Shown here piece after piece: positions 1 to 38,547 of a stretch of DNA of 38,547 nt; the stretch's first letter is position 1; each line of letters begins with the position of its first letter. A program made the translations under genes and the position numbers. The stretch is from Candidatus Parcubacteria bacterium (GTDB taxonomy: Bacteria; Patescibacteriota; Minisyncoccia; UBA6257; HR35), in NCBI GenBank assembly GCA_026004535.1, contig BPJI01000003.1:1-38547 (forward strand), given 5' to 3'. Below the pieces are notes generated by a model that was given only the letters and a program-made list of their open reading frames with translations, was not told the DNA's origin and searched no databases.

Positions 1-859
1 TTTAAGAGAATTGTTGAACTCAGCATATAAACAAGGAACCTTAGTTAAACGTATGAAAAAAGTTAAAACCTTAAAGGGTGAGGATCAAGTTGTTGAGACC
101 TTTGAAGTTTATAGACCTATTGTAATGGCTAATATATGGGGTATGGAAGATGTTCTTGGAGATAGGTGTATAACCCTTATTTTAGAAAAGTCAAACAAAC
201 CAGACATAGTAAATCTTATTGAGATCTTTCGTGACGATTCTACTGTTAAAAAGGTAATTGAGGATTTAAAAGAGATTTCTGAGGGTAGTTTGTGCCGTTT
301 TTTCCGTTTGTGTCGTAAGGAAAATATATATAATATATACAAAGAATGGAATAATTTTATTAAAGAAAACGTCACTAACGTTACTAACATCACTAACACC
401 ACTAACGTCACTAACAGCACTAGATATATTAAAGAACCAGATACTCTATTTAAAGTAATAAAAGAAATGAAGGTTATGGGTAGAGATTTAGAATTATGTT
501 TTCCTTTACTTTTAATTGCTAATGAAATATCTGAAGATCTACTTGAAGAGACAGCTAATATTTTATCAGATATAATCTTAAAAAAAAGAGAAGAAGAATT
601 TATAGAGAACAAAGATATAAATTTAATTGATTTTGTTTCTCAAAAAGAAGAATCTGAATCTTTTGTTTCTATTAAAACACTAACTTATGAATTCAAAAAT
701 TGGTTATCTAGTGAAGAAGAATGGATAAATGAAAAGTGGATGGGACGTGCTTTAAAAAGATTAAATCTTATAAAATATAAAAGAAAAATAGGAAATAGAG
801 GTAGAGAAGTTATTTTAGATGTTAAGAAGGCTAAAGAAAAAATAAAGATGTTTAAATAA
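1..859 (+). CDS. Replication AAA+ ATPase, 3' part (cut by window start)
   Basis: This is the C-terminal part, from residue 134, of the replication protein that is complete at 18864-20120. The reading frame enters at base 2. It holds the sensor/arginine-finger region (NIWG followed by DRCITLILEKS), the NxT repeat and the C-terminal winged helix. The ATG at base 11 is internal to the full protein and is not a real start. Confidence 0.9.
   Translation, partial: LRELLNSAYKQGTLVKRMKKVKTLKGEDQVVETFEVYRPIVMANIWGMEDVLGDRCITLILEKSNKPDIVNLIEIFRDDSTVKKVIEDLKEISEGSLCRFFRLCRKENIYNIYKEWNNFIKENVTNVTNITNTTNVTNSTRYIKEPDTLFKVIKEMKVMGRDLELCFPLLLIANEISEDLLEETANILSDIILKKREEEFIENKDINLIDFVSQKEESESFVSIKTLTYEFKNWLSSEEEWINEKWMGRALKRLNLIKYKRKIGNRGREVILDVKKAKEKIKMFK
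368..421 (+). repeat. Six 9-bp repeats inside the replication gene
   Basis: Six consecutive AAC-NNN-ACT units encode N-V-T, N-V-T, N-I-T, N-T-T, N-V-T and N-S-T. The unit is close to CACTAACGT. Short direct repeats in or beside a rep gene can be iterons bound by the Rep protein. They could equally be a low-complexity linker between the ATPase core and the winged helix. Confidence 0.8.
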
Positions 860-922
860 AAAAAGTAACCACCCTAGAAAAATTAAAAAAATATTTAAAT
901 AATAGCTTTTTAGTATTTTAAC

Positions 923-1014
923 AAGAAAGAGGAAAGAAAAAAGATAGGTTTTTCCTAAACCTCTTTTTTCCTATCTTTTTTCAAAGGTTGCTTCAGCCCC
1001 TTTTCCTCTTTCTT
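923..1014. repeat. 92-bp nested inverted repeat (three-way-junction fold)
   Basis: The outer arms AAGAAAGAGGAAA (923-935) and TTTCCTCTTTCTT (1002-1014) pair over 13 bp without mismatch. Inside them AAAAAAGATAGG (937-948) pairs with CCTATCTTTTTT (970-981) over 12 bp. A third small stem, GGUUG/CAGCC (986-990 with 994-998, loop CUU), completes a three-way junction. AGGTTT (946-951) and AAACCT (957-962) offer an alternative inner pairing. It could be a terminator for rep, a structured RNA or a cruciform at an origin. Confidence 0.75.
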
Positions 1015-1090
1015 CTTTTTTACTACTTCTTTTTAATCTTTTACTTATTTTTAACTATAAAATAGTTACTAATAATACTAATAAAAATAG

Positions 1091-1103
1091 AAATATTTAT
1101 AAA
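1091..1103 (+). promoter_or_regulatory. TATA box of the rightward operon
   Basis: AAATATTTATAAA is centred about 26 bp before the ATG at 1125. That is the usual archaeal TATA-to-start-site distance, so the mRNA is probably leaderless. No Shine-Dalgarno sequence precedes this ATG, which agrees. Confidence 0.6.
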
Positions 1104-1124
1104 CCTATTTTTCTTATATTAATC

Positions 1125-1322
1125 ATGCGAAGAATAAGAAAAGTGAGGAAATTTGGTAACTCGTGGGTTATTTCTTTATATAAATTTGATATATTAGACT
1201 TTGGGATTGAAGAGGGTTCTCTTGTTGATATTTCTGATATAGTTGTTTTAAATGGAAATAAAAAAGAATCAAGAAATAATAAAAGTAAGGAGGATAAAGG
1301 TAATAAAGAAAATGAACAATGA
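1125..1322 (+). CDS. AbrB/SpoVT-like DNA-binding regulator
   Basis: This 65-aa protein is the first gene of the rightward operon. Residues 5-43 (RKVRKFGNSW, then a hydrophobic strand, then GIEEGSLVDI and a valine-rich strand) fit the swapped-hairpin AbrB/MazE fold, in which a GNS turn and a G-D/S-x-V-x-I strand are typical. The remaining 20 or so residues are a charged Lys/Asn/Glu tail. Small AbrB-type proteins are common transcription regulators in archaeal viruses and plasmids. Being first behind a probably leaderless promoter suggests that it autoregulates. The gene overlaps the next one by ATGA. A toxin partner is not evident, so a stand-alone regulator is more likely than an antitoxin. 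Confidence 0.65.
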   Translation: MRRIRKVRKFGNSWVISLYKFDILDFGIEEGSLVDISDIVVLNGNKKESRNNKSKEDKGNKENEQ

Positions 1323-1540
1323 CTCTATCAGATTTTTTAATACAAACAATAGTACAAACAATTTCAAATCTTATTTCAAACTCTGCTTGGTTCATTTTGT
1401 TTTATTTGGGGTTTAAAATGATAACGAAAGAAATTAAAAAATTTTCAAAGGAAATCCCTTTGTGGATAGAAAATTATCATAAAAAACAATTAGAGAGGAT
1501 AAGAATACAAGAAGCTTTAAATATGAGGAGAATGAGATGA
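1319..1540 (+). CDS. Small membrane protein, 73 aa, unknown
   Basis: I do not recognise a family. Residues 1-22 look amphipathic and may lie along the membrane. Residues 20-37 (a Ser/Ala/Trp/Phe/Leu-rich stretch) form one likely transmembrane segment. The remaining half is Lys/Arg/Glu-rich and helical, which suggests a cytoplasmic tail. The start is fixed by the ATGA overlap with the regulator upstream, and the stop overlaps the next start in the same way, so the three genes are probably translationally coupled. Confidence 0.6.
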   Translation: MTLSDFLIQTIVQTISNLISNSAWFILFYLGFKMITKEIKKFSKEIPLWIENYHKKQLERIRIQEALNMRRMR

Positions 1541-1770
1541 AAACAAAAAATGAAAGACTAAAAGGTTTAATTAACTTTTTAAACGAAAGAAACGAGAAAA
1601 TGAATAAACCATTTGCCGAAAGAGTAGTTGAAGATCTAAAAGAAGGTGTTGTTTTCTTTTGCCCTAATTGTAAAAAAAGAAAAGAAATGAGTTATAGACC
1701 AGTAGTTGTTTTATGTTCTTGTGGTTATTATATGCAGGAAATGAAAGGAGGTATTAAAAAATGGCAGTAA
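1537..1770 (+). CDS. Zinc-ribbon protein, 77 aa
   Basis: The N-terminal 40 residues are charged and helical. Residues 42-68 hold a four-cysteine zinc ribbon: CPNC, then about 15 residues including a basic patch (KKRKEM), then CSCGYY. Such proteins in archaeal mobile elements usually bind nucleic acid or partner proteins. The start overlaps the previous stop (ATGA). The last ten bases overlap the next gene, whose GGAGG ribosome-binding site lies inside this coding region. The specific target is unknown. Confidence 0.65.
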   Translation: MKTKNERLKGLINFLNERNEKMNKPFAERVVEDLKEGVVFFCPNCKKRKEMSYRPVVVLCSCGYYMQEMKGGIKKWQ

Positions 1771-1970
1771 AAAAGATTGGGCGAGTCTGGCGAACAAAAA
1801 AAAGGAGCACTGATGTTGTTATGAGTGGTCAGTTGATAGATGGCGCTAAAATAGGTATTATAAGAGCTAAAGATAAAAATAAAAGGCTTATCCCAGACAC
1901 GTATGATGTTATTGCTTTCGTTGAACCGCCAGTAATTAAAATAAAAAACACCCAAGAAGAAAATTTTTAA
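1761..1970 (+). CDS. Small basic protein, 69 aa, unknown
   Basis: A strong GGAGG ten bases before the ATG supports this start. The sequence is strongly basic at the N-terminus (VKKIGRVWRTKKR), followed by predicted beta strands (DVVMSGQLIDGAKIGIIRA and YDVIAFVEPPVIKIK) with no cysteines and no membrane segment. A small beta-rich nucleic-acid-binding fold is possible, but I recognise no family. It sits between two zinc-finger proteins in the regulatory part of the operon. Confidence 0.6.
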   Translation: MAVKKIGRVWRTKKRSTDVVMSGQLIDGAKIGIIRAKDKNKRLIPDTYDVIAFVEPPVIKIKNTQEENF

Positions 1971-1986
1971 AATAAAAAATTAAAGA

Positions 1987-2106
1987 ATGGAAAATAAAGA
2001 AGAGTGGGATTGTCCTTTACATGATGAATTTGAAAAAGGATGTCATCATTGTTGGGAATGTTTAAAGATAAAAATAATAAAAGATGGGGGCGATGATTTC
2101 GACTGA
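1987..2106 (+). CDS. 39-aa zinc-finger microprotein
   Basis: The ATG at 1987 opens a 39-codon frame ending in TGA at 2104-2106, two bases before the next gene. Residues 9-25 contain CPLH, a six-residue spacer, then CHHCWEC. That is four cysteines and three histidines within 17 residues, enough to bind zinc. The C-terminus is acidic (GGDDFD). Tight packing between neighbours and the metal-ligand pattern argue for a real gene. No clear Shine-Dalgarno sequence is visible. Confidence 0.6.
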   Translation: MENKEEWDCPLHDEFEKGCHHCWECLKIKIIKDGGDDFD

Positions 2107-2108
2107 AG

Positions 2109-2801
2109 ATGGTTAACATATTTGGTTATAATTTAAATATAAATGTTCAAAGTATATTTGGAACGGGGTTTTTTGTAGTTTTATTAGTCATTTTTATTGG
2201 TATTATTTTAATTGGTTTAATTTTTATTTTAATGTTTTTTAAAACTTACAAATATAGGGTTGTTTTATTTGAAAATGTTTCTAATCAAGGCATCCAGCCA
2301 GTAGCTAGAACAAGAGCAAAAAAAATAAGAATTGGTCAGGGTGGAGCCGAAATACTAAAAACATGGGCTGGCAAACTTTATTTACCTGCTACAAAAATGG
2401 TTGGGAAAAATGTTTATTGGTTTTATAAAGCTAATGATGGTTATTTTTATAATGTTGGGTTAGGTGATTTTGATACTAGATTAAAAAACTTAAAACTTGA
2501 ACCAATTGAAAGAGATATGAAATTGTTTTATTTAAATATTGAAAGAATAGCCCAAGATTCGTATAATAAACCTAAATTTTTAGAGAGGTATGGGGTTCAT
2601 TTATTATTATTTGTTTTTTTATTAGTTTTTATTCTCGGTATGTGGTTTATTATAGGAAAAATAGGTGATGTAACGAAAACACTATCAAATACACAACAAG
2701 CTAATAAAGAAGTTGTTGAAGCATTAAGAGACATTTCTCTCTCACTTGAAAGAATAAGAGGGACACAACCAGTAGGATTAGTTTCCGTTCAAGGAGGATA
2801 A
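2109..2801 (+). CDS. Two-span membrane protein with a central soluble domain
   Basis: This 230-aa protein has transmembrane helices at about 20-44 and 163-183. Between them is a soluble domain with strands and the motif PVARTRAKKIRIGQGG, followed by an aromatic-rich stretch (NVYWFYKANDGYFYNVGLGD). After the second helix comes a short amphipathic or coiled-coil tail (186-216). From memory, proteins with this layout, including an R/K-I-G-x-G-G strand and a YWF pair, recur in uncultured archaeal mobile elements, but I cannot name the family or function. A role in assembly at the membrane or in a secretion-like complex is possible. It is the largest gene in the first half of the rightward operon. 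Confidence 0.7.
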   Translation: MVNIFGYNLNINVQSIFGTGFFVVLLVIFIGIILIGLIFILMFFKTYKYRVVLFENVSNQGIQPVARTRAKKIRIGQGGAEILKTWAGKLYLPATKMVGKNVYWFYKANDGYFYNVGLGDFDTRLKNLKLEPIERDMKLFYLNIERIAQDSYNKPKFLERYGVHLLLFVFLLVFILGMWFIIGKIGDVTKTLSNTQQANKEVVEALRDISLSLERIRGTQPVGLVSVQGG

Positions 2802-2802
2802 A

Positions 2803-2976
2803 ATGGTTTATATAGAAATTATTATTTTGATAGCAATTCTTTTATTTATAATTATATTTATGATATTAAGAGAAATTTTTAATAAAATAGATGAAAGGAG
2901 GTTTATAAAGAAATATGGAGAAGAAGGAATTGGAGCAGCTAGAGAAGGAGCTCTCAAAACTGAAAGAAGAAAATGA
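2803..2976 (+). CDS. 57-aa single-span membrane protein
   Basis: The ATG at 2803 lies 7 bases after a strong AAGGAGG, which sits in the end of the preceding gene. Residues 4-23 are almost all Ile/Leu/Phe and form one membrane span. The rest is charged (EIFNKIDERRFIKKYG). The last 62 bases overlap the following coiled-coil gene in another frame, and that gene's own AAAGGAGG lies inside this one. Size and overlap could hide it from automatic calling. Confidence 0.65.
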   Translation: MVYIEIIILIAILLFIIIFMILREIFNKIDERRFIKKYGEEGIGAAREGALKTERRK

Positions 2977-3118
2977 ATTTTTAAAACAACAGATTTTATT
3001 TTTTAACGAAGTTGAAAAGTTAGAAAATAAAAGTTATTTTAGGTTTAGGTTGTTAGAGGTACTTGAGTTAATTCACGAGAGTCTTGAAAAAATTGAAAAT
3101 AAAATAGAAAAAAAGTAG
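2915..3118 (+). CDS. Coiled-coil protein, 67 aa
   Basis: Nearly the whole protein is a Leu/Glu/Lys heptad pattern: ELEQLEKELSKLKEENEFLK at about residues 5-24, and a second helix ending in ESLEKIENKIEKK. It is soluble, with no signal. A GGAGG about 16 bases upstream marks the start. It overlaps the single-span membrane protein upstream by 62 bases, so the two are probably made together and may form a membrane-tethered coiled-coil pair. No function can be assigned. Confidence 0.65.
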   Translation: MEKKELEQLEKELSKLKEENEFLKQQILFFNEVEKLENKSYFRFRLLEVLELIHESLEKIENKIEKK

Positions 3119-3121
3119 AAA

Positions 3122-3508
3122 ATGGAAAAAGGAATAGTTGATAAAGGAAGTAGTGATATAATGGATATAATAATTACAAAAGGAATGTTTTTTTTAATGG
3201 TTTTTATTGTACTACTTGTGGTTATTCTTCCTTTATTTGTTTTACCCCTTTTTGAAATTGTTAAAGAGAAAAATGAGTATTATTGGTTTTGTTATTTGAA
3301 TGGAAAAGAAGCTTATCAGTATAAGCCTCTTATTACATTACCCATAATAAACTTTGGCTATCCTAAATACTATTGTTTAGAAAAAAACACAGAGGTTGTT
3401 AATAGCAATACTGGTGTTTATGATGATTACGAAATAGTTAAAACAAAATATAATATTGTTGTTTACAAGAATGATTATGAAAAATACTTTAAACCAAAAG
3501 GATTATAA
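3122..3508 (+). CDS. Membrane-anchored protein, 128 aa; paralogue of the next gene
   Basis: One strong transmembrane segment spans about residues 20-48, followed by a domain of about 80 residues that probably lies outside the cell, with paired cysteines (FCYLNG and YYCLEK) and a C-terminal block EIVKTKY...VYKNDYEKYF. The same cysteine spacing and terminal block occur in the gene directly downstream (FCHSNN, MYC, EVIKTNFGFFYKEDFEKYF), so the pair arose by tandem duplication and divergence. I know no family for it. The start is 4 bases after the previous stop. Confidence 0.65.
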   Translation: MEKGIVDKGSSDIMDIIITKGMFFLMVFIVLLVVILPLFVLPLFEIVKEKNEYYWFCYLNGKEAYQYKPLITLPIINFGYPKYYCLEKNTEVVNSNTGVYDDYEIVKTKYNIVVYKNDYEKYFKPKGL

Positions 3509-3767
3509 AAAAATAGATTTTATTTTTAGAGTGGGTATTGCTTCAATTTTATTTAGTGGTTTAATACTTTTCTTTATTTCTCTTAATGATTTTAAAAATT
3601 TGTCTTTATTTTGTCATAGTAATAATGAAACCAGCAAAATAAATATTTTTAAAAATAAAATGTATTGTAAAGATAATGAAGGAAATTTAAGAGAAGTAAT
3701 TAAAACAAATTTTGGGTTTTTTTATAAAGAAGATTTTGAGAAGTATTTTCAAAATAAAAAACCTTAG
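3471..3767 (+). CDS. Membrane-anchored protein, 98 aa; diverged tandem paralogue
   Basis: The frame opens upstream with a TTG at 3456, but ATG codons at 3471 and 3477 are better starts. I chose 3471. Either way the gene overlaps the end of its paralogue by more than 30 bases. One transmembrane helix (residues about 20-37) is followed by a short domain with two cysteines matching those of the paralogue and by the shared FYKEDFEKYF ending. The domain is shorter than in the paralogue, with loops lost between the cysteines. Function unknown. Confidence 0.6.
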   Translation: MIMKNTLNQKDYKKIDFIFRVGIASILFSGLILFFISLNDFKNLSLFCHSNNETSKINIFKNKMYCKDNEGNLREVIKTNFGFFYKEDFEKYFQNKKP

Positions 3768-3770
3768 GTA

Positions 3771-4205
3771 ATGAAAATGACAGACTATCTAGGAGATTCC
3801 TCATCATTAGTAGAATCTCAGTTTAATATGATTTTGAAGACTCTCTATGATCTAAGAGAGATAGCTTCACATATTGAAAGATTGTATGCTCAAATAAATA
3901 TTTCAGATGAAATTAAACAGAAAATTAAAATACATCTTGTTAAATCTTTTTTTGTTAATTCCTCACCACTTTTAAATGAAAATTTTGTTAATTCATTAAA
4001 AGATCAAATATTATCTTTAAGACCTAAAACAATAAAAGTATTAGATAAAGATAATCCAACATCAGAACCTACATTTAAATTAATTTTTGATTATGAGTTA
4101 GAGAAGGAGTTAGATGAAATGCTTATAAAAATCCATAGACAACTACAAAAAGAAGGATATTATGGTTCAAAGAGAGATCTAGGTAGAATTATCGGGAGGT
4201 TCTAA
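3771..4205 (+). CDS. Soluble helical protein next to the ATPase, 144 aa
   Basis: There is no signal peptide or membrane span. The first 65 residues are helical and contain LYDLREIASHIERLYAQINI. The C-terminal part is acidic and then basic (RDLGRIIGRF). It ends 4 bases before the ATPase gene and its last codons contain the ATPase ribosome-binding site (GGGAGG), so the two are likely co-translated. It could be an accessory or adaptor subunit of the ATPase, which is inference from position only. The ATG at 3777 is an alternative start two codons later. Confidence 0.6.
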   Translation: MKMTDYLGDSSSLVESQFNMILKTLYDLREIASHIERLYAQINISDEIKQKIKIHLVKSFFVNSSPLLNENFVNSLKDQILSLRPKTIKVLDKDNPTSEPTFKLIFDYELEKELDEMLIKIHRQLQKEGYYGSKRDLGRIIGRF

Positions 4206-4209
4206 GAAG

Positions 4210-5079
4210 ATGGCTTTTTACAAAACATTACATCCTGAATTTGATGGTAAAACTGAAAGATATATAGATGATGCTTTATTTGAAAACCTAAAAGTAATGG
4301 CTAAAAAAATAGTAAATGATATGACTTTTCTTGGAATTGTTTTCTCCTCAACATTAGAAGTAAGAACTGGCAAATCCACATTTGCAAGTCAGATTGGTGA
4401 GTGCTACACTTCATTAATGAAAGAGCTTCATGGAATAGAATTGCCTTGGGGGATTAATAATTTAGTGTTTAGACCAGTTGATTTAATCTACAGAAGTTTA
4501 GAAATGCCTCAATATTCCTGTATCATTTGTGATGAATGGGAAAACCCTAAGTATTGGACAGAACTTTATGATTCATTATCTCAATTCTTTCAAAAGCATG
4601 GTATAAAAAACCAATTTGTTTTGATATTAACACCTAATTTTTTTAAATTACCAGATACTATAGCAATTAATAGATCGGTTTTTGCAGTAGATATAAGGTT
4701 CGGAGATGATTTTGAAAGAGGATTTTTTAAGTTTTATGGCTTCCAAAAGAAAAAAATGCTTTATCTTTTAGGAAAAAAGAAACAGGATTATAATGCGGTT
4801 AAAGAAGATTTTAGAGGTAGGTTTGTTAAAGGATATGGTGGGCTTAATACTGAAGAATATATCAAAAAGAAGATTGAAGATTTAGAAAGATTTAAAGGTG
4901 ATAGATTCAAAAAACTTCGTTATGTTGATAAATACGGCACACCACCAGAACTTATTAGAAAATTATATTTGTCTTTACTCAAAAATAAAGGAATTACACA
5001 AAAAGAAATAGCAGATGTTTTAGGTGTTGAACAAACAACCATTAGTGAATGGGTTTTAGGTAATTTTAGTCTTTCATGA
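4210..5079 (+). CDS. P-loop ATPase with C-terminal helix-turn-helix
   Basis: This is a 289-aa protein. Residues 51-58 (VRTGKSTF) are a Walker A loop in which the usual first glycine of GxxxxGKS is absent. YSCIICDEWEN at about 102-112 is a Walker B strand ending in Asp108-Glu109. LILTPNFFKLPD further on fits a sensor strand. The last 40 residues contain a helix-turn-helix (GITQKEIADVLGVEQTTISEWV). The RecA/FtsK/Zot-like class is the likeliest fit. Together with the late structural genes this could be a genome-packaging or DNA-translocating ATPase; a replication or partition ATPase is the alternative. The stop codon lies in the first of two palindromic repeats that precede the recombinase gene. 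Confidence 0.75.
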   Translation: MAFYKTLHPEFDGKTERYIDDALFENLKVMAKKIVNDMTFLGIVFSSTLEVRTGKSTFASQIGECYTSLMKELHGIELPWGINNLVFRPVDLIYRSLEMPQYSCIICDEWENPKYWTELYDSLSQFFQKHGIKNQFVLILTPNFFKLPDTIAINRSVFAVDIRFGDDFERGFFKFYGFQKKKMLYLLGKKKQDYNAVKEDFRGRFVKGYGGLNTEEYIKKKIEDLERFKGDRFKKLRYVDKYGTPPELIRKLYLSLLKNKGITQKEIADVLGVEQTTISEWVLGNFSLS

Positions 5080-5103
5080 ACTAAGGTGACCTTAGTGCAA
5101 AGG
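5077..5103. promoter_or_regulatory. Palindromic repeat 1 (candidate recombination site or operator)
   Basis: The sequence is TGA, then ACTAAGGTGACCTTAGT, then GCAAAGG. The 17-bp core is a palindrome with 8-bp arms around a central G. It is followed 38 bp later by a second copy with the same flanks. The ATPase stop codon is the TGA of this repeat. Confidence 0.75.
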
Positions 5104-5114
5104 GTAATAAGTTG

Positions 5115-5141
5115 TGAACTAAGGTCACCTTAGTGCAAAGG
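5115..5141. promoter_or_regulatory. Palindromic repeat 2 (candidate recombination site or operator)
   Basis: The flanks are the same as in repeat 1, but the core is ACTAAGGTCACCTTAGT. This is the exact reverse complement of the first core, so the two cores are perfect 17-bp inverted repeats while the flanks are direct repeats. The element lies 52 bp before the serine recombinase start, where res-type sites or autoregulatory operators usually are. Confidence 0.75.
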
Positions 5142-5192
5142 CATTAATTAAGTGAAAAGTAAAGAGATTTAAAAAATTAACGTAAAGAAAAA

Positions 5193-5744
5193 ATGAATGG
5201 AGAAAAACCAAAGAAGAAAGTAGCAATTTATATTAGAATATCTACAGACATTGAGAAACAAAATTTAAATACCCAATTAGATCCATTAGTGGAGTATTGT
5301 AATAAAAATAACTATCAATATGAGATATTTCAAGATATAGCTTCTGGAGCAAAAGAATCAAGACCTAATTTAGATAAGCTTATGAGAATGATTAGAGAGC
5401 AAAAGTTTGATGCTTTGTTGGTCTGGAAAGTTGATAGGTTAGGTAGGAGCTTAAGACATTTATTACAAATATTACAAGAGCTAGAAAAGAATAAATGTGA
5501 CTTTATTTCTTTAACTGAAGGCTATGATACCTCCACACCACAAGGCAAATTAATATTTTCAATTGTTGGAGCCTTTGCTGAATTTGAAAGAGCAATAATA
5601 AGAGAAAGAGTTAAAGCAGGCATTATTAGAGCAATTAAAGAAGGAAAGAGGGTAGGTAGACCTGTTGGTTCTAAAGATAAGAAAAGAAGAAGGGTTTCTG
5701 GATACTTTTTAAGATGGCAGAATACACAACAAAAGACCTTATAA
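5193..5744 (+). CDS. Small serine recombinase (resolvase/invertase family)
   Basis: This is a 183-aa protein whose first 140 residues are a full catalytic domain: YIRISTD with nucleophile Ser17 and Arg15, the block WKVDRLGRSLRHLL, and FSIVGAFAEFERAIIRERVKAG leading into the long E helix. The usual C-terminal helix-turn-helix is not recognisable. After GRPVGSKDKKRRR comes only a short tail (SGYFLRWQNTQQ) that may bind DNA by its basic patch. Role by family: resolving dimers, inverting a segment or integrating. Two palindromic repeats just upstream are candidate sites. The start ATG follows a purine-rich stretch. The gene end overlaps the next gene by 31 bases. Unit 1 has CCT and unit 2 CCC at base 5366, both proline. 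Confidence 0.88.
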   Translation: MNGEKPKKKVAIYIRISTDIEKQNLNTQLDPLVEYCNKNNYQYEIFQDIASGAKESRPNLDKLMRMIREQKFDALLVWKVDRLGRSLRHLLQILQELEKNKCDFISLTEGYDTSTPQGKLIFSIVGAFAEFERAIIRERVKAGIIRAIKEGKRVGRPVGSKDKKRRRVSGYFLRWQNTQQKTL

Positions 5745-6118
5745 GATTAGTTTTGAAAAGAGATGAATTATTAATTTTAACGTTATTATTTTCATTTTTA
5801 ATAGGCGCAAATTTAAATTTATATGCTGTTGTTAGCAATGATTGTAAGATGCCTTATTTAATAAAACACAGGCCTATAATGGATTTTGATTACGATAGTA
5901 ACAAACATAAACCTATAGCTGATTTTAGAGAAGCAAAAGTTTATTTTTTAACAGACTTTATGTCTATACCAACTCTTTCAAAAAGGATATATTTTTCATT
6001 AGGTGATTTGTTTCTTTATCTTTCTATTATTTTAATTTTTATTTATTCAGCTAAAGAGATTAAGAAAATAGTTAAAAAAAAGAAAAATAAAAAAACCTCC
6101 CCTCTAAAAACCACCTAA
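5714..6118 (+). CDS. Two-span membrane protein, 134 aa, end of rightward operon
   Basis: Hydrophobic helices lie at about 17-39 and 97-115. Between them is a loop of about 55 residues, probably outside the cell, containing CKMPYLIKHRPIMDF and a similar KHKPIADFREAK, which looks like a short internal repeat of the type KH(R/K)PI-x-DF. The C-terminus is a Lys-rich cytoplasmic tail. No family is recognised. It overlaps the recombinase gene by 31 bases, so it probably belongs to the same transcript, which ends at the convergent terminator beyond 6119. Confidence 0.6.
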   Translation: MAEYTTKDLIRLVLKRDELLILTLLFSFLIGANLNLYAVVSNDCKMPYLIKHRPIMDFDYDSNKHKPIADFREAKVYFLTDFMSIPTLSKRIYFSLGDLFLYLSIILIFIYSAKEIKKIVKKKKNKKTSPLKTT

Positions 6119-6195
6119 TTTTCCTTATAAAAAATCAAAATAAAAAAACAAGTCTTTTTTTACTCTTTTTATTAAAAAAATAAAAAAAAGAAAAA

Positions 6196-6219
6196 GGGGG
6201 GCTGTTTTTTAACAACCCC
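6196..6219. terminator. Convergent terminator hairpin
   Basis: GGGGCTGTT and AACAACCCC face each other across a T-rich loop with one mismatch. A-rich DNA lies on the left and the rightward and leftward transcription units converge here (stops at 6118 and 6235). T-runs upstream at 6151-6169 could also act in the rightward direction. Confidence 0.45.
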
Positions 6220-6234
6220 AAAATTAAAGTTTAT

Positions 6235-6762
6235 TTATAGTGGTGATCCGCCACCACCTCTACCGCCAAATCCAAACCCACCTGTTTGCCATATTCTTAC
6301 AAGGATTACAAGAACCCCTAGAATAAGAACAATAGCTGCTACAGAAAAGATTATAGGTAGTTTACTTGCTACTGTACTAACTCCAGAAGTCAAGTTGCCC
6401 GTTAAAGCCTTTGTTGCATTATCTTCAGCGCTTCCTGATGTAAGCAAACCAGAACCAGTTAATGTTGAAACAATCACAAAGGCTATAATAACACCTATAA
6501 CCAAAGCAACAACACCAAAGATAAGACTAGAAACAAGACCACCCGAAACACCTCTCTTATCTTTTTTAAGAGATTTTTGAAGAGGTATCAAAACAGCCAT
6601 AAACAAAATAGCAACACTAAAGATAGGATTAGAAACATCTTTTTCAAGGGACATCAAAACAACCATAAACAAGGCAACAACACCAAAGATAAGACTAGAA
6701 ACAAGACCACCCGAAACACCTCTCTTATCTTTTTTAAGAGACGTTGTTTGTTGAAGTTGCAT
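6235..6762 (-). CDS. Candidate major coat protein, two-helix hydrophobic, with duplicated N-terminus
   Basis: This is a 175-aa protein. Residues 8-31 and 64-87 are identical (KKDKRGVSGGLVSSL is part of each), from an in-frame 168-bp duplication. A degenerate middle copy lies between them. The C-terminal part has two hydrophobic helices (about 77-100 and 134-157) with a small Gly/Ser/Thr loop containing NAT, then a tail of Gly and Phe (GGFGFGGRGGGG). Two hydrophobic helices with a short polar loop is the known layout of spindle-shaped virus coat proteins (SSV1 VP1, which is cut from a longer precursor). The KR-GVSGG sites could be processing sites, as in archaeal pilin-like proteins, which are the main alternative. 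AGGAGG precedes the start, and the gene has its own TATA box, suggesting high expression. Confidence 0.6.
   Translation of the reverse strand: MQLQQTTSLKKDKRGVSGGLVSSLIFGVVALFMVVLMSLEKDVSNPIFSVAILFMAVLIPLQKSLKKDKRGVSGGLVSSLIFGVVALVIGVIIAFVIVSTLTGSGLLTSGSAEDNATKALTGNLTSGVSTVASKLPIIFSVAAIVLILGVLVILVRIWQTGGFGFGGRGGGGSPL
6506..6573. repeat. 68-bp direct repeat, copy a (coat gene)
   Basis: This stretch is identical over 68 bp to 6674-6741. The 168-bp period is 56 codons, so the frame is kept. It encodes the second KKDKRGVSGG block of the coat candidate. Confidence 0.9.
6674..6741. repeat. 68-bp direct repeat, copy b (coat gene)
   Basis: This is the partner of 6506-6573 and encodes the first KKDKRGVSGG block. 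Stretches near 6586-6634 and 6651-6700 are further, imperfect copies of the following part of the repeat, so the region grew by more than one duplication. Confidence 0.9.
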
Positions 6763-6825
6763 TTTTTCTATACCTATACCTCCTTTCAGCTCTATAAAAA
6801 CTTAATTAAACTAAAGAAAAAACGA

Positions 6826-6838
6826 TTTATAAATATAT
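6826..6838 (-). promoter_or_regulatory. TATA box of the coat-candidate gene
   Basis: On the minus strand this reads ATATATTTATAAA. It lies about 65 bases before the ATG, leaving a leader of about 35-40 bases that contains AAGGAGG. It gives the last leftward gene a promoter independent of the long operon upstream. Confidence 0.55.
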
Positions 6839-6855
6839 GTTTGAATGTTACGTTG

Positions 6856-7188
6856 TTACACTTCAGTAACTCTTCTGTCTAAAAATAACCATATAGCACA
6901 TAATAAATTAACCACAACAAGAATAGACAGCCAATCTATATTTATAAACCCAGATGTTAAGGATAAAATGAGACTGACTATAAGTGTAGATAATGAAGCC
7001 ATTAAAGCCCAAAAAGGATAATCAGCCTGACCTAATCTAGAAGACTGTCTATTTACCCCACTAAAAAATATAAAGAACCATATAAAAAAAAGAGTTAAAG
7101 GCACTAAAAAAGGCATGTTCGAGACTATTCCACCAATTAATGCGTCTGGTGTTGATACGTTTGTTGGTATTTCATATATATATGGCAT
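6856..7188 (-). CDS. Three-span membrane protein, 110 aa
   Basis: The N-terminus (PYIYEIPTNVSTPDALIGG) is polar, then helices lie at about 25-44, 59-80 and 85-103, with the loop VNRQSSRLGQADYPF between the first two. It ends in a charged DRRVTEV tail. It begins one base after the stop of the 143-aa gene upstream, so it is the last gene of the long leftward operon before the separately promoted coat candidate. Small multi-span proteins next to the coat gene are common in enveloped archaeal viruses and may be minor virion proteins. No specific family is identified. Confidence 0.65.
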   Translation of the reverse strand: MPYIYEIPTNVSTPDALIGGIVSNMPFLVPLTLFFIWFFIFFSGVNRQSSRLGQADYPFWALMASLSTLIVSLILSLTSGFINIDWLSILVVVNLLCAIWLFLDRRVTEV

Positions 7189-7189
7189 T

Positions 7190-7621
7190 TTAATCAGGGA
7201 ACCCTCTTAAAGTTTTGTATAGGTATAAACCGATAACAAATATAATTAAAGATATAAAAACACCTGTAAAAATTTGAAATTCTGGTTTTCCACCAAATAT
7301 TTTTGTGTTTATGGTTGAAAATATATTTTCTAGTATATTAAACAAAGTAGGTGGCGTTGGTGAAAAGGCGCCTGTACTTGGAACCGTTTGGGATCCTTGT
7401 TCTATATTTGATTTTATTATTGATTCATATGTAGATTCTGATGTTGTTTTTAGCTCTGAAGAATTTCCTATTTGTTTAGAATACAAATCTATTATTTCTT
7501 GGTCTTGTGTTATACTTACTGCAGGGTTGTTGTCATTAGAAAAGTTTATTAAAAATCCTATTAAGGCTACTGAAAAAAGTAGTAACATTACAATTCCGAT
7601 TGTTATTTGTATTTGCCCCAT
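7190..7621 (-). CDS. Two-span membrane protein, 143 aa
   Basis: An N-terminal helix (about 5-27, possibly an uncleaved signal anchor) is followed by a Ser/Thr/Asn-rich region of about 85 residues with sequon NSS, then a second helix (about 115-137) and a short basic tail. The middle part probably faces outside. The gene starts one base after the 1013-aa spike ends and stops one base before the 110-aa gene starts. This tight spacing suggests that the three form one membrane complex, which is inference. No family is recognised. Confidence 0.65.
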   Translation of the reverse strand: MGQIQITIGIVMLLLFSVALIGFLINFSNDNNPAVSITQDQEIIDLYSKQIGNSSELKTTSESTYESIIKSNIEQGSQTVPSTGAFSPTPPTLFNILENIFSTINTKIFGGKPEFQIFTGVFISLIIFVIGLYLYKTLRGFPD

Positions 7622-7622
7622 T

Positions 7623-10600
7623 TCACCTATTTGATATTTTTACTAGTATTATTATGATTGCTAAGACCAACCAAACTATTGTTGCTCCATAAACATAACC
7701 TGTAGCATTTGAGAATATATTAAGGAAAAACAAACCAAATACTCCGACCATAAAAGATGCTACTGTTAATACTGGGCTATGTGATATGCCCGCACCTAAT
7801 ATTGATAGGAAAATTAATAAACCAAAAATAATAAGAGCTCCACTGTAAATTTCACTAGGTTTACTATTTATTCCAATGGCTCCAGAACCAACCAAATAAT
7901 CATCTTTATAAAGTTTTACTTTTATTGTTGAGTTTCCTATAGAAGAGTTTAAATTACATATTAATGTTCCTGTAGTTGCAACTACTTCTTTTGTACATAA
8001 GCTTGTTCCTAGAATATCTTCTTTTGAAACAACAAGAGTAACTTTCGATTGGTTATTGCTTAATATAGTAAAGTCAGCCTTTACACTGTTTGTTTGATTA
8101 TCATAAGAAATTGTGAAATTTATATCTTTTTCTTTAGTGAAATCGGGTGCTTTTATTTGCGAGCCCAAAAGATTTATTTCAATCAAACACTGGAATAGAG
8201 AGGGATTTTGACATATAGCTTTTGAGTCTGTTATTTCTTTTAAGTTTTGCCCATATTTCCTTATTATTATCTTATAAATAACACTATCAGGGGTCATACT
8301 AGCTGTTGTTTCTCCTTTTACATCTGTTTTTGGTCTTTCAACTAAAAGATACTGACCAGTTTCTGTATACTTTCTATAAACTTCAACAAGAGCATCTTCT
8401 AAAGGTAAAAATGAGGTGTCTTTAATTGAGAATTTAAAAGAAACAGCATCAGTTGTTGGTAAATCATAAAGACTTATATTTTGGTATAGAGTACTTTTAT
8501 TTAGAGTTTCGTTTTGTAAAAAATAAAATTCATTCACAAATTGATCTGCTTTATATTCAACAAGCCCATCAACATTATAAAATTCATTATTACTTAGATT
8601 ATTATTTAAACAAACCCTAAATGGATTAATCTTATCATAAGATTTATTGAAAGATTCAATAGTATTTCCAGTGGTACTTTTTATTTTAATATCGACCTTT
8701 CCAGTTGTATTATCACCAGTACCACTTAATTGTGACCTATTCTTTTCATTATAAATAGTAAAGTTGTATAAAGTATAAGTGAAAGAGCTACAATTATCAA
8801 TACCTAAATTTAAGATTGTTTGATTAATTGAAGAGGTATTATATTGTAGGGTGTCTTGATTTATTACCCAGAACCAACTTACATTCACATCATTTGTTAC
8901 ACTAGGCGTTTCAAAAGTTGTTTTTAAAGTGAAATTATTATTGCTATTTTTTGTTATAACAGAGCCTTTAAGTGAACCATTGTAAGAGATAAAAGAGGAT
9001 GTTATATCAGAACCATTTGTTAAGAATAAAGATGTGAAAACGTTTGATCCACCTTCAAGTATTTGTTTTTGGTATTGCTCATCATCATGGAACAGCCTAT
9101 AACCCCAATATGTTGTTGAATAATTTAAATTACCAGCACTATCATTTACATAAATTGTTAAATTTTTCCACGTCCCATCAGTCACATTGAAAGAGGTGGA
9201 TGTAGCCGAACAATTTAAAGTGATATTTTGGTTTTTCCAAGAAAGCCAACAAGAATTTAAATTAAAGTTATCTGAAATTGAATAATTAACTGTTAAATTT
9301 GTATTTTTTCTATGATAAGTTATGTTACCTGTTGGGTACGTTATTAAAATGCTTGGGGCAGTTGCATCAACCAATAAACTTCTATTTGAAGAATTAGTAA
9401 TAAGACCATCTACATCTACAGCACCTATACTCCAATTATAATTGCCCTCGTAAAGATCTTTAATGAAAAGATATGTACCATTGACTCCAGATGAATTAGT
9501 TTCGTTTACTTCTCCATTAAGAAATAGAGTGACATTTTTTATTCCTACTGGTGATGTAACCGACACATTAAAAATTATAGGGTATGGTGAACTATTATAA
9601 ACTGCATTATTATTTGGAGAATTTAGAGTAATGTTTGGTAGTGATGGACCCCATAAATACATCTCCCATAGACTAATTACTGTTGCACCATAATTAGCAC
9701 TTGGAACTAATTTATAATACCTATATTTTATAGTATTATTTGTAAAATTATAAGTAAAGTTTCCCGCACTATTTGGTTGTGAAGTGATACTAATTATATT
9801 AGTATAAGTAGAATTATCATTACTACCCATAAATTGTGCGTCTTTAATAAGTGATGTTCCTGAAACATCATTATGTAAAGTTAAATTTGTTACGAGTTTC
9901 TCTGAACCCAAATCTATTCCAAAAAACCAGGGGGTAGTTGTTGATGTCTGAGCAAAAGAACTTTCGTTTCCATCAAATAACTTATATGGTTCCATACCAC
10001 CACCAACCCCACTAGAAAAAGCTCGATAAGGTGGTGGGTAACTATTATTAATCATATTATGTGGAGAAACTTTAAGGTAAGTAACATATGATGCAAATTC
10101 ATTTATATTAAGACCAAAAAAATTTGGTATCCACTCAACATAATCTCCTTCATTAACATTAGTGAATATACCAATAGTAAAATTCGTATTTTTATAAAAG
10201 TATTCTTGATTTAAATCTCTCCAAATTTTTTTTCTTTCATAATGAGAACCTACTTTTTTTTGATAACAATCACCAATACCTTCTAGTGTTGGTATACAAA
10301 TTGTTTCATAATCATCAACCAAAACGTTTTCATAATCTAAAATTTTAAAGTCAAAATTTTTATTAATTTTCAAATTATTTTTATTTAAATCATAAAAAGT
10401 TATTGATTTAAATGGTTTTTTATAGTCTGAATAAAAAGTAATATTAAATTCAGCTATTTTTGAATAACCAGGAGTTACTCTATAAACTAAAGGGGTTAAA
10501 AGAGTAATATCAGCTATTTTTGTCGTTGGTATACCTAAAAAAGAGTTTTTTATTGTTATTGTTTTTGTTTTATCTTCATATTGTTTTATATTGTCAAATT

Positions 10601-10664
10601 CTAAAGCACTTACGGTTCCAACTAACAAAATTCCAAAAAACAATAAAATCAAAAGCTTCTTCAT
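7623..10664 (-). CDS. Large membrane-anchored spike/adhesin with discoidin-like domain
   Basis: This 1013-aa protein begins with a clear signal peptide (about 1-20, cleaved after TVSA). Residues about 205-339 look like an F5/8 type C (discoidin) carbohydrate-binding domain: PYKLFDGNESSFAQT, FGIDLGSEKLVTNLTL and YYKLVPSANYGATVISLWEM are its typical strands. Two Ig-like modules follow (about 341-520: NITLNSPNNNAVY and later SILITYPTGNITY). Dozens of N-x-S/T sequons suggest heavy glycosylation. The last 75 residues hold three membrane helices, so the molecule is anchored by its C-terminus with a large ectodomain. It overlaps the upstream 179-aa gene by ATGA. The likely role is the virion or cell-surface receptor-binding spike. 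An S-layer-like adhesin is the alternative. Confidence 0.75.
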   Translation of the reverse strand: MKKLLILLFFGILLVGTVSALEFDNIKQYEDKTKTITIKNSFLGIPTTKIADITLLTPLVYRVTPGYSKIAEFNITFYSDYKKPFKSITFYDLNKNNLKINKNFDFKILDYENVLVDDYETICIPTLEGIGDCYQKKVGSHYERKKIWRDLNQEYFYKNTNFTIGIFTNVNEGDYVEWIPNFFGLNINEFASYVTYLKVSPHNMINNSYPPPYRAFSSGVGGGMEPYKLFDGNESSFAQTSTTTPWFFGIDLGSEKLVTNLTLHNDVSGTSLIKDAQFMGSNDNSTYTNIISITSQPNSAGNFTYNFTNNTIKYRYYKLVPSANYGATVISLWEMYLWGPSLPNITLNSPNNNAVYNSSPYPIIFNVSVTSPVGIKNVTLFLNGEVNETNSSGVNGTYLFIKDLYEGNYNWSIGAVDVDGLITNSSNRSLLVDATAPSILITYPTGNITYHRKNTNLTVNYSISDNFNLNSCWLSWKNQNITLNCSATSTSFNVTDGTWKNLTIYVNDSAGNLNYSTTYWGYRLFHDDEQYQKQILEGGSNVFTSLFLTNGSDITSSFISYNGSLKGSVITKNSNNNFTLKTTFETPSVTNDVNVSWFWVINQDTLQYNTSSINQTILNLGIDNCSSFTYTLYNFTIYNEKNRSQLSGTGDNTTGKVDIKIKSTTGNTIESFNKSYDKINPFRVCLNNNLSNNEFYNVDGLVEYKADQFVNEFYFLQNETLNKSTLYQNISLYDLPTTDAVSFKFSIKDTSFLPLEDALVEVYRKYTETGQYLLVERPKTDVKGETTASMTPDSVIYKIIIRKYGQNLKEITDSKAICQNPSLFQCLIEINLLGSQIKAPDFTKEKDINFTISYDNQTNSVKADFTILSNNQSKVTLVVSKEDILGTSLCTKEVVATTGTLICNLNSSIGNSTIKVKLYKDDYLVGSGAIGINSKPSEIYSGALIIFGLLIFLSILGAGISHSPVLTVASFMVGVFGLFFLNIFSNATGYVYGATIVWLVLAIIIILVKISNR

Positions 10665-11200
10665 GGTAAATCCTCGCCTGTATCTTTTGTAAACATGAAA
10701 ATTCCAGTAATTAACCCTATAACAGCTAAAATATATGGTGAGTATAATATCAAATAATTAGATAAACTCTGCTCTTTAAGGTCTAAAGTGTTCTCTTGTG
10801 AAAGAAAATCTTGATAGGTGTTTGAAATAAATGCTGAAAGCACAATAAGGAAAATCATAAAAGCTAAATAAAAGAACAATAAATATCTTCTTTCAGAGGA
10901 ATAAAAACCAAAAATAACTATTGAAAAGATTAAACCACCTATATAAAATAAAGGAACAAGCCATTTTGTTGTATTTACTATTGTTTGGGCAGGTGTAAAC
11001 ACATAATTTGCCTTTTCAGTTAGATTAATTGGTGTGTCTGTTATTGAAATATTACCCAAATCATTGATTATTGGTGAAATTTCATTAAAACCTAAACGTA
11101 CTATTGAAGACACAAACAAAACAATTAATAGTACTATTAAAAAGGTTATAAGTAAAATACCGAACGCTAAAATCATCCCCATCCCTTTTTTATTTCTCAT
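10661..11200 (-). CDS. Four-span membrane protein, 179 aa
   Basis: Helices lie at about 9-33, 81-100, 107-125 and 149-171. The loop after the first helix (about 40-75) carries several NxT sequons and probably faces outside. The N-terminus RNKKGMGM resembles a class III pilin-type leader but the multi-span topology argues against a pilin. It overlaps the spike by ATGA and the small basic protein by 11 bases. Six of the eleven differences between the two units fall in this gene. Five are silent, and C11180T changes Met7 (unit 1) to Ile (unit 2). Function unknown; possibly a membrane partner of the spike. Confidence 0.65.
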   Translation of the reverse strand: MRNKKGMGMILAFGILLITFLIVLLIVLFVSSIVRLGFNEISPIINDLGNISITDTPINLTEKANYVFTPAQTIVNTTKWLVPLFYIGGLIFSIVIFGFYSSERRYLLFFYLAFMIFLIVLSAFISNTYQDFLSQENTLDLKEQSLSNYLILYSPYILAVIGLITGIFMFTKDTGEDLP

Positions 11201-11408
11201 TTTCTCTTCTCTTTGGTCTTGTTTTTAATTCTTCTAAACTTATTCTGTATCCATTCGTTCTTCTTAATAACCTAGTCATTTCAGGAAAACTCAACTCTCT
11301 TATGTTAAAATTTGCTAAACCTTTTTCTAATCTAATTTGCGCTATCTTTTTTAAATCCTCAAAAAAGTCAGGATCTACTCTAACTGGTGGTGTATTTTTT
11401 CTTTTCAT
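11190..11408 (-). CDS. Small basic protein, 72 aa, possible ribbon-helix-helix
   Basis: The protein is soluble and basic. PPVRVDPDFFEDLKKIAQIR is a short strand followed by a helix, and SFPEMTRLLRRTN is a second helix. A strand-helix-helix order of this kind is what a ribbon-helix-helix DNA-binding protein shows. It is the only clearly cytoplasmic, DNA-binding-like protein among the membrane and surface genes and is coupled on both sides (ATGA overlap upstream, 11-base overlap downstream). It might be a late repressor or a DNA-binding virion protein. The assignment to the fold is tentative. Confidence 0.6.
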   Translation of the reverse strand: MKRKNTPPVRVDPDFFEDLKKIAQIRLEKGLANFNIRELSFPEMTRLLRRTNGYRISLEELKTRPKRRENEK

Positions 11409-12130
11409 ATTCTTTGATTAAATAACCCCCTTTCAATCATTTTTTTCAATTCTCTATCTTCTTTAATTTTTATAAAAATTAAAATAAACCACATAATAAC
11501 CCCTAAAGGTAAAAATCCTAAAAAGATTCTAAATAAAGCAAATAAAAACTTACCCATAAGCTGATCATTAAGATAAGCAAACGAAACATTACTAGAGATA
11601 TAAAGTAAAGCAATAACAAAAAGATATTCAACAAAAATTAAAACCTGCCTAACATATTTTAAATAAGAAATCCCTAAAAATTCGCCATCTTTGTAATTAC
11701 TTGAAGGTAACTTCAAAATATAGAACAAATTCAGAACAAACAAAAATAAAATAACAAAAAAACCAATACTATAAATTATTGCTTGAGATGTTTTAAGCTC
11801 TTGACCAAAATAAGAAACTTCAAAAGTGTAACTCCATACTTCATTTACACCTGCTGGGTCACCAATACCCGTAACTTTATAAGTACCTATTTGTTTTGTT
11901 AATGAGCCATCTAAAGTATAATTAAAAACACTCCCATCTTTAGTCATTGGAACATTGCCAACTAATTTTGTGCCATTTGGAGCGATTATAGAAGTAATAT
12001 TAATGTATGTACAATCAGAACATGTTTGGACTAAATTTATATTTTGTCCTTGTTTGTAAACACCTATCGATGCGTAAATAAAATTAATAAAAAATACCAA
12101 GACTATTGGAATTATTATTTTCTTTTTCAT
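11405..12130 (-). CDS. Secreted-domain membrane protein, 241 aa
   Basis: I start this gene at the ATG at 12130, which overlaps the fibre stop as ATGA and puts a signal peptide (KKKIIIPIVLVFFINFIYA) at the front. The longer frame opens with TTG at 12151 and is less likely. Residues 21-115 form an extracellular beta-rich domain with two close cysteines (TCSDCTY) and a run IIAPNGTKLVGNVPMTKDGS typical of Ig-like surface modules. Helices follow at about 118-139, 160-180 and 193-220, with a charged cytoplasmic tail. Unit 2 has Thr instead of Ala at residue 198 (C11539T). Probably a membrane anchor or assembly partner for the fibre gene upstream. Confidence 0.65.
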   Translation of the reverse strand: MKKKIIIPIVLVFFINFIYASIGVYKQGQNINLVQTCSDCTYINITSIIAPNGTKLVGNVPMTKDGSVFNYTLDGSLTKQIGTYKVTGIGDPAGVNEVWSYTFEVSYFGQELKTSQAIIYSIGFFVILFLFVLNLFYILKLPSSNYKDGEFLGISYLKYVRQVLIFVEYLFVIALLYISSNVSFAYLNDQLMGKFLFALFRIFLGFLPLGVIMWFILIFIKIKEDRELKKMIERGLFNQRI

Positions 12131-15100
12131 TTTATCTGAACAGAGCACCAACTATATGTTGGATCTTTTAAACATAATTCTCCTTTAAGGAGTGATATTT
12201 GTGTTTGTAGTTGATTTATTTGTTTTTGTTGTTCTTGATTTTGTTTCCATAATTCAATAATCCAGTTTATACCATATATAACTCTTTTAAAACCAAATTC
12301 GTCTGTTTCAACCCATTCAGGATACATACTAGCTACATCATCAGCTAAGAAACCTTTTTGAATACCGCTTGGAAATGTATAATAAATATTTTCTGTTTTG
12401 TTTGTGCAGGTGCCTTTACTTAGAAGAGAACCATTTTCATCAAAAGTATCCTCTGTACATTCTAAATAACTTTTAACGCCCGCTAAAATTGAGGTGTTCT
12501 TATATTCAAATCTTTTTGGTGATAACAATAATAGTTTATTTAAGCTAACATTATATTCTTGAATATTCTTCTTTGTAGTTATATCAGAAACACAGCTCCC
12601 GCCGACAATTGTTCCATTTGATAGAGTATAACAACCCGTAATGTTAACATCACCAACAACAGTTAATTTAGCTGTTGGTGTTGTCGTCCCGATGCCGACG
12701 TTGCCTGTGTTCGTAATTCTAAACACCTCTGAATAAGAACCAGCCGGAGGTCTTCTGCGAATTGTGAAAGTATCTCCATTTGAATAAGTAAGGTGGTCGC
12801 TTCCTCCTATATCTACTGCCCAGCTTGACAAACCTGTATTTCCTTGGGATCCATCTGATTTTGTATTAGATTCTAGCGCCAAACCATTGTAGTTTGAGCT
12901 AACGCCAGAGTTAGAAATAATTCTAGAAAATCTGTTTGAAGCTACATTATGCGCTAATGTAAAAACTGGATCGCCAGAACCGTTAATCAAAATATTCCCA
13001 GCAACCTCTAACTTCGCCTGCGGGGTCGAGGTCCCGATGCCGACGTTGCCGCCAAGATAGATATTTGTAGTCCCACCAGGGATTGCTATGAGATCAACAC
13101 CATTTCTGTTTGTTATATCAACATCGTAAGTCGTACCGTTACCAGCAATCACAAGACCAGAACCAGAATTGTAATACATCACTCCTCCACTAAAAGCCCC
13201 GGGCCAACCTTGAGACGATGAAATTTTTAATCTTCCCGCAACTTCAAGTTTTTCATTCGGACTCGTCGTTCCAATGCCGACGTTGCCTGTGTTCGTAATT
13301 CTAAACACCTCTGAATAAGAACCAGCCGGAGGTCTTCTGCGAATTGTGAAAGTATCTCCATTTGAATAAGTAAGGTGGTCGCTTCCTCCTATATCTACTG
13401 CCCAGCTTGACAAACCTGTATTTCCTTGGGATCCATCTGATTTTGTATTAGATTCTAGCGCCAAACCATTGTAGTTTGAGCTAACGCCAGAGTTAGAAAT
13501 AATTCTAGAAAATCTGTTTGAAGCTACATTATGCGCTAATGTAAAAACTGGATCGCCAGAACCGTTAATCAAAATATTCCCAGCAACCTCTAACTTCGCC
13601 TGCGGGGTCGAGGTCCCGATGCCGACGTTGCCGCCAAGATAGATATTTGTAGTCCCACCAGGGATTGCTATGAGATCAACACCATTTCTGTTTGTTATAT
13701 CAACATCGTAAGTCGTACCGTTACCAGCAATCACAAGACCAGAACCAGAATTGTAATACATCACTCCTCCACTAAAAGCCCCGGGCCAACCTTGAGACGA
13801 TGAAATTTTTAATCTTCCCGCAACTTCAAGTTTTTCATTCGGACTCGTCGTTCCAATGCCGACTCTATCTGTATTGCTGTTCACAAAAAGCGTATTTGTG
13901 TCAACTGTGAAATTCTGTCCAACAACAACACTATTATTAAATGTCTTAGCTCCTGCAAAAGTCTGCGTTCCTGTAGAAACAACTCCTGATTGTGTTGCAG
14001 AAGCATCTCTTATTGTAACATTACTTGCGCTTGTAATTCTTCCTTGATTATCAACTGTGAATCTTCCCACTACAATATCTCCGCCATAAGTTCCTGCTGT
14101 TACTCCTGTGTTTGAAAGAGAGAAAGTTACATTTCCGCTGCCAACAAGTCTATCTGTCAGTGTTCCTGAAATTGACATGCCTGTTCCTTGGACAATAGAT
14201 CCTTTAACAAAACCAGCGCTTGTGTTAACTTCCTGAAGCTGACTTAATGTTACAGCATCCTGAGGGTTTGTTGCATTAGCAAGGTTGATGATTTTGTTAT
14301 TGTCCATGTTTATTGTTCCGTTGAAAACAGCAGAACCATTTACATGGAGTTTTTGTTGTGGTGTTGTCGTCCCGATGCCGACGTTACCTGTGTTTGAATT
14401 TACAAACAAGACATTAGAGCCTACTGTGAAATTCTGGCTAAAAACATAGTTTCCTGTAGTGATCGTGTCGCCACCTCTCAAAATATAATAAGTATCACCC
14501 TGTGTTTTATTTATGAAATTTAATGGGTTGGTTTTTGAATAATAAAGAGTATCAGCATAGGTTTTGTTAAAAGTAGCATAGGTGTCATTCCAAAAACCTA
14601 AATTATTTGTAAAGTTGCTTAAATGTGTATAGCCTCTATTACCTAAATCATCTATAAAGAAACTTAAATTAGTCGGTCTATCTGTAATATTTAACCACTT
14701 AGAAAGGACTAAATAATTTAAATTTTGAGCAGAAGTTGTATTCACATAACTATAAGGATTAGACTTAAGATAGTAATCATTTATATTAAAACTTGAAAGA
14801 TTATAGTAGCCAAAACTTAAAATTTCTGATTTTGTAAAATAATTCACTAGATTATTAACGGTATTGGTGATCCATTTGTCATAATTATTGTTTAAAGCAT
14901 TATAAGGTAATTGTTTGAGGTGGTAATATTCACCAACATCTCCACCCTGCAAACCTGTTAAATTATTATGAGCAACTTCTGTTGCATTTATTGTATAGTT
15001 ATTGTAATTAATAATTTTTAGAGCGTTTTTTGTAGATTCATCAAACCCAAACTGAGCTGAGACCGCCTGTAAAAGAAATAAAAATAAGAATAATAAAACA

Positions 15101-15144
15101 AGAATATAAAGAATAATGATTATTGTTTTCTTTTTTAGTTCCAT
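12127..15144 (-). CDS. Fibre/adhesin with S74 self-cleaving chaperone domain
   Basis: I use the ATG at 15144 (1005 aa) rather than the TTG at 15150. A signal or anchor helix covers about 5-30. Residues 40-240 are Asn/Tyr-rich. Several NVGIGTTTPxxKLxVxG blocks follow, the hallmark of phage-type and DPANN fibre shafts. Two identical 194-residue units occupy about 428-815. From about 853 comes an endosialidase-type intramolecular chaperone (Peptidase S74): SDITTKKNI supplies Ser853 and Lys858, the Ser/Lys pair five residues apart used for self-cleavage in this family, and GFLADDVASMYPEWV is its typical core. A terminal coiled coil (QNQEQQKQINQLQTQ) would make the trimer. Role: trimeric host-binding fibre, cut after folding. 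Unit 2 has Asn for Thr828 (G12662T). Confidence 0.85.
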   Translation of the reverse strand: MELKKKTIIIILYILVLLFLFLFLLQAVSAQFGFDESTKNALKIINYNNYTINATEVAHNNLTGLQGGDVGEYYHLKQLPYNALNNNYDKWITNTVNNLVNYFTKSEILSFGYYNLSSFNINDYYLKSNPYSYVNTTSAQNLNYLVLSKWLNITDRPTNLSFFIDDLGNRGYTHLSNFTNNLGFWNDTYATFNKTYADTLYYSKTNPLNFINKTQGDTYYILRGGDTITTGNYVFSQNFTVGSNVLFVNSNTGNVGIGTTTPQQKLHVNGSAVFNGTINMDNNKIINLANATNPQDAVTLSQLQEVNTSAGFVKGSIVQGTGMSISGTLTDRLVGSGNVTFSLSNTGVTAGTYGGDIVVGRFTVDNQGRITSASNVTIRDASATQSGVVSTGTQTFAGAKTFNNSVVVGQNFTVDTNTLFVNSNTDRVGIGTTSPNEKLEVAGRLKISSSQGWPGAFSGGVMYYNSGSGLVIAGNGTTYDVDITNRNGVDLIAIPGGTTNIYLGGNVGIGTSTPQAKLEVAGNILINGSGDPVFTLAHNVASNRFSRIISNSGVSSNYNGLALESNTKSDGSQGNTGLSSWAVDIGGSDHLTYSNGDTFTIRRRPPAGSYSEVFRITNTGNVGIGTTSPNEKLEVAGRLKISSSQGWPGAFSGGVMYYNSGSGLVIAGNGTTYDVDITNRNGVDLIAIPGGTTNIYLGGNVGIGTSTPQAKLEVAGNILINGSGDPVFTLAHNVASNRFSRIISNSGVSSNYNGLALESNTKSDGSQGNTGLSSWAVDIGGSDHLTYSNGDTFTIRRRPPAGSYSEVFRITNTGNVGIGTTTPTAKLTVVGDVNITGCYTLSNGTIVGGSCVSDITTKKNIQEYNVSLNKLLLLSPKRFEYKNTSILAGVKSYLECTEDTFDENGSLLSKGTCTNKTENIYYTFPSGIQKGFLADDVASMYPEWVETDEFGFKRVIYGINWIIELWKQNQEQQKQINQLQTQISLLKGELCLKDPTYSWCSVQIK
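12692..13281. repeat. 582-bp tandem direct repeat, copy a (fibre gene)
   Basis: The period is 582 bp (194 codons) and I see no difference from the adjoining copy at 13274-13863. This stretch is visibly richer in G and C than the rest of the element, for example CGGGGTCGAGGTCCCGATGC, which suggests that the cassette came from elsewhere. Confidence 0.9.
13274..13863. repeat. 582-bp tandem direct repeat, copy b (fibre gene)
   Basis: This is the second copy of the 582-bp cassette. Identity at silent positions means that the duplication is recent or is kept identical by gene conversion. Each unit contains two NVGIGT blocks flanking a long insert. Confidence 0.9.
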
Positions 15145-15146
15145 TT

Positions 15147-15878
15147 TCAACTAAACATTTTAAATAATCCACTTTGTTTTTTTACATTATTAATATCAAG
15201 ATTTCTATTTCCCATAAATTCAGCAACCATTGAGTGTCTTCTTATAGAGCCCCTTTCTTCACCCCTCCATGCTCTACTTAATGTTGTATAAACAATAACC
15301 TCTAATTTAGCCACCAACATTCCAGCTTCGTAAAGTTTTTCTCTAAATAATTCATAAAAAAGATTTCTCCTTATAATCTCTCTTTCTTCTTCATTTACTT
15401 GTTTTTTTGAAAATAGTCTATTAAATTCTTTATCGATCTCTTCTTCTGTTGGTAAAGGAAACATAATATGATATTTTAAAAATAGTAAATCATTAAGTTC
15501 AGTCATAAACCGATACATTAATTTGTTAATCTTCTCATCTTCTAGATTACTCAAAAGATTATTTTTATTAATATAAAATCTTAATATTTGCATTATTGAG
15601 TCAACACCCTCATCAGTAAGAACCCTTTTTTCTCTTTCAATTTCTTTCCATTCAATATTTCCAGTTTTTGAATTAATTGTAAAAATATCTTGTCTTAAAA
15701 GATGGAAACATTGATTTAGTATTGAATCTACATCTAATTGTAATTCAACAAGACCTTTCTCTTTTTCTTCTAAAGAAACAGCTAAATCTTGCATTTGAGC
15801 AACAGAAAGAGCGGACCTACTAGAAGAATCCATTGATTGAGATTCTGCTAGTATCCTTGCATATTCTTCTTCATTCAT
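15147..15878 (-). CDS. Soluble helical protein, 243 aa, possible virion protein
   Basis: There is no signal or membrane segment. The protein is mostly helical: SALSVAQMQDLAVSLEEKEK, then a block LDVDSILNQCFHLLRQDIF, then ILRFYINKNNLLSNLEDEKI, and near the end VYTTLSRAWRGEERGSIRR. From memory, the order (LR-D-x-x, then NK/RNT-LSN, then an ALxGxERxSLR block) is shared with uncharacterised virion-type proteins of phages, but I cannot confirm this without a search. It overlaps the 834-aa gene upstream by ATGA and ends just before the fibre start, so it belongs to the head of the late operon. It could be an internal scaffold or connector. Confidence 0.65.
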   Translation of the reverse strand: MNEEEYARILAESQSMDSSSRSALSVAQMQDLAVSLEEKEKGLVELQLDVDSILNQCFHLLRQDIFTINSKTGNIEWKEIEREKRVLTDEGVDSIMQILRFYINKNNLLSNLEDEKINKLMYRFMTELNDLLFLKYHIMFPLPTEEEIDKEFNRLFSKKQVNEEEREIIRRNLFYELFREKLYEAGMLVAKLEVIVYTTLSRAWRGEERGSIRRHSMVAEFMGNRNLDINNVKKQSGLFKMFS

Positions 15879-18379
15879 TTTCTTCTTGCTGATTGGATTT
15901 CAAATATTTCAGATAGTGTTGAAAGCCTATATTTTGGTTTTTCAATAAATATTACTCCAGATGTTGTTGTTTTTGTCTTAAATCCTTTTAACCTTAAATA
16001 TTTATTTATAGAAGGTATCTTAAAAGAGGCAGCTAATGTTTTTGAGGTTACTGATTTTCCAATTTGCAATGCTTCTTTAAATGTTTTCCCAGAACCAACA
16101 ACTTTAAAAACTCCTCCTCTCCTTACTAAAACAGGTATTGATGGAGTAATCTTTGTTGATTGTTTTATCTGTTTGAAAGAAAAGGTAAATCGTAGTTGGT
16201 TATCTATAGATGGAACGGGGATTCTTAGCGGCTGCGGTATTCTTGGGGTTTTAATTAATATTGTTCTTAAAAAGTTTCTTTGTTTTTGTTGCTGACTAAG
16301 TTTAGGGATTTGTAGTTGTATTGTTTTTTGTGTTTGATCTTGTAAATTTTGTTGTTGTGGTATTTGTATTTGTCTTGTTGTGAAATTAATTTTCTGTTTA
16401 GATGTTAAATTTTGACGCAAATTTTGTTGTTGAATGTTTATTTGATCAATCTTTTGATTTTGTTTTATTGGTTGTTTATAAGAAGGAATTTCAAAAACAC
16501 TAATTCTTTGCATAGAAATTTGTTTTGGTTGTGTTTTTTGTGTCGTTGTTGGCTCTGTTGTTATTGGTTTGATTGATATTGTTGTTTTTGTTTGCGCCTT
16601 ATAAACAGACTTGGCAGGTATTTCTTTTATAACACTTTGTAAAACATTTGTTGTTAATGATGATATTTGATTTTTATTTAATGATTTGAATTGATTTGGT
16701 GATTTCTCTGTTGTCTTTTCAAAATAAATTTTTCTTTTAAATAATCCTCTTAAATCAAGAGCAAAAACTGCAAAATTTGAACTCTTTACTGGTTTTGTTT
16801 GTTTACCTCTTTTTAAAATAGAGGTTTTAGAAGAACCAAAACTTAAAGATAATCTTTTGTATAAAGGAATATTAAATCCACCCGAGATAAATTCAGATGT
16901 TGTTGTTTTTGTCTGTCTTCTAATAATCCTACCTGTTGGGAACTCTAAACCATACCTAAAGTATGGCGTTTCAAAACTTTTTATTTTTCCACGAGAAACA
17001 GCCCCCTGTACTCTAACTATTCTTGAACCTTGAGGAAATCTAGCTAAAAAATTATTAAACATAACATCGGCTCTACCAACAAAACCAACTTTCCCACCTT
17101 TAGGTTCACTTATTTTTCCAATAAAGGTGGTTTTTGCTTGATTTTTTTGTATGTCTGTGACAATTTCTGATATTCGACCACTTCTTCCTAGATTAGTCTC
17201 AAAGGCTGTTTCAACCTTTATACCCCTCGCAGTTCTTGTCTCTCTAATAGTAGAAAAACCAGAAATACTTTCCTCCTTTATCATTGGTGTTCTTTTTGGA
17301 ATTAAAGGACCAACTACACGACCGCCTATTTTTCCAACACCCTTAAAGAAAACAATATCACCAGTAATTTTTCCTGCTGTGTATGAAGGATTAAGTCTTA
17401 CATCTCTTGAGAACTGACCACTTGCAAAATATTCGAGTTGAGAGGTAATTAAACCTGAAAATCTAGGGGGTATCGTTGGAATTGTTTGTCTTGGATTTGT
17501 TACTAACTCCTTTCCAAAAGTATAATAAGATTCACCTCTCATTGTGAATGAACCAACAAAACCAGCGGTGAATTGACTAACACTTGGAACAAAACCTCTT
17601 GATGTTGAGAACCTGGTTTTTGAGACTTCTGTATTTATTTTATTAAAAACCTGTTGAACGGGATCACCTTTAAATTCTACTACTTCTAAAGTTGGTCTAA
17701 CTTGAGAACGATAAAACTCCTTTTCCTCTGGAGTAGCTTCTCTAATAACTTGACCAGACTCACTTACTACAAAAACATTAGTAATTGGAACCTTCTTTTG
17801 ACCAACTTTAACTTCTTCTCCAAAGAATCTAAATAATGTCCTACCGCCAAATTTTTCTTCACTTATTACCCTCTCCTGAAGATAAACCTCTTGATTTGCT
17901 AATTTTCTATTTAAAAGAGACATTCTTAATTTTTGTTCTGTTGTTGTCGGTATTTCTTGATTTTGTTGTTGTAATGATCTTGCTAGAGCAATTTGCTGTA
18001 AATTATTAGGGACTGGAGTTTGTCTAGGATTAATATTTGGTGACATAGGAACTTCTCTAACACCACTAGGTGAAGAAGGATCAACTACTAATGTTCCACC
18101 ACCAACGCCTGTTCCAACTGGTGTTCCTGATCTTAATGATGAACCACCAGCTCGAGAAGGGGCAGATGGTCTAGGATTAATATTTGGTGACATAGGAACT
18201 TCTCTAACACCACTAGGTGAAGAAGGATCAACTACTAATGTTCCACCACCAACGCCTGTTCCAACTGGTGTTCCTGGTGGTAAAGAAGAAGATGGTTGTT
18301 TTGTTGGTTGAGATGGTTGTGTCGGTTGTTTTTGTGGTTTTCTTCTAAAAATTCTTCTTAATGTATCACCTATACCCAT
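15875..18379 (-). CDS. 834-aa repeat-rich protein, first gene of the late operon
   Basis: The short basic N-terminus (IGDTLRRIFRRKPQK) could bind nucleic acid or lipid heads. A Pro/Gln/Ser linker follows, then two near-identical 36-residue units (about 35-70 and 84-119; GTPVGTGVGGGTLVVD is the core). A middle part of about 400 residues contains strands and Gly-rich turns (PSYTAGKITGDIVFFKGVGK). A Gln/Lys/Thr-rich low-complexity region (about 560-700) precedes a C-terminal globular segment with VLVRRGGVFKVVGSGKTFKE. There is no signal peptide and no clear membrane helix. As the largest soluble protein of the operon, placed directly behind its promoter, it may be an internal virion or nucleoprotein. 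No family is recognised. Confidence 0.7.
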   Translation of the reverse strand: MGIGDTLRRIFRRKPQKQPTQPSQPTKQPSSSLPPGTPVGTGVGGGTLVVDPSSPSGVREVPMSPNINPRPSAPSRAGGSSLRSGTPVGTGVGGGTLVVDPSSPSGVREVPMSPNINPRQTPVPNNLQQIALARSLQQQNQEIPTTTEQKLRMSLLNRKLANQEVYLQERVISEEKFGGRTLFRFFGEEVKVGQKKVPITNVFVVSESGQVIREATPEEKEFYRSQVRPTLEVVEFKGDPVQQVFNKINTEVSKTRFSTSRGFVPSVSQFTAGFVGSFTMRGESYYTFGKELVTNPRQTIPTIPPRFSGLITSQLEYFASGQFSRDVRLNPSYTAGKITGDIVFFKGVGKIGGRVVGPLIPKRTPMIKEESISGFSTIRETRTARGIKVETAFETNLGRSGRISEIVTDIQKNQAKTTFIGKISEPKGGKVGFVGRADVMFNNFLARFPQGSRIVRVQGAVSRGKIKSFETPYFRYGLEFPTGRIIRRQTKTTTSEFISGGFNIPLYKRLSLSFGSSKTSILKRGKQTKPVKSSNFAVFALDLRGLFKRKIYFEKTTEKSPNQFKSLNKNQISSLTTNVLQSVIKEIPAKSVYKAQTKTTISIKPITTEPTTTQKTQPKQISMQRISVFEIPSYKQPIKQNQKIDQINIQQQNLRQNLTSKQKINFTTRQIQIPQQQNLQDQTQKTIQLQIPKLSQQQKQRNFLRTILIKTPRIPQPLRIPVPSIDNQLRFTFSFKQIKQSTKITPSIPVLVRRGGVFKVVGSGKTFKEALQIGKSVTSKTLAASFKIPSINKYLRLKGFKTKTTTSGVIFIEKPKYRLSTLSEIFEIQSARRK
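18022..18129. repeat. 108-bp direct repeat, copy a (834-aa gene)
   Basis: This repeat is identical to 18169-18276 at a spacing of 147 bp (49 codons). It contains the 25-bp segment CTAGGATTAATATTTGGTGA-CATAG that is duplicated once more in unit 2. Confidence 0.9.
18169..18276. repeat. 108-bp direct repeat, copy b (834-aa gene)
   Basis: Partner of 18022-18129. The pair makes this gene start prone to slippage and deletion, since loss of one unit would keep the frame. Confidence 0.9.
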
Positions 18380-18441
18380 TTAACTCTCTTTCACTTCCAC
18401 CCCCTTTAAAAAGTAACTATGTAACTTATATGTCTTTCAAG

Positions 18442-18452
18442 TATATATATTT
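18442..18452 (-). promoter_or_regulatory. TATA box of the leftward late operon
   Basis: On the minus strand this reads AATATATATAC, about 70 bases before the ATG at 18379. Transcription would start near 18418-18425. The leader contains AAAGGGGGTGG. Confidence 0.5.
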
Positions 18453-18597
18453 TTCTATTTTTGTTTTTTTGATTTTTTCTTTTTCTTCTCTTCTTTTTTC
18501 ACAAAGAGGGGCGTATCTGTATAAGATTCTCTTCTTCGTTCCCAATATGTTTTCATTTTAAAAACTTATTTTTATTATTATAAAATAATCACTAAAA

Positions 18598-18606
18598 TTT
18601 ATAAAT
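18598..18606 (+). promoter_or_regulatory. TATA box of the Sm-like/rep unit
   Basis: TTTATAAAT overlaps the ATG at 18605, which therefore cannot be the real start. With transcription beginning about 26 bases on, the ATG at 18638 would be reached after a leader of about ten bases. An upstream block at 18564-18595 resembles 1043-1072. Confidence 0.55.
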
Positions 18607-18637
18607 GTTTTTCTTTTTATATTACTTAATTTTTTTA

Positions 18638-18862
18638 ATGATAAGAATGACAAAAACGAATAACACAATCAAAAAAGTTGAATTCTATCACAAAAATAAA
18701 AGTTTTGTCTTCATAAAAACTACTTTTGGAAGATTTTATAACGGAACAATTATCAGCTATACAAAAGAGTATATAATTCTTTCAGATAGAGTTTTAAATG
18801 AAATTCTAATCCCAATCGAAGAAATTGAAATAATTGAAAGACATAAAGAAAAACAAAGTTAA
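18638..18862 (+). CDS. Sm-like small beta-barrel protein, 74 aa
   Basis: The frame is open from 18605, but that ATG lies inside the TATA box, so the start is at 18638 or 18647. After a polar N-terminus the sequence alternates like an Sm fold: VEFYHKNKSFVFIKTTFGRF, then YNGTIISYTKEYIILSD, then VLNEILIPIEEIEIIE. Sm proteins show strands of this spacing with a G after the second strand (here NGTI) and a final I-P-x-x-x-I strand. Such proteins form rings that bind U-rich RNA. It ends one base before the rep ATG, so it is co-transcribed with rep and may bind the rep mRNA or the replication complex. The fold assignment is moderately sure, the role is not. Confidence 0.65.
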   Translation: MIRMTKTNNTIKKVEFYHKNKSFVFIKTTFGRFYNGTIISYTKEYIILSDRVLNEILIPIEEIEIIERHKEKQS

Positions 18863-18863
18863 A

Positions 18864-20120
18864 ATGCTAAATGAAATTAACGAAGAAAAGATTAAGTTAA
18901 TTTATGAAAATCCTTTTATTAATTTAGAAGAAGAGGAGGAAAAAGCAAAACAAAAATTAAAAGATATTTTTTTCACAATTAAAGATATTTTCCAGTATTA
19001 TTGTGATTTAAATGAAGAGTACTACACAATAATACCTTTGTGGGTGATTGGAACTTATTTTCATAAAAATTTTCCAAGTTATCCATACTTATTCCTTAAC
19101 GCTACTAAAGGCTCAGGTAAAAGTAGGACAGTTAACTTAATAGTTACTCTCTCAAAAGAAGGTATAATGTTAAATTCCTTAACAGAAGCGGTATTGTTTA
19201 GAACTAATGGAACTTTAGGAATTGATGAGTTTGAAAGTGTTGAGAGAAAGGGAAAAGAGGGTTTAAGAGAATTGTTGAACTCAGCATATAAACAAGGAAC
19301 CTTAGTTAAACGTATGAAAAAAGTTAAAACCTTAAAGGGTGAGGATCAAGTTGTTGAGACCTTTGAAGTTTATAGACCTATTGTAATGGCTAATATATGG
19401 GGTATGGAAGATGTTCTTGGAGATAGGTGTATAACCCTTATTTTAGAAAAGTCAAACAAACCAGACATAGTAAATCTTATTGAGATCTTTCGTGACGATT
19501 CTACTGTTAAAAAGGTAATTGAGGATTTAAAAGAGATTTCTGAGGGTAGTTTGTGCCGTTTTTTCCGTTTGTGTCGTAAGGAAAATATATATAATATATA
19601 CAAAGAATGGAATAATTTTATTAAAGAAAACGTCACTAACGTTACTAACATCACTAACACCACTAACGTCACTAACAGCACTAGATATATTAAAGAACCA
19701 GATACTCTATTTAAAGTAATAAAAGAAATGAAGGTTATGGGTAGAGATTTAGAATTATGTTTTCCTTTACTTTTAATTGCTAATGAAATATCTGAAGATC
19801 TACTTGAAGAGACAGCTAATATTTTATCAGATATAATCTTAAAAAAAAGAGAAGAAGAATTTATAGAGAACAAAGATATAAATTTAATTGATTTTGTTTC
19901 TCAAAAAGAAGAATCTGAATCTTTTGTTTCTATTAAAACACTAACTTATGAATTCAAAAATTGGTTATCTAGTGAAGAAGAATGGATAAATGAAAAGTGG
20001 ATGGGACGTGCTTTAAAAAGATTAAATCTTATAAAATATAAAAGAAAAATAGGAAATAGAGGTAGAGAAGTTATTTTAGATGTTAAGAAGGCTAAAGAAA
20101 AAATAAAGATGTTTAAATAA
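18864..20120 (+). CDS. Replication AAA+ ATPase/helicase with winged helix (complete copy)
   Basis: This is a 418-aa protein from the ATG at 18864. An in-frame TTG at 18834 lies inside the previous gene and is less likely. After an acidic N-terminus, NATKGSGKSR (79-88) is a Walker A loop with Lys86, and TLGIDEFES (117-125) is Walker B with Asp121-Glu122. VMANIWG and DRCITLILEKS fit sensor 1 and an arginine finger. A six-fold NxT linker (256-273) separates this core from a C-terminal winged helix (about 370-418: WMGRALKRLNLIKYKRKIGN). The layout matches replication helicases and initiators of archaeal plasmids and viruses. No primase domain is present, so host primase would be needed. Confidence 0.8.
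   Translation: MLNEINEEKIKLIYENPFINLEEEEEKAKQKLKDIFFTIKDIFQYYCDLNEEYYTIIPLWVIGTYFHKNFPSYPYLFLNATKGSGKSRTVNLIVTLSKEGIMLNSLTEAVLFRTNGTLGIDEFESVERKGKEGLRELLNSAYKQGTLVKRMKKVKTLKGEDQVVETFEVYRPIVMANIWGMEDVLGDRCITLILEKSNKPDIVNLIEIFRDDSTVKKVIEDLKEISEGSLCRFFRLCRKENIYNIYKEWNNFIKENVTNVTNITNTTNVTNSTRYIKEPDTLFKVIKEMKVMGRDLELCFPLLLIANEISEDLLEETANILSDIILKKREEEFIENKDINLIDFVSQKEESESFVSIKTLTYEFKNWLSSEEEWINEKWMGRALKRLNLIKYKRKIGNRGREVILDVKKAKEKIKMFK
19629..19682 (+). repeat. Six 9-bp repeats, unit 2
   Basis: Same array as at 368-421, unchanged in all six units. Confidence 0.8.
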
Positions 20121-20183
20121 AAAAAGTAACCACCCTAGAAAAATTAAAAAAATATTTAAATAATAGCTTTTTAGTATTTTAAC

Positions 20184-20275
20184 AAGAAAGAGGAAAGAAA
20201 AAAGATAGGTTTTTCCTAAACCTCTTTTTTCCTATCTTTTTTCAAAGGTTGCTTCAGCCCCTTTTCCTCTTTCTT
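20184..20275. repeat. 92-bp nested inverted repeat, unit 2
   Basis: Identical to 923-1014. It sits in the 265-bp gap 20121-20385. Confidence 0.75.
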
Positions 20276-20351
20276 CTTTTTTACTACTTCTTTTTAATCT
20301 TTTACTTATTTTTAACTATAAAATAGTTACTAATAATACTAATAAAAATAG

Positions 20352-20364
20352 AAATATTTATAAA
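20352..20364 (+). promoter_or_regulatory. TATA box of the rightward operon, unit 2
   Basis: Same sequence and spacing to the ATG at 20386 as in unit 1. Confidence 0.6.
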
Positions 20365-20385
20365 CCTATTTTTCTTATATTAATC

Positions 20386-20583
20386 ATGCGAAGAATAAGA
20401 AAAGTGAGGAAATTTGGTAACTCGTGGGTTATTTCTTTATATAAATTTGATATATTAGACTTTGGGATTGAAGAGGGTTCTCTTGTTGATATTTCTGATA
20501 TAGTTGTTTTAAATGGAAATAAAAAAGAATCAAGAAATAATAAAAGTAAGGAGGATAAAGGTAATAAAGAAAATGAACAATGA
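20386..20583 (+). CDS. AbrB-like regulator, unit 2
   Basis: Protein identical to 1125-1322. It stands directly behind the complete rep gene and the nested repeat, showing the true upstream context that is cut at the left edge of unit 1. Confidence 0.65.
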   Translation: MRRIRKVRKFGNSWVISLYKFDILDFGIEEGSLVDISDIVVLNGNKKESRNNKSKEDKGNKENEQ

Positions 20584-20801
20584 CTCTATCAGATTTTTTA
20601 ATACAAACAATAGTACAAACAATTTCAAATCTTATTTCAAACTCTGCTTGGTTCATTTTGTTTTATTTGGGGTTTAAAATGATAACGAAAGAAATTAAAA
20701 AATTTTCAAAGGAAATCCCTTTGTGGATAGAAAATTATCATAAAAAACAATTAGAGAGGATAAGAATACAAGAAGCTTTAAATATGAGGAGAATGAGATG
20801 A
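20580..20801 (+). CDS. Small membrane protein, 73 aa, unit 2
   Basis: Identical to the protein at 1319-1540, with the same ATGA overlaps on both sides. Confidence 0.6.
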   Translation: MTLSDFLIQTIVQTISNLISNSAWFILFYLGFKMITKEIKKFSKEIPLWIENYHKKQLERIRIQEALNMRRMR

Positions 20802-21031
20802 AAACAAAAAATGAAAGACTAAAAGGTTTAATTAACTTTTTAAACGAAAGAAACGAGAAAATGAATAAACCATTTGCCGAAAGAGTAGTTGAAGATCTAA
20901 AAGAAGGTGTTGTTTTCTTTTGCCCTAATTGTAAAAAAAGAAAAGAAATGAGTTATAGACCAGTAGTTGTTTTATGTTCTTGTGGTTATTATATGCAGGA
21001 AATGAAAGGAGGTATTAAAAAATGGCAGTAA
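20798..21031 (+). CDS. Zinc-ribbon protein, unit 2
   Basis: Identical to the protein at 1537-1770, with both CPNC and CSC ligand pairs intact. Confidence 0.65.
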   Translation: MKTKNERLKGLINFLNERNEKMNKPFAERVVEDLKEGVVFFCPNCKKRKEMSYRPVVVLCSCGYYMQEMKGGIKKWQ

Positions 21032-21231
21032 AAAAGATTGGGCGAGTCTGGCGAACAAAAAAAAGGAGCACTGATGTTGTTATGAGTGGTCAGTTGATAG
21101 ATGGCGCTAAAATAGGTATTATAAGAGCTAAAGATAAAAATAAAAGGCTTATCCCAGACACGTATGATGTTATTGCTTTCGTTGAACCGCCAGTAATTAA
21201 AATAAAAAACACCCAAGAAGAAAATTTTTAA
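21022..21231 (+). CDS. Small basic protein, 69 aa, unit 2
   Basis: Identical to the protein at 1761-1970, with GGAGG ten bases before the ATG. Confidence 0.6.
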   Translation: MAVKKIGRVWRTKKRSTDVVMSGQLIDGAKIGIIRAKDKNKRLIPDTYDVIAFVEPPVIKIKNTQEENF

Positions 21232-21247
21232 AATAAAAAATTAAAGA

Positions 21248-21367
21248 ATGGAAAATAAAGAAGAGTGGGATTGTCCTTTACATGATGAATTTGAAAAAGG
21301 ATGTCATCATTGTTGGGAATGTTTAAAGATAAAAATAATAAAAGATGGGGGCGATGATTTCGACTGA
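21248..21367 (+). CDS. 39-aa zinc-finger microprotein, unit 2
   Basis: Same frame as 1987-2106, with the CPLH and CHHCWEC ligands unchanged. Confidence 0.6.
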   Translation: MENKEEWDCPLHDEFEKGCHHCWECLKIKIIKDGGDDFD

Positions 21368-21369
21368 AG

Positions 21370-22062
21370 ATGGTTAACATATTTGGTTATAATTTAAATA
21401 TAAATGTTCAAAGTATATTTGGAACGGGGTTTTTTGTAGTTTTATTAGTCATTTTTATTGGTATTATTTTAATTGGTTTAATTTTTATTTTAATGTTTTT
21501 TAAAACTTACAAATATAGGGTTGTTTTATTTGAAAATGTTTCTAATCAAGGCATCCAGCCAGTAGCTAGAACAAGAGCAAAAAAAATAAGAATTGGTCAG
21601 GGTGGAGCCGAAATACTAAAAACATGGGCTGGCAAACTTTATTTACCTGCTACAAAAATGGTTGGGAAAAATGTTTATTGGTTTTATAAAGCTAATGATG
21701 GTTATTTTTATAATGTTGGGTTAGGTGATTTTGATACTAGATTAAAAAACTTAAAACTTGAACCAATTGAAAGAGATATGAAATTGTTTTATTTAAATAT
21801 TGAAAGAATAGCCCAAGATTCGTATAATAAACCTAAATTTTTAGAGAGGTATGGGGTTCATTTATTATTATTTGTTTTTTTATTAGTTTTTATTCTCGGT
21901 ATGTGGTTTATTATAGGAAAAATAGGTGATGTAACGAAAACACTATCAAATACACAACAAGCTAATAAAGAAGTTGTTGAAGCATTAAGAGACATTTCTC
22001 TCTCACTTGAAAGAATAAGAGGGACACAACCAGTAGGATTAGTTTCCGTTCAAGGAGGATAA
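21370..22062 (+). CDS. Two-span membrane protein, 230 aa, unit 2
   Basis: Identical to the protein at 2109-2801. Confidence 0.7.
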   Translation: MVNIFGYNLNINVQSIFGTGFFVVLLVIFIGIILIGLIFILMFFKTYKYRVVLFENVSNQGIQPVARTRAKKIRIGQGGAEILKTWAGKLYLPATKMVGKNVYWFYKANDGYFYNVGLGDFDTRLKNLKLEPIERDMKLFYLNIERIAQDSYNKPKFLERYGVHLLLFVFLLVFILGMWFIIGKIGDVTKTLSNTQQANKEVVEALRDISLSLERIRGTQPVGLVSVQGG

Positions 22063-22063
22063 A

Positions 22064-22237
22064 ATGGTTTATATAGAAATTATTATTTTGATAGCAATTC
22101 TTTTATTTATAATTATATTTATGATATTAAGAGAAATTTTTAATAAAATAGATGAAAGGAGGTTTATAAAGAAATATGGAGAAGAAGGAATTGGAGCAGC
22201 TAGAGAAGGAGCTCTCAAAACTGAAAGAAGAAAATGA
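22064..22237 (+). CDS. 57-aa single-span membrane protein, unit 2
   Basis: Same frame as 2803-2976. Both the AAGGAGG upstream and the 62-base overlap with the next gene are kept. Confidence 0.65.
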   Translation: MVYIEIIILIAILLFIIIFMILREIFNKIDERRFIKKYGEEGIGAAREGALKTERRK

Positions 22238-22379
22238 ATTTTTAAAACAACAGATTTTATTTTTTAACGAAGTTGAAAAGTTAGAAAATAAAAGTTATTT
22301 TAGGTTTAGGTTGTTAGAGGTACTTGAGTTAATTCACGAGAGTCTTGAAAAAATTGAAAATAAAATAGAAAAAAAGTAG
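22176..22379 (+). CDS. Coiled-coil protein, 67 aa, unit 2
   Basis: Identical to the protein at 2915-3118. Confidence 0.65.
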   Translation: MEKKELEQLEKELSKLKEENEFLKQQILFFNEVEKLENKSYFRFRLLEVLELIHESLEKIENKIEKK

Positions 22380-22382
22380 AAA

Positions 22383-22769
22383 ATGGAAAAAGGAATAGTT
22401 GATAAAGGAAGTAGTGATATAATGGATATAATAATTACAAAAGGAATGTTTTTTTTAATGGTTTTTATTGTACTACTTGTGGTTATTCTTCCTTTATTTG
22501 TTTTACCCCTTTTTGAAATTGTTAAAGAGAAAAATGAGTATTATTGGTTTTGTTATTTGAATGGAAAAGAAGCTTATCAGTATAAGCCTCTTATTACATT
22601 ACCCATAATAAACTTTGGCTATCCTAAATACTATTGTTTAGAAAAAAACACAGAGGTTGTTAATAGCAATACTGGTGTTTATGATGATTACGAAATAGTT
22701 AAAACAAAATATAATATTGTTGTTTACAAGAATGATTATGAAAAATACTTTAAACCAAAAGGATTATAA
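22383..22769 (+). CDS. Membrane-anchored protein, 128 aa, unit 2
   Basis: Identical to the protein at 3122-3508 and paralogous to the next gene. Confidence 0.65.
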   Translation: MEKGIVDKGSSDIMDIIITKGMFFLMVFIVLLVVILPLFVLPLFEIVKEKNEYYWFCYLNGKEAYQYKPLITLPIINFGYPKYYCLEKNTEVVNSNTGVYDDYEIVKTKYNIVVYKNDYEKYFKPKGL

Positions 22770-23028
22770 AAAAATAGATTTTATTTTTAGAGTGGGTATT
22801 GCTTCAATTTTATTTAGTGGTTTAATACTTTTCTTTATTTCTCTTAATGATTTTAAAAATTTGTCTTTATTTTGTCATAGTAATAATGAAACCAGCAAAA
22901 TAAATATTTTTAAAAATAAAATGTATTGTAAAGATAATGAAGGAAATTTAAGAGAAGTAATTAAAACAAATTTTGGGTTTTTTTATAAAGAAGATTTTGA
23001 GAAGTATTTTCAAAATAAAAAACCTTAG
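22732..23028 (+). CDS. Membrane-anchored paralogue, 98 aa, unit 2
   Basis: Identical to the protein at 3471-3767. The ATG at 22738 is an equally possible start. Confidence 0.6.
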   Translation: MIMKNTLNQKDYKKIDFIFRVGIASILFSGLILFFISLNDFKNLSLFCHSNNETSKINIFKNKMYCKDNEGNLREVIKTNFGFFYKEDFEKYFQNKKP

Positions 23029-23031
23029 GTA

Positions 23032-23466
23032 ATGAAAATGACAGACTATCTAGGAGATTCCTCATCATTAGTAGAATCTCAGTTTAATATGATTTTGAAG
23101 ACTCTCTATGATCTAAGAGAGATAGCTTCACATATTGAAAGATTGTATGCTCAAATAAATATTTCAGATGAAATTAAACAGAAAATTAAAATACATCTTG
23201 TTAAATCTTTTTTTGTTAATTCCTCACCACTTTTAAATGAAAATTTTGTTAATTCATTAAAAGATCAAATATTATCTTTAAGACCTAAAACAATAAAAGT
23301 ATTAGATAAAGATAATCCAACATCAGAACCTACATTTAAATTAATTTTTGATTATGAGTTAGAGAAGGAGTTAGATGAAATGCTTATAAAAATCCATAGA
23401 CAACTACAAAAAGAAGGATATTATGGTTCAAAGAGAGATCTAGGTAGAATTATCGGGAGGTTCTAA
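23032..23466 (+). CDS. Helical protein next to the ATPase, unit 2
   Basis: Identical to the protein at 3771-4205. Confidence 0.6.
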   Translation: MKMTDYLGDSSSLVESQFNMILKTLYDLREIASHIERLYAQINISDEIKQKIKIHLVKSFFVNSSPLLNENFVNSLKDQILSLRPKTIKVLDKDNPTSEPTFKLIFDYELEKELDEMLIKIHRQLQKEGYYGSKRDLGRIIGRF

Positions 23467-23470
23467 GAAG

Positions 23471-24340
23471 ATGGCTTTTTACAAAACATTACATCCTGAA
23501 TTTGATGGTAAAACTGAAAGATATATAGATGATGCTTTATTTGAAAACCTAAAAGTAATGGCTAAAAAAATAGTAAATGATATGACTTTTCTTGGAATTG
23601 TTTTCTCCTCAACATTAGAAGTAAGAACTGGCAAATCCACATTTGCAAGTCAGATTGGTGAGTGCTACACTTCATTAATGAAAGAGCTTCATGGAATAGA
23701 ATTGCCTTGGGGGATTAATAATTTAGTGTTTAGACCAGTTGATTTAATCTACAGAAGTTTAGAAATGCCTCAATATTCCTGTATCATTTGTGATGAATGG
23801 GAAAACCCTAAGTATTGGACAGAACTTTATGATTCATTATCTCAATTCTTTCAAAAGCATGGTATAAAAAACCAATTTGTTTTGATATTAACACCTAATT
23901 TTTTTAAATTACCAGATACTATAGCAATTAATAGATCGGTTTTTGCAGTAGATATAAGGTTCGGAGATGATTTTGAAAGAGGATTTTTTAAGTTTTATGG
24001 CTTCCAAAAGAAAAAAATGCTTTATCTTTTAGGAAAAAAGAAACAGGATTATAATGCGGTTAAAGAAGATTTTAGAGGTAGGTTTGTTAAAGGATATGGT
24101 GGGCTTAATACTGAAGAATATATCAAAAAGAAGATTGAAGATTTAGAAAGATTTAAAGGTGATAGATTCAAAAAACTTCGTTATGTTGATAAATACGGCA
24201 CACCACCAGAACTTATTAGAAAATTATATTTGTCTTTACTCAAAAATAAAGGAATTACACAAAAAGAAATAGCAGATGTTTTAGGTGTTGAACAAACAAC
24301 CATTAGTGAATGGGTTTTAGGTAATTTTAGTCTTTCATGA
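23471..24340 (+). CDS. P-loop ATPase with helix-turn-helix, unit 2
   Basis: Identical to the protein at 4210-5079, including the Walker A loop that lacks its first glycine. Confidence 0.75.
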   Translation: MAFYKTLHPEFDGKTERYIDDALFENLKVMAKKIVNDMTFLGIVFSSTLEVRTGKSTFASQIGECYTSLMKELHGIELPWGINNLVFRPVDLIYRSLEMPQYSCIICDEWENPKYWTELYDSLSQFFQKHGIKNQFVLILTPNFFKLPDTIAINRSVFAVDIRFGDDFERGFFKFYGFQKKKMLYLLGKKKQDYNAVKEDFRGRFVKGYGGLNTEEYIKKKIEDLERFKGDRFKKLRYVDKYGTPPELIRKLYLSLLKNKGITQKEIADVLGVEQTTISEWVLGNFSLS

Positions 24341-24402
24341 ACTAAGGTGACCTTAGTGCAAAGGGTAATAAGTTGTGAACTAAGGTCACCTTAGTGCAAA
24401 GG
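24338..24402. promoter_or_regulatory. Pair of palindromic repeats, unit 2
   Basis: The two 27-bp repeats are at 24338-24364 and 24376-24402, with the same central G and C as in unit 1. A dimer thus carries two full site pairs in direct orientation, the arrangement a resolvase acts on. Confidence 0.75.
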
Positions 24403-24453
24403 CATTAATTAAGTGAAAAGTAAAGAGATTTAAAAAATTAACGTAAAGAAAAA

Positions 24454-25005
24454 ATGAATGGAGAAAAACCAAAGAAGAAAGTAGCAATTTATATTAGAAT
24501 ATCTACAGACATTGAGAAACAAAATTTAAATACCCAATTAGATCCATTAGTGGAGTATTGTAATAAAAATAACTATCAATATGAGATATTTCAAGATATA
24601 GCTTCTGGAGCAAAAGAATCAAGACCCAATTTAGATAAGCTTATGAGAATGATTAGAGAGCAAAAGTTTGATGCTTTGTTGGTCTGGAAAGTTGATAGGT
24701 TAGGTAGGAGCTTAAGACATTTATTACAAATATTACAAGAGCTAGAAAAGAATAAATGTGACTTTATTTCTTTAACTGAAGGCTATGATACCTCCACACC
24801 ACAAGGCAAATTAATATTTTCAATTGTTGGAGCCTTTGCTGAATTTGAAAGAGCAATAATAAGAGAAAGAGTTAAAGCAGGCATTATTAGAGCAATTAAA
24901 GAAGGAAAGAGGGTAGGTAGACCTGTTGGTTCTAAAGATAAGAAAAGAAGAAGGGTTTCTGGATACTTTTTAAGATGGCAGAATACACAACAAAAGACCT
25001 TATAA
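24454..25005 (+). CDS. Serine recombinase, unit 2
   Basis: Same protein as 5193-5744. The only change is a silent T to C at 24627 (codon for Pro58). Confidence 0.88.
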   Translation: MNGEKPKKKVAIYIRISTDIEKQNLNTQLDPLVEYCNKNNYQYEIFQDIASGAKESRPNLDKLMRMIREQKFDALLVWKVDRLGRSLRHLLQILQELEKNKCDFISLTEGYDTSTPQGKLIFSIVGAFAEFERAIIRERVKAGIIRAIKEGKRVGRPVGSKDKKRRRVSGYFLRWQNTQQKTL

Positions 25006-25379
25006 GATTAGTTTTGAAAAGAGATGAATTATTAATTTTAACGTTATTATTTTCATTTTTAATAGGCGCAAATTTAAATTTATATGCTGTTGTTAGCAAT
25101 GATTGTAAGATGCCTTATTTAATAAAACACAGGCCTATAATGGATTTTGATTACGATAGTAACAAACATAAACCTATAGCTGATTTTAGAGAAGCAAAAG
25201 TTTATTTTTTAACAGACTTTATGTCTATACCAACTCTTTCAAAAAGGATATATTTTTCATTAGGTGATTTGTTTCTTTATCTTTCTATTATTTTAATTTT
25301 TATTTATTCAGCTAAAGAGATTAAGAAAATAGTTAAAAAAAAGAAAAATAAAAAAACCTCCCCTCTAAAAACCACCTAA
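24975..25379 (+). CDS. Two-span membrane protein, 134 aa, unit 2
   Basis: Identical to the protein at 5714-6118. Confidence 0.6.
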   Translation: MAEYTTKDLIRLVLKRDELLILTLLFSFLIGANLNLYAVVSNDCKMPYLIKHRPIMDFDYDSNKHKPIADFREAKVYFLTDFMSIPTLSKRIYFSLGDLFLYLSIILIFIYSAKEIKKIVKKKKNKKTSPLKTT

Positions 25380-25456
25380 TTTTCCTTATAAAAAATCAAA
25401 ATAAAAAAACAAGTCTTTTTTTACTCTTTTTATTAAAAAAATAAAAAAAAGAAAAA

Positions 25457-25480
25457 GGGGGGCTGTTTTTTAACAACCCC
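25457..25480. terminator. Convergent terminator hairpin, unit 2
   Basis: Same hairpin as 6196-6219. Confidence 0.45.
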
Positions 25481-25495
25481 AAAATTAAAGTTTAT

Positions 25496-26023
25496 TTATA
25501 GTGGTGATCCGCCACCACCTCTACCGCCAAATCCAAACCCACCTGTTTGCCATATTCTTACAAGGATTACAAGAACCCCTAGAATAAGAACAATAGCTGC
25601 TACAGAAAAGATTATAGGTAGTTTACTTGCTACTGTACTAACTCCAGAAGTCAAGTTGCCCGTTAAAGCCTTTGTTGCATTATCTTCAGCGCTTCCTGAT
25701 GTAAGCAAACCAGAACCAGTTAATGTTGAAACAATCACAAAGGCTATAATAACACCTATAACCAAAGCAACAACACCAAAGATAAGACTAGAAACAAGAC
25801 CACCCGAAACACCTCTCTTATCTTTTTTAAGAGATTTTTGAAGAGGTATCAAAACAGCCATAAACAAAATAGCAACACTAAAGATAGGATTAGAAACATC
25901 TTTTTCAAGGGACATCAAAACAACCATAAACAAGGCAACAACACCAAAGATAAGACTAGAAACAAGACCACCCGAAACACCTCTCTTATCTTTTTTAAGA
26001 GACGTTGTTTGTTGAAGTTGCAT
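25496..26023 (-). CDS. Candidate major coat protein, unit 2
   Basis: Identical to the protein at 6235-6762. The 68-bp repeats lie at 25767-25834 and 25935-26002 and have not been lost or expanded between units. Confidence 0.6.
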   Translation of the reverse strand: MQLQQTTSLKKDKRGVSGGLVSSLIFGVVALFMVVLMSLEKDVSNPIFSVAILFMAVLIPLQKSLKKDKRGVSGGLVSSLIFGVVALVIGVIIAFVIVSTLTGSGLLTSGSAEDNATKALTGNLTSGVSTVASKLPIIFSVAAIVLILGVLVILVRIWQTGGFGFGGRGGGGSPL

Positions 26024-26086
26024 TTTTTCTATACCTATACCTCCTTTCAGCTCTATAAAAACTTAATTAAACTAAAGAAAAAACGA

Positions 26087-26099
26087 TTTATAAATATAT
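26087..26099 (-). promoter_or_regulatory. TATA box of the coat-candidate gene, unit 2
   Basis: Same as 6826-6838. Confidence 0.55.
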
Positions 26100-26116
26100 G
26101 TTTGAATGTTACGTTG

Positions 26117-26449
26117 TTACACTTCAGTAACTCTTCTGTCTAAAAATAACCATATAGCACATAATAAATTAACCACAACAAGAATAGACAGCCAATCTAT
26201 ATTTATAAACCCAGATGTTAAGGATAAAATGAGACTGACTATAAGTGTAGATAATGAAGCCATTAAAGCCCAAAAAGGATAATCAGCCTGACCTAATCTA
26301 GAAGACTGTCTATTTACCCCACTAAAAAATATAAAGAACCATATAAAAAAAAGAGTTAAAGGCACTAAAAAAGGCATGTTCGAGACTATTCCACCAATTA
26401 ATGCGTCTGGTGTTGATACGTTTGTTGGTATTTCATATATATATGGCAT
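26117..26449 (-). CDS. Three-span membrane protein, 110 aa, unit 2
   Basis: Identical to the protein at 6856-7188. Confidence 0.65.
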   Translation of the reverse strand: MPYIYEIPTNVSTPDALIGGIVSNMPFLVPLTLFFIWFFIFFSGVNRQSSRLGQADYPFWALMASLSTLIVSLILSLTSGFINIDWLSILVVVNLLCAIWLFLDRRVTEV

Positions 26450-26450
26450 T

Positions 26451-26882
26451 TTAATCAGGGAACCCTCTTAAAGTTTTGTATAGGTATAAACCGATAACAA
26501 ATATAATTAAAGATATAAAAACACCTGTAAAAATTTGAAATTCTGGTTTTCCACCAAATATTTTTGTGTTTATGGTTGAAAATATATTTTCTAGTATATT
26601 AAACAAAGTAGGTGGCGTTGGTGAAAAGGCGCCTGTACTTGGAACCGTTTGGGATCCTTGTTCTATATTTGATTTTATTATTGATTCATATGTAGATTCT
26701 GATGTTGTTTTTAGCTCTGAAGAATTTCCTATTTGTTTAGAATACAAATCTATTATTTCTTGGTCTTGTGTTATACTTACTGCAGGGTTGTTGTCATTAG
26801 AAAAGTTTATTAAAAATCCTATTAAGGCTACTGAAAAAAGTAGTAACATTACAATTCCGATTGTTATTTGTATTTGCCCCAT
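26451..26882 (-). CDS. Two-span membrane protein, 143 aa, unit 2
   Basis: Identical to the protein at 7190-7621. Confidence 0.65.
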   Translation of the reverse strand: MGQIQITIGIVMLLLFSVALIGFLINFSNDNNPAVSITQDQEIIDLYSKQIGNSSELKTTSESTYESIIKSNIEQGSQTVPSTGAFSPTPPTLFNILENIFSTINTKIFGGKPEFQIFTGVFISLIIFVIGLYLYKTLRGFPD

Positions 26883-26883
26883 T

Positions 26884-29800
26884 TCACCTATTTGATATTT
26901 TTACTAGTATTATTATGATTGCTAAGACCAACCAAACTATTGTTGCTCCATAAACATAACCTGTAGCATTTGAGAATATATTAAGGAAAAACAAACCAAA
27001 TACTCCGACCATAAAAGATGCTACTGTTAATACTGGGCTATGTGATATGCCCGCACCTAATATTGATAGGAAAATTAATAAACCAAAAATAATAAGAGCT
27101 CCACTGTAAATTTCACTAGGTTTACTATTTATTCCAATGGCTCCAGAACCAACCAAATAATCATCTTTATAAAGTTTTACTTTTATTGTTGAGTTTCCTA
27201 TAGAAGAGTTTAAATTACATATTAATGTTCCTGTAGTTGCAACTACTTCTTTTGTACATAAGCTTGTTCCTAGAATATCTTCTTTTGAAACAACAAGAGT
27301 AACTTTCGATTGGTTATTGCTTAATATAGTAAAGTCAGCCTTTACACTGTTTGTTTGATTATCATAAGAAATTGTGAAATTTATATCTTTTTCTTTAGTG
27401 AAATCGGGTGCTTTTATTTGCGAGCCCAAAAGATTTATTTCAATCAAACACTGGAATAGAGAGGGATTTTGACATATAGCTTTTGAGTCTGTTATTTCTT
27501 TTAAGTTTTGCCCATATTTCCTTATTATTATCTTATAAATAACACTATCAGGGGTCATACTAGCTGTTGTTTCTCCTTTTACATCTGTTTTTGGTCTTTC
27601 AACTAAAAGATACTGACCAGTTTCTGTATACTTTCTATAAACTTCAACAAGAGCATCTTCTAAAGGTAAAAATGAGGTGTCTTTAATTGAGAATTTAAAA
27701 GAAACAGCATCAGTTGTTGGTAAATCATAAAGACTTATATTTTGGTATAGAGTACTTTTATTTAGAGTTTCGTTTTGTAAAAAATAAAATTCATTCACAA
27801 ATTGATCTGCTTTATATTCAACAAGCCCATCAACATTATAAAATTCATTATTACTTAGATTATTATTTAAACAAACCCTAAATGGATTAATCTTATCATA
27901 AGATTTATTGAAAGATTCAATAGTATTTCCAGTGGTACTTTTTATTTTAATATCGACCTTTCCAGTTGTATTATCACCAGTACCACTTAATTGTGACCTA
28001 TTCTTTTCATTATAAATAGTAAAGTTGTATAAAGTATAAGTGAAAGAGCTACAATTATCAATACCTAAATTTAAGATTGTTTGATTAATTGAAGAGGTAT
28101 TATATTGTAGGGTGTCTTGATTTATTACCCAGAACCAACTTACATTCACATCATTTGTTACACTAGGCGTTTCAAAAGTTGTTTTTAAAGTGAAATTATT
28201 ATTGCTATTTTTTGTTATAACAGAGCCTTTAAGTGAACCATTGTAAGAGATAAAAGAGGATGTTATATCAGAACCATTTGTTAAGAATAAAGATGTGAAA
28301 ACGTTTGATCCACCTTCAAGTATTTGTTTTTGGTATTGCTCATCATCATGGAACAGCCTATAACCCCAATATGTTGTTGAATAATTTAAATTACCAGCAC
28401 TATCATTTACATAAATTGTTAAATTTTTCCACGTCCCATCAGTCACATTGAAAGAGGTGGATGTAGCCGAACAATTTAAAGTGATATTTTGGTTTTTCCA
28501 AGAAAGCCAACAAGAATTTAAATTAAAGTTATCTGAAATTGAATAATTAACTGTTAAATTTGTATTTTTTCTATGATAAGTTATGTTACCTGTTGGGTAC
28601 GTTATTAAAATGCTTGGGGCAGTTGCATCAACCAATAAACTTCTATTTGAAGAATTAGTAATAAGACCATCTACATCTACAGCACCTATACTCCAATTAT
28701 AATTGCCCTCGTAAAGATCTTTAATGAAAAGATATGTACCATTGACTCCAGATGAATTAGTTTCGTTTACTTCTCCATTAAGAAATAGAGTGACATTTTT
28801 TATTCCTACTGGTGATGTAACCGACACATTAAAAATTATAGGGTATGGTGAACTATTATAAACTGCATTATTATTTGGAGAATTTAGAGTAATGTTTGGT
28901 AGTGATGGACCCCATAAATACATCTCCCATAGACTAATTACTGTTGCACCATAATTAGCACTTGGAACTAATTTATAATACCTATATTTTATAGTATTAT
29001 TTGTAAAATTATAAGTAAAGTTTCCCGCACTATTTGGTTGTGAAGTGATACTAATTATATTAGTATAAGTAGAATTATCATTACTACCCATAAATTGTGC
29101 GTCTTTAATAAGTGATGTTCCTGAAACATCATTATGTAAAGTTAAATTTGTTACGAGTTTCTCTGAACCCAAATCTATTCCAAAAAACCAGGGGGTAGTT
29201 GTTGATGTCTGAGCAAAAGAACTTTCGTTTCCATCAAATAACTTATATGGTTCCATACCACCACCAACCCCACTAGAAAAAGCTCGATAAGGTGGTGGGT
29301 AACTATTATTAATCATATTATGTGGAGAAACTTTAAGGTAAGTAACATATGATGCAAATTCATTTATATTAAGACCAAAAAAATTTGGTATCCACTCAAC
29401 ATAATCTCCTTCATTAACATTAGTGAATATACCAATAGTAAAATTCGTATTTTTATAAAAGTATTCTTGATTTAAATCTCTCCAAATTTTTTTTCTTTCA
29501 TAATGAGAACCTACTTTTTTTTGATAACAATCACCAATACCTTCTAGTGTTGGTATACAAATTGTTTCATAATCATCAACCAAAACGTTTTCATAATCTA
29601 AAATTTTAAAGTCAAAATTTTTATTAATTTTCAAATTATTTTTATTTAAATCATAAAAAGTTATTGATTTAAATGGTTTTTTATAGTCTGAATAAAAAGT
29701 AATATTAAATTCAGCTATTTTTGAATAACCAGGAGTTACTCTATAAACTAAAGGGGTTAAAAGAGTAATATCAGCTATTTTTGTCGTTGGTATACCTAAA

Positions 29801-29925
29801 AAAGAGTTTTTTATTGTTATTGTTTTTGTTTTATCTTCATATTGTTTTATATTGTCAAATTCTAAAGCACTTACGGTTCCAACTAACAAAATTCCAAAAA
29901 ACAATAAAATCAAAAGCTTCTTCAT
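26884..29925 (-). CDS. Spike/adhesin with discoidin-like domain, unit 2
   Basis: Protein identical over all 1013 residues to 7623-10664. That is notable because the much shorter gene just upstream carries six differences. Confidence 0.75.
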   Translation of the reverse strand: MKKLLILLFFGILLVGTVSALEFDNIKQYEDKTKTITIKNSFLGIPTTKIADITLLTPLVYRVTPGYSKIAEFNITFYSDYKKPFKSITFYDLNKNNLKINKNFDFKILDYENVLVDDYETICIPTLEGIGDCYQKKVGSHYERKKIWRDLNQEYFYKNTNFTIGIFTNVNEGDYVEWIPNFFGLNINEFASYVTYLKVSPHNMINNSYPPPYRAFSSGVGGGMEPYKLFDGNESSFAQTSTTTPWFFGIDLGSEKLVTNLTLHNDVSGTSLIKDAQFMGSNDNSTYTNIISITSQPNSAGNFTYNFTNNTIKYRYYKLVPSANYGATVISLWEMYLWGPSLPNITLNSPNNNAVYNSSPYPIIFNVSVTSPVGIKNVTLFLNGEVNETNSSGVNGTYLFIKDLYEGNYNWSIGAVDVDGLITNSSNRSLLVDATAPSILITYPTGNITYHRKNTNLTVNYSISDNFNLNSCWLSWKNQNITLNCSATSTSFNVTDGTWKNLTIYVNDSAGNLNYSTTYWGYRLFHDDEQYQKQILEGGSNVFTSLFLTNGSDITSSFISYNGSLKGSVITKNSNNNFTLKTTFETPSVTNDVNVSWFWVINQDTLQYNTSSINQTILNLGIDNCSSFTYTLYNFTIYNEKNRSQLSGTGDNTTGKVDIKIKSTTGNTIESFNKSYDKINPFRVCLNNNLSNNEFYNVDGLVEYKADQFVNEFYFLQNETLNKSTLYQNISLYDLPTTDAVSFKFSIKDTSFLPLEDALVEVYRKYTETGQYLLVERPKTDVKGETTASMTPDSVIYKIIIRKYGQNLKEITDSKAICQNPSLFQCLIEINLLGSQIKAPDFTKEKDINFTISYDNQTNSVKADFTILSNNQSKVTLVVSKEDILGTSLCTKEVVATTGTLICNLNSSIGNSTIKVKLYKDDYLVGSGAIGINSKPSEIYSGALIIFGLLIFLSILGAGISHSPVLTVASFMVGVFGLFFLNIFSNATGYVYGATIVWLVLAIIIILVKISNR

Positions 29926-30461
29926 GGTAAATCCTCGCCTGTATCTTTTGTAAACATGAAAATTCCAGTAATTAACCCTATAACAGCTAAAATATATGGT
30001 GAGTATAATATCAAATAATTAGATAAACTCTGCTCTTTAAGGTCTAAAGTGTTCTCTTGTGAAAGAAAATCTTGATAGGTGTTTGAAATAAATGCTGAAA
30101 GCACAATAAGGAAAATCATAAAAGCTAAATAAAAGAACAATAAATATCTTCTTTCAGAGGAATAAAAACCAAAAATAACTATTGAAAAAATTAAACCACC
30201 TATATAAAATAAAGGAACAAGCCATTTTGTTGTATTTACTATTGTTTGGGCAGGTGTAAACACATAATTTGCCTTTTCAGTTAAATTAATTGGTGTGTCT
30301 GTTATTGAAATATTACCCAAATCATTAATTATTGGTGAAATTTCATTAAAACCTAAACGTACTATTGAAGACACAAATAAAACAATTAATAGTACTATTA
30401 AAAAAGTTATAAGTAAAATACCGAACGCTAAAATCATCCCTATCCCTTTTTTATTTCTCAT
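29922..30461 (-). CDS. Four-span membrane protein, 179 aa, unit 2 variant
   Basis: This differs from 10661-11200 at six bases (30189, 30284, 30327, 30378, 30405, 30441). All are transitions towards A/T in this unit. Only the last alters the protein (Met7 to Ile). Confidence 0.65.
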   Translation of the reverse strand: MRNKKGIGMILAFGILLITFLIVLLIVLFVSSIVRLGFNEISPIINDLGNISITDTPINLTEKANYVFTPAQTIVNTTKWLVPLFYIGGLIFSIVIFGFYSSERRYLLFFYLAFMIFLIVLSAFISNTYQDFLSQENTLDLKEQSLSNYLILYSPYILAVIGLITGIFMFTKDTGEDLP

Positions 30462-30669
30462 TTTCTCTTCTCTTTGGTCTTGTTTTTAATTCTTCTAAAC
30501 TTATTCTGTATCCATTCGTTCTTCTTAATAACCTAGTCATTTCAGGAAAACTCAACTCTCTTATGTTAAAATTTGCTAAACCTTTTTCTAATCTAATTTG
30601 CGCTATCTTTTTTAAATCCTCAAAAAAGTCAGGATCTACTCTAACTGGTGGTGTATTTTTTCTTTTCAT
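30451..30669 (-). CDS. Small basic protein, possible ribbon-helix-helix, unit 2
   Basis: Identical to the protein at 11190-11408. Confidence 0.6.
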   Translation of the reverse strand: MKRKNTPPVRVDPDFFEDLKKIAQIRLEKGLANFNIRELSFPEMTRLLRRTNGYRISLEELKTRPKRRENEK

Positions 30670-31391
30670 ATTCTTTGATTAAATAACCCCCTTTCAATCA
30701 TTTTTTTCAATTCTCTATCTTCTTTAATTTTTATAAAAATTAAAATAAACCACATAATAACCCCTAAAGGTAAAAATCCTAAAAAGATTCTAAATAAAGT
30801 AAATAAAAACTTACCCATAAGCTGATCATTAAGATAAGCAAACGAAACATTACTAGAGATATAAAGTAAAGCAATAACAAAAAGATATTCAACAAAAATT
30901 AAAACCTGCCTAACATATTTTAAATAAGAAATCCCTAAAAATTCGCCATCTTTGTAATTACTTGAAGGTAACTTCAAAATATAGAACAAATTCAGAACAA
31001 ACAAAAATAAAATAACAAAAAAACCAATACTATAAATTATTGCTTGAGATGTTTTAAGCTCTTGACCAAAATAAGAAACTTCAAAAGTGTAACTCCATAC
31101 TTCATTTACACCTGCTGGGTCACCAATACCCGTAACTTTATAAGTACCTATTTGTTTTGTTAATGAGCCATCTAAAGTATAATTAAAAACACTCCCATCT
31201 TTAGTCATTGGAACATTGCCAACTAATTTTGTGCCATTTGGAGCGATTATAGAAGTAATATTAATGTATGTACAATCAGAACATGTTTGGACTAAATTTA
31301 TATTTTGTCCTTGTTTGTAAACACCTATCGATGCGTAAATAAAATTAATAAAAAATACCAAGACTATTGGAATTATTATTTTCTTTTTCAT
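30666..31391 (-). CDS. Secreted-domain membrane protein, 241 aa, unit 2 variant
   Basis: This differs from 11405-12130 by Ala198 to Thr (base 30800), inside the third membrane helix. Confidence 0.65.
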   Translation of the reverse strand: MKKKIIIPIVLVFFINFIYASIGVYKQGQNINLVQTCSDCTYINITSIIAPNGTKLVGNVPMTKDGSVFNYTLDGSLTKQIGTYKVTGIGDPAGVNEVWSYTFEVSYFGQELKTSQAIIYSIGFFVILFLFVLNLFYILKLPSSNYKDGEFLGISYLKYVRQVLIFVEYLFVIALLYISSNVSFAYLNDQLMGKFLFTLFRIFLGFLPLGVIMWFILIFIKIKEDRELKKMIERGLFNQRI

Positions 31392-34300
31392 TTTATCTGA
31401 ACAGAGCACCAACTATATGTTGGATCTTTTAAACATAATTCTCCTTTAAGGAGTGATATTTGTGTTTGTAGTTGATTTATTTGTTTTTGTTGTTCTTGAT
31501 TTTGTTTCCATAATTCAATAATCCAGTTTATACCATATATAACTCTTTTAAAACCAAATTCGTCTGTTTCAACCCATTCAGGATACATACTAGCTACATC
31601 ATCAGCTAAGAAACCTTTTTGAATACCGCTTGGAAATGTATAATAAATATTTTCTGTTTTGTTTGTGCAGGTGCCTTTACTTAGAAGAGAACCATTTTCA
31701 TCAAAAGTATCCTCTGTACATTCTAAATAACTTTTAACGCCCGCTAAAATTGAGGTGTTCTTATATTCAAATCTTTTTGGTGATAACAATAATAGTTTAT
31801 TTAAGCTAACATTATATTCTTGAATATTCTTCTTTGTAGTTATATCAGAAACACAGCTCCCGCCGACAATTGTTCCATTTGATAGAGTATAACAACCCGT
31901 AATGTTAACATCACCAACAACATTTAATTTAGCTGTTGGTGTTGTCGTCCCGATGCCGACGTTGCCTGTGTTCGTAATTCTAAACACCTCTGAATAAGAA
32001 CCAGCCGGAGGTCTTCTGCGAATTGTGAAAGTATCTCCATTTGAATAAGTAAGGTGGTCGCTTCCTCCTATATCTACTGCCCAGCTTGACAAACCTGTAT
32101 TTCCTTGGGATCCATCTGATTTTGTATTAGATTCTAGCGCCAAACCATTGTAGTTTGAGCTAACGCCAGAGTTAGAAATAATTCTAGAAAATCTGTTTGA
32201 AGCTACATTATGCGCTAATGTAAAAACTGGATCGCCAGAACCGTTAATCAAAATATTCCCAGCAACCTCTAACTTCGCCTGCGGGGTCGAGGTCCCGATG
32301 CCGACGTTGCCGCCAAGATAGATATTTGTAGTCCCACCAGGGATTGCTATGAGATCAACACCATTTCTGTTTGTTATATCAACATCGTAAGTCGTACCGT
32401 TACCAGCAATCACAAGACCAGAACCAGAATTGTAATACATCACTCCTCCACTAAAAGCCCCGGGCCAACCTTGAGACGATGAAATTTTTAATCTTCCCGC
32501 AACTTCAAGTTTTTCATTCGGACTCGTCGTTCCAATGCCGACGTTGCCTGTGTTCGTAATTCTAAACACCTCTGAATAAGAACCAGCCGGAGGTCTTCTG
32601 CGAATTGTGAAAGTATCTCCATTTGAATAAGTAAGGTGGTCGCTTCCTCCTATATCTACTGCCCAGCTTGACAAACCTGTATTTCCTTGGGATCCATCTG
32701 ATTTTGTATTAGATTCTAGCGCCAAACCATTGTAGTTTGAGCTAACGCCAGAGTTAGAAATAATTCTAGAAAATCTGTTTGAAGCTACATTATGCGCTAA
32801 TGTAAAAACTGGATCGCCAGAACCGTTAATCAAAATATTCCCAGCAACCTCTAACTTCGCCTGCGGGGTCGAGGTCCCGATGCCGACGTTGCCGCCAAGA
32901 TAGATATTTGTAGTCCCACCAGGGATTGCTATGAGATCAACACCATTTCTGTTTGTTATATCAACATCGTAAGTCGTACCGTTACCAGCAATCACAAGAC
33001 CAGAACCAGAATTGTAATACATCACTCCTCCACTAAAAGCCCCGGGCCAACCTTGAGACGATGAAATTTTTAATCTTCCCGCAACTTCAAGTTTTTCATT
33101 CGGACTCGTCGTTCCAATGCCGACTCTATCTGTATTGCTGTTCACAAAAAGCGTATTTGTGTCAACTGTGAAATTCTGTCCAACAACAACACTATTATTA
33201 AATGTCTTAGCTCCTGCAAAAGTCTGCGTTCCTGTAGAAACAACTCCTGATTGTGTTGCAGAAGCATCTCTTATTGTAACATTACTTGCGCTTGTAATTC
33301 TTCCTTGATTATCAACTGTGAATCTTCCCACTACAATATCTCCGCCATAAGTTCCTGCTGTTACTCCTGTGTTTGAAAGAGAGAAAGTTACATTTCCGCT
33401 GCCAACAAGTCTATCTGTCAGTGTTCCTGAAATTGACATGCCTGTTCCTTGGACAATAGATCCTTTAACAAAACCAGCGCTTGTGTTAACTTCCTGAAGC
33501 TGACTTAATGTTACAGCATCCTGAGGGTTTGTTGCATTAGCAAGGTTGATGATTTTGTTATTGTCCATGTTTATTGTTCCGTTGAAAACAGCAGAACCAT
33601 TTACATGGAGTTTTTGTTGTGGTGTTGTCGTCCCGATGCCGACGTTACCTGTGTTTGAATTTACAAACAAGACATTAGAGCCTACTGTGAAATTCTGGCT
33701 AAAAACATAGTTTCCTGTAGTGATCGTGTCGCCACCTCTCAAAATATAATAAGTATCACCCTGTGTTTTATTTATGAAATTTAATGGGTTGGTTTTTGAA
33801 TAATAAAGAGTATCAGCATAGGTTTTGTTAAAAGTAGCATAGGTGTCATTCCAAAAACCTAAATTATTTGTAAAGTTGCTTAAATGTGTATAGCCTCTAT
33901 TACCTAAATCATCTATAAAGAAACTTAAATTAGTCGGTCTATCTGTAATATTTAACCACTTAGAAAGGACTAAATAATTTAAATTTTGAGCAGAAGTTGT
34001 ATTCACATAACTATAAGGATTAGACTTAAGATAGTAATCATTTATATTAAAACTTGAAAGATTATAGTAGCCAAAACTTAAAATTTCTGATTTTGTAAAA
34101 TAATTCACTAGATTATTAACGGTATTGGTGATCCATTTGTCATAATTATTGTTTAAAGCATTATAAGGTAATTGTTTGAGGTGGTAATATTCACCAACAT
34201 CTCCACCCTGCAAACCTGTTAAATTATTATGAGCAACTTCTGTTGCATTTATTGTATAGTTATTGTAATTAATAATTTTTAGAGCGTTTTTTGTAGATTC

Positions 34301-34405
34301 ATCAAACCCAAACTGAGCTGAGACCGCCTGTAAAAGAAATAAAAATAAGAATAATAAAACAAGAATATAAAGAATAATGATTATTGTTTTCTTTTTTAGT
34401 TCCAT
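31388..34405 (-). CDS. S74 fibre/adhesin, unit 2 variant
   Basis: This differs from 12127-15144 by Thr828 to Asn (base 31923, a transversion), close to the last NVGIGT block and about 25 residues before the cleavage serine. The two 582-bp cassettes are at 31953-32542 and 32535-33124. Confidence 0.85.
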   Translation of the reverse strand: MELKKKTIIIILYILVLLFLFLFLLQAVSAQFGFDESTKNALKIINYNNYTINATEVAHNNLTGLQGGDVGEYYHLKQLPYNALNNNYDKWITNTVNNLVNYFTKSEILSFGYYNLSSFNINDYYLKSNPYSYVNTTSAQNLNYLVLSKWLNITDRPTNLSFFIDDLGNRGYTHLSNFTNNLGFWNDTYATFNKTYADTLYYSKTNPLNFINKTQGDTYYILRGGDTITTGNYVFSQNFTVGSNVLFVNSNTGNVGIGTTTPQQKLHVNGSAVFNGTINMDNNKIINLANATNPQDAVTLSQLQEVNTSAGFVKGSIVQGTGMSISGTLTDRLVGSGNVTFSLSNTGVTAGTYGGDIVVGRFTVDNQGRITSASNVTIRDASATQSGVVSTGTQTFAGAKTFNNSVVVGQNFTVDTNTLFVNSNTDRVGIGTTSPNEKLEVAGRLKISSSQGWPGAFSGGVMYYNSGSGLVIAGNGTTYDVDITNRNGVDLIAIPGGTTNIYLGGNVGIGTSTPQAKLEVAGNILINGSGDPVFTLAHNVASNRFSRIISNSGVSSNYNGLALESNTKSDGSQGNTGLSSWAVDIGGSDHLTYSNGDTFTIRRRPPAGSYSEVFRITNTGNVGIGTTSPNEKLEVAGRLKISSSQGWPGAFSGGVMYYNSGSGLVIAGNGTTYDVDITNRNGVDLIAIPGGTTNIYLGGNVGIGTSTPQAKLEVAGNILINGSGDPVFTLAHNVASNRFSRIISNSGVSSNYNGLALESNTKSDGSQGNTGLSSWAVDIGGSDHLTYSNGDTFTIRRRPPAGSYSEVFRITNTGNVGIGTTTPTAKLNVVGDVNITGCYTLSNGTIVGGSCVSDITTKKNIQEYNVSLNKLLLLSPKRFEYKNTSILAGVKSYLECTEDTFDENGSLLSKGTCTNKTENIYYTFPSGIQKGFLADDVASMYPEWVETDEFGFKRVIYGINWIIELWKQNQEQQKQINQLQTQISLLKGELCLKDPTYSWCSVQIK

Positions 34406-34407
34406 TT

Positions 34408-35139
34408 TCAACTAAACATTTTAAATAATCCACTTTGTTTTTTTACATTATTAATATCAAGATTTCTATTTCCCATAAATTCAGCAACCATTGAGTGTCT
34501 TCTTATAGAGCCCCTTTCTTCACCCCTCCATGCTCTACTTAATGTTGTATAAACAATAACCTCTAATTTAGCCACCAACATTCCAGCTTCGTAAAGTTTT
34601 TCTCTAAATAATTCATAAAAAAGATTTCTCCTTATAATCTCTCTTTCTTCTTCATTTACTTGTTTTTTTGAAAATAGTCTATTAAATTCTTTATCGATCT
34701 CTTCTTCTGTTGGTAAAGGAAACATAATATGATATTTTAAAAATAGTAAATCATTAAGTTCAGTCATAAACCGATACATTAATTTGTTAATCTTCTCATC
34801 TTCTAGATTACTCAAAAGATTATTTTTATTAATATAAAATCTTAATATTTGCATTATTGAGTCAACACCCTCATCAGTAAGAACCCTTTTTTCTCTTTCA
34901 ATTTCTTTCCATTCAATATTTCCAGTTTTTGAATTAATTGTAAAAATATCTTGTCTTAAAAGATGGAAACATTGATTTAGTATTGAATCTACATCTAATT
35001 GTAATTCAACAAGACCTTTCTCTTTTTCTTCTAAAGAAACAGCTAAATCTTGCATTTGAGCAACAGAAAGAGCGGACCTACTAGAAGAATCCATTGATTG
35101 AGATTCTGCTAGTATCCTTGCATATTCTTCTTCATTCAT
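34408..35139 (-). CDS. Soluble helical protein, 243 aa, unit 2
   Basis: Identical to the protein at 15147-15878. Confidence 0.65.
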   Translation of the reverse strand: MNEEEYARILAESQSMDSSSRSALSVAQMQDLAVSLEEKEKGLVELQLDVDSILNQCFHLLRQDIFTINSKTGNIEWKEIEREKRVLTDEGVDSIMQILRFYINKNNLLSNLEDEKINKLMYRFMTELNDLLFLKYHIMFPLPTEEEIDKEFNRLFSKKQVNEEEREIIRRNLFYELFREKLYEAGMLVAKLEVIVYTTLSRAWRGEERGSIRRHSMVAEFMGNRNLDINNVKKQSGLFKMFS

Positions 35140-37284
35140 TTTCTTCTTGCTGATTGGATTTCAAATATTTCAGATAGTGTTGAAAGCCTATATTTTGGTT
35201 TTTCAATAAATATTACTCCAGATGTTGTTGTTTTTGTCTTAAATCCTTTTAACCTTAAATATTTATTTATAGAAGGTATCTTAAAAGAGGCAGCTAATGT
35301 TTTTGAGGTTACTGATTTTCCAATTTGCAATGCTTCTTTAAATGTTTTCCCAGAACCAACAACTTTAAAAACTCCTCCTCTCCTTACTAAAACAGGTATT
35401 GATGGAGTAATCTTTGTTGATTGTTTTATCTGTTTGAAAGAAAAGGTAAATCGTAGTTGGTTATCTATAGATGGAACGGGGATTCTTAGCGGCTGCGGTA
35501 TTCTTGGGGTTTTAATTAATATTGTTCTTAAAAAGTTTCTTTGTTTTTGTTGCTGACTAAGTTTAGGGATTTGCAGTTGTATTGTTTTTTGTGTTTGATC
35601 TTGTAAATTTTGTTGTTGTGGTATTTGTATTTGTCTTGTTGTGAAATTAATTTTCTGTTTAGATGTTAAATTTTGACGCAAATTTTGTTGTTGAATGTTT
35701 ATTTGATCAATCTTTTGATTTTGTTTTATTGGTTGTTTATAAGAAGGAATTTCAAAAACACTAATTCTTTGCATAGAAATTTGTTTTGGTTGTGTTTTTT
35801 GTGTCGTTGTTGGCTCTGTTGTTATTGGTTTGATTGATATTGTTGTTTTTGTTTGCGCCTTATAAACAGACTTGGCAGGTATTTCTTTTATAACACTTTG
35901 TAAAACATTTGTTGTTAATGATGATATTTGATTTTTATTTAATGATTTGAATTGATTTGGTGATTTCTCTGTTGTCTTTTCAAAATAAATTTTTCTTTTA
36001 AATAATCCTCTTAAATCAAGAGCAAAAACTGCAAAATTTGAACTCTTTACTGGTTTTGTTTGTTTACCTCTTTTTAAAATAGAGGTTTTAGAAGAACCAA
36101 AACTTAAAGATAATCTTTTGTATAAAGGAATATTAAATCCACCCGAGATAAATTCAGATGTTGTTGTTTTTGTCTGTCTTCTAATAATCCTACCTGTTGG
36201 GAACTCTAAACCATACCTAAAGTATGGCGTTTCAAAACTTTTTATTTTTCCACGAGAAACAGCCCCCTGTACTCTAACTATTCTTGAACCTTGAGGAAAT
36301 CTAGCTAAAAAATTATTAAACATAACATCGGCTCTACCAACAAAACCAACTTTCCCACCTTTAGGTTCACTTATTTTTCCAATAAAGGTGGTTTTTGCTT
36401 GATTTTTTTGTATGTCTGTGACAATTTCTGATATTCGACCACTTCTTCCTAGATTAGTCTCAAAGGCTGTTTCAACCTTTATACCCCTCGCAGTTCTTGT
36501 CTCTCTAATAGTAGAAAAACCAGAAATACTTTCCTCCTTTATCATTGGTGTTCTTTTTGGAATTAAAGGACCAACTACACGACCGCCTATTTTTCCAACA
36601 CCCTTAAAGAAAACAATATCACCAGTAATTTTTCCTGCCGTGTATGAAGGATTAAGTCTTACATCTCTTGAGAACTGACCACTTGCAAAATATTCGAGTT
36701 GAGAGGTAATTAAACCTGAAAATCTAGGGGGTATCGTTGGAATTGTTTGTCTTGGATTTGTTACTAACTCCTTTCCAAAAGTATAATAAGATTCACCTCT
36801 CATTGTGAATGAACCAACAAAACCAGCGGTGAATTGACTAACACTTGGAACAAAACCTCTTGATGTTGAGAACCTGGTTTTTGAGACTTCTGTATTTATT
36901 TTATTAAAAACCTGTTGAACGGGATCACCTTTAAATTCTACTACTTCTAAAGTTGGTCTAACTTGAGAACGATAAAACTCCTTTTCCTCTGGAGTAGCTT
37001 CTCTAATAACTTGACCAGACTCACTTACTACAAAAACATTAGTAATTGGAACCTTCTTTTGACCAACTTTAACTTCTTCTCCAAAGAATCTAAATAATGT
37101 CCTACCGCCAAATTTTTCTTCACTTATTACCCTCTCCTGAAGATAAACCTCTTGATTTGCTAATTTTCTATTTAAAAGAGACATTCTTAATTTTTGTTCT
37201 GTTGTTGTCGGTATTTCTTGATTTTGTTGTTGTAATGATCTTGCTAGAGCAATTTGCTGTAAATTATTAGGGACTGGAGTTTGT

Positions 37285-37334
37285 CTAGGATTAATATTTG
37301 GTGACATAGCTAGGATTAATATTTGGTGACATAG
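37285..37334. repeat. 25-bp tandem duplication, unit 2 only
   Basis: Two adjoining perfect copies, 37285-37309 and 37310-37334. The same 25 bases also occur in the 108-bp repeat nearby (37457-37481), so template slippage or recombination between repeats can create it. Confidence 0.95.
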
Positions 37335-37454
37335 GAACTTCTCTAACACCACTAGGTGAAGAAGGATCAACTACTAATGTTCCACCACCAACGCCTGTTC
37401 CAACTGGTGTTCCTGATCTTAATGATGAACCACCAGCTCGAGAAGGGGCAGATG

Positions 37455-37562
37455 GTCTAGGATTAATATTTGGTGACATAGGAACTTCTCTAACACCACT
37501 AGGTGAAGAAGGATCAACTACTAATGTTCCACCACCAACGCCTGTTCCAACTGGTGTTCCTG
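37455..37562. repeat. 108-bp direct repeat, copy b, unit 2
   Basis: This corresponds to 18169-18276. Its partner begins at 37283 and is interrupted by the 25-bp duplication. Confidence 0.85.
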
Positions 37563-37665
37563 GTGGTAAAGAAGAAGATGGTTGTTTTGTTGGTTGAGAT
37601 GGTTGTGTCGGTTGTTTTTGTGGTTTTCTTCTAAAAATTCTTCTTAATGTATCACCTATACCCAT

Positions 37666-37923
37666 TTAACTCTCTTTCACTTCCACCCCCTTTAAAAAGT
37701 AACTATGTAACTTATATGTCTTTCAAGTATATATATTTTTCTATTTTTGTTTTTTTGATTTTTTCTTTTTCTTCTCTTCTTTTTTCACAAAGAGGGGCGT
37801 ATCTGTATAAGATTCTCTTCTTCGTTCCCAATATGTTTTCATTTTAAAAACTTATTTTTATTATTATAAAATAATCACTAAAATTTATAAATGTTTTTCT
37901 TTTTATATTACTTAATTTTTTTA
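37666..37923. promoter_or_regulatory. 258-bp divergent promoter region, unit 2
   Basis: Same as 18380-18637, with TATA boxes at 37728-37738 (leftward) and 37884-37892 (rightward). Confidence 0.65.
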
Positions 37924-38148
37924 ATGATAAGAATGACAAAAACGAATAACACAATCAAAAAAGTTGAATTCTATCACAAAAATAAAAGTTTTGTCTTCAT
38001 AAAAACTACTTTTGGAAGATTTTATAACGGAACAATTATCAGCTATACAAAAGAGTATATAATTCTTTCAGATAGAGTTTTAAATGAAATTCTAATCCCA
38101 ATCGAAGAAATTGAAATAATTGAAAGACATAAAGAAAAACAAAGTTAA
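37924..38148 (+). CDS. Sm-like small beta-barrel protein, unit 2
   Basis: Identical to the protein at 18638-18862, with the same one-base gap to rep. Confidence 0.65.
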   Translation: MIRMTKTNNTIKKVEFYHKNKSFVFIKTTFGRFYNGTIISYTKEYIILSDRVLNEILIPIEEIEIIERHKEKQS

Positions 38149-38149
38149 A

Positions 38150-38547
38150 ATGCTAAATGAAATTAACGAAGAAAAGATTAAGTTAATTTATGAAAATCCT
38201 TTTATTAATTTAGAAGAAGAGGAGGAAAAAGCAAAACAAAAATTAAAAGATATTTTTTTCACAATTAAAGATATTTTCCAGTATTATTGTGATTTAAATG
38301 AAGAGTACTACACAATAATACCTTTGTGGGTGATTGGAACTTATTTTCATAAAAATTTTCCAAGTTATCCATACTTATTCCTTAACGCTACTAAAGGCTC
38401 AGGTAAAAGTAGGACAGTTAACTTAATAGTTACTCTCTCAAAAGAAGGTATAATGTTAAATTCCTTAACAGAAGCGGTATTGTTTAGAACTAATGGAACT
38501 TTAGGAATTGATGAGTTTGAAAGTGTTGAGAGAAAGGGAAAAGAGGG
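38150..38547 (+). CDS. Replication AAA+ ATPase, 5' part (cut by window end)
   Basis: This gives residues 1-132 and two bases of codon 133, including the Walker A and B motifs. It continues without a gap at base 1 of the window if the molecule is circular. Confidence 0.9.
   Translation, partial: MLNEINEEKIKLIYENPFINLEEEEEKAKQKLKDIFFTIKDIFQYYCDLNEEYYTIIPLWVIGTYFHKNFPSYPYLFLNATKGSGKSRTVNLIVTLSKEGIMLNSLTEAVLFRTNGTLGIDEFESVERKGKE

Follow-up and report, generated by a model that had tools for sequence, protein, structure and literature searches.

A probable coat protein in a small, virus-like circular element associated with a tiny archaeon carries a lineage-specific copy of its leader and first helix

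The window, by which we mean the whole 38,547-nt stretch of DNA analyzed here, is a contig that reads through a 19,261-bp circular element twice, forming a head-to-tail dimer. The two genome copies are 99.8% identical and differ by 11 substitutions, 8 of which fall in 10928-12662, and by one 25-nt insertion. The dimeric contig belongs to an 844-kb genome bin, a size typical of an archaeon. The element is small, circular and virus-like, is found with a tiny archaeon and represents an uncharacterized virus family; a literature search on viruses of Pacearchaeota found nothing specific among the papers covered. Besides the gene considered here, the genome carries genes for a large spike protein and for an ATPase. 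It holds two other in-frame tandem repeats. The 1007-aa fibre gene, which has YadA-stalk and S74 chaperone matches, contains an in-frame 582-bp duplication at 12683-13281 and 13265-13863 (99.7% identical), and an 834-aa protein carries an in-frame 147-bp tandem repeat (18022-18276 and 37283-37590). A 25-nt tandem duplication is present only in genome copy 2, where it breaks the 834-aa ORF.

The gene under study lies on the minus strand, with the following features.

6235..6762, minus strand: coat-candidate gene of 175 aa, an ORF with homologues and an identical second copy at 25496-26023.
6652..6741, minus strand: repeat unit U1 (residues 8-37, 90 bp, SLKKDKRGVSGG), a leader plus an extra hydrophobic segment a; its first 68 bp (6674-6741) are identical to U3, and AF2 predicts a helix at 16-39.
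6574..6651, minus strand: repeat unit U2 (residues 38-63, 78 bp), a diverged copy with an extra hydrophobic segment b; 52/66 nt match U1, and AF2 predicts a helix at 46-67.
6484..6573, minus strand: unit U3 (residues 64-93), a leader plus the genuine TM helix 1, which can be aligned in every homologue; the second of the identical blocks lies at 6506-6573.
6235..6570, minus strand: conserved coat core (residues 65-175) as aligned to homologues, with TM1, a loop with sequons N115 and N123, TM2 and a Gly-rich tail.
6778..6783, minus strand: Shine-Dalgarno sequence GGAGGT before M1, with equivalent sites before the homologues' start codons.
6824..6838, minus strand: putative archaeal TATA element ATATATTTATAAATC, picked out by eye.
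6847..6859, minus strand: 13-bp box GTWACAWYGTWAC ahead of the coat gene, conserved at this position in five relatives (L003, L004, L005, L015, L023).

The start of the gene is laid out as three tandem leader-plus-helix units of 90 nt, 78 nt and the genuine TM1. Two identical 68-bp blocks, at 6506-6573 and 6674-6741, lie in frame within the ORF at 6235-6762 (minus strand) at a lag of 168. The original prediction that they flank a weaker copy was borne out, since both blocks are exact and the intervening U2 resembles U1 (79% DNA identity; z 13.9 against codon shuffles). It had also described the arrangement as an in-frame 168-bp duplication; the frame and the lag hold, but a full 168-bp unit was not duplicated. 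At this lag U1 and U3 are 100% identical over 68 bp, ~62% identical over the 37 bp that follow and at chance level thereafter. A single recent 168-bp duplication is ruled out because identity ends after 68 bp and the middle unit is diverged. U1 reads SLKKDKRGVSGGLVSSLIFGVVALFMVVLM and U2 reads SLEKD-VSNPIFSVAILFMAVLIPLQK, from which the eight residues KRGVSGGL (24 nt) are absent; a derived tail, FMxVL, is common to the two. Helix 2 and U2 are not similar (z 0.9), which rules out U2 as a remnant of TM2.

To place this protein, we compared it with homologues in seven related, uncharacterized circular elements from Pacearchaeota MAGs and IMG/VR (L003/L006, L004, L005 (=JAFCGI010000012), L015, L023, L025 and L070); the records JAFCGI010000012 and NZCB01000034 are named Candidatus Pacearchaeota, other relatives lie in IMG/VR contigs, and one more record (JAUVLT) is labelled Mycoplasmatota. 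The homologues align to residues 65-175 only. In every relative found the same protein begins at the second leader, and complete short forms are ~100-112 aa long. The extension amounts to ~56 aa at the start of the probable coat protein. The leader repeat is absent from all homologues in the seven elements, and a search with the extension alone found no relative. An unduplicated homologue of ~119 aa had been anticipated; one exists in kind, in these short forms, so a 175-aa layout is not shared across the family. On the sequences compared, the extension is a lineage-specific duplication that the known relatives do not have.

The remainder of the protein is typical of its family. It is 52-62% identical to the short forms of L003-L005, carries the family motifs in TM1 (LVIGVIIAFVIVSTL) and TM2 (AIVLILGVL with WQ), and is encoded in the family position, downstream of the spike and of the 143-aa and 110-aa genes and with its own GGAGGT start. 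All relatives share a homologous coat and 110-aa protein, and the gene order around the coat is the same; the 143-aa protein, spike, ATPase or resolvase are present where the fetched stretch covers those genes. A single-sequence scan of the 143-aa protein gave no match, and an alignment-based comparison was used instead. Unlike the present element, the related Pacearchaeota-associated elements lack a leader duplication; in most of them two coat genes lie in tandem (L004 has a single one), and some have an ~80-aa loop insert. This insert lies in the outer loop of the second paralogue (L006:84-626 and L015:9767-10384), has many N-glycosylation sequons and is possibly a decoration domain. In the tandem pair at L005:9995-10596, two blocks (52 and 115 bp) are identical while the loop has diverged; from these alignments, the pair is a fresh whole-gene duplication. 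L018 (G541/L018) was ruled out as a coat relative, being an unrelated 272-aa pilin-like protein, and other weak matches in the relatives' genomes were short, low-scoring and hydrophobic and were set aside.

We infer that this family of short two-helix hydrophobic proteins, encoded beside a large spike-like protein in circular elements of Pacearchaeota-like archaea, is the major coat protein. The name 'coat' draws on the size of the protein and its two-helix form, on its sequons, on the gene neighbourhood and on the tandem paralogues because neither fold nor sequence comparison found a match in PDB (Foldseek, PDB sequence search) or BFVD. The closest likeness is to VP1/VP3 of the Fuselloviridae (SSV1 and relatives), which are small two-helix hydrophobic proteins with loop sequons and tandem paralogues, in genomes that also encode a large spike protein and an ATPase. 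As in VP1, two hydrophobic helices are joined by a sequon-bearing turn in our low-confidence models, and the SSV1 annotation places a 61-bp direct repeat between its VP1 region and VP3. In putative spindle-shaped viruses of ammonia-oxidising archaea, the candidate coat is also a short alpha-hairpin with glycosylation sites on its turn, identified without proteomics; that coat has remote similarity to SSV19 VP1 (PMC10866085), whereas the present one has no PDB or BFVD match.

Maturation of fusellovirus VP1 removes a soluble N-terminal part by a cut at a conserved Glu (PMC5748691), and the original prediction took the repeat for a cleavage region of this type in a relative of VP1. Our results support neither the kinship nor such a cleavage region. 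Profile homology to fusellovirus VP1/VP3 was undetected (hhalign probability 0.5%), tblastn gave no match in a phage collection, the candidate lacks the conserved Glu that in VP1 marks the mature N-terminus behind a soluble propeptide, and a propeptide is missing from the relatives altogether. In SSV1 VP1 the propeptide is a soluble, charged stretch with the conserved Glu at its end, whereas the present extension is a hydrophobic self-copy.

The extension is expected to be translated because a GGAGGT stands ahead of M1, like those before the relatives' starts, while none of the internal methionines M33, M37 and M55 of the coat ORF has a ribosome site; a 121-aa form initiated at M55 was ruled out for this reason. 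Further upstream, the 13-bp box GTWACAWYGTWAC has a one-mismatch copy at 18413-18425, ahead of the 834-aa gene that opens the minus-strand virion operon, with the corresponding copies of the second genome at 26108-26120 and 37699-37711. The box was not found in 569 kb of host DNA and is likely the operator of a viral regulator.

AF2 modelling of the 175-aa protein, at low confidence (mean pLDDT 65, pTM 0.33, built from 11 sequences), gave helices at 16-39 and 46-67 in the extension and at 74-103, 113-132 and 135-162 in the core; the core of a relative modelled alone formed two long helices. KD peaks reach 2.6 and 2.1 in the extension, whereas each core helix peaks at 3.1. Both leaders are flanked by positive charge, and the only sequons are those of the core loop. 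An extra membrane span had been anticipated, and hydrophobic segments are indeed added, but these low-confidence helices number two rather than one. The extension is thus predicted to preserve the topology of an intact coat: because it would go out and back, fitting the charges and sequons, the core would keep its orientation.

With moderate confidence, we favor the interpretation that the protein consists of an intact core plus an in-frame U1-U2 copy, translated from M1 and folded as an extra helical hairpin that is retained on the coat. This explanation is backed by the identical blocks, their presence in both genome variants, the seven relatives without the extension, the GGAGGT before M1 and the AF2 helices. 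With the inherited ribosome site directing initiation at M1, the extension would be made, and the chain would run from KKDKR inside, out through helix a, around the EKD turn, back in through helix b and to the second KKDKR inside. The core would keep its native topology and still assemble. Most likely the hairpin is not a functional propeptide but remains attached, its two additional membrane or shell helices being tolerated by the coat. The extension is present in one lineage only and may therefore be a transient state. How simple archaeal hairpin coat proteins gain length and parts has so far been poorly seen, and this family shows three routes of growth: whole-gene tandem duplication, an outer-loop insert, and duplication in frame of the leader together with helix 1. 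As a lineage-specific variant in an uncharacterized virus family, the present protein is a real but modest example of archaeal coat growth, and it makes a case for asking whether an extra hydrophobic hairpin is built into the shell or must be cut away.

Removal of the extension is the first alternative to weigh, and we consider it possible but rather unlikely. Here residues 1-71 would be cut off to leave a mature coat of ~104 aa, the likeliest enzyme being the host prepilin peptidase acting after KRG (G71/V72) rather than an SSV1-like cut at Glu. Consistent with such processing, in most relatives the start of TM1 coincides with [KR][GA]/Q[TSM], the host bin encodes a prepilin peptidase (Peptidase_A24; PF01478, 43.9 bits) together with pilin-like proteins that have KG/Q leaders, the product would equal the relatives' coats in length, and N-terminal cutting is known for fusellovirus VP1 (PMC5748691). 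From the motif, cleavage after KRG71 is possible. However, the site in the 175-aa protein reads KRG-V with no Glu at +5, which departs from a class III (prepilin-like) signal, no class III signal Pfam model matched, and the cleavage motif would sit behind the inserted hairpin. The prepilin-peptidase route stays a minority hypothesis because V replaces Q here and the distant relative L070 lacks the [KR][GA]-Q motif.

We infer that the extension arose through tandem-copying recombination, with at least two duplications and a recent homogenization of U1 with U3. These events fit the repeat units best because the match between U1 and U3, perfect over 68 bp, drops to ~62% in the 37 bp that follow. 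The leader and helix start would have been copied first, the tail would have diverged, and a second copy would have been made from it; 24 nt would then have been lost and U1 recently homogenized with U3, an order drawn from a single genome. Short-range exact repeats of ≥40 bp are ~10x denser in the element (3 in 19 kb) than in host DNA (~8 loci in a 569-kb sample). Such a repeat-rich genome, like the recent coat-gene duplication of L005, speaks for an origin by recombination. The repeats also lend support to a neutral reading, in which the duplication would be a transient by-product of the element's recombination, reversible through the 68-bp blocks to a 119-aa coat. We regard neutrality as unlikely overall. 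In keeping with it, the genome holds other young tandem duplications, including the 25-nt one seen in only one copy, the extension is found nowhere else, and neutral expectations were not rejected: none of 10 changed codons between repeats was synonymous (0/10; neutral P 0.08, not significant), and retention of hydrophobicity in the extension was not significant either (P 0.24-0.34). Positive selection and maintained hydrophobicity were set aside on the same tests. Against neutrality, the U1 tail and U2 have diverged to ~79% DNA identity, so the duplication is not brand new, yet its reading frame has stayed open and the extension persists in both genome variants.

Less probable still is that the extension serves as a built-in second coat hairpin. 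A loop-less mini-hairpin and a full hairpin would then replace two separate coat genes, giving a covalently linked pair as the shell unit. We also doubt strongly that the gene descends from two tandem coat paralogues, of which the first shrank to U1-U2 and became joined in frame to the second. Most relatives do have two tandem coats, and their leader halves can be homogenized (the 52-bp and 115-bp identical blocks of L005; also L023 and L070), but U2 is like U1 (z 13.9) and unlike TM2 (z 0.9) and is therefore not a coat gene's second half, and the single coat gene of L004 occurs without fusion. That the repeat is an assembly artefact is scarcely credible, even though the contig is an unresolved dimer, because the coat gene and its surroundings are identical over 900 bp in both genome copies, which differ elsewhere, and because mis-assembly cannot create the divergence of U2.

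Two further observations concern the wider family. L023 (JAUVLT010000066.1) is an archaeal-virus-like contig within a bin labelled Mycoplasmatota, a placement that is probably due to mis-binning. No SSV-type integrase was identified in the element, which instead has a gene at 5193-5744 for a serine resolvase N-terminal-domain protein (PF00239), with similar genes in L015 and L070; this protein is possibly the element's resolution or integration enzyme.
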